Origin: Halanaerobiales bacterium | GTDB taxonomy: Bacteria; Bacillota; Halanaerobiia; Halanaerobiales; DTU029 | Length of the DNA stretch: 64,000 nt | Assembly: GCA_029981855.1 (NCBI GenBank) | Contig: JARRCS010000011.1 | Span: 1-64,000 of the forward strand | Direction of reading: 5' to 3' | Shown here: positions 1 to 64,000 of the stretch, in pieces | Position numbering within the stretch: position 1 is the first letter of the stretch | Layout: every line of letters starts with the position of its first letter | Translations under genes and position numbers: made by a program | Notes under the pieces: model-generated | Seen by the model: the letters and a program-made list of their open reading frames with translations, nothing else | What the model was told of the DNA's origin: nothing | Database searches by the model: none

Positions 1-92
1 TTTCGGCTTGTTGTTTAATTTTCAAGGATCATAATCCTTTTGTTTCTGCCCTAAAGGGCCGAAATAACTGCGGTTTATTCTCAACCGCGCAA
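1..92 (-). other. probable rRNA operon leader, continues beyond left edge
   Basis: Read on the minus strand this stretch follows five promoters and contains two small hairpins (arms near 82-88/70-75 and GGCCC/GGGC near 49-61), then a TGATCCTTGAAAATTAAACA segment at about 13-32. A CTTTGAAAA-type segment of this sort is typical of Bacillota 16S rRNA leaders. No open frame of note is present. The 16S gene itself would lie outside the window, so the identity is inferred from the leader motif and the unusually strong promoter array. Confidence 0.6.
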
Positions 93-97
93 GAAAT

Positions 98-376
98 ATA
101 TTATCATTTTTTGTCTTCTTTGTCAAGAGAATTTTTGCTGAAATTTCTTCTCTCAAAAAGAAGAACTATGGTGACGACAGTGTATATATTACCACTTCCG
201 CCGGCTCTTGTCAAGGACTTTATTAAGTCATTCTGAGATTTTTGTCACCCCAGAACAAATCGTGAAAAAGTGACAGATGATATTCTAACACCGCTCCTTT
301 CTCCTGTCAAGAGCCTTTTTTAAACCCTCTCGATAGCGGCGAATAATATCTTACTATCTTAATACAAGTTTGTCAA
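98..376 (-). promoter_or_regulatory. array of five tandem sigma-A promoters firing leftward
   Basis: Five -35/-10 pairs are seen on the minus strand, every one with exactly 17 bases between the boxes: TTGACA 121-126 with TAATAT 98-103; TTGACA 209-214 with TAATAT 186-191; GTGACA 243-248 with TAATAA 220-225; TTGACA 305-310 with TAGAAT 282-287; TTGACA 371-376 with TAAGAT 348-353. The most upstream -35 box overlaps the TGA stop of mnmA (373-375). Four perfect -35 boxes in under 300 bases is typical of stable RNA operons, so an rRNA operon to the left is the likely target. Confidence 0.85.
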
Positions 377-1455
377 GTAATAATTTTCTCCTTGATGATC
401 CCCCCGCCAATAACCGTATCACCATCATAAAATACGACCGATTGACCGGGGGTAACGGCCCGCTGTGCTTTATCAAAGATAACCTTGACCTCACCGCTGC
501 TGGCGGGCTCAATAGTTGCTTTAGCTTCGGGACTATTATACCTGATCTTTGCCGTAACCCTGAGGGGTTCCTGCAAATCGCTAATAGCAATCCAGTTTAG
601 CTTATCAGCTAGCAGGGCCCGGCTATAAACCTCCTCATCTCTGCCGACGATAACCGCATTCCTCTCCCTATCCAGTTTAATAACATAGAGGGGATAGCCT
701 GCAGCAATCCCCAGACCCCTTCTCTGCCCGATAGTATAATAATGAAGACCTCTGTGTTCACCCAGTTGATTACCATCAGTGTTTAGTATAGGTCCCGGAC
801 TTGAAAGATCAGGGTAATTCTCATCAAGAAAACGGATATAGTCATCATCGGGAACAAAACAGATCTCCTGACTATCCGGTTTATTATGCACTCTAAACCC
901 CAGTTCTCTCGCTATCTCCCTTACCTCTCTCTTTTGATAATCCCCCAGAGGCATCAGGGTATGTTCTAACTGGAACTGGGTAAATCCATAGAGCATATAG
1001 GTCTGATCCTTCTCCTGGTCCTCCGCTTTTTTCAGCAGATGACGCCCCTGTCTGTTATGGACTATCCTGGCGTAGTGTCCTGTGGCAAGATAGTCCGCAT
1101 CCAGCTGAAGGGCCTTATCTAATAGCGCTTTAAATTTGATCTCCTTATTACAGACAATACAGGGATTTGGAGTGCGGGCATTCCTGTATTCAGAAACAAA
1201 ATTATCGATAACACTCTTCTGAAATTCATCCTTTAAATTAAAGGTATAATGGGGGATACCCAGTTTATGGGCTACCCTTCTGGCATCCTCAATGGAGGAC
1301 AAAGAACAACAACCTCCCTCTTCCGGGGAAGGTTGCTCATAATCAGGAAATATCTCCATCGTTCCTCCAATTACCTCATAACCTTTTTCCCTTAAAAGAG
1401 CAGCGGTGACAGAACTATCAACACCGCCGCTCATGGCAACCAGAACTCTTTCCAT
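373..1455 (-). CDS. mnmA: tRNA-specific 2-thiouridylase MnmA
   Basis: 360 aa, the usual length. MnmA adenylates U34 of tRNA-Glu, -Gln and -Lys and replaces the C2 oxygen by sulfur received from a cysteine desulfurase. The PP-loop SGGVDSS is at residues 9-15. The catalytic cysteines fit NPCIVCN (Cys99) and QEICF (Cys199). An extra CC pair (49-50), common in clostridial homologs, is present. An AGGGTGAG Shine-Dalgarno precedes the ATG. It is the last gene of iscR-iscS-iscU-mnmA, so IscS is the natural sulfur donor. Its stop codon doubles as part of the first downstream promoter. Family assignment is firm. Confidence 0.96.
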   Translation of the reverse strand: MERVLVAMSGGVDSSVTAALLREKGYEVIGGTMEIFPDYEQPSPEEGGCCSLSSIEDARRVAHKLGIPHYTFNLKDEFQKSVIDNFVSEYRNARTPNPCIVCNKEIKFKALLDKALQLDADYLATGHYARIVHNRQGRHLLKKAEDQEKDQTYMLYGFTQFQLEHTLMPLGDYQKREVREIARELGFRVHNKPDSQEICFVPDDDYIRFLDENYPDLSSPGPILNTDGNQLGEHRGLHYYTIGQRRGLGIAAGYPLYVIKLDRERNAVIVGRDEEVYSRALLADKLNWIAISDLQEPLRVTAKIRYNSPEAKATIEPASSGEVKVIFDKAQRAVTPGQSVVFYDGDTVIGGGIIKEKIIT

Positions 1456-1473
1456 CTAATCTCACCCTAAAAT

Positions 1474-1908
1474 CTATTGATCATTACTAACAGAATCTAA
1501 ATAACCCTTACTCTCCTCAGTTTCAGCTTGAGGTTCTTCTTCGGAGGATTTCCCCAAATAACTATTAATAGCATTATGCAGGGCATCAGCAGCCAGATTT
1601 GAACAGTGCATCTTGACCGGCGGTAAGCCATCAAGGGCCTCAGCAACCGTATCCTTACTGATTTTCATGGCCTCTTCAATTGTCTTGCCCTTGATAAGTT
1701 CGGTAACCATACTGCTGGTGGCTACCGCTGCCCCGCAGCCAAAGGTTTTAAACTTGGCATCCTCAATCCTGCCATTCTTTATTTTTAAATATAGTTTTAT
1801 AATATCCCCGCAGACCGGATTACCTACCTTGCCGATAGCGTCTGCATCCTTAATCTCGCCTACATTACGCGGGTTATTGAAATGATCCATCACCTTTTCA
1901 GAGTACAT
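1474..1908 (-). CDS. iscU: Fe-S cluster assembly scaffold, IscU/NifU N-terminal type
   Basis: 144 aa. The three scaffold cysteines are Cys33 (NPVCGD), Cys58 (FGCGAA) and Cys102 (MHCSNLA), with the conserved Asp35 next to the first. IscU builds [2Fe-2S]/[4Fe-4S] clusters from sulfur delivered by IscS. After about residue 125 there is an acidic, low-complexity tail rich in Glu and Ser that is not part of the core fold. It lies between iscS and mnmA in the same operon. No HscA/HscB chaperone genes are nearby, as is usual in clostridial iscRSU operons. Confidence 0.93.
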   Translation of the reverse strand: MYSEKVMDHFNNPRNVGEIKDADAIGKVGNPVCGDIIKLYLKIKNGRIEDAKFKTFGCGAAVATSSMVTELIKGKTIEEAMKISKDTVAEALDGLPPVKMHCSNLAADALHNAINSYLGKSSEEEPQAETEESKGYLDSVSNDQ

Positions 1909-1945
1909 AGTACCATCTCCTTATAATAAACATTAAATCTATCCT

Positions 1946-3115
1946 CTAACCCTCATATAGAGGGGACATATCTCTTAATTTTTGAATAATACCGGGTAAG
2001 ACCTCAAGCAGGTAATCGATATCTTCCTCCGTATTATCCAGACCGAGGGTCAACCTCAGAGACCCATGGGCAGTCTCGTGAGGACGGCCGATCGCCAGCA
2101 GAACATGGGATGGATCCAGGGAACCGGAAGTACAGGCAGAACCGCTGGAAGCGGCAATACCAAGCATATCGAGGTTCAATAGGATCGACTCTCCCTCGAC
2201 ATAGCGGAAACAGAAATTAACATTATTGGGTAGTCTATCTTTACCTCTGGGCCCGTTAAGGACAACCTCATTTATCTTCTCCTCTATACCCTGAATCAGC
2301 TTATCCCTTAATCTGCTAACCTCTTCTGCCTTGCTTTCTAACTTTTCTCCGGCAATCTCAGCAGCCTTGCCCAGGCCGACTATTCCGGGGACATTCTCCG
2401 TACCTGCCCGGCGTTTCCTCTCCTGGGCACCACCGGAGATCTGGGGAACAATCCTGGTCCCCTTGCGAATATATAAGGCCCCAACACCCTTGGGCCCGTT
2501 AAATTTATGGGCTGAGAGGGAAAGCAGGTCAACCTTAAGTTCATTAACATCTACAGGAATCTGGCCTACCGCCTGAACGGCGTCGGTGTGAAAATAGATA
2601 TCGTGCTTCTCGACAATCTCTCCGATCTCCTTTATGGGCTCTATGGTACCAATCTCATTATTGGCCATCATAATCGTTACCAGAATGGTATCCTCTCTAA
2701 TAGCCTCGGCAACACTTTCGGGACTGACAAATCCCTCATCATCTACATCTAAATAAGTAATATCAAATCCCAGATATTTCTCCAGGTACTCACAGGTATG
2801 CAGAACCGCATGGTGCTCTATCTTGGAAGTAATGATATGTTTGCCTTTATTCTGCAGGGCCATAGCAGCACCCTTTATGGCCAGGTTATCCGCCTCCGTT
2901 CCCCCGCTGGTAAAGATAATCTCCCGTTCATCGTCTGCACCAATTAAAGCCGCAACCTTTTCTCTCGCCTCACTGACAGCCATTGCTGCCTTCTGGGCAA
3001 TCGAATAAATACTGGAGGGGTTACCATAAAATTGGGTAAGATAAGGCTCCATAGCCTTAAAAACCTCAGGTGCAACAGGGGTTGTTGCTGCATGATCAAG
3101 ATATATTTTATTCAT
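1946..3115 (-). CDS. iscS: cysteine desulfurase IscS/NifS
   Basis: 389 aa from the ATG at 3115, which has AGGAG eight bases upstream; a GTG nine bases earlier gives 392 aa but sits on the Shine-Dalgarno. It is a PLP enzyme that removes sulfur from cysteine as an enzyme persulfide. The PLP lysine is in [10 protein letters not shown] (about residue 204) and the catalytic cysteine in SSGSACTSG (about residue 328). The short active-site loop with SSGSACTSG is the IscS/NifS (group I) form. It supplies both IscU and MnmA encoded downstream. Confidence 0.95.
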
Positions 3116-3130
3116 CTCCGACACTCCTAT

Positions 3131-3568
3131 CTATATATGATAGATATAGCCATTACTATTTTCCTGATACTTCTTCTTTAAGTCTGCTAAGGTAATAGAA
3201 TTAAGCAGTTTTTCAACCTTTTCCTTAATCTCAACCCAGATATCATAGGCAACGCAGTCTGTAACCTTCTCACAGCTTTCCTTCTCCAGGACACAATCAG
3301 CCGGAGCAACGGGTCCTTCCAGGGCGGTCAGTATATCCCCTACGGTAATATCTTCAGCCGGGTGATTTAAGAGATAACCACCATGGGCACCCCGGACACT
3401 TTTAACAATACCGGCTTTTCGCAGACTGGCAAATAACTGCTCCAGATACTGTTCTGAAATCTGCTGCCGTTCCGAGATCTCCCTCAGGGGAATTGCCCCC
3501 GAACTCTCGTATACGGCTAAATCGACCATTGCCCTCAAACCATATCTACCACGGGAAGATACCTTCAT
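3131..3568 (-). CDS. iscR: Rrf2-family Fe-S regulator, IscR type
   Basis: 145 aa from the ATG at 3568. GAGGTG seven bases upstream favours this start over the GTG at 3577, which lies inside the Shine-Dalgarno. The N-terminal winged helix carries the typical GRYGLRAMVDLA segment and GAHGGYLL wing. Three cysteines (about 92, 99 and 105) match the spacing of the IscR [2Fe-2S] ligands. As first gene of the isc operon it probably autoregulates it; a candidate operator lies in its own leader. Confidence 0.9.
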   Translation of the reverse strand: MKVSSRGRYGLRAMVDLAVYESSGAIPLREISERQQISEQYLEQLFASLRKAGIVKSVRGAHGGYLLNHPAEDITVGDILTALEGPVAPADCVLEKESCEKVTDCVAYDIWVEIKEKVEKLLNSITLADLKKKYQENSNGYIYHI

Positions 3569-3588
3569 ATTCTTCACCTCACATAAAC

Positions 3589-3605
3589 CCGAGTAATCTT
3601 ATCAA
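3589..3605 (-). promoter_or_regulatory. candidate IscR/Rrf2 operator
   Basis: On the minus strand the 17-mer TTGATAAGATTACTCGG matches about 13 of 17 positions of the IscR type-1 consensus YYGACTRWWWYAGTCRR. It lies between the iscR -10 box and the iscR Shine-Dalgarno, where a repressor would block transcription. The left half is imperfect, so binding is inferred. Confidence 0.45.
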
Positions 3606-3617
3606 CTTTGCACTACA

Positions 3618-3646
3618 ATTCTATCACAGTTATTTTTGCCTGTCAA
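3618..3646 (-). promoter_or_regulatory. sigma-A promoter of the isc operon
   Basis: TTGACA at 3641-3646 and TAGAAT at 3618-3623 on the minus strand, spacer exactly 17 bases, about 50 bases upstream of the iscR start codon. Confidence 0.85.
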
Positions 3647-3680
3647 TACCTTTTTTGGTTAGTTACTTTAACTTTACACA

Positions 3681-3708
3681 AACTGCAAATAGATGTTGGA
3701 AAGATGTG
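3681..3708 (+). repeat. dispersed intergenic element, left end (copy R1)
   Basis: AACTGCAAATAGATGTT at 3681-3697 is identical to the consensus left end of the element best seen at 50513-50630. It continues with GGAAAGATGT, close to the GAAGAGATGT of other copies, then similarity stops. It lies just downstream of the yigZ stop. Confidence 0.7.
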
Positions 3709-3716
3709 GGGCGACT

Positions 3717-4343
3717 CTATTTATAAAGTTCGGCTATCTTTTTAATCTCTACCCTGTTACCCGTTCTTTCGATAAGACTCTCCCTCAATGTCTTATAATT
3801 GCCGGGCTTGAGGAGGGTAATTACCTCTCCTCCCTCATTATGATAATCCGTGGAAAGGATCTCGCCGTGACAGGCCTCAATCTGTCCGAGGATGGTTCCA
3901 ATCTGCTCGTATGTGCCGGAAATACTTAATTTATAATATAATTCCAGTTTCTTTCTGCCGGCCACTTTAATGGCAAGCCGGGCCGTATCACCGTAGGCCC
4001 TGATCAAACCACCTATCCCCAGTTTGGTCCCTCCGAAGTAACGGGTCACAACAATCACCGTATTTGTTAGCCCCTCTCCCTCGATGGCCTGTAAAACAGG
4101 CGGACCTGAAGAACCTGCCGGCTCACCGTCATCATCGGCATACCTTAGGGCCTGGTCTCCGCTCCCCAGCTTATAGGCAGAGACATTATGGGTGGCATCA
4201 TGGTATTTTCCCTTAATCCGCCCAACAAACTCCTTGACCTCTTCTTCACTATCGGCCCTGCTGATACTTCCGTAGAACTTACTGTCCTTGACCTTATTAA
4301 TCACCTGAATACTCCGTTGGGGCGTATATAAAATACCCTTCAT
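3717..4343 (-). CDS. yigZ: YigZ/IMPACT family protein
   Basis: 208 aa, the usual length. The N-terminal UPF0029 domain holds the signature DDDGEPAGSSG (about 69-79) and RYFGGTKLGIGGLIRAY (about 100-116); residues 135-208 form the C-terminal DUF1949 ferredoxin-like domain. Eukaryotic IMPACT modulates Gcn2; the bacterial role is not settled, with links to ribosome or proline-peptide handling. It sits downstream of, and is probably co-transcribed with, the activator/dehydratase-like genes, but no functional link is evident. Family assignment is firm, function is not. Confidence 0.9.
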   Translation of the reverse strand: MKGILYTPQRSIQVINKVKDSKFYGSISRADSEEEVKEFVGRIKGKYHDATHNVSAYKLGSGDQALRYADDDGEPAGSSGPPVLQAIEGEGLTNTVIVVTRYFGGTKLGIGGLIRAYGDTARLAIKVAGRKKLELYYKLSISGTYEQIGTILGQIEACHGEILSTDYHNEGGEVITLLKPGNYKTLRESLIERTGNRVEIKKIAELYK

Positions 4344-4347
4344 TATT

Positions 4348-5124
4348 CTATTTCGCCACCTTTAATCTGGCTAATCTGGCAGCACCGTACGCACCAACCA
4401 GCTGTGGTCTTTCAGGAACATTAATCTTCATCTTGAGGTTTTCCTCCAGTAGTTTGCGCACCCCTTGATTTAAACATACCCCACCGGTCATGGTTAATTC
4501 CTCCTCTAGCCCGACCCTGTGGATCATTCCCCTTAATCTCTTAACAATAGCCAGATGTAGCCCCCTGAGGATTTCTGCCTTATCCGTTCCCCGGGCCACC
4601 AGACTGATCACCTCTGACTCGGCAAAAACGGTGCAGGTACTGGAAATGGGGGCCGCCTTTGCAGTCTGTAGGGAAACCCTGCCTATTTCCTTTAGAGGAA
4701 TCTCCAGGTTTTCAGCCATTACCTCTAGAAAACGGCCGGTCCCCGCTGCACATTTATCATTCATAATAAAGTCCTCTACCCTGCCTGCTGTATCAAGACG
4801 GATAACCTTACTATCCTGTCCGCCGATATCAATAATCGTCCTGGTATTTGGAAACTCTGCATACGCTCCCAGAGCATGACAGGTGATCTCCGTAATCTTC
4901 TCCTGGGCAAAAGAAACATTGATCCGCCCGTAACCGGTGGCAACAATATAATCAATATCGGTCAAAAGAAGCCCCTTTTCATCTAAAGTCATCTTTAGCG
5001 CCTCTTCCGCCCTCTCCGGGCCATTGGCTCCGGTAGGCAGCAGCCCTGAAGTTAAATAATTTCCATCATCGAGAATTACTACCTTGGTCGTCCGCGAACC
5101 TACATCTATTCCGGCAGTTAACAT
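4348..5124 (-). CDS. 2-hydroxyacyl-CoA dehydratase-type activator ATPase
   Basis: 258 aa from the ATG at 5124. It is an ASKHA-fold ATPase of the BadF/BadG/HgdC family: phosphate-1 loop GIDVGSRTTK (5-14), phosphate-2 DIGGQDSK (99-106), and MTGGVCLNQGV near residue 215. Cys125 (KCAAGTGRF) and Cys164 (SSTCTVFAES) are the two ligands that let a homodimer hold one bridging [4Fe-4S] cluster. Such proteins hydrolyse ATP to fire single low-potential electrons into a partner Fe-S subunit. It overlaps the stop of the upstream dehydratase-like gene, so both are translationally coupled. The GTG at 5133 is a possible but less likely start. Confidence 0.9.
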   Translation of the reverse strand: MLTAGIDVGSRTTKVVILDDGNYLTSGLLPTGANGPERAEEALKMTLDEKGLLLTDIDYIVATGYGRINVSFAQEKITEITCHALGAYAEFPNTRTIIDIGGQDSKVIRLDTAGRVEDFIMNDKCAAGTGRFLEVMAENLEIPLKEIGRVSLQTAKAAPISSTCTVFAESEVISLVARGTDKAEILRGLHLAIVKRLRGMIHRVGLEEELTMTGGVCLNQGVRKLLEENLKMKINVPERPQLVGAYGAARLARLKVAK

Positions 5125-6344
5125 ACTCCACACCCTTTCTGTTCATCAATTAACTCAACAAAGGCCTGAAGACGGGTCAATAGCTGGCCTTCCCGGTAAT
5201 TTCGGGTATCTACCAGATCGCCATCAAGATTTAAGAAAGGGATCCCCTTCTTTTTTAAACTATCTTTAATCATTCCCATCCGTCCGCTGCTCTGACGGCA
5301 TCCCCATTGAGAGAAACCGATAACACCATCAATCTGATAGTCATAAATAAGCTTATATATCCTCTCCAGCTGTCTCTGTAAGGGCCCCCAGCCAAAGTGA
5401 TTGATCATCTTTCTGGCCAGACTGAGGTAGGGCTTTTCCGGGTCAAGTAATTCCCAGTAGAGCTGGCTATACTCTTCAAAAGCAATTACTGCCCCCATCT
5501 CCCTGAGGCTGGAAAAAATCTGCTGCGGGTAATAGGGTTTTAAATGCAGCCAGAGGAGGCGGTATCTCTCTTCCGGTATCACCCCTTCTCCCCCTTTGAC
5601 CCTGCCTTCCAGCTCTTCTGCCAGTTCCCTGTAAAACCTTAATCCCCCTTTAGAGCCAAAGGACATAAACTCCATCGGAACCAGATTCATGGCATGCTCA
5701 CCGGAAAAAGTAGCTGGGACCGCCTTCCTCAACTGATTTACCCTTTGATGATAGCGGTAAGCCCGGTTGGACAGGGAAAAAACCGGCCCGAAATCCACTC
5801 CACCTTTAGCCAGCTCTTTAGTCAGTGATCGAATCTGTTCCGCAAGCCAGCCGGCATCTTCTAACTGATAGGGGGTTTCCAGTAAATAATAAGGACAATC
5901 AAACTGATAACTTATATACTGCAGGTACTTTTTAGCCCCATCACAGAGATGAGATGAGGATATGATTAAATCAGGTTTAGGTACCAGCTCCTTCTTCACT
6001 AAACCGGTACCACAGCGGTGGATACTGCAGAGATCAGCATTTAGCCAGTCACCTTCCGCCTCGAGCAGCACCTCATTAGCAACCCCTACGGCGGCGGCAA
6101 AACCGGCTGCTACCTCGGGCATGAAGGGGACCCCGCCAACTGCATAGACCAGCTCGCTGGGAATAAAGGTACTACACCAGATCACCGGCCTTCTCCCTGT
6201 AAAAGCAGCCTGGGTCTCCCTTAAAAAGTAGAGGAGTGCCTCCTTCATATACCCCTTCATCCGCAGATTGACACCCAGCTTACCCAGGTTATATAAAAAA
6301 TTATTATGTAATCCCTTACTTATCCATCTAAACTTCCTGTCCAT
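5118..6344 (-). CDS. 2-hydroxyacyl-CoA dehydratase D-like Fe-S subunit (larger)
   Basis: 408 aa, of the HgdB/BcrB/double-cubane-cluster-protein superfamily. Candidate cluster ligands are Cys57 (VIWCSTFIPSE), Cys106 and Cys111 (LNADLCSIHRCG), Cys134 (SSSHLCDGAKK) and Cys349 (SQWGCRQSSGRMG). The C-terminus ends KGCGVC. The DGVIGFSQWGCRQ...GIPFLNLDGD stretch is the usual C-terminal Rossmann-like part of the family. The adjacent activator should be its electron donor. No CoA-transferase, enoyl-CoA or glutamate pathway genes are near, which argues against a classical dehydratase and for a DCCP-like reductase of unknown substrate. Confidence 0.85.
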   Translation of the reverse strand: MDRKFRWISKGLHNNFLYNLGKLGVNLRMKGYMKEALLYFLRETQAAFTGRRPVIWCSTFIPSELVYAVGGVPFMPEVAAGFAAAVGVANEVLLEAEGDWLNADLCSIHRCGTGLVKKELVPKPDLIISSSHLCDGAKKYLQYISYQFDCPYYLLETPYQLEDAGWLAEQIRSLTKELAKGGVDFGPVFSLSNRAYRYHQRVNQLRKAVPATFSGEHAMNLVPMEFMSFGSKGGLRFYRELAEELEGRVKGGEGVIPEERYRLLWLHLKPYYPQQIFSSLREMGAVIAFEEYSQLYWELLDPEKPYLSLARKMINHFGWGPLQRQLERIYKLIYDYQIDGVIGFSQWGCRQSSGRMGMIKDSLKKKGIPFLNLDGDLVDTRNYREGQLLTRLQAFVELIDEQKGCGVC

Positions 6345-6359
6345 AATAGTACTCCTTTA

Positions 6360-7403
6360 TCACTTTATCCTTTCCAGGGACTCCCTGAAGGCAGTTATCC
6401 TGGTATTCAGCTGTCCGCTCTCCCCTGCCTGGTACTCCCCCTCAACCAGTAAGAGGGGGAAATTATTCTCCCGGGCGTTCTCCTTGAGAAATTTGAAATC
6501 ATAACCGGCCTGGTCACAGAATTTAGGCATAAAATAGATTAATCCATCAGCATCCCGGGAGGTAATTAAACGCTTTACTTCCGCTACTCTCCGCTTTGGC
6601 TCCATGGTACGGGGACAGGCAGGTTTATTAAGATATCCCCGGGCCAGCGATTCCAGGGGATTATCTTCCTTTAATTCGATTTGAAAATTAAAAGAGCGCT
6701 CCCCGAGGCAGGAATCCAGACCGACAATCCTGAGGCCCGATTCCTCTACCAGTTTTACCAGCCTTCCATCAAGGAGGCAGCTGCTGCTGATTATGACCCG
6801 CGGTATCCTTTGATCACTATGATTACTAACATAACCCTCCTCATCCTGCTTAAGCCTGGTATCGCTTACCAGACCGGCAATTTTTACTGTCTGCTGCTGG
6901 TAATAGTATTTGACCCCCTCGATCAGCAGGGAAAAGGAGGGGCCGGCACCACCGATTAAATTCTCCAGCAGCCGCTTTAATAACTTACGCCGGTAATTAT
7001 AGAGCTTAATATTCTCCCGCAAACTTTCCCTAAACTGGCGGTTTTCCGGGTCTATACCCAGATAGGTGAGTAATTTCTCCAGCTGATATTGAAAGTAGCC
7101 AGGTTGGGTGGTAACCCTGGGAACCTCCAGCAAGTAAGCATATTCCTCCGCGAGAGCATCGTAAACCCGCCGCATGGCATCACAGCTATTGGCAAAAAGG
7201 GAAAGGTCTTGACTACCTGCCACCATTGAGAGAAAAGCCCTGCTATAGGGGCAGAAGTCGTAAGGGAGCAGACCCTGTCCTTTATTACCTATTCCTTCCG
7301 GCCACAAACGTCCTGAATTAAAGCCGGCAGCGGCAAAAAGCTCCGGCGGGAGATAGCTGCAGTTTAAATTGACCTCTTTATTTTTCAGTACCTTGCTCAT
7401 CAT
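6360..7403 (-). CDS. 2-hydroxyacyl-CoA dehydratase D-like Fe-S subunit (smaller)
   Basis: 347 aa and clearly related in layout to the neighbouring 408-aa protein. Cysteines are at 15 (NLNCSYLPPE), 51 (YDFCPYSR), 74 (NSCDAM), about 208 (SSSCLLDGR), about 231 (LDSCLGE) and about 297 (MPKFCDQAGYDF). The MPKFCDQAG...PLLLVEGEY stretch matches the C-terminal D-component signature. GGAAGGGA precedes the ATG pair at 7403/7400, and the gene overlaps the rarA end. The two subunits probably form a heterodimer fired by the ATPase. The substrate is unknown. Confidence 0.8.
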   Translation of the reverse strand: MMSKVLKNKEVNLNCSYLPPELFAAAGFNSGRLWPEGIGNKGQGLLPYDFCPYSRAFLSMVAGSQDLSLFANSCDAMRRVYDALAEEYAYLLEVPRVTTQPGYFQYQLEKLLTYLGIDPENRQFRESLRENIKLYNYRRKLLKRLLENLIGGAGPSFSLLIEGVKYYYQQQTVKIAGLVSDTRLKQDEEGYVSNHSDQRIPRVIISSSCLLDGRLVKLVEESGLRIVGLDSCLGERSFNFQIELKEDNPLESLARGYLNKPACPRTMEPKRRVAEVKRLITSRDADGLIYFMPKFCDQAGYDFKFLKENARENNFPLLLVEGEYQAGESGQLNTRITAFRESLERIK

Positions 7404-8724
7404 TATCTAGTCCCTTCCAGGAATTAATTCTCCGTCTAATTACTTCCTCCTTACCCTGTCGGCTTGGTTCATAAAACTTCAAATCCGTAAGGCCATCCGG
7501 TAAGTACTGCTGTTTCACGTAATTACCCGGATAATCATGGGGGTATTTATATCCCTTACCATGGCCCAGCTCCTCTGCCCCCCGGTAGTGGACGTCTCGC
7601 AGATGCAGTGGAACAGAACCGGTCGGATTATTCCTGACATATTCCAGGGCGGCATCTATCCCCTTGATCACGGAGTTGCTCTTGGGGGCGGTAGCTATAT
7701 AAATTACTGCTTCGGCCAGCGGGATTCTGGCCTCCGGCATCCCTACAAACTCAACTGCCTGGGCGGCAGCACTAGCAATCTGTAAAGCCACCGGGTCTGC
7801 CACTCCCACATCCTCGGCGGCATGTACGATTATCCGCCTGGCGATAAATCTCGGGTCTTCCCCGGCCTCGAGCATCCTGGCCAGCCAGAAAAGGGCGGCA
7901 TCGGGGTCCGAGCCCCTCATGCTCTTGATAAAGGCAGAGACGGTATCATAATGATTATCACCCTGTTTATCGTAGTTTAAAACCTTCTTCTGTAAGGATT
8001 CGGCTATAATCTCCTTATTGATTCTGATTTTACCGTCCGGACCCGGTGGGGTCGTCAGCACCGCCAGTTCCAGGGCATTGAGGGCCGTCCTGGCATCACC
8101 ATCTGCTAAGTAGGCTATATATAATAATTCCTTTTCACCGATCTCCAGATCATAACTACCCAGACCCCTCTCCTTATCCTGAAGGGCATTTTTTAATATC
8201 CTCAAGATATCTTCCTTCTCCAGGGGATTTAAACGAAAGATTCTGGATCGTGAAAGCAGGGGGGAATTAACCTCAAAATAGGGGTTTTCAGTGGTCGCCC
8301 CGATCATAATGATAATTCCCTCCTCAACGGCAGGTAGCAGGGCATCCTGCTGGGATTTATTAAAACGGTGGATCTCATCAATAAAGAGAATGGTCTTTTG
8401 CTTATGGAGAGCCAGGTTATTTCTGGCCCTTTTGATTACCTCACGCAGATCCTTTACCCCCGATGTTACGGCATTTAAACGGACAAAATCAGCCCTGGTC
8501 TGTCTGGCAATAACCTGGGCCAGGCTGGTTTTACCCGTTCCGGGCGGGCCGTAGAAAATCAGGGATTGAATCCTGTCAGCCTCTATTGCCCGGCGTAAAA
8601 GCTTACCCTCTCCCACGATCTCATCCTGCCCGTAGAGCTCATCCAGATTACGCGGTCTCATCCGGTAAGCCAGCGGTTTATCCGCTAACCTCTCTTCCTG
8701 GCTCTGTTCAAAGAGATTAATCAT
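7378..8724 (-). CDS. rarA: replication-associated recombination protein A (RarA/MgsA)
   Basis: 448 aa from the ATG at 8724, chosen because GGGGGTGA lies just upstream; the GTG at 8730 is inside the Shine-Dalgarno. AAA+ ATPase with Walker [10 protein letters not shown] (about 45-53), Walker [13 protein letters not shown], sensor IGATTENP, and the clamp-loader-like C-terminal tetramerisation domain with [24 protein letters not shown]. RarA acts at stalled replication forks. It overlaps both neighbours (fau upstream, the dehydratase-like gene downstream), so all are likely in one transcript. Confidence 0.95.
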
Positions 8725-9298
8725 CTTCACCCCCAGTATAAATAACTTCCCTCTCGGTAACTACAATATCAACCGGTTGATCATACCTGCCGAAAGGTAG
8801 GGATTCAACCAGCAGGGAATGGAAGATTAAACCGATAGTCTTGGTCTTTTCCGGTAAACGGCTGATCAATCTGTCATAATACCCTCCGCCATACCCGATA
8901 CGGTAGCCATCTCTGGCAAAGGCCAGTCCCGGAACTACCACAACATCCAGTTCTTCTATCGGGGAGTTGAGTTTAATTTTAGGCTCCTTTATCCCGTATG
9001 TACCGGTGATAAGATCACTATCTAGATTATTTATCGGACTGATCCTTAACTCCCTCTTTTCCGGCAGACAATAGGGCAGGTAAACCTCTTTATTATCGAC
9101 CAGTAGTCTCTTAATTAAACCATGGGTGCTTACTTCATTCCGGTAGGAATAATAAACCATGAACTTGATGGCTCCCCTAACCTCATCCAGTTTAAAGAAT
9201 CTATTTTTAATAGCTATGCTAGCTCTCTCCAGCTGTTCCCTGCCTAAATTACTGCGAAAATTTAGAAAAAACTCTCTCAACTCTTCCTTAGTTTCCAA
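8717..9298 (-). CDS. fau: 5-formyltetrahydrofolate cyclo-ligase
   Basis: 193 aa from the TTG at 9298, which has GGGGTGA five bases upstream; a TTG at 9340 would add 14 residues but has no Shine-Dalgarno. The enzyme converts 5-formyl-THF to 5,10-methenyl-THF with ATP. The signature is VVPGLAFARDGYRIGYGGGYYDR near residues 122-144 (GYGGGYYDR being the folate/ATP-site motif). A 6S RNA gene lies directly upstream, as in the ssrS-ygfA pair of proteobacteria. Confidence 0.92.
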   Translation of the reverse strand: METKEELREFFLNFRSNLGREQLERASIAIKNRFFKLDEVRGAIKFMVYYSYRNEVSTHGLIKRLLVDNKEVYLPYCLPEKRELRISPINNLDSDLITGTYGIKEPKIKLNSPIEELDVVVVPGLAFARDGYRIGYGGGYYDRLISRLPEKTKTIGLIFHSLLVESLPFGRYDQPVDIVVTEREVIYTGGEDD

Positions 9299-9420
9299 AA
9301 AATCACCCCGTTTGGCCTGCGGTTCAATCCCTGCAATCAAAGTAAGATTTGATTTTAAAGGATTATAGCGAAACCAATTTGATTATTCAGAGTCAGGATG
9401 ACCCACGTTCTCTTTATGTA

Positions 9421-9447
9421 GAAAAAACTAACCCTTCCAGGTTAGTT
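9421..9447 (-). terminator. intrinsic terminator of the 6S RNA
   Basis: On the minus strand AACTAACC and GGTTAGTT form an eight-base stem around a six-base loop (arms 9426-9433 and 9440-9447), followed by six T. Confidence 0.85.
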
Positions 9448-9645
9448 TCTGGAGTGTTCCACCATGCCGTGTGATTATTTATTTTGATCCCTCTCATCCA
9501 GGTGGGTGCCCTCCTACCTGGTTTGTATGTCCTTCGAGAGGCATATACGCCGCAGGTAGAGTCCAGGCTCCCTATGTGTTGGTGTTGGTCAAAACATAAT
9601 TAATCATCACGCACACAGCAGAACAATTATTTCTCTCTCATGTTC
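9421..9645 (-). ncRNA. ssrS: 6S RNA
   Basis: About 225 nt between a good promoter (9652-9680) and an intrinsic terminator. The 5' and 3' parts pair over a long imperfect helix (TGCTGTGTG with CACACGGCA; GATTA..TTAT..TTTTGA with TCAAAATAAATAATC). An inner stem CTACCTG/CAGGTAG gives the single long hairpin with large central bubble expected of 6S RNA. Context supports this: B. subtilis bsrA lies beside aspS, and in proteobacteria ssrS lies upstream of fau; here it lies between the two. 6S RNA sequesters sigma-70/A RNA polymerase. The call rests on structure and context, not on a covariance search. Confidence 0.75.
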
Positions 9646-9651
9646 AAATAT

Positions 9652-9680
9652 ATCTTATCATAAAATATCTGCTATTGCAA
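9652..9680 (-). promoter_or_regulatory. promoter of the 6S RNA
   Basis: TTGCAA at 9675-9680 and TAAGAT at 9652-9657 on the minus strand with a 17-base spacer; predicted start near 9645. Confidence 0.75.
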
Positions 9681-9801
9681 CCCTGAAGCACAATAGTAAA
9701 ATGAGGAAGATTCAAGTCATATAACTTAAAATATAGGCATATTCTTAAAATATAGTACATTATATATACTACCCTGAAAATAGATTGGTTCAAATCCATT
9801 T

Positions 9802-9841
9802 TCATCCAGCTGAGTGCCACTTTTTGGTTGCATGTCTTGAA
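9802..9841 (-). repeat. degenerate partial copy of the 6S RNA sequence
   Basis: About 40 bases (TCATCCAGCTGAGTGCC ... GGTTGCATGTCTTGA on the plus strand) resemble 9497-9541 inside the 6S gene (TCATCCAGGTGGGTGCC ... GGTTTGTATGTCCTTCGA), with two small gaps. No second promoter or terminator is evident. The rest of 9681-9865 is AT-rich and shows no gene. Confidence 0.45.
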
Positions 9842-9865
9842 ATAAATTAATTAAAAAGAAAGGTG

Positions 9866-9964
9866 GTGAAAGACCTGGTTAGTGGTCTTGAGAACACCCT
9901 AGTAGTCGATAATCCTGTAAAGACTGTTTATGTTTGCATAGGTTTTAAAAACCAGGTGATTTAA
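9866..9964 (+). CDS. possible 32-aa peptide upstream of holin-like gene
   Basis: A GTG-started frame of 32 codons beginning VKDLVSGLENTL and ending GFKNQVI, whose TAA abuts the ATG of the next gene (TAAATG). AAAGAAAGG lies upstream but only two bases from the GTG, so ribosome binding is not ideal. The next gene's AGGTGA Shine-Dalgarno lies within the last codons. It could be a leader peptide or a chance frame; I do not recognise the peptide. Confidence 0.4.
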   Translation: MKDLVSGLENTLVVDNPVKTVYVCIGFKNQVI

Positions 9965-10270
9965 ATGATTGCCGAATCCCTAACCACAGTTGTCTTGCTG
10001 GCAGTAATAGTGGAAGTTGTTACTAATGGTATCAAGGCAGCCTTCCCGCTTGTTAAGGGGGAAAATGGAAATGGCAGCCGATTAATGGCCGCCATTGTAG
10101 GAATTACCATCTGTATATCTACCAGTATCGGTATTTTAAAAAACCTGAATATAGATGTCAGGCATGAAATAATTGACTACATTATTACGGGTATCATTAT
10201 CTCCCGCGGTTCAAATGCCGTCCATGATATTATATCCGTCTTTGATAAGCAGAAGACAAAGGTGATCTAA
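9965..10270 (+). CDS. small holin-like membrane protein
   Basis: 101 aa, with AGGTGA six bases before the ATG. There are two or three hydrophobic segments (about 5-22, 42-58 and 69-80) separated by a polar KGENGNGSR loop. The [13 protein letters not shown] stretch near the C-terminus resembles short phage holin-like membrane proteins. No endolysin, portal or integrase is nearby, so it is either an isolated prophage remnant or a domesticated holin. It is one of only two plus-strand genes in the window and converges with aspS; the stop codons overlap (TAA 10268-10270 against TAG 10267-10269). Confidence 0.65.
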
Positions 10271-12042
10271 AGATCAACTCTAATATTCAGCTCCCTCAGC
10301 TGTTTTTCCGATACCTTTGAAGGTGCCTTTGTCATGGGGGAAGTAGCCTTCTGGGTTTTGGGAAAAGCTATGACATCCCTGATAGAATCTGCACCGCTTA
10401 AGATCATCATCAAGCGGTCTAAACCAAAGGCAATTCCTCCGTGAGGCGGTGTACCGTATTCAAAGGCCTCGAGCAGAAAGCCAAACTTCTCTTCAGCCTC
10501 AGCCTCATCGATATTTAAGGCCTTAAAGACCTTCTGCTGGAGCTCCCTGTTATTGATACGGATACTTCCTCCACCAAGTTCTTCCCCGTTTAACACAAGA
10601 TCATAAGCCCGGGACCTGACCTTTTCCGGTTCCGTCTCCAGTAAGGGGATATCCTCTGCCAGGGGCGAGGTAAAGGGGTGATGCTTGGCCACATAACGGC
10701 CTTCCTCCTCATCATACTCCAGTAACGGAAAATCGGTTACCCAGAGGAATTCGTACTTATTCTCAGGAATAAGTCCTTCTTCCCTGGCAATCTTGAGACG
10801 TAAATTCCCCAGAGAATCGGCAACAACTGCCGGCTTATCGGCAACTAAGAGCAACAGGTCACCGTTTTCAGCACCCATAGCCTCTTTAATTCCCTCTATT
10901 TCTGCCTCAGATAGGAATTTGGCTAACGGTGATTTCAAACCATCTTCCTTCAGGGCCATCCAGGCCAGGCCTTTAGCCTTAAAGATCTTGACATAATCGG
11001 TATAGCCATCGATCTTGCTCCTGGGTGAATCCGCCCCGCCTTTAAAGTTAATACCTTTAACCAGACCCCCGTTGGAGACAGTATTGCTGAATACCTTAAA
11101 CTCACTATCCTTAACTATCCCGGATATATCCTTCAGTTCCATTCCGAAACGGAGATCGGGCTTATCAGAACCGTATTTATCCATGGCCTCCCGGTAGGTC
11201 ATTACCGGTATCTCTTCCGGAATTTCAATCCCCCTTAAGCCAAAGATCCTTCTCATTAAACCATCAACTACCCTGAAGATATCCTTCTCGGAGACAAAAG
11301 ACATCTCGATATCTATCTGGGTAAATTCGGGCTGGCGGTTTGCCCGCAAATCCTCGTCCCTGAAACAGCGGGCAATCTGAAAATACCTCTCCATCCCTGA
11401 GGCCATTAAAAGCTGCTTGAAGAGCTGGGGGGATTGCGGTAAGGCATAAAAGCAACCCGGATTAACCCGGCTCGGTACCAGATAATCGCGGGCCCCTTCA
11501 GGGGTGCTCTTAGTTAAAATCGGGGTTTCAATCTCCCAGAATCCCTCTTCAGATAGGTAATCCCTGGTGGCCTTCATGACCTTATGCCTGAGTTCCATTA
11601 TCCTTTGCATCCGGGGCCTTCTCAAATCCAGATACCTGTATTTTAAACGCAGGTCCTCATTAACATCAATCTCATCACTGATATGGAAGGGGGGTGTCTT
11701 GGCCTCATCCAGGATATGCAGTTTGACTCCTCTAACCTCAATCTCACCGGTTGCCAGTTCGGGATTTACATTGCCTTCAGGTCGCTTTTCAACCTTACCC
11801 TCGACAGCAATAACATATTCTGAACGTAAGCTATCTGCCCTGACAAAGGATTCCTCATCGATATCCGGATTAAAGACAACCTGAACCAGGCCCGATCTAT
11901 CTCTCAGATCGATAAAGATAACCCCACCGTGGTCCCGGCGTCTCTGGACCCACCCCATTAAAACAACGCTTTCATCTATGTTAGCAAGAGATAGTTCTCC
12001 GCAGTGATGGGTCCTACTCAATTCGGCTATACTTTCACCCAT
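10267..12042 (-). CDS. aspS: aspartate--tRNA ligase
   Basis: 591 aa, full-length bacterial class II AspRS. The N-terminal OB-fold anticodon domain holds [22 protein letters not shown]. Motif 2 [18 protein letters not shown], the GAD insertion domain (about 290-410), and motif 3 [13 protein letters not shown] follow. [12 protein letters not shown] is typical of AspRS. AGGAGGAG precedes the ATG. hisS lies 66 bases upstream in the same direction, the order found in B. subtilis (hisS-aspS). The spacer shows no T-box. Confidence 0.97.
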
Positions 12043-12107
12043 TAATTTCTCCTCCTTTATAACATCTTTTACATATATAAAACTGCTGATAATCCGAGAA
12101 CATTAAG

Positions 12108-13361
12108 TTACATGGACATATGCTCTACTAATTTATCCAGCTTAATTTCTACCTCTTCCCCTGATTTCATATTCCTGATGGTGGCCACACCTTTATCTAG
12201 TTCATCCTCACCCAAAATGATCGTATAAGTAGCATTCATCCTGTCAGCTGCCTTCATCTGGCTCCTGACACTTCTATCCAGATAGTCCATCTCTGTCTTT
12301 AAACCGGCCTTCCTCAGATGATAGATATATTTGAAGGCTGCCCGCTTGGCTCTATCTCCGATGGTAGTAATATATAGGTCGATCCCTTTTTCTACGGGCA
12401 ATTCTATCCCCTGTTCTTCAAGGGTAATCATCAGCCTTTCCAGACCGATGGCAAAACCAATACCGGGTATATCCTTTTTGCCGATCTCTTCGGCCAGGCC
12501 ATTATAACGGCCGCCTCCGAAGATAGTATCCTGGGCACCCAGACCCCGGTACTTGATTTCAAAGGCTGTATTGGTATAATAGTCCAACCCTCTGACCAGG
12601 GTGGGGTCTACCTGATATTTAACCTCTAAGTAATCCAGATAGTCCTTAACCTGGTTAAAGTGTTCATCACATTCATCACAGAGGTAATCTATAATCAGGG
12701 GCGCCTCCAGGACAACCCTGGAACAGCTCTCATTCTTGCAATCAAGCACCCTCAGGGGATTGCGCTCCAGTCTGGTCTGACAGTCTCTACATAATTCCTC
12801 CCGGTGCTCTTGCAAATACCCCTTTAAAACCTCCAGATAGTCAGCCCTGCATTTCGGACAACCGATGCTATTTATATATGTCTCAAGGTCGGTTAATCCC
12901 AGTTTTTCAAGGATATTTAGCCCTAAGAGAATAACCTCGGCATCAAGGGCCGGGTCATTTGAACCCAGGGCCTCAACCCCTAACTGGTGGAACTGGCGGA
13001 ACCTTCCTGCCTGGGGGCGTTCATATCTAAACATGGGCCCGATATAAAAGAATTTTCTCGGCTGGGCCTCTCCGTAGAGCTTATTTTCCAGAAAGGACCT
13101 GACCACAGGGGCGGTCCCCTCCGGCCTCAAGGTGATACTCCTACCCCCTTTATCGGTAAAGGTATACATCTCCTTTTCCACAATATCGGTAGTTTCCCCG
13201 ATACCGCGCTGAAAAAGCTCGGTATACTCAAAAATAGGTGTCCTTATTTCTTCATAATTATAGACCCTTAACAATTCTCGGATTTTTTCCTCTACATACT
13301 GCCACTTTAGAGAAAGCGGGGGCAAAATATCATTTGTCCCCCGCGGTGCCTTAAGACTCAT
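12108..13361 (-). CDS. hisS: histidine--tRNA ligase
   Basis: 417 aa, class II synthetase. Motif 1 region RTPIFEYTELFQRGIGETTDIVEKEMYTF, motif 2 MFRYERPQAGRFRQFHQLG, the histidine-binding LVRGLDYYTNTAFEI, and motif 3 GFAIGLERL are all present, with a C-terminal anticodon-binding domain from about residue 325. A cysteine-rich insertion (CPKCRADY, CRDCQ, CDECDE, about 170-235) resembles a zinc-ribbon and is seen in other Bacillota HisRS. It starts 12 bases after the parvulin gene, with no room for a T-box. Confidence 0.97.
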   Translation of the reverse strand: MSLKAPRGTNDILPPLSLKWQYVEEKIRELLRVYNYEEIRTPIFEYTELFQRGIGETTDIVEKEMYTFTDKGGRSITLRPEGTAPVVRSFLENKLYGEAQPRKFFYIGPMFRYERPQAGRFRQFHQLGVEALGSNDPALDAEVILLGLNILEKLGLTDLETYINSIGCPKCRADYLEVLKGYLQEHREELCRDCQTRLERNPLRVLDCKNESCSRVVLEAPLIIDYLCDECDEHFNQVKDYLDYLEVKYQVDPTLVRGLDYYTNTAFEIKYRGLGAQDTIFGGGRYNGLAEEIGKKDIPGIGFAIGLERLMITLEEQGIELPVEKGIDLYITTIGDRAKRAAFKYIYHLRKAGLKTEMDYLDRSVRSQMKAADRMNATYTIILGEDELDKGVATIRNMKSGEEVEIKLDKLVEHMSM

Positions 13362-13373
13362 ACCATCACCCTT

Positions 13374-14900
13374 TTACTGATTATTGGAAGTTTCAGCCGT
13401 TTGCTGATTAGCAGTCTGTTTATTATTAGCTTCGGTTGAAACCGTCTTTTCTTTTACCTCTGAAGATGCAGTATCTTCACTGGTAGCTGAATTTGCCTCT
13501 TTATTAGCCTTCTGAAACTCTTCCTGCTCCTTTTGTATCTTCTCCTGGATTTCCTTTAGTTTGTCCATCTCGGCCTGGGCCTTCTCTTCGGCCTCCAGGC
13601 TGTTATAGGCCAGATAGAGCTGATAATGGGCCATAAAATCCTCACCGGCCAGCTCTGAAGCCTTATCATACTGGGCAAGGGCCTTTTCTTTATCGGGATC
13701 CTCTAACCCGGCAAGGAAGTTTCCGTAACTGAAGTGAAGTTCCCAGTCATCAGGATATTCCTCAATAGCCTTATCATAGGTCTCCAGGGCCTTAGCCAGC
13801 TGCTTATTCCCGTGATAGGCATGGGCCAAATAGGTGTAGATACTGGGCAGCGGATTCATCTCAAGGGCTTTGGCCAGCTCCTGGACAGCCAGTTCATAAT
13901 TACCCTTCCTTAAGGCCTCATATCCCTTCAGGGTTGGGTCAAGAATCTCTATCTCGGCTTCGGCTTTGGCATTTTCCAGCCAGTTATTAAAGGCCTTCGA
14001 CTGTTTCTGCTTTAATAGCCTGTCCTTAATCCCGGCCTTCGCCTCTTCATAATCTTTTCCGGTAGCCAGTTTTTTATCCACGACCTTGATGAGATAATAG
14101 GCCTCAGGCCCGGTAATAACCTCGCTAACTTCACCCTTCTTCAGGGCAAAGGCCTCTTTGATAACCTCCTCGGGCAGATAACCGCTATCCCGTCCGATGA
14201 ATCCGAGATCACTATTATCAATATCTGAATATTCTTTGGCAACATCGGCAAAGGAAGTCCCTGCTTTTATCTTGGAGAGTGCCTCTCTAATCTTTTCTTC
14301 GGCCGCCTTTTGGTCATCTTTAAACCCTTTGATAATAATCAAAGGGTGTACCTGTTCATAAGCCCTTTGAATCTCTTCTTCTGTCACGGTTACATTACTA
14401 TAACTTTTTTCCCTAACCTGTTTGATCAGATCACTCTGCTCCAGGCTTTTTTTGATATCCCTCTCTAAGTCTGCATAATTAATCCCCTGATTTTCCAGAT
14501 TATTGACTAACTCCTCTTTGGTCATCTCATTTGCTTCTAGTATCTTATTAATATAATCCTCTACATCCTTATCGGAGACCTGGGGTTTAAGCTGCATCTC
14601 CTCAGCATTCTGCAGAATAACCTCCCGCTCAATCAGCGAGTCGAGAACACTTAATTTGAAGGGTATAATCTGAGAACGGGTTAATTGTGAGCTTTGAGGG
14701 GCCTGATTCCGCAGAATAGCATAGTACTCCTGCTGGGTTATATTAGTATTATTTACCTTGGCAACATAAGGTGAAGGGGCATTTGTCGGGGCAGACCTGT
14801 TCAGATAGGCACCATATCCCATTAATCCACCTGTAATTACCATCGCAGCAGCAATAATAATGATAATAATTTTACTATAATTCCTTAATTTGCTAAACAT
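13374..14900 (-). CDS. membrane-anchored parvulin-type peptidyl-prolyl isomerase with TPR tail
   Basis: 508 aa from the ATG at 14900, seven bases after GGGAG; an ATG at 14918 has no Shine-Dalgarno. One N-terminal membrane segment (about 9-30) without a lipobox anchors it outside the cytoplasm. A SurA-N-like region (about 42-180) is followed by a PpiC rotamase domain (about 185-280) with YSDIDNSDLGFIGRDSG and KGEVSEVI. Three TPR-like repeats (about 325-440) come next, with a Glu/Lys coiled segment and a Gln/Asn/Thr/Ser-rich tail. PrsA/SurA relatives help exported proteins fold. The TPR extension is unusual for PrsA. Confidence 0.85.
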   Translation of the reverse strand: MFSKLRNYSKIIIIIIAAAMVITGGLMGYGAYLNRSAPTNAPSPYVAKVNNTNITQQEYYAILRNQAPQSSQLTRSQIIPFKLSVLDSLIEREVILQNAEEMQLKPQVSDKDVEDYINKILEANEMTKEELVNNLENQGINYADLERDIKKSLEQSDLIKQVREKSYSNVTVTEEEIQRAYEQVHPLIIIKGFKDDQKAAEEKIREALSKIKAGTSFADVAKEYSDIDNSDLGFIGRDSGYLPEEVIKEAFALKKGEVSEVITGPEAYYLIKVVDKKLATGKDYEEAKAGIKDRLLKQKQSKAFNNWLENAKAEAEIEILDPTLKGYEALRKGNYELAVQELAKALEMNPLPSIYTYLAHAYHGNKQLAKALETYDKAIEEYPDDWELHFSYGNFLAGLEDPDKEKALAQYDKASELAGEDFMAHYQLYLAYNSLEAEEKAQAEMDKLKEIQEKIQKEQEEFQKANKEANSATSEDTASSEVKEKTVSTEANNKQTANQQTAETSNNQ

Positions 14901-14935
14901 TATTACACTCCCTTCCATAAGAATCTTTCTTAATT

Positions 14936-15580
14936 TTATCTTATAAAAGAATACTTGTCAATGTTGCCCCAGAAATCTTGAAATTCCTTGAGCGTAAATT
15001 TCATCCCATGCCCGGGATAAATAACGGTGTTACCGGGTAAAGTCAGTATCTTCTCTTCAATAGACTTAAATAATTCGGCCTGGGAACAACCGGGAAAATC
15101 GCTTCTCCCTGTCCCCCTGGGAAAAACGTTATCTCCACTAAAAAGTAAATTCTCCTTTTTATGATAAAGGGAGATCCCTCCCGGACTGTGTCCCGGGGTA
15201 TGAATCACGGTAAGTGAAAGCCCCCCTCCGAGATTTATTTCATCCCCCTCTTCCAGCAAACCATCGGCCGGATCAACTGTAAGTTCATCTCCGATTAAGA
15301 AAGATAAATTTTTTTGCGGGTCGGTTAAAAAATCCTTCTCCAGGCGGTGGATGTAAAGATCAGCACCGGTCCGCCGGCGGATAAAATCAACCGCCCCGAT
15401 ATGATCGAAATGGCCATGGGTAATAATAATCTTAACGATCTCAACACCGCTCTCTTCGATCTCCCTTAAAATTTTCTCCCCCTCTGCTCCGGGGTCAATA
15501 CATATTCCCCTGTTATTATCAGCAGCAAGCAGGTAAAAGTTTGTTCGATTGATGCCTACAGGAATCTGTTTAATGAGCAT
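14936..15580 (-). CDS. MBL-fold hydrolase, glyoxalase II-like
   Basis: 214 aa. The zinc motif THGHFDHIGA is at residues 54-63, with further ligands in HTPGHSPGGISL (about 133-138), SGDNVFPRGTGRSD and PGHGMKF. Length and motifs fit the YcbL/GloB-like MBL family found between relA/dtd and hisS in Bacillota. The substrate is uncertain: hydroxyacylglutathione is unlikely where glutathione is absent, and another thioester may be used. GGGTGG precedes the ATG. Confidence 0.85.
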   Translation of the reverse strand: MLIKQIPVGINRTNFYLLAADNNRGICIDPGAEGEKILREIEESGVEIVKIIITHGHFDHIGAVDFIRRRTGADLYIHRLEKDFLTDPQKNLSFLIGDELTVDPADGLLEEGDEINLGGGLSLTVIHTPGHSPGGISLYHKKENLLFSGDNVFPRGTGRSDFPGCSQAELFKSIEEKILTLPGNTVIYPGHGMKFTLKEFQDFWGNIDKYSFIR

Positions 15581-15596
15581 TACTCACCACCCCGAT

Positions 15597-16046
15597 CTAG
15601 AAATTCTTTTCACTGTCCAGTAAAAGGGTAACCGGACCATCATTAATTAACTCAACATCCATCATTGCCTGAAACTCTCCGGTCTCTACCTTGAGCCCTG
15701 TACCGGCAACCTGATTAATAAAGTACCGGTATAGCTCCTCAGCCTTTTCAGGTCTGGCAGCTGCAAAAAAACTGGGCCGCCGGCCCTTCCGGCAATCCCC
15801 GTAGAGGGTAAACTGGGAAACAACCAGTATTTCCCCTTCCAGATCAAAAAGGGAGAGATTCATCTTTCCCTCTTCATCCTCAAAGATTCTAAGATTAACA
15901 ATCTTATCGGCCAGATAATCGGCATCAGATTCGGTATCACCTTCGCCAACACCGAGAAAGACCAGTAACCCCTGTCCAATTTTACCCTTAATCTCCTGGT
16001 TAACGGATACTTTAGTTTCCTTTACTCTCTGAACAACCGCACGCAT
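15597..16046 (-). CDS. dtd: D-aminoacyl-tRNA deacylase
   Basis: 149 aa, standard length. DTD hydrolyses D-amino acids (and glycine mischarged on tRNA-Ala) from t[11 protein letters not shown] at the start, the [17 protein letters not shown] motif (about 77-93) and the Gly-Pro motif NDGPVTL near residue 137 that defines chiral selectivity are all present. It is immediately downstream of relA, the widely conserved relA-dtd pair. Confidence 0.95.
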
Positions 16047-16057
16047 CTGATCACTCC

Positions 16058-18214
16058 TTAAGATGGTTTAGCTCTTTCTACAGATAGTACTCCGGAAATA
16101 CTATCGATTTTATTGATAATATCCCTCATATGCTCTAAGCTGCTTAACTCCAGTGAAAGCTCGATATGGGCCCTGTTATATTTATCGGTCCGGGCGACAA
16201 CCGAAGATAAATTGACCTGTTCTTCTTTAATCACGGAAGTTATATCATTTAGTAAAGCCTTTTTATCGAAGGCCTCAATGGCCAGATTAACCTGATAGGT
16301 TTCGATCCTCTGGTTATCCCAGCTAACCTCAATTAGTCTCTCTTTATCCTGTTCGATCAGGTTCTTAAGATTAGGACAATCATGCCGGTGAATGGAAACA
16401 CCCCTTCCCCTGGTAATATAACCGATTATTTTATCACCGGGCACCGGGTTGCAACACCTGGCCAGCCTGACCAGGAGATTATCAATACCTTTAACCCTTA
16501 CACCCCTGTCGGTAGTCCTCTTCGGAGTGCTGTAGGGCAAATTCTGCAGATTCTCCAGCGAATACTCCTCATTATCCCGGACAACGGAAAATCTATTAAC
16601 TATCTGTTTGGCCTTTATCTGACTATAACCGATGGCTTCCAAAAGCTCATCCGGGTTGTTTTTCCCCATCTTCTGGGCTATTCTCTCCAGCTCTTCCTGT
16701 TTCTCATTCTCCTTTAACTCGATATGCCTTCTCCTTAACTCCCTTTCTAGGTGTTCCTTACCCCTCTGGATGATCTCGTCCCTCTGCTGCTGTTTAAACC
16801 AGTGTTTAATCTTGCTCCTGGCCTTCGAGGTCTTAACAAATTTTAACCAGTCACGGCTGGGCCCTGTACTGGTTTTTGAGGTCTGAATCTCAACAATATC
16901 CCCGTTCTTCAGTCTATATTCCAGGGGCACTATTTTACCGTTAACCTTGGCCCCAACACAGCTGTTTCCAACCTCTGTATGAATGTAGTAGGCAAAATCA
17001 ACCGGGGTAGCGCCCCGGGGCAGTGAAATAACATCACCCTTGGGGGTAAAAACAAAGACCTCATCTTCAAAAAGGTCGATCTTTAAGGTCTCCATAAATT
17101 CCTGTGGTTCCTGGAGGTCCTTCTGCCATTCCAAAAGCTGTCTTAACCAGGAAAGCTTCTCTTCAAAGACCTCATCCCTGGTTCTCCCCTCCTTATACTT
17201 CCAGTGGGCAGCGATACCATATTCAGCCGTCCTGTGCATTTCGGGTGTCCTGATCTGTACCTCAAGGGGATCTCCTTTAGGGCCGATTACCGTTGTATGG
17301 AGGGATTGATACATATTTGATTTAGGCATGGCAATATAATCCTTGAAACGGCCGGGTATAGGTTTCCAGATCTCATGAACCAGACCAAGAACCTCATAAC
17401 ACCCTCTCACCGAGTCAATAATTACCCTGATGGCCGTCAGATCATATATCTCATTAAAATCGATCTCTTTCCGTTTCATCTTCTGATAAATGCTATATAG
17501 GTGTTTGGGGCGCCCGTAAATCTCGGCAGAAATACCCTGTTCTTCGAATTTGTTCCTGAGAATGCTAATTGCCTTCTGAATATCCTTTTCCCGCTGCTGG
17601 CGGTTGGCAGCAACCTTACGGGCAACTTCATAATACATATCCGGATCCAAAAAGCGGAAGGAGAGATCCTCCAATTCCCACTTCAGGCGTGACATACCTA
17701 ACCTGTGGGCAAGCGGTGCATAGATCTCCAGGGTTTCCTGGGCCTTTTCCTTCTGTTTGGCCTTATTTAGATAACCCAGGGTACGCATATTATGCAAACG
17801 GTCGGCCAGTTTAATCAGGATTACCCTGATATCCTCAGCCATAGCAATAAACATCTTCCGTAAACTCTCTGCCTGGTGTTCTTCCTTAGACTTAAACTGG
17901 AGTCTGGTCAGCTTGGTAACACCATCAACCAGCAGGGCAATCTCCGAACCGAACTCCCTGTTAATATCATCACTGGAAACAGAGGTATCTTCCACTACAT
18001 CATGTAATAGAGCGCTGGTTATTGAGATAATATCCAGTTCCAGCTCTGCCAGGATATAGGCCACACCCAGGGGGTGTTCGATATAGGGTTCCCCGGAGAC
18101 ACGGTACTGTCCCTTATGGGCCTCTTTAGCAAAATTATAGGCCTTCTTAACTAATGCTAAATCTGGATCCTCCATATATGAGTTTATTCTGGTTAAAAGA
18201 TCCCCCAGTTTCAT
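16058..18214 (-). CDS. relA: bifunctional (p)ppGpp synthetase/hydrolase Rel
   Basis: 718 aa. The N-terminal HD hydrolase domain has [11 protein letters not shown] (about 68-78) and [11 protein letters not shown]. The synthetase domain contains YDLTAIRVI and the [11 protein letters not shown] loop. A TGS domain (about 395-455, [29 protein letters not shown]) is followed by a conserved Cys/His helical region ([25 protein letters not shown]) and a C-terminal ACT domain. Intact HD and synthetase motifs indicate a Rel enzyme with both activities. apt is immediately upstream, the common recJ-apt-relA-dtd order. Confidence 0.96.
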
Positions 18215-18225
18215 ATACTACCCCT

Positions 18226-18738
18226 TCACTCCTGTAATAAACTGAAAATATCATATCCTTTCAATTTCTCCCGTCCTTTTAAAAATTGTAATTCCAGTAA
18301 AAAGCCTATTCCTACTACCTCCCCGCCTAATTTTTCAATTAGTTCAACTGCTGCCTTGATAGTACCACCGGTAGCCAGTAGATCATCGATTAAGAGAACC
18401 TTATCTCCCGGTTTAATGGCATCCTTATGCATCTCAATCCGGTTGCTACCATATTCAAGGTCATAGGAGACAGATATTGTTTCAGCGGGTAATTTGCCGG
18501 GCTTTCTGATCGGTATAAAACCCTTTCCCAATTCCAGGGCCATGGGTGTGCCGATAATAAAACCCCTGGCTTCGATAGCCGCTATATAATCAATATCATA
18601 GTCTCGATAATGCTCAATCATCTTCCCCATTGCCTCCTGAAAGGCCTTTGCATCCTTCAGCAGGGTAGTTATGTCTTTAAAGATAATACCCTCCCTGGGA
18701 AAATCAGGGATGTCTCTTATGATTGCTTTAAAATCCAT
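18226..18738 (-). CDS. apt: adenine phosphoribosyltransferase
   Basis: 170 aa. It makes AMP from adenine and PRPP. The PRPP-binding loop VLLIDDLLATGGTIKAA is near residues 113-129, with the FPREGIIFKDIT N-terminal motif and ARGFIIGTPMALELGKGFIPIRKPGKLP in the middle. Its ATG overlaps the recJ stop as TGATG (18736-18740), so translation is coupled. Confidence 0.96.
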   Translation of the reverse strand: MDFKAIIRDIPDFPREGIIFKDITTLLKDAKAFQEAMGKMIEHYRDYDIDYIAAIEARGFIIGTPMALELGKGFIPIRKPGKLPAETISVSYDLEYGSNRIEMHKDAIKPGDKVLLIDDLLATGGTIKAAVELIEKLGGEVVGIGFLLELQFLKGREKLKGYDIFSLLQE

Positions 18739-21197
18739 CAGAAATCCTCCTTTTGCAGTTCACTAATTAAGGGAAATAAATCATCAGCAAAAGCTAGCTC
18801 AATGAATCTCTTAAATCGTTTAATTATTCCAATAGTATCATTATAACTTATTGAATCAGATAAGTCCAGCCTTTCAGCAGGAACCGGTAAAAGTCTAATC
18901 CGGCCATCCCTTTGAGCTATTAGACCCAGTTCAGTCAGAACAGTAAGGCTATTATCTATCAAGTAGCGGTTATAGATAAAATCATTACTATCCGGTAAAA
19001 CCTTATGTAAATCCTTCCTTAAGATCTGCTTATCCGGCATTGCCTTTAAATAAAGATAGAAACGGCGTAAATATCTATCATCAGGTAGCCTTTTCTTAAT
19101 TATATTTTCATTGGTCTTAAGTTGTTCCTGACCGAAGAGAAGGTGAATAACTGTTTCTTTACCCTTAAATACCCTGATCATCTTAACCATCTCGTCCAGG
19201 GAAAAGGGTAAGGAAAGAAAAACCAGGTCATTAACCTCGCTCTCATGAAATAACAACGGATTGGTAAATAATAATAGACCACCATCTACCTGGGTAAACC
19301 TTTTAAATTCATCCTTGACATTACTAAAGTAAACATCTTCCCTGCCCAGGTTATTTTTAATTTCCTTACAGGCCTTAAGATTATTGATGTACGCTGCTAC
19401 CTTATGTTTTAATTCCAGCAGGCCCTTTAAATAATCGAGCCATTTTGGACAGCCTCTCTTATCAGCGAAAAGCCAGTTATTCAGGCTAAAATGTACCGGG
19501 TAATAATCTATCTCTTCCCTGAGAATTATATCCTCCAGCTTTAATTGTACTTCCCTGTTACCATTCCATTCATTTAAGATCAGAGAAAAGGCCAGGTCAG
19601 TATTCCTTCCGCTTAAATCAGTTCCAATATCCCCAAACCCAAAACCGATTCCGTTAAGCCCATTATCCAGGGAGAACTTTAAATGTTCTTGCTCCTTGCC
19701 CACCGGGTAGCTCTTGTACAATCTTACATTGTTAAGCAGAAAAACAGGTCTGGGATTACCTACCCCGTAGGGTTTTAATAGCTCCAGTTTATTAAATAGC
19801 TCCAGATTGATGGCCTCCCTGTCGAGTACAGCATCCAGTTTCAACCGGGGTACCAGGTCCTCTTCACTCAGGTGGAGATGTAAATACCGGTTAAGTTCTT
19901 CTCGGAACTTAAGGATATTTCTGGCCTCAATCTCAATCCCCGCAGCCATGGCATGACCGCCGAATCGCGTCAGGCTTCCAGAACAGGCCTTTAAGGCCTC
20001 ATAGAGATTTAAATTACTGATACTGCGGCAGGAACCCTTACCGAGACCATCTTCAATAGCAATTAATACTGTAGGGCGGTAATATCTCTCAACCAGACGG
20101 GAGGCGACAATACCGATAACCCCGTGGTGCCAGTCCTCAGATGCCAGCACAATAGCCCGGTCTTCCTCCAGGTCTAAGCTGCTTTCTACCATAGCAACAG
20201 CCTCCCGATAGATCGATTCTTCCAGTGACTGTCTCTCCTTATTTATTTTTACCAGTTCTTCGGCCAGTAAAAGGGCCTCCTCAGGGGAACTGGTTGTTAA
20301 TAACCTGATACCGGCCCTGGGGTCTTTCACCCTGCCGGCTGCATTTATAGGTGGGGCAAGAATATAACCGATCTGGCCGGCATTTATCTCCTTATCCTCC
20401 AATCCCACCTTCTTAATCAGGGTTTTTAAACCTATATTCTTACTCTTTTTAATCATCTGCAGACCCTTTTTTACTAAAATCCTGTTCTCCCCGGTTAACG
20501 GTACAATATCAGCGATAGTTCCTAAGGCAACAATATCGAGCAGTTCCTCCAGAAGAGGAGAGATCATTTCACCCTTTAATTCCATCTCCAGGGCCTGACA
20601 TAATTTAAAGACCACCCCAACTCCGGCCAGAGACTTAAAGGGATAAGCATCGTCCTTCCGGTGGGGATCCACTACAGCCTCTGCCCCGGGTAAACTCCCT
20701 CCCGGTTGATGGTGGTCGGTTATAATAATATCCAGTCCTTGGGAGCAGGCATACTCCACCTCCTTCAGGGCGGTAATCCCGCAATCTACCGTTATTAATA
20801 GATTAAAACCATCTTGAATAATACCTCTCACTGCCTCTAAATTTAAACCATAACCCTCCTGCAGGCGGTTGGGCAGATAATAGGCAACCTCTAATCCTAG
20901 AGATTCTTTTAGATAGGTATAAAGCAGGGTAGTGGCGGTAATCCCATCTACATCATAATCACCGTAGATGATGATCCTCTCCTTTTTATTGATGGCGGTT
21001 AATATCCTGTTAACCGCCCTGGACATATCGGTCATCATTAACGGGTCAAAGAGGTCACCGATATCAGCAGAGAGGAAATTTTTTATCTCCCGTGCTTCCC
21101 TCACTCCCCTATTATACAAAATCTTCTGGAGTAGAGGGTCTATATCCTCCAGTTGTCTATCGGGTATTTTCCCCGTTATATACCACTTTTTCTGCAT
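18738..21197 (-). CDS. recJ: single-stranded-DNA-specific exonuclease RecJ
   Basis: 819 aa from the ATG at 21197, which has GGTGA five bases upstream; the ATG at 21209 has none. The DHH phosphoesterase motifs are IYGDYDVDGITATTL, VDCGITA and ITDHHQPG, followed by the DHHA1 motif RFGGHAMAAGIEI (about 405-417) and an OB domain. A C-terminal extension of about 250 residues, as in Bacillus-type RecJ, completes the protein. It degrades ssDNA 5' to 3' in repair and recombination. First gene of recJ-apt-relA-dtd. Confidence 0.95.
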   Translation of the reverse strand: MQKKWYITGKIPDRQLEDIDPLLQKILYNRGVREAREIKNFLSADIGDLFDPLMMTDMSRAVNRILTAINKKERIIIYGDYDVDGITATTLLYTYLKESLGLEVAYYLPNRLQEGYGLNLEAVRGIIQDGFNLLITVDCGITALKEVEYACSQGLDIIITDHHQPGGSLPGAEAVVDPHRKDDAYPFKSLAGVGVVFKLCQALEMELKGEMISPLLEELLDIVALGTIADIVPLTGENRILVKKGLQMIKKSKNIGLKTLIKKVGLEDKEINAGQIGYILAPPINAAGRVKDPRAGIRLLTTSSPEEALLLAEELVKINKERQSLEESIYREAVAMVESSLDLEEDRAIVLASEDWHHGVIGIVASRLVERYYRPTVLIAIEDGLGKGSCRSISNLNLYEALKACSGSLTRFGGHAMAAGIEIEARNILKFREELNRYLHLHLSEEDLVPRLKLDAVLDREAINLELFNKLELLKPYGVGNPRPVFLLNNVRLYKSYPVGKEQEHLKFSLDNGLNGIGFGFGDIGTDLSGRNTDLAFSLILNEWNGNREVQLKLEDIILREEIDYYPVHFSLNNWLFADKRGCPKWLDYLKGLLELKHKVAAYINNLKACKEIKNNLGREDVYFSNVKDEFKRFTQVDGGLLLFTNPLLFHESEVNDLVFLSLPFSLDEMVKMIRVFKGKETVIHLLFGQEQLKTNENIIKKRLPDDRYLRRFYLYLKAMPDKQILRKDLHKVLPDSNDFIYNRYLIDNSLTVLTELGLIAQRDGRIRLLPVPAERLDLSDSISYNDTIGIIKRFKRFIELAFADDLFPLISELQKEDF

Positions 21198-21321
21198 ATA
21201 TATCACCATACTATTAATTCAAGATTAAATCTAAAAATCCTCTTTGTTTGACAAAATACTTAAGCCATCATCTTAATATAATTGCTTTTGTGCCGCTTGC
21301 TCTCCACTCCTGAATATATAC

Positions 21322-21353
21322 AAAAAACCCCTGAAAGAATTCAGGGGTTAAAA
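21322..21353 (-). terminator. intrinsic terminator after trpP
   Basis: AACCCCTGAA/TTCAGGGGTT stem (21326-21335 with 21340-21349) with a four-base loop and T-run on the minus strand. The flanking A/T runs would let it also work in the other direction. Confidence 0.9.
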
Positions 21354-21380
21354 AATTCTATAAAACCATTTTAATAAATT

Positions 21381-21929
21381 TTAGGCAGCCACATTCTCTT
21401 TATCCATAACTCCAAGACTATATTTAATTATTGAGTAAATAATAATACCGATAACTATATTACTTAATGCGGCAGGTAGAACTACACCGTAAAATAATGC
21501 CATAAAGGGTCCGGGTAAACCGACAATTAGAAGAGCTGAAGTTAAGAAAACAACTCCACTAATGATTGTTCCAACTGCCATGATAACTCCTGCTGCAATT
21601 TTATCATATAGAACATTGTTTGCTAGCTTATCATTTGCCCGATCCATTAATAAATAAATTAAACCAGAAACCGCAAAATATGTTATTATCTTATCGATAA
21701 TATTAGGTAATTGTCCGCCCGGAAAAGTTGTAGTTAAGGCAGTAAAAATACCTGTAGCTAAAGCAACTAAAAATCCTAATTTTCTATCCCTTTTAACCAT
21801 CAAAATAACAAACATCATTGACAAAGATAAATCCGGCTTCATCCCAAATAAAACACCCGGAAAAATATAATGTAAGACAATACCAATAGCCAACAACAAA
21901 GCTACCTGTGCTAAATCTTTAGCTCTCAT
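21381..21929 (-). CDS. trpP: tryptophan transporter TrpP
   Basis: 182 aa, five or six membrane segments. It matches the TrpP (B. subtilis YhaG) family along its length: GMKPDLSLSMMF (about 29-40), TGIFTALTTTFPGGQLPNIIDK (about 59-80, split by a membrane turn), GTIISGVVFLTSALLIVGLPG and VLPAALSN. It imports tryptophan. It stands alone between its own promoter/attenuator leader and its own terminator. AGGAGAG lies ten bases before the ATG. Confidence 0.92.
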   Translation of the reverse strand: MRAKDLAQVALLLAIGIVLHYIFPGVLFGMKPDLSLSMMFVILMVKRDRKLGFLVALATGIFTALTTTFPGGQLPNIIDKIITYFAVSGLIYLLMDRANDKLANNVLYDKIAAGVIMAVGTIISGVVFLTSALLIVGLPGPFMALFYGVVLPAALSNIVIGIIIYSIIKYSLGVMDKENVAA

Positions 21930-21973
21930 CTCAACTCATCTCTCCTTTTAATTTTTTTGTAATATAAATATAT

Positions 21974-22000
21974 AAAAAAACCGTAACAAGCCTGTTACGG
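21974..22000 (-). terminator. leader terminator (attenuator) upstream of trpP
   Basis: CCGTAACA/TGTTACGG stem (21981-21988 with 21993-22000) and a run of seven T on the minus strand, located inside the trpP leader about 45 bases before the start codon. AGGCTT in its loop/right arm can alternatively pair with AAGCCT at about 22018-22023, which would open the terminator. Confidence 0.85.
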
Positions 22001-22025
22001 TAATAAACACCCTCAGCAAGGCTTT

Positions 22026-22066
22026 CTATACTAAACTTATCTCATCTGACTAAACTCAGCTAGCTA
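22026..22066 (-). promoter_or_regulatory. putative TRAP (MtrB) binding site, nine NAG repeats
   Basis: In the leader RNA, nine NAG triplets follow each other with one- or two-base spacers: UAG, UAG, GAG, UAG, CAG, GAG, AAG, UAG, UAG, from 22066 down to 22026; seven are (G/U)AG. This matches the TRAP recognition pattern. The last repeats adjoin the AAGCCU that could form an antiterminator, so TRAP plus tryptophan would favour termination. No mtrB gene is in the window. Confidence 0.65.
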
Positions 22067-22098
22067 TTAAATTTGAAATATAATCATAACCTGTACTC

Positions 22099-22127
22099 AT
22101 TATAACCAAATAAAATAACTTTGTCAA
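22099..22127 (-). promoter_or_regulatory. consensus sigma-A promoter of trpP
   Basis: TTGACA (22122-22127) and TATAAT (22099-22104) on the minus strand, both perfect, with a 17-base spacer. Predicted start near 22092, giving a leader of about 160 nt. Confidence 0.92.
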
Positions 22128-22164
22128 GGACTTATTATCATTTATAATTTATCACCTTTAACTC

Positions 22165-22512
22165 CTAATCATTATCTTTAACTTCCCGGGATTGTAACTC
22201 CGTTTCTTTTCCGGCTTCTCCCGCCTCTTTTTTCAGCTGAGCAATCCTCTTTTCCAGTACCCTGTTTGTTTCCTGGAGTTTCTCCCTCTCATTTTTAACA
22301 GCCCTGAGTTCCCTGCTTAACCTGATCTGTTTAATAGAGGTAACGAGCCCCATGATGATGGCTCCAAAAACAATCGCTCCTAAGACGATAATTACCAGCG
22401 AGACTTCATATTTCCAGGTAAAAATGGAAATAGATACGGTATTGGCATTTTGAATAGCAAAGATAGCTACTATCAGGGCAAAAAAGAGAATGATCAGTAT
22501 ATTCCTCTGCAC
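22165..22512 (-). CDS. LapA/DUF1049 family membrane protein
   Basis: 115 aa. Two membrane helices (about 4-20 and 35-58) with the family-typical FAIQNANTVSISIFTWKYEVSL between them, followed by a charged coiled-coil tail (about 66-115). GTG start with GGGGGG upstream. Distant relatives (LapA/YciS) act with LapB in lipopolysaccharide control; in this context the function is unknown. It is downstream of hisC. Confidence 0.8.
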   Translation of the reverse strand: MQRNILIILFFALIVAIFAIQNANTVSISIFTWKYEVSLVIIVLGAIVFGAIIMGLVTSIKQIRLSRELRAVKNEREKLQETNRVLEKRIAQLKKEAGEAGKETELQSREVKDND

Positions 22513-22523
22513 TTTGATCCCCC

Positions 22524-23579
22524 CTAGAGAATTTCTTGCAGCCGCTCCAAAAAATGGTCCATCTCCTTCTCTGATCCAATACTCACCCTCAGGAAATTGG
22601 TAATCCGCGGCTGGTTAAAATACCTAACCAGAATGCCCTTTTCCCTTAAGAGACTAAATAACTTATCTGCCCGGTGTTCAGGATGGGTGATAAAAATAAA
22701 GTTTGTTTTGGAGGGAATAACCTCAAAACCCAGCCCGGTCAATTCGGAAGAAACCCTCTCCCTGGTATTGATAATCTTCCTTCTCGTCTCCTGAAAATAC
22801 TCTTCATCCTTAATAGCCGCTATAGCCCCGGCTATAGCTAACCGGTCCAAAGTGTAGGAATTAATGGAGTTTTTAATTCTATTCAGACCCTCGATCAACC
22901 CCTGCTGCCCCATAGCAAAACCTACCCTCAGGCCGGCCAGTGACCGGGACTTAGAGAAGGTCTGGATCACCAGTAGATTGGGGTAATCTTTGATTAATCC
23001 GGCCACAGACTTTCCCCCGAAATCGATATAAGCCTCATCTATAATCACCACCACGTCCGGATTATACTCTAGAACCTCTGCAATAAGCTCAGTTTCTAAA
23101 TATCTCCCGGTAGGAGCATTGGGATTGGGAAAGATAACCCCACCGTTCTCCCTGAAAAACCCCTCTACAGGTATAGAAAGGTCATTATTCAGAGGTACCA
23201 GTTCGTAGTCTATCCTGAATAGTGAGCTATATACCTGATAAAAAGTATAGGTTATATCGGGAAAAAGTATGGGCCTGCCGGGGTCAAAAAAGGCCTGGAA
23301 GGAAAAGGCCAGTAGTTCATCTGAACCATTGCCGACAAAGACCTCTTCCCTGCTTAAACCGTAATACCCGGCAATTACCTCCCTTAATTCCTCACATTCG
23401 GGGTCAGGATATAACCTCAGGCTCTCATCAGCAGCCCCTTTTATTGCCCTGATTACCTCCGGTGAGGGTGGATAGGGGTTCTCATTGGTATTCAACTTAA
23501 TAAATTCCCTGTTTCCTGGCTGTTCCCCGGGAACGTAGGGTGTAACATTTCTGGCAAGGGTACTAAGATATTTGTACAT
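22524..23579 (-). CDS. hisC: histidinol-phosphate aminotransferase
   Basis: 351 aa, fold-type I PLP aminotransferase. The PLP lysine is in TFSKSRSLAGLRVGFAMG (about 207-224), with LNTNENPYPPSP near the N-terminus, YPDPECEELR, and IIDEAYIDFGG. These are HisC signatures; tyrosine or phenylalanine aminotransferase activity is possible in the same family. No other his gene is near, so it may serve aromatic as well as histidine biosynthesis. GGAGG precedes the ATG. Confidence 0.85.
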   Translation of the reverse strand: MYKYLSTLARNVTPYVPGEQPGNREFIKLNTNENPYPPSPEVIRAIKGAADESLRLYPDPECEELREVIAGYYGLSREEVFVGNGSDELLAFSFQAFFDPGRPILFPDITYTFYQVYSSLFRIDYELVPLNNDLSIPVEGFFRENGGVIFPNPNAPTGRYLETELIAEVLEYNPDVVVIIDEAYIDFGGKSVAGLIKDYPNLLVIQTFSKSRSLAGLRVGFAMGQQGLIEGLNRIKNSINSYTLDRLAIAGAIAAIKDEEYFQETRRKIINTRERVSSELTGLGFEVIPSKTNFIFITHPEHRADKLFSLLREKGILVRYFNQPRITNFLRVSIGSEKEMDHFLERLQEIL

Positions 23580-23671
23580 AAGATTAATTCCTCCAATTTA
23601 ATGCTAAATATCACATTACAACGGTCTATTAAAATAGGGTTTCTCTATCTTTCTTAAGTAAATTTAACAAT

Positions 23672-23770
23672 AACTGTAAATAGATGTTGAAGAGATGTTT
23701 GGCAATTTTTTGTATATGACCCTTGGTAAATCTAAAGGGAAAATAGGTCGAGCCACAGGATGTGGCGAGT
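23672..23770 (+). repeat. dispersed intergenic element, right end missing (copy R2)
   Basis: Starts with AACTGTAAATAGATGTT (23672-23688) and stays similar to 50513-50597 through GAAGAGATGTTTGG, ATTTTTTGTATATGAC and AAATAGGTCGA. It then carries a hairpin GCCACA-GGA-TGTGGC (23752-23766) and ends against the stop of the UbiB-like gene. The right inverted end is absent. Confidence 0.75.
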
Positions 23771-23771
23771 T

Positions 23772-25448
23772 CTAAAATCTTCCTGAGCGGAAGATAGCAA
23801 TCACCAGCCATAGTCCCATTACTCCAGCTATGATATAACCGAGAAAACCCAGTACCGGTATACCAAAGACCAGAGGCTTCATATCGGTCTGTAAGATCAT
23901 GGAAGAACCAATTACCAGGGCTGAAATAATCATACTGATCGCCAGACGGTTAGAAACAATATCAATCTTATTTATTAGCCCCTCCAGATTAACATGTTTA
24001 AACTTAATGGTAAAATCATCATCGACTAATTTACTGAAAAGCCTGGCAAACTTTTCGGGCAATCCCCTGGTCGACTTCCTGAGAGCCCATAACCCATCGA
24101 TAGCCCTCTCTACCAGGTTTTCAGGTTTTAACTTGTCCAGCAGCAGTCCTCTAATGAAATCATTGCCTACATCGACAATATTAAAGTCGGGATCGAGCAT
24201 AAAACCTACTCCTTCACTGACCCCGATAGCCCTGAAGAGCAGAAAAAACTCCTCAGGCATTCTGATATGAAAATTATATAACAAATGCTGAATATCATCT
24301 ATAACTGCCATAAACTTAATATCGGCCAGATTGACTCCATAATAGCGATTTAAAAGATCCTGAATCCCCAGTTTGAACTTGCGTAGATTTATATTCTCAT
24401 CAGTAAGACCTATTTCAAGTAGTAAATCTACAATTATATCTACATCCCTTTTTAAGATGGCTATAAACAGGATACTTAATTTATCTCTATCATCCTGTGT
24501 CAGCTGACCCATCATACCGAAGTCTATATAGGCCAGCTTATCACTGTCCACAATAAAAATATTTCCAGGGTGGGGGTCGGCATGGAAAAAGCCATCAATT
24601 AAAACCTGTTTCATCAGGGACCTGGCCCCCAGGGAGGCCAGAAAAGACCTGTCCACCCCGGTAACCCCGGCCTCCTCTAACTCATTTAACTTGATGCCCT
24701 TAATCTCTTCCATGACAATTAGCCTGCTGGTAGAGAGGTCCTCATATACCCGGGGAACAATTATATGCTCATCGTTTTTGAAATTATCCCTGAATTTTTT
24801 TATGTTGGCAATTTCTCGCTGAAAATTGAGTTCCTTTTTCAGGCTCTCCCTGAACTCATTGATAATTCTAGATGGCTTAATAAACCCGGGAAAGAGGCCT
24901 CTGTCTTCAGCAAGCAAGACTAAATTATGTAATATCTCTAGATCGATTCTGATCTTCTCTTCTATACCGGGGCGTTGGATTTTTAAGATAACATCAGTAC
25001 CATCATCTAAAACCGCATGGTAGGTCTGGGCGATTGAGGCAGCCGCCTGGGGCTCGGGATCAATTTCTCTAAAGATATCCGCAAAGTCCTCACCCACTTC
25101 CGCAATCAGTATTTTCCTGATCTCAGAGAAGGGAACAGAGGGCGCTTTATCCTGAAGCAGCCGTAGTTCCTTAATATACTGAGGTGGCAGGATATCAGCC
25201 CTCGTACTTAAGATCTGCCCCAGTTTAATATAGGTAGGGCCCAGTTCCTGTAGTACATGGCGGATTCTGCGGGCCAGATTCTTTTTGTTCAGGTCACCGT
25301 CATCCTTACCGAATCTCTTTTTAAAGGGTAAGAACTTTGCCAGGTCAAGCCAGTCCACCAGAAAACCGAGCCCATTCTTGAGCAGTATCTCCGCAATCTG
25401 TCGATAGCGTTGTAGATGGCGGTACTGTTTTGATAGATTAAAGACCAT
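23772..25448 (-). CDS. UbiB/ABC1 family atypical kinase
   Basis: 558 aa. ABC1/ADCK kinase-like domain with the KxGQ motif YIKLGQILSTRADILP (about 75-90), the A-rich loop AAASIAQTYHAVLDDG, catalytic HADPHPGNIFI (about 290-300) and IDFGMMGQL. Two C-terminal membrane helices (about 500-553) anchor it. Relatives support quinone biosynthesis or lipid transport; bacterial substrates outside the ubiquinone pathway are unknown, and no ubi/men genes are nearby. A dispersed repeat occupies its 3' flank. Confidence 0.88.
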   Translation of the reverse strand: MVFNLSKQYRHLQRYRQIAEILLKNGLGFLVDWLDLAKFLPFKKRFGKDDGDLNKKNLARRIRHVLQELGPTYIKLGQILSTRADILPPQYIKELRLLQDKAPSVPFSEIRKILIAEVGEDFADIFREIDPEPQAAASIAQTYHAVLDDGTDVILKIQRPGIEEKIRIDLEILHNLVLLAEDRGLFPGFIKPSRIINEFRESLKKELNFQREIANIKKFRDNFKNDEHIIVPRVYEDLSTSRLIVMEEIKGIKLNELEEAGVTGVDRSFLASLGARSLMKQVLIDGFFHADPHPGNIFIVDSDKLAYIDFGMMGQLTQDDRDKLSILFIAILKRDVDIIVDLLLEIGLTDENINLRKFKLGIQDLLNRYYGVNLADIKFMAVIDDIQHLLYNFHIRMPEEFFLLFRAIGVSEGVGFMLDPDFNIVDVGNDFIRGLLLDKLKPENLVERAIDGLWALRKSTRGLPEKFARLFSKLVDDDFTIKFKHVNLEGLINKIDIVSNRLAISMIISALVIGSSMILQTDMKPLVFGIPVLGFLGYIIAGVMGLWLVIAIFRSGRF

Positions 25449-25496
25449 TAAACTGCTTTTCCTCCTTAGCGTGTCTTCTTTCCCAACAATTTTGAC

Positions 25497-25528
25497 AGAA
25501 AAACCCCCTTTAAGTTACTTAAGGGGGT
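25497..25528 (-). terminator. intrinsic terminator after secF
   Basis: CCCCCTT/AAGGGGG stem (25504-25510 with 25521-25527) followed by a T-run on the minus strand, directly after the secF stop. Confidence 0.88.
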
Positions 25529-25539
25529 CATTTAACCAT

Positions 25540-26406
25540 TTAGTGTGATGCCAGTCTATTCTGCCAGCTTACCAGGAGAGGGCTGGCAATAAAGATGGAA
25601 GAATAGGTTCCGGCAAATACTCCGATAAAGAGGGCTAACATAAAGGTCTTAATAGAGGCCCCGCCGAAGAAATAGATGGCTAAAATTGTTATCAGGGTAG
25701 TTAAGGAGGTATTAATAGATCTCGGTAGGGTGTCCAAAACAGCCTTATTAGCCAGCTCGATAAAGGGAGTCCGGCGCATCAGTTTCATATTCTCTCTAAT
25801 CCTGTCAAAGATAACTATAGTATCATTAATTGAATAGCCCACAATCGTTAAAAGAGCAGCTACAAAGGGTGTATTAATCTCCTTACCCATTATGGCAAAT
25901 AGACCTATAGTAATCATGACATCATGAAGCAGGGCAATAATTGCCACGATAGCAAACCTGAATTCAAAGCGGATGCTGATATAGGCTATGATAGCCAGCG
26001 AGGCAATTAACATAGCCCAGAGGGCCTTTGCCCTCAACTCCTTACCGATTAACGGACCCACCATATCGGTCCTTAGCATTTCGGTGGAAGGGTAGGCCTC
26101 TTTTAAAGCCTCCTCTATCTTTACTATCTGTTCGGGGCTGAGTTCCTTGGCCCTGATCAGTACACCATAAATTCCCTGCTGGGCTGACTGCTGGATCTTA
26201 GCATCTTCGGCAATGCCAATTTCTGAGAGTATCTTTCTAACCTCCTCATTGGAGACCTGTTGAGCAAATTTAAACTCTAGCAGGGTTCCCCCCTGAAAAT
26301 CAATACCGAAATTTAATCCCTTAAAGAGTAGAAATACCAGTCCGATGATAATGACAATTAAAGAAATAGTATACCAGATCTTTCTCTTTCCCAGAATATC
26401 CATCAT
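25540..26406 (-). CDS. secF: protein translocase subunit SecF
   Basis: 288 aa with six membrane helices. FGIDFQGGTLLEF (about 33-45) is the SecF periplasmic signature, and SINDTIVIFDRIREN (about 193-207) the conserved TM4 motif. SecDF uses the proton (or sodium) gradient to pull exported proteins outward. The ATG abuts the secD stop, so the two are coupled. GGGGGC lies five bases upstream. Confidence 0.95.
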   Translation of the reverse strand: MMDILGKRKIWYTISLIVIIIGLVFLLFKGLNFGIDFQGGTLLEFKFAQQVSNEEVRKILSEIGIAEDAKIQQSAQQGIYGVLIRAKELSPEQIVKIEEALKEAYPSTEMLRTDMVGPLIGKELRAKALWAMLIASLAIIAYISIRFEFRFAIVAIIALLHDVMITIGLFAIMGKEINTPFVAALLTIVGYSINDTIVIFDRIRENMKLMRRTPFIELANKAVLDTLPRSINTSLTTLITILAIYFFGGASIKTFMLALFIGVFAGTYSSIFIASPLLVSWQNRLASH

Positions 26407-27618
26407 CTATTGCCCCCTTCTCACACCAAATGCAGCTGTACTCTGTAATAGTTTTGTATTGCTAAATAAATCGATTAAATTTCTGGTGACAAAGAATGCG
26501 GTAAACATACTGACCACGACACCAATACCCAGTGTAATGGCAAAGCCACGAACCGTTCCGCTGGTAAAATAGGCCAGGATTAAGGCAGTGATAACGGTGG
26601 TAACATTGGCATCAAGGATCGTCATATAAGACCTCTTAAATCCTGCATCTATCGAGGCCCTCAGAGTTTTACCACTTCTTCTTTCATCTTTGATCCGTTC
26701 AAAGATAATAATATTGGCATCAACAGCCATACCGATTGAGAGAATCAGACCGGCTATACCAGGCAGGGTCAGGGTTGCCTTCAACCCGGCCAGGGCTCCC
26801 ATTAAAATTAAACCGTAGATGGCCAGAACAAGGGCAACCAGCAAACCGGGGAAACGGTAGTAAAAGATCATATAGATCCCGACCAGAATTAATCCAATTA
26901 AACCGGCAATAATACTTCTTTCAATCGAGATCTTACCCAGGGTCGGTCCTACAGTTCTGGTTTCTACCACTTTAACAGGAACCGGCAGAGCACCCTCTCT
27001 GATCAGGATGGCATCCTTTTCGGCCTCCTCAACGGTACTATAGCCGGTAATAACCCCCTCTCCCTTGATGACAGCCTGGACAGTCGGATTGGTTAATAAT
27101 TCATTATCGAGATAGATGCCGATCTTCTGCCCCATATACTGGCGGGTAATGGCTTCAAACTTCTTTGCTCCTTCGTCAGTCAAAACAAACCTGATAACCG
27201 GCTGGTTAAACTGTCCATAAGAAGCCCTGGCATCCTTGACAGCCTCTCCGGTCATTAAGATATCACCGGCAGCATTACGGAAGGTTAAGACGGCAGTTCT
27301 ACCGATGGTTTCAATTGCCTCATTAGGGTTATCAACGGCAGGTAGTTCCACAATAATCCTGTCGGCCCCCTGACGTTGAATTAAAGGCTCGGTTAAACCC
27401 AGCTGGTTGACCCTGCGCTCAATTACACTTAAGATTCCGCTCATTACCTGGTTGTTAATCTCGCGTTCAGGAGTGGGTTGAGCCTGTAAAACAATATGAG
27501 CCCCTCCCTGCAGGTCCAGGCCCAGATTAATCCCATAATAAGCATAAAGGAAGTAGGCAAAAACAATAATTGCTATGATAAAGAATAATTTTAATACTCT
27601 TTTCTGTTTATATCTCAT
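26407..27618 (-). CDS. secD: protein translocase subunit SecD
   Basis: 403 aa from the ATG at 27618, ten bases after AGGAGG; an upstream TTG at 27639 is in frame but precedes the Shine-Dalgarno. An N-terminal helix, the LGLDLQGGAHIVLQ signature (about 32-45), a short first periplasmic domain, and five C-terminal helices with AVDANIIIFERIKDERRSG (TM4). It is the short SecD form typical of Bacillota and forms SecDF with the next gene. yajC, also a SecDF partner, is two genes upstream. Confidence 0.95.
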   Translation of the reverse strand: MRYKQKRVLKLFFIIAIIVFAYFLYAYYGINLGLDLQGGAHIVLQAQPTPEREINNQVMSGILSVIERRVNQLGLTEPLIQRQGADRIIVELPAVDNPNEAIETIGRTAVLTFRNAAGDILMTGEAVKDARASYGQFNQPVIRFVLTDEGAKKFEAITRQYMGQKIGIYLDNELLTNPTVQAVIKGEGVITGYSTVEEAEKDAILIREGALPVPVKVVETRTVGPTLGKISIERSIIAGLIGLILVGIYMIFYYRFPGLLVALVLAIYGLILMGALAGLKATLTLPGIAGLILSIGMAVDANIIIFERIKDERRSGKTLRASIDAGFKRSYMTILDANVTTVITALILAYFTSGTVRGFAITLGIGVVVSMFTAFFVTRNLIDLFSNTKLLQSTAAFGVRRGQ

Positions 27619-27641
27619 ACCGTGGTATCCTCCTAACAAAT

Positions 27642-28166
27642 CTACTTGTGTTTAATAAGCCTCATTCTATGCAAAGGCCAATAAACCCAGAAAGCCTTAC
27701 CTGAAATCGATTTATAATTAACATAACCAACAATGCCAGGAAAACGACTATCAGCACTATGATTTCTATTATCCCCCATTACAAAAACACTATTCTCAGG
27801 CACCTGGTAAGGACCGAACTCTCCCAGCATCGGTTCTTTAATAAAGTCTTCCTTGAAGGGCTCACCATTAATATAGGTTATCCCATCACGAATATAGACT
27901 GTTTCACCAGGTAGACCAATGACCCTTTTAATATACTTTTTACCGGGTGCCCCATGTGGTGTAAAGACGATAATATCCATCCTTTCGGGGGGATGAAAAC
28001 GATAGATAAATTTATTAACAAATAATCGCTCCCCATCATGCAAAGTAGGTTCCATCGATTGACCATCAACGACAAAAGATTGCGCCACAAAGGTAATGAT
28101 AATAAAGGCCAGTATACCTGCAATTACCAGCGACTGAAAGAATTCTTTAATGTCTCCACTATCCAC
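27642..28166 (-). CDS. lepB: signal peptidase I
   Basis: 174 aa from the GTG at 28166, seven bases after GGGAGG; a TTG at 28181 is in frame but lies upstream of that Shine-Dalgarno. One N-terminal membrane helix (about 11-28), the catalytic serine in GQSMEPTL (about residue 36), the general-base lysine in KKYIKRVIGLPGE (about residue 75), and GDNRNHSADSR (box E). It cleaves signal peptides outside the membrane. Its location between yajC and secD fits the export theme of this operon. Confidence 0.95.
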   Translation of the reverse strand: MDSGDIKEFFQSLVIAGILAFIIITFVAQSFVVDGQSMEPTLHDGERLFVNKFIYRFHPPERMDIIVFTPHGAPGKKYIKRVIGLPGETVYIRDGITYINGEPFKEDFIKEPMLGEFGPYQVPENSVFVMGDNRNHSADSRFPGIVGYVNYKSISGKAFWVYWPLHRMRLIKHK

Positions 28167-28195
28167 AATATATCCTCCCAACTAAACTAAACTAA

Positions 28196-28504
28196 TTACT
28201 CTTTCTCTTTCCCGTTATCATCCTCTTCAGGTTTATCTTCTTTATAATCAGGATCCAGACGGCCGATACTATTTTTAACAACATCGATATCTACGTTGGA
28301 TGATACCCTGAGCCTGATATTGTCATCCTTAATCTTAATAATCTTACCCTTAATACCACCAATAGTTATAACCCTATCACCGGGCTTTAAGTTATTTAAC
28401 ATCTGTTTGTGTTCCTTCTGCTGTTTCTGCTGTGGTCTAATTAAAAAAAACCAGAAGACCCCGAAGATCACAATAAAAGGTAAAATTCCTCCGATTACTT
28501 CCAT
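28196..28504 (-). CDS. yajC: preprotein translocase subunit YajC
   Basis: 102 aa: one N-terminal membrane helix (about 4-20), the RPQQKQQKEHKQMLNNLKPGDRVITIGGIKG core, and an acidic tail (EEDDNGKEKE). YajC associates with SecDF. GGAGGAATTTTTTT precedes the ATG. Order tgt-yajC-lepB-secD-secF is the usual Bacillota arrangement with lepB inserted. Confidence 0.94.
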   Translation of the reverse strand: MEVIGGILPFIVIFGVFWFFLIRPQQKQQKEHKQMLNNLKPGDRVITIGGIKGKIIKIKDDNIRLRVSSNVDIDVVKNSIGRLDPDYKEDKPEEDDNGKEKE

Positions 28505-28583
28505 AAAAAAATTCCTCCTAATTTTTTTTTAGTTTTTAAATCTCCTCTGTTACTTATTCAACAGTTATTAAAAAAATCCTGCT

Positions 28584-29696
<1,113 letters not shown>

Positions 29697-29752
29697 CTAC
29701 ATCCTTTCTAATTCCATAACCAAAGTATAGCTTAAATAAGAAAAAATATCGG

Positions 29753-29797
29753 TAATTATAAATAGATGATTGAAAGATGTTTGGAATTTTTTTGTAG
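29753..29797 (+). repeat. dispersed intergenic element, left part (copy R3)
   Basis: TAATTATAAATAGATGATTGAAAGATGTTTGG resembles the left half of the element. It is followed by two tandem copies of TTTGTAGGGTTAATA (29791-29820), the second reaching into the queA stop region. It lies in the queA 3' flank. Confidence 0.55.
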
Positions 29798-29814
29798 GGT
29801 TAATATTTGTAGGG

Positions 29815-30840
29815 TTAATAAATGTACATTGCATCCCCGAGGCTAAAGAAACGGTACTTATTTTCAACCGCCCTCCGGTAAGCCTTTAGTACCTTCTCCC
29901 TGCCGGCAAAGGCACTGACCAGCATTAAAAGGGTAGATTTAGGCAAATGAAAGTTGGTAATTAAGGCGTCAATTACCTTAAAGTTATAGCCGGGATAGAT
30001 AAAAATATCGGTCCAGCCTTTCTGTGCTTGAATCTGGCCCTTTTCGATAGCCACAGCCTCAAGGGTTCTGGTAACTGTAGTACCTACAGCAATTACCCTC
30101 TTTCCCCTCTCTTTAGTCTCCTTTATCATGGCTGCGGTTTCAGGACCCAGTTCATAGTATTCAGCATGCATATCATGGTCTTCTACTCTCTCGGTTTTAA
30201 CAGGTCTAAAGGTTCCGAGGCCAACATGGAGGGTTATATAGCTTATATTAATACCCCTGGCCTTAATCTCAGCTAACAGCTCTGGGGTAAAGTGAAGTCC
30301 AGCGGTAGGGGCGGCAACTGAGCCCCGGTTTCGGGCATAAACCGTTTGATAACGCCCGGGCTCGTCTAATTTATTATGAATATAGGGAGGTAAAGGTAGC
30401 TCTCCTAACTCATCTAAAATCCGATCAAAATCACCCCGGTAGGAAAATTTCATTATACGCCCGCCAAAGTCTGTATAGTCAATGGCCTTACCTATTAATT
30501 TGCCATTACCGAAAGAGATTCCCACACCCTTTTTCACCCTTTTCCCGGGTCTGACCAGTACCTCCCAAACCCCTTCTTCCTGTTCATGGAGAAGCAGGAC
30601 CTCAATCGTAGTCCCGGTAGGTATCTTGGAGCCAAAGAGGCGGGCGGGGATAACCTTACTGTTATTTAAGACCAGCAGATCACCGGGTTGAAGATAATTA
30701 ACAATATCCTTAAACAGCCCCTCCTCAATCTGGCCTGTCTGTTTATTTAAGATCATCAGACGTGATTCATCCCTTTTGGCTACAGGCTCCTGAGCAATTA
30801 ATTCCTCGGGTAGAAAATAATCAAAATCCTCAACCTTCAT
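29815..30840 (-). CDS. queA: S-adenosylmethionine:tRNA ribosyltransferase-isomerase
   Basis: 341 aa. It transfers and rearranges the ribosyl group of SAM onto preQ1-tRNA to give epoxyqueuosine. N-terminal [19 protein letters not shown], central [10 protein letters not shown] (about 178-187), and C-terminal [20 protein letters not shown] are family signatures. It forms ruvC-ruvA-ruvB-queA-tgt with its neighbours, as in many Bacillota. The 97-base spacer to ruvB contains CTATTTGCAG (30908-30917), a possible trace of the dispersed element. Confidence 0.97.
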
Positions 30841-30937
30841 TTATGAAATAACCTCCAACAACTATTACTAGTATTATAACCTTATTTAATATATTTATAT
30901 CCCCAACTATTTGCAGAAGATAAAGAATATCAAACAT

Positions 30938-31951
30938 TTACTCAAAAAGACTACCCTTTCTTTTAATCTTGAGGTGGTCATAAGCCCTGGCAGTAGCCAC
31001 TCTTCCTCTCGGTGTTCTTTCAATAAAACCGATCTGTAGGAGGTATGGTTCATAGACATCCTCGATAGTCTCACTCTCCTCACTGATAGCTGCCGCCAGG
31101 GTATTTAAACCTACCGGGCCGCCATCAAATTTATTAATGATTGTCCTGAGGAGTTTATGATCAATACTATCCAGGCCCAGTTCATCAATCTCCATTAACT
31201 TTAAAGCTTTATCGACTACATCAGGATTTATCTCCCCACCGGCCCTGACCTGGGCATAGTCTCTTACCCTTTTCAGCAGCCTGTTACTGATCCGGGGGGT
31301 ACCTCTCGACCGTCTGGCAATCTCCAGGGCCCCTTCCCCGGCAATCTCTATCCCCAGTACCCGGGCCGAGCGCTTAATAATCTCGGCTAGTTCCTCTTCA
31401 CTATAAAATTCCAGCCGGTTGATAACACCAAAGCGGTCCCTTAAGGGAGAACTCAAGAGACCGGCCCTGGTGGTAGCACCAACAAGGGTAAACTGGGCCA
31501 GGTCTAACCTGACTGAACGGGCACTGGGACCCTTACCAATAATAATATCCAGTGAATAATCCTCCATAGCGGGGTATAAAACCTCTTCCACCACCTTATT
31601 CAACCGGTGGATTTCATCTATAAAAAGAACATCATTTCTTTCCAGATTGGTTAAAATTGCCGCCAGGTCACCGGGTCTTTCAATAGCCGGGCCTGATGTG
31701 GTATGAATATTAACATTCAATTCATTAGCAATAATATTAGCCAGGGTAGTCTTACCTAAACCGGGTGGGCCGTAGAGCAGGACGTGGTCAAGGGCCTCCC
31801 CTCTTGCTTTAGCAGCCTGGATAAATATCTCGAGCTTTTCCTTCACCTTGCTCTGACCCACATAATATTCCAGTTTCCGGGGGCGCAGGGTCTTATCTAA
31901 AGAGATGTCTTCTTCATCCTTTTTTGCTGTAATAATTCTTCTTTCTTCCAT
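30938..31951 (-). CDS. ruvB: Holliday junction branch migration ATPase RuvB
   Basis: 337 aa. AAA+ motor with Walker [10 protein letters not shown] (about 60-68), Walker [10 protein letters not shown], sensor [20 protein letters not shown], and a C-terminal winged helix with [28 protein letters not shown] lies eight bases before the ATG. It drives branch migration with RuvA. Confidence 0.98.
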
Positions 31952-31955
31952 TTAT

Positions 31956-32537
31956 CTAACTCCCCCTACCCAGATAGGTTAAAAGTGCTTTTATCTTCTC
32001 CTCAATACCGGTTTTATCTTTTAGATCCACACTATTGATTGCCGTATCAATCTCCTGGATAGAATACCCCAGGCTCTGTAAGGCCTCATAGAGCTCATCA
32101 TCCCTTTGACTCTTAAGCCTGGTCTCAAGGTTGACGGTAAGGCCATCAAGCTTATTCTTTAGTTCTAGAATTAGACGCTGGGCGGTCTTAGGACCTATCC
32201 CTGATATCTGTTTTAAAACAGGGATGTTTTCGGTCAAAATAGCATTAATAAACTGGTCACAGGGAAGGGTAGAAAGAATATTTAAGGCGGCCTTAGGACC
32301 TATACCGGAAACACCCAACAGGGTGGTAAATAACTCCCTTTCCGCAATTTCTTTAAAACCATATAAGGTCAGGGTATCCTCTCTAACATATGTATAGATA
32401 TAAAGCTCTATCCTCCCACCGGGCTCCGGAATCATCAGGGAATCAACTACCTCTACCAGGTAACCGACACCATGAACATCCACAATAATTTTATTATCCT
32501 GATGCCACTTTAAAAGCCCATTCAAATAGCCGATCAA
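31956..32537 (-). CDS. ruvA: Holliday junction branch migration protein RuvA
   Basis: 193 aa. OB domain (about 1-62), two helix-hairpin-helix motifs (LGVSGIGPKAALNIL and LKQISGIGPKTAQRLILELK, about 73-125), and a C-terminal RuvB-binding UBA-like domain (about 145-193). TTG start with GGGG eight bases upstream. It binds the junction and loads RuvB. Confidence 0.97.
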   Translation of the reverse strand: MIGYLNGLLKWHQDNKIIVDVHGVGYLVEVVDSLMIPEPGGRIELYIYTYVREDTLTLYGFKEIAERELFTTLLGVSGIGPKAALNILSTLPCDQFINAILTENIPVLKQISGIGPKTAQRLILELKNKLDGLTVNLETRLKSQRDDELYEALQSLGYSIQEIDTAINSVDLKDKTGIEEKIKALLTYLGRGS

Positions 32538-32597
32538 CTTTCTTACCCCTTCTATTTATCAATATCTTAGGTATTATACAATACTATCCAAACTCAC

Positions 32598-32614
32598 AAA
32601 CATCTATTTGTAGT
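32598..32614 (-). repeat. dispersed intergenic element, isolated inverted end (copy R4)
   Basis: AAACATCTATTTGTAGT is the right-end sequence of the element with one base changed. It overlaps the ruvC stop (32604-32606) and supplies the last codons (H-Y-K-stop). Confidence 0.65.
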
Positions 32615-33098
32615 GAATATGATTCCTCAATCCGATACTATTGCCGTGACAGATAGAAACAGCCAGGGCATCGGCTGCATCATCGGGTTTTGGTATTTCC
32701 TCAAGGTTTAATAGGGCTTTAACCATCCGCTGTACCTGGGATTTACGGGCCCTGCCGTAACCAACAACTGCCTGTTTAATCTGCAGAGGGGTATATTCGG
32801 CTACCCTTATATTTGCCTGGGCACCTGCCAGGAGAATAACCCCTCTAGCCTGTCCAACCCTGATAGCTGTTTTTACATTCTTATAAAAGAAGAGCTCCTC
32901 AACTGCCATCTCATCCGGTTGAAATCTATTAATCAGTTCCATTAATTCCGCATAGATCACTTTCAATCTGTCTACATTCCTCAGCTTAGCTGGAGTTTTG
33001 ATAACACCGTAATCAATCACGGAAAATTTATTTCCCCTTTTCTCAACCAGAGAATAACCGACAGTAGCCAGCCCGGGGTCAATACCAAAAATTAACAA
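32604..33098 (-). CDS. ruvC: crossover junction endodeoxyribonuclease RuvC
   Basis: 164 aa. Acidic catalytic residues sit in FGIDPGLATVGY (Asp7), AVEELFFYKN (Glu68 region) and KPDDAADALAVSICHG (Asp pair near 138-141). TTG start after GGGGTGG. It resolves Holliday junctions made accessible by RuvAB. The last three codons and stop are contributed by a dispersed repeat end, suggesting that the element landed at the gene end and altered the tail. Confidence 0.96.
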   Translation of the reverse strand: MLIFGIDPGLATVGYSLVEKRGNKFSVIDYGVIKTPAKLRNVDRLKVIYAELMELINRFQPDEMAVEELFFYKNVKTAIRVGQARGVILLAGAQANIRVAEYTPLQIKQAVVGYGRARKSQVQRMVKALLNLEEIPKPDDAADALAVSICHGNSIGLRNHIHYK

Positions 33099-33209
33099 AC
33101 TACCACCCCATTACTAACATCCGTACTATGAAAAAATTGACCTTCTATTTGACAAGTGTGCCTGATTTTTAACAAAGATGAACCTTAGAAGAATCAAAAA
33201 TTTCCCTGC

Positions 33210-33332
33210 GACGCACTCGATGTGCTAGTGTCTAAACCATCATTGCGTAATTTAAAAGAAGGTTTAGACCGACGCGCTCGATGCGCCAGTGCAAAAACCA
33301 TCTTTGCGTAGATAAAAAAGAAGGTTTTTGCA
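33210..33332 (+). repeat. two tandem 61-bp units with co-varying hairpins
   Basis: Unit 1 is 33210-33270, unit 2 is 33271-33332. Each begins GACGC and has a short hairpin with the same loop TCGAT but different arms (GCAC/GTGC, then GCGC/GCGC). A longer hairpin follows, with arms GTCTAAACC/GGTTTAGAC in unit 1 and TGCAAAAACC/GGTTTTTGCA in unit 2, around a similar loop (ATCnTTGCGTA...AGAA). The arms changed on both sides, keeping the pairing. The unit start resembles the CGA-hairpin-AG module in repeat R2. Strand is arbitrary. The surrounding 33099-33356 interval has no gene. Confidence 0.85.
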
Positions 33333-33337
33333 ATCGA

Positions 33338-33354
33338 AAACATCTATTTGTAGT
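33338..33354 (-). repeat. dispersed intergenic element, inverted end (copy R5)
   Basis: AAACATCTATTTGTAGT, identical to R4, preceded by AATCG as in the complete copy at 50513-50630. It closes the tandem-hairpin region and lies two bases from the stop of the BofC-like gene. Confidence 0.7.
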
Positions 33355-33356
33355 CA

Positions 33357-34034
33357 TTAATCCTGAATAATTGCGATTAGGCCCTCTAAAATTGATAATA
33401 GTTCTTCCCGTGAATGAACTACAATACCTCCCTTAAGAGCCTCCTGCTCTGAATAGGGTAGATCACTTACCTGAATCTCCGTCATCTGTTTTAAATACCT
33501 CTCTCCAGACTCACCGTAAAAGATGGCTACCTTTCCGTCCTTTATTCCTAGATGCATTATTTTTTTGTCCTCCGGCGAGAGGTCATCTACCTTCCGGTAG
33601 AGAACCAGAGCCTTACCGGGGTCATATTCCTTAACCTCCCAGTCATCTGCTATAGAGGACAGTTCTCCAGCAGATAAGCCCACAAAAGAATCGGGCATAG
33701 TAGTAACCCTCTGTACCAGCTGGTCACTACCATCATAGTAAGTCTGTAATATTAAGGGGGTAGAGGATTCAATCTTCTTTTCTTTTGTCAAAGAGAAGAT
33801 ATCCAGTCTAAACCCCCGCTTATTTATTTCCTTACGTTTATTAATAGCCCGTTTCTCTAATAAAGATAATGACTCTGCAATATCTTCCGGGAGGGCTGAT
33901 ATCTTTGCCTTCCGTAAATAATTGGGTTGTGGTATACCCTTATCCCCTTCATGTTCCCTAAAATCGTTCCAGACCAAAACAATGGTGATAATTAAAATAA
34001 AGACAAACAGTCCCTGTCTAATAATTCTAGACAT
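33357..34034 (-). CDS. BofC C-terminal domain protein
   Basis: 225 aa from the ATG at 34034 (AGGAG nine bases upstream; the ATG at 34043 is too close). One N-terminal membrane helix (about 5-22), then an extracytoplasmic region. Residues 140-222 match the BofC C-terminal domain: LVLYRKVDDLSPEDKK, GIKDGKVAIFYGESG, and EALKGGIVVHSREELLSILEGL. In B. subtilis BofC inhibits the SpoIVB protease and lies near ruvAB, as here. A role in a sporulation checkpoint is therefore possible but unproven, since BofC-domain proteins also occur outside that pathway. Confidence 0.8.
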   Translation of the reverse strand: MSRIIRQGLFVFILIITIVLVWNDFREHEGDKGIPQPNYLRKAKISALPEDIAESLSLLEKRAINKRKEINKRGFRLDIFSLTKEKKIESSTPLILQTYYDGSDQLVQRVTTMPDSFVGLSAGELSSIADDWEVKEYDPGKALVLYRKVDDLSPEDKKIMHLGIKDGKVAIFYGESGERYLKQMTEIQVSDLPYSEQEALKGGIVVHSREELLSILEGLIAIIQD

Positions 34035-34109
34035 TCTATCCATCTCCTGTATATTTTTGGGTATAGGATTCCCCTCTTACCCAAAAAATATACAAAAGAC
34101 ACTGAAAAA

Positions 34110-34871
34110 TCAGTGCCCTTCACTAATCTCAGTCATTATCTCCTCGGGAATATCGAAATTTGCATAAACCTCCTGTACATCATCATGGTCTTCCAGCACT
34201 TCCATCAATTTTAACATCTTTTTAGCCGTACCTTTATCTAGCTCTACTGTATTATCGGGAATCATAGCGATATCAGCAGCGGAAAACTCTAAACCTGTCT
34301 CTTCAAGATTTTTACGAGTTTCCTCGAAATCAGCTGGTTCAGTATAGATAGTTGCCATATTATTTTCAATCACTACATCTTCAGCACCCGCCTCCAGAGC
34401 TTCCAGCATCAGTCCATCTTCATCAAGGTCAGTCTTTTCCAGATCTATAATCAACTGGCCCTTACGCTTAAACATCCAGGCTACGCAACCGGATTCTCCT
34501 AAGTTACCACCATGTTTAGATAACAGATGCCTCAGTTCGGCAGCGGTCCTGTTTCGGTTATCACTCATTATTTCCATATAGAGGGCAACACCGCCGGGTC
34601 CATAACCCTCATAAACAAATTTCTCATAATTAACACCCTCAAGTTCACCGGTACCCCTCTTTATCGCCCTCTCGATATTATCACTGGGCATATTATTATC
34701 TTTAGCCTTCTGGATAGCCAGTCGTAAATCAGCATTCATTTCGGGGTCTCCCCCACCTTCACGGGCCGCAACAGCTATCATCTTGCTTAACTTGGAGAAT
34801 AATTTTCCCCTTCTAGCATCTTCTTTTGACTTTTTATGTTTAATATTGGCCCACTTGGAATGACCAGCCAT
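34110..34871 (-). CDS. YebC/PmpR family protein
   Basis: 253 aa from the ATG at 34871, which follows GAGGAGGG; an ATG at 34886 adds five residues and lies before the Shine-Dalgarno. The start MAGHSKWANIKHKK and GYGPGGVALYMEIMSDNRNRTAAELRHLLSKHGGNLG are defining. Members have been described as transcriptional regulators and more recently as ribosome-associated factors relieving stalls. The stop lies inside a weak hairpin (CACTGA/CAGTG, 34100-34115) followed by TCTTTT that may terminate transcription. Confidence 0.95.
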   Translation of the reverse strand: MAGHSKWANIKHKKSKEDARRGKLFSKLSKMIAVAAREGGGDPEMNADLRLAIQKAKDNNMPSDNIERAIKRGTGELEGVNYEKFVYEGYGPGGVALYMEIMSDNRNRTAAELRHLLSKHGGNLGESGCVAWMFKRKGQLIIDLEKTDLDEDGLMLEALEAGAEDVVIENNMATIYTEPADFEETRKNLEETGLEFSAADIAMIPDNTVELDKGTAKKMLKLMEVLEDHDDVQEVYANFDIPEEIMTEISEGH

Positions 34872-34952
34872 AAAATCCCTCCTCATTAATTAAACTCGCC
34901 TTTATTTTAACATACTTTAGTAGTTTTTTCAATAATCACTGAAAAGAACAAA

Positions 34953-34993
34953 TGCCAAGGAATTAATTAAGAAAAGCTATAATTTCCTTGACA
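34953..34993 (-). terminator. probable terminator after the 71-aa gene
   Basis: On the minus strand TGTCAAGGAA (34984-34993) pairs with TTCCTTGGCA (34953-34962) around a 21-base loop, followed by TTTGTTCTTTT. Confidence 0.6.
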
Positions 34994-35022
34994 TTAAACG
35001 AGAATATTCTAAATTATGTAGA

Positions 35023-35238
35023 TTACTGTATCTTTCTTAACTTTTTAATAACCCTCTCTAAATTAGACCTACCTTCTTTCTCCCACATATCCAGAAAGAT
35101 ACCGATCTGTTGCAGTTCCTCTTTGGAAAAATCATCTTTATCTTTTCCGGCAAAAGGATCCTCAGGGTCAATTCCCTTAATTAAATTAATTGCCTTTTTT
35201 AACGGATACTGTACTTTATAATAGATCTGATCAGTCAT
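35023..35238 (-). CDS. small hypothetical protein, 71 aa
   Basis: Starts at the ATG at 35238 with AAGGTGG upstream and overlaps the end of the 78-aa gene by eight bases (translational coupling). The protein is charged and helical: LKKAINLIKGIDPEDPFAG, then DDFSKEELQQIGIFLDMWEKEG and a basic end VIKKLRKIQ. No membrane segment or cysteine. I do not recognise the family. The coupling and similar size suggest that the pair acts together. Confidence 0.6.
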   Translation of the reverse strand: MTDQIYYKVQYPLKKAINLIKGIDPEDPFAGKDKDDFSKEELQQIGIFLDMWEKEGRSNLERVIKKLRKIQ

Positions 35239-35467
35239 TATGACCACCTTCTAATACTTTCAGTTCCGGTTCTGAGATTCTCTCCCAGATGGATTTGATC
35301 TTGGGGATTCCTTCCATTTCTAAAAATCTCAGATAACCTTCCAGGGTAATGATCCGGTTATCCAGGACTCTATCACTCAGGTTAACATCGGTTACAGTAA
35401 AATCTTCTACTTTACTCAAGGTAGAACTTAAACGATTTACGGCATCTAAAATGTTCACCTTTTTCAT
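35231..35467 (-). CDS. small hypothetical protein, 78 aa
   Basis: Starts at the ATG at 35467, six bases after GAGGTG. Mixed alpha/beta composition: MKKVNILDAVNRLSSTLSKV, then VTDVNLSDRVLDNRIITLEGYLRF and an acidic/hydrophobic C-terminal half. No known motif is visible. It is the first gene of a two-gene unit located downstream of rnpB. Confidence 0.6.
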   Translation of the reverse strand: MKKVNILDAVNRLSSTLSKVEDFTVTDVNLSDRVLDNRIITLEGYLRFLEMEGIPKIKSIWERISEPELKVLEGGHND

Positions 35468-35602
35468 TATTAACACCTCATTTTATTTGTTATTTATATT
35501 ATAATAATTTTTCCTAAAAATAATTCAAGAGTTTTAGGCCCTAAAAAGAAAAAAGCTTGCTGGCTCATCATTATGTAAATTTATAGTAGAATATAAATAG
35601 CA

Positions 35603-36022
35603 TAAGTTGACCTGTAAGCCGAGTTCTGTCGAGGATGGTCATCTATCTGTAGATATCAGTTACCTGATATCTTTAGCGTCCATACCCGGAGAATGAGCGG
35701 GCCACTCTATCTTCTCCCTATTTGGACTTTCTCCAGATGGGGTTTACCTAGCAGCTCAGTCACCTGAGCCCTGGTAAGCTCTTACCTTACCTTTTCACCC
35801 TTACCATACTAGAGGTTAGATTATGGAGGTTAGAGGTTGGAAACATACAATTATCTAACCTCTAACTTCAAATCTCCAACCTCCAGTAGGCGGTATATCT
35901 CTGTGGCACTTTCCTGGGAGTCACCTCCACTGGATGTTATCCAGCATCCTGCCCTGTGGAGCTCGGACTTTCCTCAACTACCTTAATGTAGTTGCGACCA
36001 TCCGGTCAACTTACGCTATTTA
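35603..36022 (-). ncRNA. rnpB: RNase P RNA
   Basis: The 5' part contains the hallmark GAGGAAAGTCCGAGCTCC and the 3' part ACAGAACTCGGCTTACAGGTC. GTAAGTTGACC and GGTCAACTTAT close helix P1. AGGAAAGTGCCACAGAGATA and GGTAAGGGTGAAA are the conserved central segments. Between them (about 35806-35888) lies an unusually long hairpin in the P12 position built from repeated AGAGGTTAGA/TCTAACCTCT motifs. RNase P trims tRNA 5' ends. The exact 5' end may extend to about 36036. Confidence 0.95.
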
Positions 36023-36042
36023 ATGTCTCAAATAACATAGTT

Positions 36043-36071
36043 AGTATAACACCAGAAAACATCAATGTCAA
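36043..36071 (-). promoter_or_regulatory. promoter of rnpB
   Basis: TTGACA at 36066-36071 and TATACT at 36043-36048 on the minus strand with a 17-base spacer. The -35 box begins immediately after the stop of the zinc-ribbon gene. Confidence 0.85.
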
Positions 36072-36072
36072 G

Positions 36073-36264
36073 TTAACTTCTTATAGCACCTAATAAATCC
36101 TTATAAGTATCGGGGTCCATTCCTATTTCAGTCCGATGAACTATCATATCGCTACCTATTTCTTCTGAACATTCCTTACAGAGTCTAGTTTCAGGGAGGA
36201 CCTCAAGCCTTTCAGGATTTATGAGCTTTCCACATTTAATACAGGTATGGAAAAAAAATATCAT
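36073..36264 (-). CDS. small zinc-ribbon protein
   Basis: 63 aa. Two CxxC pairs, CIKCGK (about 8-13) and CKECSE (about 29-34), can hold one zinc, as in TraR/DksA-type fingers. The C-terminal half (EIGMDPDTYKDLLGAI) is acidic. GGGAGGGA precedes the ATG. It lies downstream of the NIF3 family gene, a frequent neighbour of such zinc ribbons. The function is unknown. Confidence 0.75.
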   Translation of the reverse strand: MIFFFHTCIKCGKLINPERLEVLPETRLCKECSEEIGSDMIVHRTEIGMDPDTYKDLLGAIRS

Positions 36265-36283
36265 CTTTAAATCCCTCCCTCAA

Positions 36284-37387
36284 TTAAATATATTTCCAAG
36301 GATTGGTATCAACCTGTGATGCAAAAAATTCTACACCATCTACCTTATCCCTTAAATAATCGGTTAAGAGCCCTTTTACTATAATTTCAGTCTGGTAATG
36401 TCCTGCATCAATTAAAGCCATACCCAGTTCTTCCGCTAGTTGGGCTTCATGATAACCAATATCACCGGTTATAAATAGGTCAGCCCCGGCCTTACTGGCC
36501 TTACTAATTAACTTTGCACCACTCCCGCTACAGATAGCAACCCTCTCAATCAGTCTGGATTCAGAACCTACATACTTTAGATTAACTAGCCGGAGTCTCT
36601 TCTTTACCAGCTGTATATACTCGTCTAATCTGACCTTCTCGTCCAGTCGGCCTATTCTACCTAAACTGTATTTTTCACCTTCATTAGCCAGGGGGTAGAG
36701 GTCATAGGCTACCTCTTCATAAGGGTGGGCCTTAAGCATGGCCCTGATTACCTTTTTTACAAGATGTTTGGCTAAAATAGTCTCCAAACGTACTTCTCGG
36801 ACCTCTGAAATCTCTCCCTCTTTCCCCAGAAAGGGGTTACTGCCGGCCAGGGGCTTAAAGGTACCCTTCCCTTCAGTAGAAAAGGAGGTATGGCTGTAAT
36901 TGCCTATATACCCTGCACCTGAATCTAGAATCGCCTTCTTAACTCTGGTAAAGTGCTCTTCAGGTATAAAAACTACTAATTTATAAAATCTCTCTTCTCC
37001 GGTGATCTCCAAATGGTCACAGTCTTTTATCCTCAGTACTTCAGCAAGGTAATCATTTAAACCATCTTTTGTGATATCCAGGTTTGTATGGGCACTGAAG
37101 ATACTAATATTATTTTTGATAGCCTCTATAATAATCCGACCGGTACCGGTATGTTTATTTATTGAGCTAACCGGTTTAAAAATTAGCGGATGATGGGAGA
37201 TGATCAACTGGCATTTCCTGGCTTTTGCTTCCTCGATAACAGCCTCCGTTATATCCAGGCTAATGAGTACCTGACTTACCTCCTGGTCAAAATCACCTAC
37301 CTGTAACCCAACATTATCCCAATCATAGGCCAGGTTTTCAGGTGCAAGGTCCTGGATAAGAGATGTTATTTGACGGACTTTGGTCAT
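36284..37387 (-). CDS. NIF3-like dinuclear metal centre protein (YqfO)
   Basis: 367 aa from the ATG at 37387 (GGAGAG about nine bases upstream). The open frame continues upstream through the tRNA gene, which is not coding. MTKVRQITSLIQDLAPENLAYDWDNVGLQVGD is the usual start. Metal ligands are in ISHHPLIFKP, SAHTNLD and, near the end, ITGDIGYHEAQLAEELGMALIDAGHYQTE. The central PII-like insertion (about 125-240) marks the longer YqfO form. B. subtilis yqfO follows rpoD and yqfN in the dnaG-rpoD region, as here. Its biochemical role is unsettled; GTP cyclohydrolase activity has been reported for a relative. Confidence 0.9.
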   Translation of the reverse strand: MTKVRQITSLIQDLAPENLAYDWDNVGLQVGDFDQEVSQVLISLDITEAVIEEAKARKCQLIISHHPLIFKPVSSINKHTGTGRIIIEAIKNNISIFSAHTNLDITKDGLNDYLAEVLRIKDCDHLEITGEERFYKLVVFIPEEHFTRVKKAILDSGAGYIGNYSHTSFSTEGKGTFKPLAGSNPFLGKEGEISEVREVRLETILAKHLVKKVIRAMLKAHPYEEVAYDLYPLANEGEKYSLGRIGRLDEKVRLDEYIQLVKKRLRLVNLKYVGSESRLIERVAICSGSGAKLISKASKAGADLFITGDIGYHEAQLAEELGMALIDAGHYQTEIIVKGLLTDYLRDKVDGVEFFASQVDTNPWKYI

Positions 37388-37471
37388 CTCTATTTCTCTC
37401 CTTGTATTATATTCAAGAATTATTTTTTTGTGAAAGAGATTGCACGCAACAGGATTAAGTGAAGATAAATT

Positions 37472-37500
37472 AAAAAACCCTGCTCCATAATAGAACAAGG
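37472..37500 (-). terminator. terminator after the tRNA
   Basis: CCTTGTTC (37493-37500) pairs with GAGCAGGG (37478-37485), including two G-T pairs, and is followed by six T on the minus strand. Confidence 0.75.
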
Positions 37501-37513
37501 CTGGGAAAATCTC

Positions 37514-37590
37514 TGGTGGGCCCACCAGGATTCGAACCTGGGACCAACCGGTTATGAGCCGGTTGCTCTGACCAGCTGAGCTATGGGCCC
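37514..37590 (-). tRNA. tRNA with anticodon CAU (elongator Met or Ile2)
   Basis: 77 nt including an encoded CCA. Acceptor GGGCCCA pairs with TGGGCCC, the D arm is AGCTCAGCTGGTCAGAGC, the anticodon stem-loop is ACCGGCT-CAT-AACCGGT, and the T arm is CCAGG-TTCGAAT-CCTGG. Initiator tRNA is excluded by the fully paired first acceptor base pair. Whether it is Met or lysidine-modified Ile cannot be settled by eye. Confidence 0.95.
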
Positions 37591-37664
37591 TTTTAATATT
37601 AAAATTATAAAACCAATCTTTCAACGCAAGACTTATTATATGATATTATAGCTCTCCGGTCAAT

Positions 37665-37698
37665 CACTCTAAACAGCAATTAAATGCCATTTAGAGTG
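37665..37698 (-). other. strong inverted repeat downstream of rpoD
   Basis: CACTCTAAA (37665-37673) and TTTAGAGTG (37690-37698) form a nine-base stem around 16 bases. No T-run follows on the minus strand, so it is either a processing/stability hairpin or a weak terminator. Confidence 0.5.
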
Positions 37699-37751
37699 TT
37701 TAAACCGAATAAGCTCATTAAAAGAGCGAAATACGCCTCATTTCTACCGGC

Positions 37752-38840
37752 CTAATCGAGATAATCCTTTAATTTTTTACTCCTGCTGGGGTGTCTCAAT
37801 TTGCGTAAGGCCTTGGCCTCTATCTGTCTTATTCGCTCCCTGGTAACCCCGAATTCCTTGCCGACTTCCTCTAGAGTTCTGGGACGGCCATCCTCTATTC
37901 CGAATCGTAATTCCAGCACCCTTTTCTCCCTGTCTGTTAAGGTGTGTAGTACATCATCCAATTGTTCCTTCAACAAGATAAAGGAAGCAGCTGAAGCGGG
38001 TGCGGGTGCGTCTTCGTCTTCAATAAAATCACCCAGATGGCTATCTTCTTCTTCCCCAATAGGTGTCTCCAGGGAGACAGGCTCCTGAGCAATCTTCATT
38101 ATCTCCCTGACCTTATCGGCAGACATATCCATCTCCTCACCAATCTCTTCGGGAGTTGGTTCTCTACCCAGCTCCTGTAGAAGCTGTCTGGAAACCCTGA
38201 TCATTTTATTGATTGTTTCAACCATGTGAACCGGTATACGGATAGTCCTTGCCTGATCAGCAATTGACCGGGTGATAGCCTGACGAATCCACCAGGTAGC
38301 ATAGGTGCTGAACTTATATCCTTTAGTATAATCAAATTTTTCCACGGCCTTAATTAACCCCATATTACCTTCCTGAATTAAATCCAGAAATAACATACCC
38401 CTACCAACATACTTTTTCGCTATACTTACTACCAGCCGTAAATTGGCCTCAATTAGTTTTCTCTTGGCCTCTTCATCTCCCTGCTCCATACGTTTTGCCA
38501 GTTCAATCTCTTCTTCAGCCGTTAATAGGGGTACCTTCCCTATTTCTTTGAGATACATCCGTACCGGATCATCTATACCAACCCCGTCCGGGATACTTAT
38601 ATCTAGATTGTTATCATCTTCATTATCTTTATCATTGACTTCTTCATTATTATCTTTTACATCTATATTCATCTCATTAAAGAGGTCATATATCCTTTCA
38701 ATTTCATCGGAACTGAGGTCAATCTCTTCCAGGGCATCCATAATCTCCTCATAGGTTAAACTGCCTTCTTCTTTACCCTTTTCAATTAATTCCTTTACTT
38801 CTTTAAGTTTTGTAGGGTTAATATCCTTTTTTTCAGCCAT
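37752..38840 (-). CDS. rpoD: RNA polymerase primary sigma factor RpoD (SigA)
   Basis: 362 aa, the compact Bacillota SigA size. Region 1.1 is short and acidic (about 1-95). Region 1.2 starts [11 protein letters not shown]. Region 2 holds [37 protein letters not shown], which recognises the -10 box. Region 3 follows, and region 4 has [11 protein letters not shown] and [30 protein letters not shown] for the -35 box. The TTGACA/TATAAT promoters seen throughout the window fit this factor. dnaG lies directly upstream, the classical pair. Confidence 0.98.
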
Positions 38841-40604
38841 CTAAAATCCCTCCTTTCCCTGGTAATTAGATAATTGCTGAAAATAAATTAATAAGTTATT
38901 TAATTTAGTTAATGATAAACCTTCCTCATCCTGTAGCTCTCTATAAATACCAATCTTATTGCGATAGATCAACTTATCTACCAAAACCCTTAACCTGACA
39001 GGTGATAAAGTTTCACCTTCAGCCACGGTTAAAGCCAGAGCCTTCTTTCTTAAATCATCATCCTCAATCTTATCAATAACCGATTGAATATCCTTGGCGG
39101 AATTATCCAGGATTAACCGGGCAAGTTTCCGGTTTGTAGCGGTAAAAAACTGAGGTAAAATCTGCTCCCTTAATTCTGGATTATCGATACAGTACTTTAA
39201 AATTATCTTCTCTAATCTATTTATATTATTCAGGGAATTTGTCTCATTATCCTTTTTAGTATATCTGTTTTGATAATTTTTATCCTTTTTTTTACTATCT
39301 TTGTCCTTACTAACCCTTGCTACCTCTTCTCTCAATACCTCAAAATTCAACTGGAAACGGTCAGCAATCTCCTGTAAATATACCTCCCGCTCGATTTTAT
39401 CTTCCAGACCGGCTAACAGTTGAACTATCTCCCTGGTCAAATTGACCTTTTCATCAGTCTTGGTCAGGTCCTTACCCTTAATAATTTGTTCAATCTTAAA
39501 ATCAATTAGACTGCAAGCCTCCTCCTGTAATCTGGCAAACTCCTTCTTTCCCTGCTCCCGGATAAAATCATCTGGGTCCGTATTTTCCGGTAAATTTATA
39601 ACCCTGACATTTAAACCGGCCTTCTTTAATATATCCAGCCCCCTCAAGGTTGCATTGGCACCGGCAGCATCTGCATCATAAGCGATAAAGATAGTCTGAG
39701 CGTATCTCTTTAAAAATTTAGCCTGTTCAACAGTCAGGGCTGTTCCTAAAGAGGCTACAGCATTAGTTATTCCTGCTTTATGGGCACTTAATACATCCGT
39801 ATATCCCTCCATCATAATAGCACTATCAGTTTCCCTGATTTTATCCCTCGCCCAGTTAAAGCCATAGAGGTTTTCTCCCTTTTTATAGATCAAGGTATCA
39901 GGTGAATTTAAATATTTGGGAGTATTAGAAACCGTACTATTAATTATTCTACCTCCAAAGGCTAATACCTCCCCGCGAAGATTAAAAATCGGAAAAATAA
40001 TGCGGTCGCGAAATCTATCATAATAACTATTATTGTTATTAGTTAAAACTAAACCTGCTTTCAAAAGTTCTTCCTGCTGATATCCCCTGCCGGTCATAAA
40101 ATTTAATAACGACCGCCAGCCTGGGGGTGCATAACCGAGGTAAAAACTCTCCATATCCTCTCTGGTGAAACCCCTCTTTTTAAGATACTCTACTGCCTTT
40201 GCAGCTATCTCTTTTTCCATTAAGAGGTAGTGATAAAATTTAGCAGCCACTTGATTAATTTCAAATAATCTATCCCTCTCGACCATTATTCGCTTCTCAT
40301 GGGAACTCTGATGAGGAATTTCCAGGCCGACCCTTTTAGCCAGTATTTTTAAAGTCTCCTGAAAGGTAATATGCTCAATCTCCATTAAAAAGTTAAAAAC
40401 ATTTCCTCCCGCCCCACAACCGAAACAGTAATAGAATTGCTTGTCCGGGTTAATGGTAAAAGAAGGGGTCTTCTCCTGATGAAAGGGACAAAGGCCCTTA
40501 TAGTTTTTCCCCGTCTTCTTTAAAGCTACATAATCAGAAACTACGTCAACAATATCAACAGTATCTTTTAGTTTTTCAATAAAATCCTCGGAAACGCCTG
40601 ACAA
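38841..40604 (-). CDS. dnaG: DNA primase
   Basis: 587 aa. The CHC2 zinc finger is CPFHQEKTPSFTINPDKQFYYCFGC (about 40-64; ligands Cys40, His43, Cys61, Cys64). The TOPRIM domain holds MMEGYTDVLSAHKAGITNAVASLGTALT and YDADAAG. The C-terminal helicase-binding domain starts near residue 440. TTG start after GGGTGA. It makes RNA primers with DnaB. Confidence 0.97.
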   Translation of the reverse strand: MSGVSEDFIEKLKDTVDIVDVVSDYVALKKTGKNYKGLCPFHQEKTPSFTINPDKQFYYCFGCGAGGNVFNFLMEIEHITFQETLKILAKRVGLEIPHQSSHEKRIMVERDRLFEINQVAAKFYHYLLMEKEIAAKAVEYLKKRGFTREDMESFYLGYAPPGWRSLLNFMTGRGYQQEELLKAGLVLTNNNNSYYDRFRDRIIFPIFNLRGEVLAFGGRIINSTVSNTPKYLNSPDTLIYKKGENLYGFNWARDKIRETDSAIMMEGYTDVLSAHKAGITNAVASLGTALTVEQAKFLKRYAQTIFIAYDADAAGANATLRGLDILKKAGLNVRVINLPENTDPDDFIREQGKKEFARLQEEACSLIDFKIEQIIKGKDLTKTDEKVNLTREIVQLLAGLEDKIEREVYLQEIADRFQLNFEVLREEVARVSKDKDSKKKDKNYQNRYTKKDNETNSLNNINRLEKIILKYCIDNPELREQILPQFFTATNRKLARLILDNSAKDIQSVIDKIEDDDLRKKALALTVAEGETLSPVRLRVLVDKLIYRNKIGIYRELQDEEGLSLTKLNNLLIYFQQLSNYQGKEGF

Positions 40605-40669
40605 TTTTTTTCACCCTACCTAATGTTTCGTCAAAACTTTTAAAAATCCTCCCTAAATATTTTTCAGAT

Positions 40670-41668
40670 TCAATTTCTTTTATCTATCCAGGGGGCTGGC
40701 ATAAATAACTCCCTCCCCCTGTTAATGGCGTAATGGTCTGACATACCGGCAACATAATCAATAATCATCTGTTCATCTTCTATATTTTCTTCCCTTCTTT
40801 TAAACTCTTCAGGAATCTCATCAATGTGTTCAAGATAATATCTATATAACTCCTTTACCAGTCTCCTGGCCTTATCTTCTTCCGTTTTGGCCTTGGAACC
40901 GATATATACATTGGCAAATAAAAACTCCCTTAGATTTTCGGTCGCCTCCTCTATCTCCGGACTGCGGGAGATTTTTTCCTTCATCCAGCTGGCTTTAATC
41001 ATATCCCTTACCATGGTATCTATCCTTTGAGAATGGGTTCTACCCAGACAGTTAATAGCCTCCTCAGGCAGGTCATCCGGGTTAATAATTCCAGCTCTTA
41101 AAGCATCATCAATATCATGGTTGATATAGGCAATCCGGTCAGCGATCCTGACAATCTGTCCTTCTAAGGTGACCGGTTCGGTCTCCCCTGTATGATTTAA
41201 AATCCCATCCCTGACTTCAAAACTTAAGTTTAGATCCTCAATAAAATCGACCACCCTTAAACTTTGAAGATTATGGGCAAAACCACCTGTTGCTACCTCA
41301 TTTAAGGCCTCCTCCCCGGCATGGCCAAAGGGGGTATGTCCGAGATCATGACCGAGGGCAATTGCCTCGGTAAGGTCTTCATTTAAAGCAAGACTGCGGG
41401 CAATGGTTCTGGCAATCTGGGCTACCTCCAAGGTGTGTGTCAGGCGGGTCCGGTAATGATCACCGGCCGGGGCGATAAAAACCTGGGTTTTATGTTTTAA
41501 CCTGCGAAAGGCCTTGGAGTGAATAATCCTATCACGGTCATGTTGAAAAATAGTTCTGATATCACATTCCTCTTCTTCTCTCTGACGTCCCCGGCTATTC
41601 TTGCTCAAACAGGCATAAGGGGATAAGGTCTCTGCTTCCCTTTTTTCCAGATCAATCCTGCCCAACAT
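40670..41668 (-). CDS. deoxyguanosinetriphosphate triphosphohydrolase-like protein
   Basis: 332 aa. HD-domain motifs are [31 protein letters not shown] (His of the metal site) and [20 protein letters not shown] (about 104-123), with [12 protein letters not shown] downstream. This is the shorter Bacillota Dgt type, placed upstream of dnaG-rpoD as in many genomes. It likely hydrolyses dNTPs to nucleoside and triphosphate, controlling pools. Confidence 0.93.
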
Positions 41669-41688
41669 TTTTACGTTACCCCCTCAAT

Positions 41689-41728
41689 ATCGGAAACAAT
41701 TATTTGCAGTTTTCAAAAAGGAAATTCC
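41689..41728 (-). repeat. dispersed intergenic element, right end and flank (copy R6)
   Basis: ATCGGAAACA..TATTTGCAG followed by TTTTCAAAAAGGAAATTC repeats 50608-50646 almost base for base. It lies between dgt and the DUF4342 gene, within the dgt leader. Confidence 0.7.
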
Positions 41729-41772
41729 TATAGTATATTTATCCCTCATGCTAAAAAATCCTTCTTTTTTAT

Positions 41773-41832
41773 AAAAAATTGGCCTTCGGCCATAATATTT
41801 AAAAAACCCCATCCCGGAAACCAGGGATGAGG
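41773..41832 (-). terminator. double terminator after the DUF4342 gene
   Basis: First hairpin: CTCATCCC/GGGATGGGG (about 41807-41832) followed by six T. Second, 10 bases on: GGCC-GAA-GGCC (41781-41791) followed by AATTTTTT. Two in series should stop transcription before dgt. Confidence 0.85.
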
Positions 41833-41839
41833 TCAGGCT

Positions 41840-42238
41840 TTAACTCTCATTATTCTTATCTTTATCCTTCTCAATCTCTAGAGTGTATTCCTTGAACATA
41901 GCCGCCAGACCAGCCAGTAAGGTTATATAGGGAAATAAAACCAGGCTGACAACACCTGCGGTCACCGGTATCTCTACCAGTGTTTTATCTTTACTCTTGA
42001 CAACTATTTTATTTACATTACCCTCTTTAATAATCTCCTTGATTTTATTGATTAATTCCTGCCCCTTTACACTGATAAGATTATCTTTCAGGCTAAAGCC
42101 CTTTTCAGCGGTTTCCTTCTCTAATTTAATCAAGGCCTCGACGACATCACCACCCGTCTCCTTAAGTGCCCGATTCGCCTCTTCATAACTTACACCCAGT
42201 CTTTCCCGTATTAAATCAATTTTTTCTAAATTTTCCAT
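41840..42238 (-). CDS. UBA-like plus DUF4342 membrane protein
   Basis: 132 aa. Residues 1-42 look like a UBA/TS-N helical fold (LIRERLGVSYEEANRALKETGGDVVEALIKLE), related to the N-terminus of EF-Ts. Residues 45-125 form DUF4342: GQELINKIKEIIKEGNVNKIVVKSK, EIPVTAGVVSLVLFPYITLLAGLAA (one hydrophobic segment), and a charged end. The function is unknown. It lies downstream of recO and is closed by a double terminator. Confidence 0.8.
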   Translation of the reverse strand: MENLEKIDLIRERLGVSYEEANRALKETGGDVVEALIKLEKETAEKGFSLKDNLISVKGQELINKIKEIIKEGNVNKIVVKSKDKTLVEIPVTAGVVSLVLFPYITLLAGLAAMFKEYTLEIEKDKDKNNES

Positions 42239-42259
42239 TTTATCACCTCATTTATAAGT

Positions 42260-43024
42260 TTAACCCAAATCCTTAATCATATGCAAGAAATTAAAGGATT
42301 TTAATCTAATATCCAGGTGATAGATGATAAAAGAATCGATTAATTTATCCAGCTCTATTAAAGCCCCTTTAGATATCTTCAGCTTATCAATAGGTTGCAA
42401 ACCGGTATTAAGCAACTTCTTAAAAACCTGGAGTGATTCACCTGATAAAGAAGCTATTCGCTCCTTCTTCCCTGAATAACAGCTAGTACAGGCCAGTCCC
42501 CCCTGCTCGATAGAAAAGTAATTATGCTCTTGTAAGGAGATGGGCTTACTACAGTAAATACACTTTTCGAGCTCGGGTTGAACCCCCAGGATACCCAAAA
42601 TACGAGTTTTAAAGGCCAGATCAACATAATTTATTCTCTCATCCTCAATCCGGAGTAACCGGTAAAAGCTGGTGAGCAATAGGGAAAAGAGATCTTCATT
42701 AGGGTCATTCTCCATACCAACCTTTTCCACCAGCTCAGCCATATATGAGGCATAGGCCATCCTGGTTAAATCTTCCCTCAGGGCAGAAAAAGAATATTTG
42801 TTACGTATATCATTGATCCGGTCAAGGGAACGGCCCCGGTAAATAGTGACATTATTATAGCTAAAGGGAAGAACCAGTCCGGAGATCGGGCTCTTAGTTT
42901 TACGGACCCCTCTGGCTACAGCCCTGACTTTACCCATCTCTTTAGTATAGAAAGTGATTATCTTATCTGCTTCCCCCAGGTCAAACTGTTTTAATACAAT
43001 AGCATCGGTAGTAAAAAGAGACAT
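42260..43024 (-). CDS. recO: DNA repair protein RecO
   Basis: 254 aa from the ATG at 43024; the open frame extends upstream into deoC but that part is noncoding. The N-terminal OB fold starts MSLFTTDAIVLKQFDLGEADKIITFYT; the C-terminal zinc finger uses CIYCSKPI (about 150-157) and CTSC (about 174-177). RecO helps load RecA on SSB-coated DNA. It starts two bases after the deoC stop with GAGGAAG about 15 bases upstream, so coupling is likely. Confidence 0.95.
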   Translation of the reverse strand: MSLFTTDAIVLKQFDLGEADKIITFYTKEMGKVRAVARGVRKTKSPISGLVLPFSYNNVTIYRGRSLDRINDIRNKYSFSALREDLTRMAYASYMAELVEKVGMENDPNEDLFSLLLTSFYRLLRIEDERINYVDLAFKTRILGILGVQPELEKCIYCSKPISLQEHNYFSIEQGGLACTSCYSGKKERIASLSGESLQVFKKLLNTGLQPIDKLKISKGALIELDKLIDSFIIYHLDIRLKSFNFLHMIKDLG

Positions 43025-43025
43025 T

Positions 43026-43727
43026 TTAGTAATTATCTTCTTCCTCAAGCCCTTTCCCAGTGACAATGGCCACACCTGAACTGGTACCGAGCCTGTTGGC
43101 ACCCGCATCAAGCATGGCCAGGGCCTGTTCAAAATTGCGTATTCCCCCAGAGGCTTTAACACCGATCTCTCTGCCTACAGTTTTTCTCATCAGACTAACA
43201 TCTTCAACAGTTGCCCCACCGTCTCCAAAACCTGTTGATGTCTTAACAAAATCTGCTCCGGCTTCTTTGGCAATATTACAAGCCATTTTTATCTCATCAT
43301 TGTCAAGGTAACAGGTCTCAAGAATAACCTTAACAATAATATCTGAAGTTACCCCGGCAGTCTTGGTGGCATCAACTACTGCCTTAATATCCGCCTTAAC
43401 CAGGTCAAAAGCTTTTGATTTAAAAGCCCCGATGTTCATCACCATATCGATCTCCTGAGCACCATTTTTAATGGCATTTCTGGTTTCAAAGGCCTTGGTC
43501 TCGGTAGTATTTGCCCCTAAAGGAAAGCCGATTACTGTTGTTACCTTTACTGATGTATTGGCCAGTAACTTTGCCGCTAAGGGAACAAAGATAGGGTTAA
43601 TACAAACGGAGGCAAACTCATAATCCCTGGCCTCTTCACATAGTTTTTTTATATCTTCAACGGTAGCTGTAGGTTTCAAAATGGTATGATCGATCATCTT
43701 GGCCATATCACGCGGTTTAATTGCCAT
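43026..43727 (-). CDS. deoC: deoxyribose-phosphate aldolase
   Basis: 233 aa. The Schiff-base lysine is in [15 protein letters not shown] (about residue 165), the second lysine in [12 protein letters not shown] (about 194). [17 protein letters not shown] at the start is typical. It splits deoxyribose-5-phosphate to acetaldehyde and glyceraldehyde-3-phosphate in deoxynucleoside salvage. cdd, also in salvage, lies three genes upstream. Confidence 0.97.
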
Positions 43728-43793
43728 AATATTTCACTCCTTAAAAGTTCAATTTACCTTTATATTTCTCCATAATTTATAATTATCCTGCCT

Positions 43794-45122
43794 TTAGATT
43801 AACTTTTCCATTAATAAATTAGCCATGGTAAAATAGATAAATAATCCGGAAATATCGATCAGGGTAGTTATAAAAGGGCCTGCAGCAACGGCAGGATCTG
43901 CCCCCAGAAAATCAATAATAAAGGGAATTGATGTTCCGGCAATTATAGCCGCCAGCAGGGTAATAAACATGGAGACACCAACAACTATTCCCAGGGAGGG
44001 GTTCCCCTGCCAGAAATAAGCCACCACTGAAATAGTGGCACCCAAAATTAGGGCCATGATAATACCAAGCCTGACCTCCTGCCAGAGATGGCGAAAAAAC
44101 CTGGAATGATGCAGATCACCGGTAGCCAGGCCCCTGACAACAACGGTTAGGGACTGGGTTCCAACATTCCCCCCCATATCCATTAAAACCGGAATAAAAA
44201 AAGCCAGGGCGACTATAGTCTGCAGGGACTCCTCAAAACTCTTAATTACCGAGCCGGAAAGAAGGTCGCCAACCAGCAGCAGCAATAACCAGGGAAGCCT
44301 TTTTTTGATCGAAGCCAGTAGTCTCCCAGTATCAATATCAGCTGTGGCAGCCATTTTATAGATATCCTCAGTTGCCTCATCTTCGATAACATCGATAGCA
44401 TCATCAACAGTTATTATACCCATTAACTGATTTTTTTTATTTACCACCGGTACTGCTAAGAGATCATATTTGGCAAAAATATGGGCAACCTCTTCCTGAT
44501 CCAGGTCAATCTCTACCTTAATAACATGCTCTGTCATTAGGTCCTTTAATTGAATATCCGGCTGGGCCGCTAAAAGCTGTCTGACAGAGAGCACCCCGAG
44601 CAGTTCCTTTGTCCTTGAGATAACATAAATATAATAGATCATCTCTGCCTCCGGGCTGATCTTTCTGAGCTTCTCGAGAACCTCGGCTGCTGTAAGGTCA
44701 CTGTAAAAAGCCAGATACTCGGTAGTCATTAAACCGCCGGCACTCTCATCATCATAACCCAGTAGGCGTTGCAGTTCTGATGCCTTTTGATCCCTCATCA
44801 GATTCAGGATATTCTTCACCTTGCCTACCGGCATCGAGCCCAGAAAGTCAACAGCATCATCTGAATACATCTGGCTTAAAATATCCGAAATATCCTGGTC
44901 TGATAAAAGATTAGCTAAATAATGCTGAGTTTCATAATCTAAATGACTGATTATCTCTGCCAGCTGGGGTAATGACAGCTTTTCCCGGAAGAGATATTCC
45001 TGTTCTTCTTCTTCCAACCTCATGATAAAATCGGCAATATCCGCCGGATAGGCCTCTGCTAAAAAATCATCCAGAGTGAGATATTCGTCGGGTAAGAACT
45101 CCTTTAATTTCAACTCCTCCAT
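43794..45122 (-). CDS. mgtE: magnesium transporter MgtE
   Basis: 442 aa from the ATG at 45122, eight bases after GGGAG; ATG 45128 and GTG 45131 are closer alternatives. Domains: N-terminal MgtE_N right-handed helical repeat (about 15-125), tandem CBS pair (about 128-250), plug helix, and five membrane helices (about 275-440) with the conserved PVLMDMGGNVGTQSLTVVVRGLATG pore segment. The stop of era overlaps its start region. No M-box riboswitch is possible because of the tight junction. Confidence 0.95.
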   Translation of the reverse strand: MEELKLKEFLPDEYLTLDDFLAEAYPADIADFIMRLEEEEQEYLFREKLSLPQLAEIISHLDYETQHYLANLLSDQDISDILSQMYSDDAVDFLGSMPVGKVKNILNLMRDQKASELQRLLGYDDESAGGLMTTEYLAFYSDLTAAEVLEKLRKISPEAEMIYYIYVISRTKELLGVLSVRQLLAAQPDIQLKDLMTEHVIKVEIDLDQEEVAHIFAKYDLLAVPVVNKKNQLMGIITVDDAIDVIEDEATEDIYKMAATADIDTGRLLASIKKRLPWLLLLLVGDLLSGSVIKSFEESLQTIVALAFFIPVLMDMGGNVGTQSLTVVVRGLATGDLHHSRFFRHLWQEVRLGIIMALILGATISVVAYFWQGNPSLGIVVGVSMFITLLAAIIAGTSIPFIIDFLGADPAVAAGPFITTLIDISGLFIYFTMANLLMEKLI

Positions 45123-45127
45123 CTTCA

Positions 45128-46012
45128 TCACTCCCTGTAACCCATCCTTCTGATAAATTCTTCCTTTTCTCTCCAGTCTTTCAAGACCTTAACCCAGAGG
45201 TCCAGATAAACATCAGTCTGTAATAACCTCTCGATATCCTCCCGGGCCCTCCGGCCGATCTCTTTTAACATTGAGCCATTCTTACCAATAATAATTCCCT
45301 TATGGGAGTTTTTCTCAACGTAGATATTGGCCCTGATATAAAAGAGACCATTTTCCCTCTCTTTCATCTCTTCAATTAAAACTGCAACCCCGTAGGGAAC
45401 CTCATCCCTCGTCAGGCAAAAGACCTTCTCCCGGATCATCTCTGCTATGATAAACTGTTCTATCTGATCGGTAATCATATCCTCCGGGTAATACTGTGGA
45501 CCCTCTGGTAATCTGGAAAAGATTGCTGTAATTAATTCAGCAAGATTCTTTCCAGTTAAAGCCGATACCGGAATAACCTCTTTGGCCGTTTTTTGCTCGT
45601 ATTCCTTTAACCTCCAGGCGAGTAGTTTATTATCCAGACTATCAATCTTGTTTAAAGCCATAATTACTGGAACCTTTATCCCCTTTAACTGACGCACAAT
45701 AAAATCATCACCTTTACCAAAAGGTGATGTACCATCAAGTAACAGTACAACTACATCTACTCCTTCCAGGCTCTTAAAAGCCTGGTCCAGCATGTATTTA
45801 TCTAATTTATTACGGATCTTATGAATGCCCGGTGTATCAAGAAAGACAATCTGTCCCTCTTCTGCAGTATAGACTGCCTGGATTCTATTTCTAGTAGTTT
45901 GGGGCCTGGGAGAGGTAATGACAATTTTTTCCCCTACCAGTTTATTGATTAAAGTAGATTTACCGACATTCGGTCGACCGATAATGCTTACAAAACCAGA
46001 TTTATAGGCCAT
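45128..46012 (-). CDS. era: GTPase Era
   Basis: 294 aa from the ATG at 46012, which overlaps the cdd stop as TGATG. G1 GRPNVGKST, G2 TRNRIQ, G3 DTPGIH, G4 NKID, and a C-terminal KH domain with KGIIIGKNGSMLKEIGRRAREDIERLL. Era binds the 3' end of 16S rRNA during 30S assembly. It is in its usual place after cdd and before recO, with mgtE and deoC inserted between. Confidence 0.97.
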   Translation of the reverse strand: MAYKSGFVSIIGRPNVGKSTLINKLVGEKIVITSPRPQTTRNRIQAVYTAEEGQIVFLDTPGIHKIRNKLDKYMLDQAFKSLEGVDVVVLLLDGTSPFGKGDDFIVRQLKGIKVPVIMALNKIDSLDNKLLAWRLKEYEQKTAKEVIPVSALTGKNLAELITAIFSRLPEGPQYYPEDMITDQIEQFIIAEMIREKVFCLTRDEVPYGVAVLIEEMKERENGLFYIRANIYVEKNSHKGIIIGKNGSMLKEIGRRAREDIERLLQTDVYLDLWVKVLKDWREKEEFIRRMGYRE

Positions 46013-46413
46013 CAATCCATGTCCTTTCTATTAAAGGCCCCTGGAAGCAGTTCACTACTCTTAAGCTCCAGTACATCCCCCTTAAGATTAGTCATAATAA
46101 CCGGCATATCCTCAGCAAACTCATTAATAACCTGCCTGCAGGCACCGCATGGCGAGATCGGTCTTTCACTATCGGCAACCACAGCCAGTGCCTCAAACTG
46201 CCTGTATCCCTCTGAGACAGCCTTAAAAATGGCCGTTCTTTCGGCACAGTTTGTCAGACTGAAGGAGGCATTCTCTATATTGGCTCCGGTAAAGACCTTG
46301 CCCTCTTTGGTTAACAGGGCGGCACCGACTGGAAAGTGGGAATAGGGGGTGTAAGCCTTCTTCCTTGCTTCCTTAGCCTTTTTAATTAATTCTTCTTTAG
46401 TGGTCTTATTCAC
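46012..46413 (-). CDS. cdd: cytidine deaminase
   Basis: 133 aa, homotetrameric form. Zinc-site motifs are CAERTAIFKAV (about 56-66; Cys and catalytic Glu) and PCGACRQVINEF (about 88-99). YTPYSHFPVGAALL is the substrate strand. GTG start after GGAGTG. It deaminates cytidine/deoxycytidine. Overlaps era by TGATG. Confidence 0.96.
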   Translation of the reverse strand: MNKTTKEELIKKAKEARKKAYTPYSHFPVGAALLTKEGKVFTGANIENASFSLTNCAERTAIFKAVSEGYRQFEALAVVADSERPISPCGACRQVINEFAEDMPVIMTNLKGDVLELKSSELLPGAFNRKDMD

Positions 46414-46418
46414 TTAAA

Positions 46419-47558
46419 TCACTCCTCATAATTTATCCGGGTAGAGCGGGGTACAATCTGGATCCAGGTCTTCCCCGGGTTAAGCTTGATCTCCTTACCC
46501 TCTTCATTAAAGTATTTAGTCCAGTTTTTCCCCTTCTTTTCCCAGTAACCTTTAATGACGATTCCATCTCTAAAGACGAGGGACTCACCCTTACCGGTAA
46601 GCGTCATCTTCAGCCTGCCCACCGAATCAATCACCCCGGTATCAACAAACTGGACAATGATATTCCTGGCAGTTAACTGTTTGCCCTCAGCAGTAAGATG
46701 GGGGTGATTGAAATCCGCTAAATAACGGTAATATAAATTTTTAGTTTCGTCAAATCTGTAACAGACCCTGTAACTTCCCCAGTAATTAAGATAGATTTTA
46801 TTTGCCCTGATATCTTCGGGCTCAATAAAGCTTATCTGTTGAAAGGAAAAACGGGATCCATATTCCTGGCCGGTTAGTTTGCTCAGATAAGACTTGATCT
46901 TAAAACCCCCGGTATAGAGGTTGTGTGGCGCTTCTCGCAAACTGCTCCTCCAGTAATAGCTGCCGTGATAGATCTGGTCTAAATGGCTGATCTTCGTCCT
47001 GGCGAGCATATCAAATCCTGCCGGACTGGCACCGGCGTGTAATAAGAGGGCATCATACTCCAGGGCCGTCTCTATCAAATAGGGTCTGACACTGCGGATA
47101 GGACCGATTTTATCCGGTATCTCCTCCCAGTAAAGAGCCAGAAAACGGGTAATTCCGCCTTCAACCAGAAATTCGTAAACCAGTGAGGCCTCCCCTAAAC
47201 CGGACTGCGGCCTGGCCGGAGGTGAATTTTCAATACTGGCCATCACCGCCTTTACCAAGACTTTCTCCCTTAAGGGTTTGCCGGTGAAGGGTGAGTAATA
47301 AACTGCTTCCCTTTTACTATCTACACCAGCGATATTATTATTAAGTTGACCTTCAAGTTGATCCTCATTTACCTCCTCAAGCTGGTTATCCTTTAATTCA
47401 GCTACAGCCTCCTCAGTTAATTGCTCTCCTCCGGATTCTACCATCTCACTACCAGTACTGGCCGTAGGACTATCAGAAACACTCTCTTTACCGGAACACC
47501 CTGTGAAAATTGCTAAACCCAAGATGAGCAAAAATATTAAGATAAGGCTTTTCCTCAC
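46419..47558 (-). CDS. DUF3048 lipoprotein (YerB-like)
   Basis: 379 aa from the GTG at 47558, preceded by GGGGTG; an upstream in-frame start at 47579 would overlap the previous gene and is less likely. A lipoprotein signal peptide ends at LAIFTGC (Cys about 21). A Ser/Glu-rich linker (about 25-85) leads to DUF3048: SPFTGKPL, KAVMASIENSPPARPQSGLGEASLVYEFLVEGGITRFLALYWEE, then IGPIRSVRPYLIE and the C-terminal strand-rich lobe. B. subtilis YerB is of this family, without a settled function. Confidence 0.88.
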   Translation of the reverse strand: MRKSLILIFLLILGLAIFTGCSGKESVSDSPTASTGSEMVESGGEQLTEEAVAELKDNQLEEVNEDQLEGQLNNNIAGVDSKREAVYYSPFTGKPLREKVLVKAVMASIENSPPARPQSGLGEASLVYEFLVEGGITRFLALYWEEIPDKIGPIRSVRPYLIETALEYDALLLHAGASPAGFDMLARTKISHLDQIYHGSYYWRSSLREAPHNLYTGGFKIKSYLSKLTGQEYGSRFSFQQISFIEPEDIRANKIYLNYWGSYRVCYRFDETKNLYYRYLADFNHPHLTAEGKQLTARNIIVQFVDTGVIDSVGRLKMTLTGKGESLVFRDGIVIKGYWEKKGKNWTKYFNEEGKEIKLNPGKTWIQIVPRSTRINYEE

Positions 47559-47559
47559 A

Positions 47560-48558
47560 TTATTCACCCCGCTGACCATTTAAAGTAATCTCTTTTTGGG
47601 CAACAATTTCTAATTCGATTCCAAAGGCCTTTAGCTGATTCTTGATGATATCCAAACTGCTTGCCAGAACCTGGGCATCACCGACCGCTTTAATAATTAC
47701 AGGGTTTACCGATATAGGTTTATTATTAACCAAAATTGTTGGTCCTACACACCGAATAGCTGAATTAACGGTTAACCTCTGTCCGCCTACTTCAACCCCA
47801 CGGGCGCCGGCTGCCATCAGTTCATTAATTAAATTCCTGATATCTGCATCATGAACAATTCCCGTATCCTCAAGATTACTGTTATCAAAAACCTTAATGA
47901 TAATTCCCGGACCGGTCATAGGTGCGTAACCGGCCTTCTGTTCCAGAAGCTTTAACTGTCTCTCCAGAGAGGCGACCTTGGTATGTAAAAAATCCACCTG
48001 ACTGAAGATATCCCCGGTAGTAACAATACTGGCCCTTTTATTTTGAATTACTATTTCGATCGTCTGGTTAAAGGGGATGGCCTTAATCCTTTCCTTTATT
48101 TCTCCGGTCAAAATATTCTCCGGGTCTAAAAACTTTATTTTGCCGTCAACCTTCGAGATGGTTAAACTGCCTTCTTCAGGTAGTTCCTGGCTATTAACTA
48201 TATTCAGGATACTATTAAGTCTTTTATTCTGGGCTTCACGAAAGATAATATCCTGGGTCTGCCTGCCGTAGTCGAGCATCAGGCTGGCCACCTCTTCAAC
48301 ATTATCGGCCCTTTCTATCTCATATTTAAATCTAGCCAGTATATCTGCAACCGGCTTATGTCTATTAACACCGTAGCTGGCAGCCATCTCTTCACTATAC
48401 TTAATAGCCGCCTGCGCCCCCTGTTTAGCCTTTTCCAGCGGGGTCAATTCACCCGGAAGATAGATAAGACCCAGAAGGCGGGCTAATAAAAAAACATTCA
48501 AAATAAGAACTATGAGCACAATTACCCTGTAAAGTATACTGACGATGCTTTTTTTCAT
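47560..48558 (-). CDS. membrane-anchored DUF881-domain protein
   Basis: 332 aa. One N-terminal membrane helix (about 7-30). The middle (about 35-185) is a charged helical region that I do not recognise, with a coiled-coil-like stretch VDFLHTKVASLERQLKLLEQKAGY before the DUF881 domain. Residues 215-325 form DUF881 (APMTGPGIIIKVFDN, NELMAAGARGVEVGGQRLTVNSAIRCVGPTILVNNKPI). DUF881 proteins (YlxW/YlxX) usually sit near division genes; here it is with DUF3048 and DUF502. The function is unknown. Confidence 0.8.
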   Translation of the reverse strand: MKKSIVSILYRVIVLIVLILNVFLLARLLGLIYLPGELTPLEKAKQGAQAAIKYSEEMAASYGVNRHKPVADILARFKYEIERADNVEEVASLMLDYGRQTQDIIFREAQNKRLNSILNIVNSQELPEEGSLTISKVDGKIKFLDPENILTGEIKERIKAIPFNQTIEIVIQNKRASIVTTGDIFSQVDFLHTKVASLERQLKLLEQKAGYAPMTGPGIIIKVFDNSNLEDTGIVHDADIRNLINELMAAGARGVEVGGQRLTVNSAIRCVGPTILVNNKPISVNPVIIKAVGDAQVLASSLDIIKNQLKAFGIELEIVAQKEITLNGQRGE

Positions 48559-48563
48559 GATAA

Positions 48564-49181
48564 CTACCCCTTATCATCCTCTTTAATAATGGTAAGGGAT
48601 TCAGGACTTAAAATCCCTCCTGAGATAATTAATTTGAGGGCATCTTCAATTGAAAGATCAAGAATTATGGCTTCTTCTTTAGGTATCAAAATAAACATTC
48701 CGGAAGTTGGGTTTGGGGTTGTCGGCAAAAATACATTATATAGCTCACGACCGGTAATAGAATCAAAATAAGGTGAAGAATCCCTGGTTAAAAAGCCTAC
48801 CTGATAGAGTCCCTTTCTGGGGTATTCAAAGAGCACCGGTTTTTTAAATGAACTTGTATTACGGGTAAATATTGCCTCCAGAACTTTTTTAATACTTATA
48901 TATATATTCCGGAAAAGAGGGATTCTTAATAAAATATTTTCCCCGAAAATAATAATCCTTTTGCCGATAATGTTGGTGGCAAAGAGACCAACAAAAAGAA
49001 TAACCAAAAAAGTAAAGATAATTCCCACACCGGGCACCTCTCGCCCTATCAGTATCTCAATCAGAGGTCTGGTCCACCGGTCAATTACACTAAAGAGGAA
49101 GTAGATTATGTAGATAGAGGCCACCAGGGGTAAAATAACCAGTATACCAGTAAAAATCAGATTCCTTACTTTCTTAAACAT
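48564..49181 (-). CDS. DUF502 family membrane protein
   Basis: 205 aa from the ATG at 49181, eight bases after GGGGAG; the GTG at 49190 overlaps the upstream stop and the Shine-Dalgarno. Two membrane helices (about 8-33 and 55-77) precede an extracytoplasmic or cytoplasmic domain with IPLFRNIYISIKKVLEAIF and VFLPTTPNPTSGMFILIPKEEA, the DUF502 signatures. Function unknown. Confidence 0.85.
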   Translation of the reverse strand: MFKKVRNLIFTGILVILPLVASIYIIYFLFSVIDRWTRPLIEILIGREVPGVGIIFTFLVILFVGLFATNIIGKRIIIFGENILLRIPLFRNIYISIKKVLEAIFTRNTSSFKKPVLFEYPRKGLYQVGFLTRDSSPYFDSITGRELYNVFLPTTPNPTSGMFILIPKEEAIILDLSIEDALKLIISGGILSPESLTIIKEDDKG

Positions 49182-49186
49182 CTTAT

Positions 49187-50449
49187 TCACTCCCCGCCAT
49201 CGATCCCCTTGAAGGGTTTATCACTGAATATTCTAATCTTCCTGATACTGTGTTCCCGGATTTCGTCTACCTGGATGATTAAATCATCAAGTTCAATTTT
49301 TTCCCCTTCCCCGGGAAGATAACCAAGTTTATACAGGATAAACCCACTAATAGTTTCATAATCCTCATCCTCCATAAGCGGCTCGGGTAGGATTTCGTTA
49401 AGCTCATCGATATCCACCCTACCATCCACCAGTAATTCCCTCTCATTAATCATCTCAATCTGTTTGGGCTCCAGGTCATACTCATCCTGGATATCTCCAA
49501 CAATCTCTTCCAACAGGTCTTCAATGGTAATCAATCCTGCCGTACCTCCGTATTCATCAAGGACAATTGCCATATGTACCTTCTTCTTTTTCATCTCTGC
49601 CAGGAGCTGACTGATTTTTTTACTCTCAGGAATAAAGTAGGCCGGCCTGAGAAAATCGGTTAATGAGACCTTTCGGTCTGATTCAGTTAATAATTTCAGC
49701 AGGTCCTTGACATAAATTACCCCGGTAATCCTGTCGACAGTTTCTTGATACACCGGTATCCGGGAATGACCTTTTTCCACTGCCAGTCTAATACACTCTG
49801 ACAATTCAACATCTTCATTGATACAGACCATATCAATCCTGGGAACCATTACCTCCTTAACAGTAGTATCATCAAATTCAAAGATACTGTTAATCATCTT
49901 GCGTTCAGTTTTTTTAATAATCCCTTCTTCCTCGCTGACATTAACGAAACGCCTGATCTCCTCTTCACTTAAAAAGGAGGTAGAGATAAGATTCCCTTCC
50001 CCGATAAAAAACCTGATAAGTAAGACAAAAAAGGAAATAAGCGGTGACAGTATTCTCTCCAGCCAGTAGATATAGGGAGCTACAAATTTAGAAAATCTTA
50101 CTGCTCGTTTGTTTCCGATGGATTTAGGTGTAATCTCCCCGAAGATCAAGATTACCAGTGTTACAACTCCAGTGGCAATGCCGACCCCTTTACTCCCGAA
50201 TAAAGTAATGGCCAGGGAGGTGGCGATGGCTGAGGCAGCTATATTTACCAGGTTATTTCCTATGAGAATAGTTGTCAGAAGCCTTGTATGATTATTGAGC
50301 AGATTGTCCACCAGTTTCGCCCTCTTATCCCCCCGATTAGCCAGTTCCCTGATCCTAACTCGATTAACCGACATCAAAGCGGTCTCAGAACCGGAAAAAA
50401 AGGCCGATAATATAATTAGAACTATCAGGGCAAGTAAATTTATAACCAT
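49187..50449 (-). CDS. CNNM/CBS/CorC-type membrane protein (hemolysin family)
   Basis: 420 aa. CNNM (DUF21) transmembrane domain (about 1-185) with [22 protein letters not shown], a CBS pair (about 205-330: [65 protein letters not shown]), and a C-terminal CorC/HlyC domain (about 345-415). Family members export magnesium or other divalent cations. mgtE in the same neighbourhood is a magnesium importer, which makes a magnesium link reasonable but inferred. Confidence 0.9.
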
Positions 50450-50470
50450 TCGAGTCCCACCCCGTTAATT

Positions 50471-50495
50471 TAATGCCTCACTTCCGTTTAGCAAC
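50471..50495 (-). repeat. short repeat B, copy 1
   Basis: TAATGCCTCACTTCCGTTTAGCAAC on the plus strand matches 60173-60197 at about 21 of 25 bases, and shares TTAATGCCTCACT with 56546-56558. Minus-strand reading contains AGTGAGGCATTA. Each copy lies at a gene 3' flank. Confidence 0.55.
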
Positions 50496-50512
50496 TTATT
50501 TTATCTTAATAC

Positions 50513-50630
50513 AACTGCAAATAGCTGTTGAAGAGATGTTTAGAAATTTTTTGTATATGACTCTTGGTGAATCGAAAGGAAAAATTAGGTCGAAAAATTT
50601 CTACTGAATCGGAAACATCTATTTGCAGTT
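50513..50630 (+). repeat. complete copy (R7) of a 118-bp intergenic element with inverted ends
   Basis: Left end AACTGCAAATAGCTGTT (50513-50529) and right end AACATCTATTTGCAGTT (50614-50630) are inverted repeats matching at 16 of 17 bases. The interior has GAAGAGATGTTTAG, TTTTTTGTATATGAC and AATTAGGTCGA segments shared with R2. The flank TTTTCAAAAAGGAAATTC is shared with R6. There is no open frame, so it would be a non-autonomous (MITE-like) element. It lies just after the Dgk-PAP2 stop. Confidence 0.8.
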
Positions 50631-50655
50631 TTCAAAAAGGAAATTCTTGCAGTTT

Positions 50656-51357
50656 TTAAAGCAACCCGAAGATGATAACCGTTAGTAAAATGCCGATCAG
50701 GGCACCTGTCAAAACCTCTAGCAGGTTATGGGTTTTACTCTGCAGCCTGCTTTGGACTACCATCAGGGCCAGGAGAAAGACAAGGGTAGCCACCACAATA
50801 TCCCGGGTCAAAAAGACAATGATTGTAGCTATGGAAAAGGAGATAGCACTGTGGCCGCTGGGCATTCCGCCCTGAAGCGGGGTTCCCCCTCCATCTTTGG
50901 CCTTTAAGGCTATTATTATTATTACTAATAACCCCAGGTTTATAAAGGTTAAATGAGCCGGTTCTTTTTTTATTTCCAGAAGCAGGTTTAAGCCTAGAGA
51001 ACGGATCTCGTCCAGGAAGATTAGATAACCCGTAACAACAGCATTAACAGCAGCCATTAAAACCGCGGCAGCGGCAATATTCTTGGCTATTCTAGCCTGG
51101 TAACGATACTCCTTACTTATCATGTCAATAACCACCTCAATGGCGGTATTAACAAGCTCCATGGCAATTACAAAGGCAATCGAGGCAAAGAGTAAGATCA
51201 ACTCCAGTCTGCTGATATCCAGAAAAAGGCTGCCAAATAGTACCAGAAAAGCAATCGTAAAATGAATCTTCATATTACGCTGGGTTTTAAAGGTATGAAT
51301 GAGCCCTTCCAGGGCATAATTGAAACTATCTATTAAACTATGAACCTGCAAGGCCAC
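50656..51357 (-). CDS. diacylglycerol/undecaprenol kinase fused to PAP2 phosphatase
   Basis: 233 aa. Residues 1-122 are a DgkA-type kinase with three helices (FNYALEGLIHTFKTQRNMKIHF and AMELVNTAIEVVIDMI holding the catalytic Glu and Asn). Residues 135-233 are a PAP2 phosphatase with GGMPSGHSAISFS and SRLQSKTHNLLE. In the last motif the usual Asp (SRx5Hx3D) is Glu. Undecaprenol kinase and lipid phosphatase activities in one chain would interconvert undecaprenol and its phosphate. TTG at 51351 has better spacing from AGGAGG than the GTG at 51357. Confidence 0.87.
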   Translation of the reverse strand: MALQVHSLIDSFNYALEGLIHTFKTQRNMKIHFTIAFLVLFGSLFLDISRLELILLFASIAFVIAMELVNTAIEVVIDMISKEYRYQARIAKNIAAAAVLMAAVNAVVTGYLIFLDEIRSLGLNLLLEIKKEPAHLTFINLGLLVIIIIALKAKDGGGTPLQGGMPSGHSAISFSIATIIVFLTRDIVVATLVFLLALMVVQSRLQSKTHNLLEVLTGALIGILLTVIIFGLL

Positions 51358-51363
51358 TTCCTC

Positions 51364-51795
51364 CTAGTCCCGGGAAAGATTAAACTTACTTAAAACCCGT
51401 TCCTCTTTCTGCCGCATCTCTTCCTTTTCACCAGGGCTATTATGGTCGTAACCCAGAAGGTGTAAAATCCCATGGACGGCCAGATAGCCCAGCTCTCTTT
51501 CCAGTGAATGACCATAGTCGCAGGCCTGATTTTTGGCCTGCTCAACCGAAATGATGACATCACCCCAGACCTCATCATCCATGGGAAAAGAGAGGACATC
51601 GGTCGGTCTATCAATCTGACGGTATCTCTTGTTTAGCATCTGGATCTTCTCATTATTGACCAGGGCAAAACTGATCTCACCCTGGTCATACCCCTCCAGC
51701 CTGGCTGTCTCTTCGGCTATCTTCTGCAAAAGGGTATAGAGATCATCATCAACCTCAAGTAAATCCTGCTGATTATTTATCTCTATCTTTATCAC
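51364..51795 (-). CDS. ybeY: endoribonuclease YbeY
   Basis: 143 aa. The zinc motif HGILHLLGYDHNSPGEKEEM (three His, about 109-119) and RPTDVLSFPMDD are defining. YbeY processes rRNA and takes part in ribosome quality control. GTG start inside the end of the pgpH reading frame, a 23-base overlap that suggests coupling. Confidence 0.96.
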   Translation of the reverse strand: MIKIEINNQQDLLEVDDDLYTLLQKIAEETARLEGYDQGEISFALVNNEKIQMLNKRYRQIDRPTDVLSFPMDDEVWGDVIISVEQAKNQACDYGHSLERELGYLAVHGILHLLGYDHNSPGEKEEMRQKEERVLSKFNLSRD

Positions 51796-52978
51796 TTCTA
51801 TCAGCCCTTTTCATCTCTTTTAATAGTTTTTCCGGATAATCTACCCTCTGATGATAGATTCCGGTTAATATCTTGACAAAACTATCAACGATCACATCAA
51901 GGTCCTTCAGGGTAAGGTCTGACTCATCCAGCTGGCCCTCCGTTAACTTGGCCCTGATAAGTTCCCTGACCATCCCTTCAATCCGGTTATGGTTGCTTTT
52001 ATTAAATTGTTTAGATCTTAAGGCCGCCTCAACGATATCTGCCAGCATGATAATCGCTGCTTCCTTTGACTGGGGTTTTGGACCATCATAGCGAAAATCA
52101 TCCTCTTCAACATTTTCGTGTTTGCAATCCTCTAAAGCCTGCTGATAAAAATAGGAGATCAGATTAGTACCATGATGTTCTTTAATAATATCTATGATAG
52201 ATTCCGGCAATTTATTTTCCCTGGCCATCTCTACCCCATCCTTGACATGGGATTTAATAATCAAAGAGCTGAGATTAGCCGATAGCTTATCATGGGGGTT
52301 CTCTCCCCCGAATTGATTATCGGTAAAGAAATAGGGCCTTTTTATCTTTCCTATATCATGGTAATAGGCACCTACCCTGGCCAGCAGGGAATTCGCCCCG
52401 ATATTATCTGCAGCGGTCTCTGCCAGGTTGCCGACAATCACACTGTGATGGTAGGTTCCTGGAGCCTCAACCAGCAATCTTTTTAACAGAGGCTGACTGG
52501 GATTAGAAAGCTCCAGTAACTTTACCGAAGATGTTAGACCAAAGGCATTCTCCAGATAGGGTAAAAGCCCATTAGCCAGAATGGCCACCAGTACACCATT
52601 TAAAACCCCCATTAAAATAGACCATAAAATGATTAACCAACCGCCAAAGGGCATATTCAGGGTCAGCCCTAGAATCAGAATTACTAACACACCGCTAACA
52701 TTAAATCCGGCCCTGATCAGGTCATTCCTCTGATTAACCTTAGAAACACTAAATATTCCAACCAGTCCGCCGATAAAACTGGCTAAAGCTATACTAAAGT
52801 CATTATTGAAGATTAAAGCAACCAGAAAACTCAAAAAAACCGTCAGCATCACGGCAATCTCCGAATTAATCAGTACCGTGGTCAAAATTGAAGCCATGGC
52901 CACCGGAACTAAATAGGCCAGATAACTGACCTGGAAAAAGTCAATAATTTTGGCAATTACCAAAACGATTATTACCAT
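51773..52978 (-). pseudogene. PgpH-type 7TM-HD protein, C-terminal part (separate frame)
   Basis: 401 aa from an ATG at 52978 with no Shine-Dalgarno; the frame is open a further 10 codons upstream (LLLSWLISI before the ATG), as if continuing a longer protein. Five or six membrane helices (about 1-170) precede an HD domain with APGTYHHSVIVGNLAETAAD, YYHDIGKIKRPYFF, IKSHVKDGVEMA and IIDIIKEHHG. In B. subtilis YqfF both parts are one c-di-AMP phosphodiesterase chain. Here the N-terminal half ends in another frame 38 bases inside this one. The HD motifs are intact, so residual function is possible. Confidence 0.75.
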
Positions 52979-53873
52979 TATAGAGATTAGCCATGACAGT
53001 AATAGTTAAAATAGTAATGATTACACCGATAATATTAAGATAATTTACCCGGGGCTTCTGTAAACCCAGGGCTTCAAGCACCTTAATATCATCTTCGGTT
53101 ACTACATCACCCTTACGGACAATAACCTCTCCCTGTCTGACGGTGCGTTTTACCGGCTCCACCTGGGCCATGGCTTCTTCCTGCCGCTTCTGGGTAGCTT
53201 CCTTATTTAAAATCATATTTGGTCTGACCATATTTTCCAGGATATCGGCCAGGGCAAGCCGGTACTCCTTGGGCAGATCCGTCTCCATGGCTTCCTGGGC
53301 CAACTCATCCTTAACTCTGGCTAAATCTCCGGGTAAGATCCGCTCCTTTAACTTCCTATCCATAATCTCAACTGCCGTCTCTTCTACCCGGTTTTTTAGA
53401 TCTGAGGGTGCTTTAACCAGTAGAACAATGGTTTTTTCACTGATCTCCTCCCCAAATTCCTGTTGGATCTGGGAGATGACCTGCCCGGTATCTTCTTTTT
53501 TCTCATCTCCGGCCGGAACTACCTGTCCCTTTTTAATTGCCGCAAAAAAACTGCGAATCTTCTTTCTGGTTATATTATTTACATTTATATCCTCTTCATA
53601 TACCCTGGGTGCAGATTGGGCTGCAATTTTTTTAAGCTCCTTGGTCTTTTCCTGGTCTACAAAGGTCATCGTCCTCGGAGCAACAATATCATTCTTACTA
53701 ACCTGTCCAACCCTTAAATCAAGTTGATTGGGAATCAGGTCTATAGTTAAGATTAAGGAGATGATAAGCAGAAAGAGGAATCCCCAGAAGACTTTTTTGG
53801 TCCTGGGACTGATCGCTCCTCCCCAGGCAAAAACCCTCTTCCACCATCGTTTAAAATATTTAAAAGAAAACAT
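52941..53873 (-). pseudogene. PgpH-type protein, N-terminal extracytoplasmic part (separate frame)
   Basis: 310 aa: a basic N-terminus, a membrane helix (about 26-45), then the 7TMR-HDED sensor domain (RVGQVSKNDIVAPRTMTFVDQEKT ... VEPVKRTVRQGEVIVRKGDVVTEDDIKVLEALGLQKP). It should enter the next helices after NYLNIIGVIITIL but runs into a stop after a nonsense tail (YNGNNRFGNCQNY). The adjacent frame carries the missing helices. About 25-30 residues found between these parts in homologs are missing, consistent with a small deletion that shifted the frame. A ribosomal slip is less likely; see findings. Confidence 0.75.
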
Positions 53874-53876
53874 AAT

Positions 53877-54839
53877 TTAACCCCTACTTTCATACCTCTC
53901 ATAGGCTTTAATAATCTCTTTAACTAAATCATGTCTGACTACATCCTGCTTCGAGAGATAAATAAATTCTATTCCCTTGATATTACTCAGGATCTCCCTA
54001 ACCTGGTTTAATCCAGAGTTCTTCTTCTGCGGTAGGTCTACCTGAGTTATATCACCAGTAATGACCGCATGGGAGTTAAAACCAATCCTGGTTAAAAACA
54101 TCTTCATCTGTTCCGGTGTAGTATTCTGGGCCTCATCCAGTATAACAAAGGAATCATCCAGGGTTCGTCCACGCATATAGGCTAAAGGGGCTACCTCAAT
54201 TATATCCTTATCCAGATACTGGCTGACCTTCTCAGGGCCCAGTATATCGTAAAGGGCATCATATAAAGGCCTAAGATACGGGTCTACCTTTTCCTGCATA
54301 TCCCCCGGTAAGAAACCCAGTTTTTCACCGGCCTCAATCGCCGGTCTGGTCAGGACAATGCGATTAACCTCCTTATTCAAAAGAAACTTCACGGCCATAA
54401 CCATAGCCAGATAGGTCTTACCCGTCCCGGCGGGGCCGATAGCAAAAACAATATCGGAGTTTTTAATCGCCTCGATATATAACTTCTGACCGAGGGTCTT
54501 GACCTTGATCTTCTTACCTCTATAATTAACCTGTAAGACCTCATTATAGAGCTCTTGCAAATTAACTCTCCTATTATTCTTTAAAAGCTCAATAGCATAC
54601 CTTACCTCTCGTTCTGATAATATCTTGTCGGCTGAGGTAATTTTAATTAGTTCTGCCATGATATCTCTCGCTTCCTCAACCCGATCCTGATTACCAACGA
54701 TTTTAATGGAATTACCTCTGGCTACCAGCTTGACATCCAGTTCTTTCTCCATTACTTTTAAATTATTATCTTTATTACCTAATAAATTTCTGACAATCTG
54801 ATAATCGTTTAAAGATAATTCTTTTTCAACCGCTGCCAC
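53877..54839 (-). CDS. phoH: PhoH-like ATPase
   Basis: 320 aa. An N-terminal KH-like segment (about 15-75) precedes the PhoH domain with Walker A AIGPAGTGKTYLA (about 137-149), VLTRPAIEAGEKLGFLPGD, Walker B FVILDEAQNTTPEQMKMFLTR and ITGDITQVDLP. GTG start overlapping the yqfD stop (TAGTG). It lies in the conserved yqfC-yqfD-phoH-pgpH-ybeY order; PhoH and YbeY are repeatedly linked to RNA metabolism. Confidence 0.95.
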   Translation of the reverse strand: MAAVEKELSLNDYQIVRNLLGNKDNNLKVMEKELDVKLVARGNSIKIVGNQDRVEEARDIMAELIKITSADKILSEREVRYAIELLKNNRRVNLQELYNEVLQVNYRGKKIKVKTLGQKLYIEAIKNSDIVFAIGPAGTGKTYLAMVMAVKFLLNKEVNRIVLTRPAIEAGEKLGFLPGDMQEKVDPYLRPLYDALYDILGPEKVSQYLDKDIIEVAPLAYMRGRTLDDSFVILDEAQNTTPEQMKMFLTRIGFNSHAVITGDITQVDLPQKKNSGLNQVREILSNIKGIEFIYLSKQDVVRHDLVKEIIKAYERYESRG

Positions 54840-55990
54840 TAAGACCCTCCTTTTAATTTGGCTATATCCTCTTCAACCTTGACTAAAATCCTTACCTTAA
54901 TTAGATTCGGATCGGAAACAGCAATCTCTTCTGTCCTAATATCCAGAATAACCCCCTCGGGATTAATCTCAGATATGATCTTTTCAATTGCCTTTTTTTT
55001 GGCAAGGTAGAAGCATAAATCCTTACTCCTTTTTTCCTGATGATACCTTACCTCTTTATACTTCTCTTTAATTAATTCTATAGGGAAATCAATATTCCTC
55101 CATTTTGGAATTCTTTTTATTTGACGCTCTCTTTGATATTTTTTATAGGGAGGCTTATCCCGGGTAAGCCAGATTATCTTTTCCCTGAATTTTACCCCCC
55201 AGATAGTCTTGCTTCTACCGGTATACTCAATCTCCTTTAGATAGAGCTTACTACTACCCGTAGCTTCATACCAGACATGAGCTTTGACAATACCTATGGC
55301 CTGCTCCTGATTTTTACTGGTTATTATCAGGGGTTGGCCTTTTGTTACCGTATCACCTTCCTTAACAACCGCCCGGCCTTTTAAGACAATTAATTTAGAG
55401 ATCAGTCCATTTTTAGCTGCAAAAATATTCCCGGTATCAGGTTTTTCCACTATCTTTTTTTCAACGATCTCTATATATAACTGAGTTCCCCGCCACTGAA
55501 CATTGACCCAGGCGATGCGGGATTCCCCTTTGAGTAATTCCTTTTCCAGTTCAGCGGTATCGATCTCTCTTTTGAGTATCCCCGGTCTTATACCAGAGTC
55601 TCGCAAAAGCTGATTGATTTTATTCTCGGGTATTTTTTCTAAACCGGTAATCTCTATCGTCCAGAGAAAGGAAGAGCCCAGATATAGGATTAATAAAAAT
55701 AAGATCAAGCCTGAAAGTAGAAAGAGTCTCTTCTGTGCCCCACTAATTATAAAGGGTAGACCCCTTTTGTCCAATATCTTAACCCAACACATCCTCTTTT
55801 TCACCAGGGGCCGCAGACGCTTGAAATCATTAATATATATCTTTGCCAGATAATAATCCTTCTTAATTCTTTGCAAGTCCCAGAGGTTTATCTCCAACTC
55901 AATAATCTGGTTAATAAATCTTTCCAGGGCATTCCCTCTGATTTCGATCAGCAGATAACCGCGAAAAAACCTTAATAAATTAATAATCAA
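54839..55990 (-). CDS. yqfD: sporulation protein YqfD
   Basis: 383 aa. One central membrane helix (about 88-107) after a cytoplasmic N-terminal domain (FFRGYLLIEIRGNALERFIN). The outer part contains a POTRA-like segment WTIEITGLEKIPENKINQLLRDSGIRPGI and IAWVNVQWRGTQLYIEIVEKK, and ends in strands. TTG start after GGAGGGGG. YqfD is a sigma-E-dependent forespore-engulfment-stage protein in spore formers. Its presence indicates a spore-forming lineage. Confidence 0.9.
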   Translation of the reverse strand: MIINLLRFFRGYLLIEIRGNALERFINQIIELEINLWDLQRIKKDYYLAKIYINDFKRLRPLVKKRMCWVKILDKRGLPFIISGAQKRLFLLSGLILFLLILYLGSSFLWTIEITGLEKIPENKINQLLRDSGIRPGILKREIDTAELEKELLKGESRIAWVNVQWRGTQLYIEIVEKKIVEKPDTGNIFAAKNGLISKLIVLKGRAVVKEGDTVTKGQPLIITSKNQEQAIGIVKAHVWYEATGSSKLYLKEIEYTGRSKTIWGVKFREKIIWLTRDKPPYKKYQRERQIKRIPKWRNIDFPIELIKEKYKEVRYHQEKRSKDLCFYLAKKKAIEKIISEINPEGVILDIRTEEIAVSDPNLIKVRILVKVEEDIAKLKGGS

Positions 55991-56002
55991 GCTGACCCCC
56001 TC

Positions 56003-56272
56003 CTATCCCTTATCATAAAAAATCCCCTCAATCTGACCTGAGATAGAAAGGTTCTCAGTCTTGATATCTTCAATCATAAGCCCCTTGCCGGTTAGGGTAA
56101 TAATACCACTTTTAACCCGGATTTTAATCTCATCTGGGTTATAAAGGGTAATCCCTTTATGGTTCTCAATATATAATCTCTGCTGACCTACCAGCATAAC
56201 TAGCGGTAAGTCTAAGGTTATTTCAGGCGACAGATCAAAAATATCAGTAAACTGTTTCCTGATATAATCCAT
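56003..56272 (-). CDS. yqfC: sporulation protein YqfC
   Basis: 89 aa. Matches the YabP/YqfC family: ITLDLPLVMLVGQQRLYIENHKGITLYNPDEIKIRVKSG then ITLTGKGLMIEDI. YabP relatives are spore-coat/morphogenesis proteins. It is paired with yqfD as in all spore formers. Confidence 0.9.
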   Translation of the reverse strand: MDYIRKQFTDIFDLSPEITLDLPLVMLVGQQRLYIENHKGITLYNPDEIKIRVKSGIITLTGKGLMIEDIKTENLSISGQIEGIFYDKG

Positions 56273-56409
56273 CTTATCCCCCTCTCCTGCATGTCGCTAA
56301 TACCTACATAGGAAAAAGTTGTCCACTAGTGCTAAGACTCCCATGTATTAAAAATTTATGCAGGAAAGAAGGCAATAATGCTATTATGACGAAACCAATT
56401 TGGGCATTC

Positions 56410-56458
56410 ATATCCAAGCAATAAAACTATAGACATATCCAAGAAATATAACTATAGA
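56410..56458 (+). repeat. 25-bp tandem repeat, two copies
   Basis: ATATCCAAGcAATAaAACTATAGA occurs at 56410-56433 and 56435-56458 with two differences. It lies in the presumed yqfC leader, just after the predicted start site. Confidence 0.7.
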
Positions 56459-56473
56459 TTATCATTATACCCT

Positions 56474-56501
56474 ATTATAACACATTTTTTCTTTCTTACA
56501 A
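56474..56501 (-). promoter_or_regulatory. probable promoter of yqfC-yqfD-phoH
   Basis: TTGTAA (56496-56501) and TATAAT (56474-56479) on the minus strand with a 16-base spacer; a second TATAAT follows at 56464-56469. The 56273-56556 interval holds no gene apart from these and the tandem repeat. Confidence 0.6.
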
Positions 56502-56545
56502 GACATCCATGCCACAAAGTGACACCAGCCAGAATAAAATTTAAA

Positions 56546-56558
56546 TTAATGCCTCACT
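56546..56558 (-). repeat. short repeat B, partial copy
   Basis: TTAATGCCTCACT, the core of repeat B, at the end of the methyltransferase remnant. Confidence 0.45.
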
Positions 56559-56679
56559 AAAAAGTAGCCAGAGCGATACAGGGGACCGACTCCTCCGTAA
56601 TGAAATTGCTCCCATCAAAATCCCCGTAGAGGGTAATATTATTAAAGCCAGACCTGGCCAGGGTAATGCAGCATCTCAT
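56557..56679 (-). pseudogene. remnant of a class I SAM-methyltransferase C-terminus
   Basis: A 40-codon frame from ATG 56679 to TAG 56557 reads LARSGFNNITLYGDFDGSNF followed by an Ile-Thr-Glu-Glu-Ser stretch and a hydrophobic end. This pattern (AGF-NI-YGDFDGSP-...E-S-RLI) closes many small SAM-dependent methyltransferases. There is no Shine-Dalgarno, and the Rossmann core is absent upstream. It is most likely the last piece of a deleted gene. Confidence 0.5.
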
Positions 56680-56742
56680 AACCTATTATTAGCAAAAAAT
56701 GTAAGTTTAAACAAACCACCCCCGGCCTATTATTGCATAAAG

Positions 56743-56764
56743 AAAATCCCCAAAAATGGGGATA
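56743..56764 (-). terminator. terminator after the floA-operon small protein gene
   Basis: ATCCCCA/TGGGGAT stem (56746-56752 with 56757-56763) with a four-base loop, then TTTTCTTT on the minus strand. Confidence 0.85.
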
Positions 56765-56772
56765 GAATAATA

Positions 56773-57255
56773 TTATTTCCTTAAATAAGGTGGTTGATAT
56801 GGCCTTTTTGCTCTGGGCCGGTCCAGGATTTCTTTAAATATAAAGCCCTTAATGATCTCTTCTTCGCTAAAATCACTCCGGGCAGGCATAAATAGCTTAT
56901 CCCTAACACTATCTTTTTCATCATCTTCTATAACTTCTCTATCCTTTAATTCTTTCAGGCCAATATTATTATACTCATCCCTCCGGTAAGGATTATCAAT
57001 CGACTGAAGTATTAATTCAGGCATAGTGGTAGTTTTCTCAGTCTGCTGACCGGCTTCATCGATATCACCGTACAATTCAAACCGGTCAGGCTTTTTAACC
57101 TTATCGGTCTTTTCAGCATACATCTCATTTATCTTCTTATCGATCTCTTTGTTTTCTGCCCGTTCTACGCTTTCTTCACTAAATTTTTTAACCGCATTTA
57201 AAATAGTAGAGATCAGAAAGACCAGGCCTACCAGGATACCAAATAAACCTTCCAT
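56773..57255 (-). CDS. hypothetical membrane-anchored protein of the floA operon
   Basis: 160 aa. A hydrophobic N-terminus (about 3-20, LFGILVGLVFLISTIL) is followed by a long charged, probably disordered region rich in Glu and Lys, and a C-terminal conserved-looking motif EEIIKGFIFKEILDRPRAKRPY. Proteins of this layout accompany floA in many clostridia; no function is known. It starts three bases after the floA stop. Confidence 0.7.
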   Translation of the reverse strand: MEGLFGILVGLVFLISTILNAVKKFSEESVERAENKEIDKKINEMYAEKTDKVKKPDRFELYGDIDEAGQQTEKTTTMPELILQSIDNPYRRDEYNNIGLKELKDREVIEDDEKDSVRDKLFMPARSDFSEEEIIKGFIFKEILDRPRAKRPYQPPYLRK

Positions 57256-57258
57256 TAA

Positions 57259-58272
57259 CTATCCTCTCCTATTTTCATCATCTCCGGGAGACCGGGGTTG
57301 TTTCCTGCTATCAGAACCTAAACGGGAGATATTATCCCTCATACTGGTATCGGCCTTGATGTTCTGCATATTCATATAGTCCATCACACCTATATTCCCT
57401 GAGCGCAGGGCTTCAGCCATAGCCTTTGGAACCTCTGCCTCAGCTTCAACAACCTTGGCCCGCATCTCCTGGACCCTGGCCTTCATCTCCTGCTCCAGGG
57501 CTACAGCCATCGCCCTTCTCTCTTCAGCCTTGGCCTGGGCTATCTCCTTATCGGCCTCAGCCTGGTCTATCTGCAGCTGGGCACCGATATTCTTGCCGAT
57601 ATCGACATCGGCTATATCAATGGAAAGAATCTCAAAGGCGGTCCCGGAGTCCAGTCCTTTCTCCAGTACTGTCTTGGAGATGGAATCGGGGTTCTCCAGT
57701 ACCCTTTTATGGGTATCGGACGAACCAACTGTTGTAACTATACCTTCTCCAACCCTGGCCAGAACCGTTTCCTCACCTGCTCCCCCGACCAGGCGGTCAA
57801 TATTAGCTCTAACCGTTACCCGGGCCGTAGCCATAACCTGGATACCGTCCATAGCCACAGCGGTAACAATTGGGGTCTGAATAACCTTGGGATTAACACT
57901 CATCTGGACGGCCTCAAGGACATCCCTACCGGCAAGGTCAATCGCTGCTGCCCTTTCAAAACTGAGCTCAATCTCGGCCCTCTGGGCGGCAATCAGGGCA
58001 TCAACTACCCTGTCCACATTTCCCCCTGCCAGGTAATGGGCCTCCAGCTGGTCGCTTCCCAGTTTAAGACCGGCCTTATGAGACTTAATCATCGGTCCCA
58101 CAATTAATGATGGTGCAACCCGCCTCAGCCTCATTCCGATCAGATTGAAAAAACCGATTCTGACACCAGCTGCAACTGCAGATATCCAGAGACCTATCGG
58201 AATAAAATAAAAGAAAAGGACCAGAAAGAGAATTACCAGGACAATAACTATTAATGGTAAAGCGATACTCAA
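57259..58272 (-). CDS. floA: flotillin-like protein FloA
   Basis: 337 aa from the TTG at 58272, nine bases after GAGGAGG. The ATG at 58281 touches the Shine-Dalgarno and cannot be used well. An N-terminal membrane hairpin (about 5-40) with [18 protein letters not shown], an SPFH domain (about 60-200, [30 protein letters not shown]), and a coiled-coil Ala/Glu/Lys region (about 225-290). FloA forms functional membrane microdomains. It is paired with the NfeD protein as usual (yqeZ-yqfA). Confidence 0.93.
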
Positions 58273-58273
58273 A

Positions 58274-59572
58274 TTAATCATCCTCCTCTGTAATTGGTTT
58301 AACAACAATCCGATTACCGGCAATCTTAATTATCTCTACCATTTTCCCTTGATCAATAAAACCACCTTCACTAACAACATCAACCCTCCGGCCATCTATC
58401 TCGACAATTCCCGCCGGTCTTAGCGGTGTAACTGCAGGGCCCTTCTTTCCCAATAGTTCCTGCCTGTTATGCTGGGCAACATAGCCAGCCTCTCTGGTCT
58501 GACTCGTTTTCAGGGAGATCCGTTTCCAGAAACGGCTCCCGCCAAAAAATTTAATAATGACAACCGCTCCGACGACTGAAAAGAGTAGAACCGTAGCCAG
58601 GACCGTAATGGCAACCTGCGGTGTCGGAAAGAGAAAATAGAGACTGGTAAGGATGGCAATTAATCCACCAATCCCGGTAACACCAAACCCGGGAACGATA
58701 AATATCTCTAAAGCGATCAGGATTAACCCGACCAGAAAGAGGATTACCAGTCCCCAGCCGGCAATGCCATTAATTATATAACCACTGAAGAAGAGTCCCA
58801 GAGTAATCAGCCCCACAGTACCACCTATACCCCAGCCCGGTGCCAGGGCCTCAAAGATGATGGCAATAAATCCAATAGTTAATAAAATAGCACTGATAGC
58901 CGGTCTGGTTACTATTCTGGCCATTCTTTCGGCAGCAGTAGGCACGACCTTTATAACCCTCATCGGTTTAAAATCCAGTTCTGCATATAATTCCTCTAAA
59001 TTATCAACTTCGTAATCAGCAACATTATACTCCAGCGCCTCACCGGCCGTAAGGGTTACCAGCTTACCCTTTGAGGTGATACCCTCAATCTCAATATCGG
59101 CATCGACCATGGCAGCTACCAGTTCGGGATTCTTATTCCGCTTCTCTGCAGTTGCTTTAAACTCCTTTCTTAATGCAGAGATGTACTTCTCTTCCTTCGG
59201 TCTGGTCTCTGCTGCCCCTATACTGCTCCCTACTTTCATAGCAACCTTCTCTGCGGCAAGGGTAATCAGGGCCCCGGCTGACCAGGCCCTTCCGCTGACA
59301 AAACTAACTATGGGAATCCGGGTATTAAAGATCATATCCTTAATTCTAATGGCCGAATCAACCAGTCCACCGTAGGTATCTATCTCCAGAAGTATTAGAT
59401 CTGCCCCGGTTTCCTCGGCCTCTCTGATTCCCCTGCTAACCAGTTTGACCAGACCCGGATCTATCTCCCCTGTAACAGGTATCCTGTATAATAAGCCTGC
59501 TGCCTCTACTGAAAGATTAGCCAATAGTAATATTAATATAAAAATTATTATTACTATTAAACTCCTCCTCAT
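58274..59572 (-). CDS. NfeD family protein with ClpP-like protease domain
   Basis: 432 aa from the ATG at 59572 (GAGGAG just upstream); the open frame before it is not part of the protein. A signal/anchor segment (about 4-22), a ClpP/Ser-Lys protease domain (about 28-210: [24 protein letters not shown] with the Ser, GSSIGAAE), four membrane helices (about 225-345), and a C-terminal OB-fold NfeD domain (about 365-430: [32 protein letters not shown]). Partner of FloA. Confidence 0.92.
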
Positions 59573-59673
59573 ATTCTCCTCAACACCTCTCGGATAAATA
59601 ATAAATTGACCTTTGGCCATAGAAAAAATTTGGCCAGGATTAAAGATATCTAACACCTGACCAAGATTAAAAC

Positions 59674-60132
59674 CTAACTGCTTAATTTTTCTTTAACAAT
59701 CTGATTTACAAGTCTACCATCTGCCTTCCCCCTTATCTTAGGCATAATGGTTCCCATTACCTTACCCATATCAGCCATAGAGGAGGCACCAACCTTGATA
59801 ATTACATCCTCAATCAGTTCTTCTACCTCTTCCCTGGTGAGCTGTTTAGGTAAGTACTCTGATAAAATTTCTATCTCCCTTTTTAGTTTTTCTACAGCAT
59901 CATCCTTACCAATCTTTTCATATTCAGTAATTGAATCCCGGCGCTGTTTAACCTCTTTGGCCAAAACATCAATCACTTCCTGATCATCTAAATCCTTTCT
60001 CTTCTCGATCTCTACATTCTTAATGGATGCCCTGGCCATTCTGATTACGGATAATCGCTCTTTATCTTTATTCTTCATGGCCGTTTTCATATCTTCTAAT
60101 AACCGTTCTTTAAGAGATGGAATTTTTTTCAC
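59674..60132 (-). CDS. yqeY: GatB/YqeY domain protein
   Basis: 152 aa. LLEDMKTAMKNKDKERLSVIRMARASIKNVEIEK and the C-terminal TREEVEELIEDVIIKVGASSMADMGKVMGTIMPKIRGKADGRLVNQIVKEKL are family features; the C-terminal domain is the tRNA-binding tail of GatB. The start is unclear: the GTG at 60132 is part of the GGGGGTG run and no ATG lies near. rpsU, normally just upstream, is absent here. Confidence 0.9.
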   Translation of the reverse strand: MKKIPSLKERLLEDMKTAMKNKDKERLSVIRMARASIKNVEIEKRKDLDDQEVIDVLAKEVKQRRDSITEYEKIGKDDAVEKLKREIEILSEYLPKQLTREEVEELIEDVIIKVGASSMADMGKVMGTIMPKIRGKADGRLVNQIVKEKLSS

Positions 60133-60172
60133 CCCCTGTTATCTGAATAATTATTCGTTTCTCAAATTTATT

Positions 60173-60197
60173 TAATGCCTCACTATCGTTCAGCAAC
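60173..60197 (-). repeat. short repeat B, copy 2
   Basis: TAATGCCTCACTATCGTTCAGCAAC on the plus strand, see the copy at 50471-50495. It fills most of the 73-base spacer between the HIT gene and yqeY. Confidence 0.55.
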
Positions 60198-60205
60198 ACA
60201 GTTTT

Positions 60206-60553
60206 CTAGCCCGGTGGCCACTGTAGGTTACGCCCGCCCAGCAGGTGGAAATGGATATGAAAGACCGTCTGTCCACCCTGTTCATTACAGTTAGAAACTA
60301 CCCTGAATCCGTCTTCAGCAATTCCCTCTTCCCGGGCGAGCCTGGCAGCAAGTAAATAAATATAACCGACAAGCTCTTTATCTTCTTCCTTAAGATCTAA
60401 TATGGTCGGAATATGTTTTCTGGGAACTATCAGCAGATGAACCGGTGCCTGGGGATTAATATCCTTAAAAACCACCACCTTATCATCCTGATAAACAAAG
60501 TCCGTATCTAGCTCTTCATTAGCTATTTTACAAAATAAACAATCCTGCATCAT
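60206..60553 (-). CDS. HIT family hydrolase (HinT-like)
   Basis: 115 aa from ATG 60553 (next ATG at 60550 has equally good spacing to GAGGTG). Zinc/nucleotide features CLFCKIANEEL at the start and the histidine triad HIHFHLLGGR near residue 100 (HxHxHxx), ending in NLQWPPG. HinT proteins hydrolyse adenosine 5'-phosphoramidates. It lies between mtaB and yqeY, as in many Bacillota. Confidence 0.93.
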   Translation of the reverse strand: MMQDCLFCKIANEELDTDFVYQDDKVVVFKDINPQAPVHLLIVPRKHIPTILDLKEEDKELVGYIYLLAARLAREEGIAEDGFRVVSNCNEQGGQTVFHIHFHLLGGRNLQWPPG

Positions 60554-60589
60554 TTTCACCTCACTCTTATCTATATTTCTATATTAAAA

Positions 60590-61915
60590 TTAAAATTCCT
60601 GCTTTGAGTAGATTATTTTTCCCAGAGCATTTTCATAATTATGGGTGGCGGTAAGTTCAACCTTGACCAGCCTTCCCTGATAACTATCATCATCATCTAT
60701 TAAAACCCTGATATAGTTATCGGTCATACCTGTCAAAAGACCGGTCTCCTGATCCCTTCTTTCTTCAATAATAACCTCCCTTACCTGGCCAAGATGGCGC
60801 CTTTGATAGGCAAGCATTAATTCCTTATTTAGGTCCCGCAGCTTCTTACTGTATCTCTTTTTAATATCACCCGGAATCTGTCCCTTCATCCTGGCCGCCG
60901 GTGTACCTTCCCGCGGAGAAAAAGGGAAAACATGGAGGCGGCTGAAACCTATCTCCTGGATAAAATTGTAACTCTCCTGAAAGTACTCCTCCTCTTCACC
61001 TGGAAAACCAACTATAACATCGGTCGTCAGTGCCGGGTCTGGAATCTTTCGTCTAATATCCTCTACCACCTCTCTAAAATCGGCTGTTGTATAGGGCCTT
61101 CTCATTTTTCTCAGGATCTTATCACTACCGCTCTGTAATGGCAGATGGAGATGAGGGCATAATTTCTCCTCTGAGGAGATCAGTTTTAATAGGGAATCGG
61201 TAACCTCGGTCACCTCAATCGAACTTAAACGAATATGGCCCAGTCCTTCGATAACAGCCAGTTTCTGCAGTAACTTAACCAGGCTCTCATCATCATCCCA
61301 GTCATATCCGTAAGCCCCGAGATGGGTGCCGGTCAAAATTATCTCCCTGACACCCTGAGCTACCAGGTTCTTTACCTCCTGCACTACTGATTCGATGTCC
61401 CTGCTTCTGACAGGACCGCGGGCATAGGGGATGATACAGTAACTGCAAAACTGGTTACACCCCTCTTCAATCTTAATATAGGCCCTGGTAGTCTCCCGGA
61501 ACTCATTTACCTTGAGCTCTTCGAAGTCGGTCAGTTCCTTCCATTTTAAAATATCTACCGAAGGCTTTCTCCCCGCCATTACTTCCTCAACCAGTTTAAC
61601 AATATCCCCGCGGCGGGCAGTTCCGATAACTAAATCAACACCATTTATCTTCTGTACCTCTTCCGGAGAAACCTGAGTATAACAGCCAACCACGGCTACT
61701 GTAGCTAAGGGGTTTTCCCGCTTGGCCCTTCTGGCCAGCTGTCTGGACTTCCGGGCAGCCTCATTGGTAACCGTACAACTATTAACGACATAGACATCTG
61801 CTCTTTCAGCAAAATCAACTATCTCATATCCTGCCTTTTTAAAGAGATCCATCATCGCCTCAGATTCATATTGATTAACCTTACAACCCAGCGTATGAAA
61901 GGCAACCGTTTTCAT
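60590..61915 (-). CDS. mtaB: tRNA t6A37 methylthiotransferase MtaB
   Basis: 441 aa. The N-terminal UPF0004 domain binds one cluster (Cys11, Cys47, Cys78: TLGCKVNQYES, NSCTV, VGCYTQV). The radical-SAM motif is CNQFCSYCIIPYARGPVRSR (CxxxCxxC, about 153-160). A C-terminal TRAM domain follows (about 375-440). It adds a 2-methylthio group to t6A37 of ANN-decoding tRNAs. Downstream of rsmE, as in B. subtilis yqeU-yqeV. Confidence 0.95.
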   Translation of the reverse strand: MKTVAFHTLGCKVNQYESEAMMDLFKKAGYEIVDFAERADVYVVNSCTVTNEAARKSRQLARRAKRENPLATVAVVGCYTQVSPEEVQKINGVDLVIGTARRGDIVKLVEEVMAGRKPSVDILKWKELTDFEELKVNEFRETTRAYIKIEEGCNQFCSYCIIPYARGPVRSRDIESVVQEVKNLVAQGVREIILTGTHLGAYGYDWDDDESLVKLLQKLAVIEGLGHIRLSSIEVTEVTDSLLKLISSEEKLCPHLHLPLQSGSDKILRKMRRPYTTADFREVVEDIRRKIPDPALTTDVIVGFPGEEEEYFQESYNFIQEIGFSRLHVFPFSPREGTPAARMKGQIPGDIKKRYSKKLRDLNKELMLAYQRRHLGQVREVIIEERRDQETGLLTGMTDNYIRVLIDDDDSYQGRLVKVELTATHNYENALGKIIYSKQEF

Positions 61916-61916
61916 C

Positions 61917-62669
61917 TTACTTTCCTCCTAAATCCCCGGATTCGTATAAGAGCATAGTCAGGGCTACCAGACCTGCCGTTTCCGTTCTCAGGATACGCGG
62001 CCCCAGGGTAAGAGGGATTCCACCCAGTTTTTTAAGAAAATCTATCTCTTCTGCCGGAAAGCCACCTTCAGGACCGATTAATAATAATACGCTCTTTACC
62101 TGATCATCATTTATATTATTCCAGATATCCTTAAAATAATTATCCTCTTCATCCTCCCAGGGGATTAAGATCAGGTCATAATTATCCTTGATCTCCTCTA
62201 AGTCCTTTAAATGCCTAATCTCCTCTATCCGGGGAATAAAACCCCGCTGGGATTGTTTAGCTGCTTCTTTAGCTATCCGCTGCCATCTCTCCAGCCTTTT
62301 TACCCTTCTCTTCCCCTCTAGTTTAACAATCGTTCTCCGGGTTACCAGGGGAATTATCCTGTGAACACCGATCTCGGTAGTCTTCTGAATAATAAGATCC
62401 ATATTATTCTTTTTAGGTATAGCCTGACCGAGGGTTACCTTGAGGCCGGGCTCATTAAGGTTTCTCCTTTTTTCCGCAATCCTACCGGTGACCATCTTAT
62501 CTGTAAAATCCTCGAGCTCAACTATGTAATCCCAGCCATCCCCGATAGATATAGTTATCATATCTCCTGTTTTTAGCCTCAATGAATGAGAAATGTGGTT
62601 AAAATCACCCCCGGTGATCCTAACCACCTCACCTTCAATTGATTCAGCTGTAATAAAAAACCTGTGCAT
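61917..62669 (-). CDS. rsmE: 16S rRNA m3U1498 methyltransferase RsmE
   Basis: 250 aa. N-terminal PUA-like domain (about 1-70), then a SPOUT fold with LGQAIPKKNNMDLIIQKTTEIGVHRIIPL, KEAAKQSQRGFIPRIEEI, and the knot motif LLIGPEGGFPAEEIDFL...LTLGPRILRTETAGLVAL. Starts nine bases after the prmA stop. Confidence 0.95.
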   Translation of the reverse strand: MHRFFITAESIEGEVVRITGGDFNHISHSLRLKTGDMITISIGDGWDYIVELEDFTDKMVTGRIAEKRRNLNEPGLKVTLGQAIPKKNNMDLIIQKTTEIGVHRIIPLVTRRTIVKLEGKRRVKRLERWQRIAKEAAKQSQRGFIPRIEEIRHLKDLEEIKDNYDLILIPWEDEEDNYFKDIWNNINDDQVKSVLLLIGPEGGFPAEEIDFLKKLGGIPLTLGPRILRTETAGLVALTMLLYESGDLGGK

Positions 62670-62678
62670 GGGAAGAGT

Positions 62679-63545
62679 TCATCCTTTCCGGGCTACGAGA
62701 CTTACCCATTCATTCAGATTAACCTCATCAATGACCGCCAGTTTAAGCTCAGCCAGCTGGGAAATAATTAGCTCCTTTTTGTCCTGGATAATACCGGAGA
62801 GTACCAGCAAGCCCGATTCTGCCATTAATTCCGGAATTGAGGGCAGTAATCTCTGAATCAGATCGGGCAAAAGATTGGCCACAATCAGGGAATAATTCCC
62901 GGATACATCCCTTGCCAGATCACCCTTAAGAATCTTCACCCTCTCTCCAACCTGATTGAGTCTGACATTCTCTCTAGCCGCAGCCACAGCAGCCGGGTCG
63001 ATATCGACACCGAGTACCTCCCTGACTCCCAGTTTGGCAGCCACAATCGACAAAATACCGGTTCCAGTTCCGATATCCAGCATACTGGTAATATCACTAT
63101 TAATATATTTTTCGAGGAGTTCAATAGACATCTGCGAAGTTTCATGACTGCCAACACCAAAGGCCATCCCCGGATCAATCTTGATGATTATCCGCTCCCC
63201 CTTATTACATACTTCCCAACTGGGGCAGATAATAAACCTTTCTCCGATGGTCAGGGGTTTAAAAAATCTGTGCCAGGAGGTAGCCCAGTCCTGATCCCGG
63301 GTTAGAACGGTAGAAAGTTCAACCTCACCGGTCTTAAGTCCATAATTTTTTAAGTTATCAGTCCTCTTTTTTATCCGGGAAAGGAGCTTAGCAAATTCTC
63401 GATTATCATAATAATATGCTGTAACCCCTATCCGGTCTCCATCTTCCTTTAGTACTACACCCCCGGCACCTAACTCTTGCAGAATATTAGCTACAGCCTC
63501 ACCGGCCTCCCGGTTAACTCTAACAGTAACCTCTCTCCAGTTCAT
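62679..63545 (-). CDS. prmA: ribosomal protein L11 methyltransferase PrmA
   Basis: 288 aa. N-terminal L11-binding domain (about 1-95), then a class I SAM fold with MAFGVGSHETSQM, LDIGTGTGILSIVAAKLG, VDIDPAAVAAARENVRLNQVG and IVANLLPDLIQRL. It lies just downstream of dnaJ, as in B. subtilis (dnaJ-yqeT). Confidence 0.95.
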   Translation of the reverse strand: MNWREVTVRVNREAGEAVANILQELGAGGVVLKEDGDRIGVTAYYYDNREFAKLLSRIKKRTDNLKNYGLKTGEVELSTVLTRDQDWATSWHRFFKPLTIGERFIICPSWEVCNKGERIIIKIDPGMAFGVGSHETSQMSIELLEKYINSDITSMLDIGTGTGILSIVAAKLGVREVLGVDIDPAAVAAARENVRLNQVGERVKILKGDLARDVSGNYSLIVANLLPDLIQRLLPSIPELMAESGLLVLSGIIQDKKELIISQLAELKLAVIDEVNLNEWVSLVARKG

Positions 63546-63548
63546 AGC

Positions 63549-64000
63549 TTACACCCCGAGTGCATCCCTGACTTTTTTTAACCAGCTCTTCTCTTCAGGG
63601 TTAATCTCATCCCCGCTTAATTCGGCAAACTTAAGCAGAAGTTCCTTCTGTTTACTGTTCAGGGATTTAGGTATGACAACTTTGACCCTGATATACTCAT
63701 CACCGCGTCCATATCCGTTGAGGTGGGCGATACCCTTGTTCTTCAACCTGAAGGTCGTCCCGGGCTGGGTGCCTTCCGGAATAGTAAACTTAACCTTTCC
63801 TTCCAGGGTAGGTACCTCGATCTCGTCCCCCAGGGTTGCCTGGACAAAACTGATCGGGACCTCACAGTAGATATCATCGTTCTTTCTCTTAAAGATTTTA
63901 TGGGGTTTTACCTGGATAACAATATAGAGATCCCCGCTGGGGGCTCCCGGATCACCGGCCTCACCTTCACCGGGCATTCTCAGCTTGGTCCCACTCTCAA
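63549..64000 (-). CDS. dnaJ: chaperone DnaJ, C-terminal part (cut by window edge)
   Basis: The frame is open through the right edge, so only the last 150 or so codons are seen. GEGEAGDPGAPSGDLYIVI, VPTLEGKVKFTIPEGTQPGTTFRLKNKGIAHLNGYGRGDEYIRVKVVIP are the C-terminal substrate-binding domains of a type I DnaJ. The J domain and zinc region lie outside. The end KSWLKKVRDALGV is typical. Confidence 0.95.
   Translation of the reverse strand, partial: ESGTKLRMPGEGEAGDPGAPSGDLYIVIQVKPHKIFKRKNDDIYCEVPISFVQATLGDEIEVPTLEGKVKFTIPEGTQPGTTFRLKNKGIAHLNGYGRGDEYIRVKVVIPKSLNSKQKELLLKFAELSGDEINPEEKSWLKKVRDALGV

Follow-up and report, generated by a model that had tools for sequence, protein, structure and literature searches.

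The leader of the tryptophan transporter gene trpP in the window (i.e., the whole stretch of 64,000 nucleotides that we analyzed, from a bacterium of the salt-loving order Halanaerobiales) is probably a two-layer target of TRAP, in which attenuation of transcription is followed by a block of translation on one mRNA. With less assurance, we lean toward the more specific reading that TRAP acts via two separate sites, and that the attenuator is an addition of this lineage, placed between a promoter and a translational site that are both ancestral. Directly observed are the TRAP gene (mtrB), two NAG arrays, an intrinsic terminator and a promoter, as is the joint occurrence of mtrB and the NAG box at the ribosome-binding site. 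It should be noted that attenuation of the trp operon by TRAP and the translational block of trpP by TRAP are both already known. For B. subtilis, a block of trpP (yhaG) translation by TRAP is reported by Sarsero 2000 and Yakhnin 2004, as these studies are cited in PMC4347634 and PMC11255114, and the direct translational block is known for trpP, trpG and ycbK (PMC11255114).

Elements of the trpP leader

The trpP gene (21381..21929, minus strand) encodes a tryptophan transporter of 182 aa (PF17099, E 2.7e-50). Its sigma-A-type promoter, TTGACA-17-TATAAT at 22127-22099 on the same strand, matches the consensus in 12 of 12 positions, just as the original prediction had it, and transcription is predicted to start near 22094-22092. 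The gene of a LapA-domain membrane protein (22165..22512, minus strand; PF06305, E 8.2e-16), which is located 5' of this promoter with about 37 nt between its stop codon and the -35 box, is context and lies outside the switch. A promoter-like match on the opposite strand (window positions 22121-22148, plus strand; TTGTCA, 16, TATAAT; 11/12) overlaps the trpP promoter.

The first putative TRAP site (22066-22022, minus strand) consists of ten NAG triplets, with spacers of 1-2 nt. Nine of these triplets had been predicted, and all are found at the expected positions (22066, 22062, 22057, 22052, 22048, 22043, 22038, 22033, and 22028); the tenth, added here, is AAG at 22024 and overlaps the motif AAGCCT, which brings the composition to seven GAG/TAG, one CAG and two AAG. 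In the RNA targets of TRAP, (G/U)AG repeats number about 7-11 and are separated by 2-3 nt (PMC3913778, PMC4027176); the corresponding values for the upstream site are 10 NAG, including 7 KAG, and three spacers of 1 nt. This array is the top NAG chain on both strands of the window, with a score of 8.3, compared to a mean of 5.4 and a maximum of 7.5 in 60 Markov windows. Among 20,000 dinucleotide-shuffled leaders, 1 reached this score if spacers of 1-3 nt were permitted; with spacers restricted to 2-3 nt, the range that TRAP prefers, 567 of 20,000 did so, because three spacers of the array are 1 nt long. The upstream array is, consequently, imperfect (three 1-nt spacers and three AAG/CAG triplets), and its score is unremarkable at spacers of 2-3 nt.

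The array is located 5' of an intrinsic terminator (22001-21973, minus strand), which is the attenuator-type layout; the 5' arm of the hairpin starts about 20 nt past the array. The terminator that was predicted ahead of the trpP start is confirmed by a 9-bp stem with a 4-nt loop (22001-21980) followed by seven U (-11.5 kcal/mol). It is very unlikely that this hairpin serves to terminate the upstream hisC-lapA operon and plays no part in the control of trpP: although it is found on the same strand, about 160 nt past the point where the LapA-domain gene stops, its location 3' of the perfect trpP promoter means that it must act on trpP transcripts too, and no terminator was found ahead of trpP in family relatives with a short distance between promoter and start, such as G005.

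A second NAG array, at the ribosome-binding site and start codon of trpP, was overlooked in the original prediction. The core of this second putative TRAP site, AAGGAGAGATGAGTTGAGATGAG (21947-21925, minus strand), spans the Shine-Dalgarno sequence and the ATG, and more NAG triplets are located inside the coding sequence (21919, 21913, 21908, and 21904). The box is made of four GAG at exactly 2-nt spacing, followed by AAG, TAG, CAG and TAG. NAG repeats on the Shine-Dalgarno sequence and the start codon are the arrangement of the B. subtilis trpP type.

TRAP, the trpE leader, and folding of the leaders

The original prediction presupposed a TRAP gene, and mtrB is encoded in the genome (G000:C6:50205-50405, E 7.6e-39). 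The closest solved structures to its product are TRAPs, and a comparison with the B. subtilis sequence shows conservation of the stretches EKLD and IKVRG. Anti-TRAP was not found in this genome in a PF15777 search; the sole match, below the cut-off, falls within an open frame of 373 aa, most likely DnaJ.

Another leader with NAG repeats, a search for which had been suggested earlier, precedes trpE in the same genome (L036:1211-1460). Like the trpP leader, it combines a promoter with a NAG array and a terminator 3' of it, and the start of trpE is covered by a NAG box. The sole exact genome-wide match to the five-triplet TRAP pattern is located in this leader. When one mismatch was permitted, 15 matches were found versus 21 for the reversed pattern; thus, trpE and trpP are the only credible TRAP targets in the genome. 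One further candidate, C38:28328, was rejected as antisense within an apparent coding sequence. The local score between the trpP and trpE leaders was 29, compared to a maximum of 35 in 300 shuffles, and there is, therefore, no evidence that either leader was copied from the other.

Across the order Halanaerobiales, an array with a score of at least 6 followed by a terminator was found in 23 of 26 trpE leaders. Among the relatives, the trpE leader of G008 contains an array, a terminator and a start box, and that of G006 contains a start box only. Many trpE leaders of this order contain two terminators, one directly after the array and another about 100 nt further on (L103, L109, L110, L111, L113, L118, and L119, at roughly 100-400 nt 5' of the trpE match). 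In the trpE leaders of G003 and G004, the stretch between the terminators contains CTCTAATCTAAG, a sequence with complementarity to a portion of the TRAP array, which suggests that a single TRAP site could govern two terminators. In two genomes of family f4 (G029 and G028; L097:870-1530 and L098), mtrB is located directly 5' of the trpE leader, an adjacency that links TRAP with its putative target.

The candidate antiterminator strand of the trpP leader is AAGCCU (22024-22019, minus strand), which overlaps the tenth NAG. The pairing of this motif with AGGCUU of the hairpin, as originally predicted, stands with respect to complementarity, which is real, and AAGCCU:AGGCUU is part of the minimum-energy fold in partial transcripts ending at 21989-21983; its strength, on the other hand, is no better than chance, given that 1309 of 3000 shuffled arrays equalled the strongest pairing (-8.4 kcal/mol) that the array can form with the nascent terminator. 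In the full-length leader, folding favors the terminator form, whether or not TRAP is present, with a margin of about 6 kcal/mol, and masking of the repeats, suggested earlier as a check on the attenuator, barely shifted this equilibrium. In the trpE leader, the pairing of the array with the terminator is above chance (equalled by 67 of 3000 shuffled arrays), and the terminator form is also final at equilibrium. Because the trpE leader ends in the terminator form in the same way as the trpP leader, equilibrium folding cannot decide. The route from TRAP to termination is the weak step of our proposal, since the antiterminator does not exceed chance; we consider direct action of TRAP on the polymerase to be as likely as blocking of the antiterminator. 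In B. subtilis, TRAP is able to bring about termination in the absence of the trp attenuator too, and is reported to act on the polymerase directly (PMC3913778).

trpP leaders of genomes with and without mtrB

In the order Halanaerobiales, mtrB was detected in 32 of 38 genomes and trpP in 25 of 38; in a wider sample of the phylum, the numbers are 200 and 110 of 398, respectively. We compared 62 trpP leaders, including 12 from genomes without mtrB. The median number of KAG triplets around the trpP start was 10 in leaders from mtrB-containing genomes versus 3 in leaders from genomes without mtrB. Averaging by family (23 families), which limits the effect of shared ancestry, yielded means of 6-12 in 15 families with mtrB versus 1.5-6 in 8 families without it (p = 7e-5). 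Spacers of exactly 2 nt between KAG triplets, which TRAP prefers, account for 50% in the former group of leaders versus 5% (1/20) in the latter. It should be noted that arrays track mtrB across genomes for the ribosome-site box only. In alignments of the leader with those of relatives, this box is the element that is conserved. We scanned 84,980 genomes with an 18-mer taken from the box; it matched 42 stretches, 10 of them at trpP starts, and marked both trpP copies in two genomes with tandem trpP. Two tandem trpP copies with a NAG box on each were observed in four genomes of the Halanaerobium family (L006, L027, L019, L029, L012, L030, L013, and L028).

A T-box, an element that senses tRNA, was found at the Rfam cut-off (RF00230) in 9 of the 12 trpP leaders from genomes without mtrB, and in none of the loci L002, L009, L016, L026 and L036, which were tested from mtrB-containing genomes. 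In two relatives without mtrB (L003:1060-1470 and L005:1058-1460), a short frame follows the T-box that precedes trpP; it contains the tryptophan-rich peptide MDTWW(R/Q), which may be a leader peptide and a second tryptophan sensor. The genome G006 (L026:1150-1510) contains mtrB; its trpP-like gene is divergent and follows a leader that resembles a T-box without reaching the Rfam cut-off, which suggests a different transporter or a regulatory swap. For the trpP leader in the window, it is extremely improbable that a non-TRAP signal is sensed by a T-box, a riboswitch or a leader peptide. T-boxes do precede trpP where mtrB is absent; however, no Rfam family was found at the cut-off in this leader, RF00230 was unmatched, and the sole short frame (ATG ATT ATA TTT CAA ATT TAA, near 22085) contains no tryptophan codon. 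A match to Rfam atoC in the leader was rejected because it is far below the cut-off.

The expectation that orthologous trpP leaders would share the array is borne out for the ribosome-site box and fails for the upstream part: an intrinsic terminator 3' of a NAG array was found in 1 of 49 leaders from mtrB-containing genomes, namely the window's own, in a set that excludes the divergent trpP-like gene of G006 and in which the window's genus is represented by the source genome alone. In relatives from the same family, the trpP promoter is located roughly 20-25 nt from the Shine-Dalgarno sequence, and no terminator was found ahead of trpP in relatives with such a short distance between promoter and start, e.g., G005. 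The first 13 bases of the promoter, TTGACAAAGTTAT, are identical in G005, whose promoter is found about 25 nt from the Shine-Dalgarno sequence; thus, the extra roughly 115 nt are located between two ancestral elements. The trpP leaders of Halanaerobium contain a partial upstream array and an A-rich linker, and the terminator is absent. Parsimony favors the gain of the array-plus-terminator in the window's lineage, and this combination appears to be lineage-specific rather than conserved. Its position, 3' of the promoter and 5' of the translational box, gives it the look of an additional layer.

The conservation of the ribosome-site box, the partial array without a terminator in Halanaerobium, and the folding, which predicts no TRAP-dependent switch, would also fit control of trpP by TRAP at translation only, with the upstream array helping to recruit TRAP or being a remnant, and with a constitutive terminator keeping trpP low. 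We regard this account as rather unlikely, since a perfect promoter would be wasted if a constitutive seven-U terminator separated it directly from its own gene, ten NAG triplets make a near-complete TRAP site by themselves, and an array and a terminator are likewise coupled in the trpE leader of this genome.

Two-layer control and comparison with known systems

Under the proposed two-layer control, when tryptophan is abundant, Trp-bound TRAP would wrap the array 22066-22022 as it emerges from RNA polymerase, and transcription would halt at the hairpin 22001-21980, either because the antiterminator is blocked or through direct action of TRAP on the polymerase. TRAP bound to the upstream array would leave the terminator uncovered; thus, more termination is expected, as in the trp operon. 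On read-through messages, TRAP at 21947-21904 would cover the Shine-Dalgarno sequence and the start codon, and ribosomes would be excluded. When tryptophan is scarce, TRAP would be released, some polymerases would read through, and trpP would be translated. We infer that TRAP binds both sites, and likewise the sign of its effect on transcription and the mechanism of termination.

The original claim that Trp-bound TRAP favors termination of trpP transcripts is in agreement with the presence of mtrB, with the array-then-terminator order in both trpP and trpE, and with the association of mtrB absence with missing arrays and with T-boxes; the chance-level antiterminator is the part that did not hold. 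The additional claim, that termination represents a different level of control from the translational block of B. subtilis, has to be revised, because the translational box is present as well and is the conserved element. Given its presence and its conservation in relatives, trpP most likely has both layers, and the two-layer control most likely supplements the B. subtilis-type control and does not replace it.

In a literature search that covered few subscription journals, we found no description of TRAP-linked transcription attenuation of trpP and none of two separate TRAP sites for two layers in one leader. If the proposal is true, TRAP control of tryptophan uptake extends beyond translation, and one protein is used twice on one message. 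The leaders form a comparison series that includes a one-site translational trpP switch (most relatives), a two-part site without a terminator (Halanaerobium), and the two-layer leader described here; T-boxes occur where TRAP is absent, and the series makes a stepwise gain of the attenuator directly testable.

Leader-based control of trpP termination would be shared with T-box trpP leaders, although the T-box senses tRNA, not TRAP, and was found at the Rfam cut-off here only without mtrB. In common with the B. subtilis trp attenuator are a leader array followed by a terminator, the overlap of the array with a candidate antiterminator, and the proposed control of both transcription and translation. 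The target here, however, is a transporter gene instead of a biosynthetic operon, and the antiterminator is not convincing. The terminator has a perfect stem and seven U, whereas the B. subtilis attenuator is described as weak (PMC3913778, PMC4027176), and translation would be blocked by a second putative TRAP site on the ribosome site, compared to a hairpin hiding the ribosome site in the B. subtilis trp operon. With B. subtilis trpP, the leader shares the gene, the regulator, and the NAG repeats on the Shine-Dalgarno sequence and start codon; it differs in that the stretch from the promoter to the start also carries an extra putative TRAP site and a terminator of the intrinsic type, which implies that transcription is controlled too.
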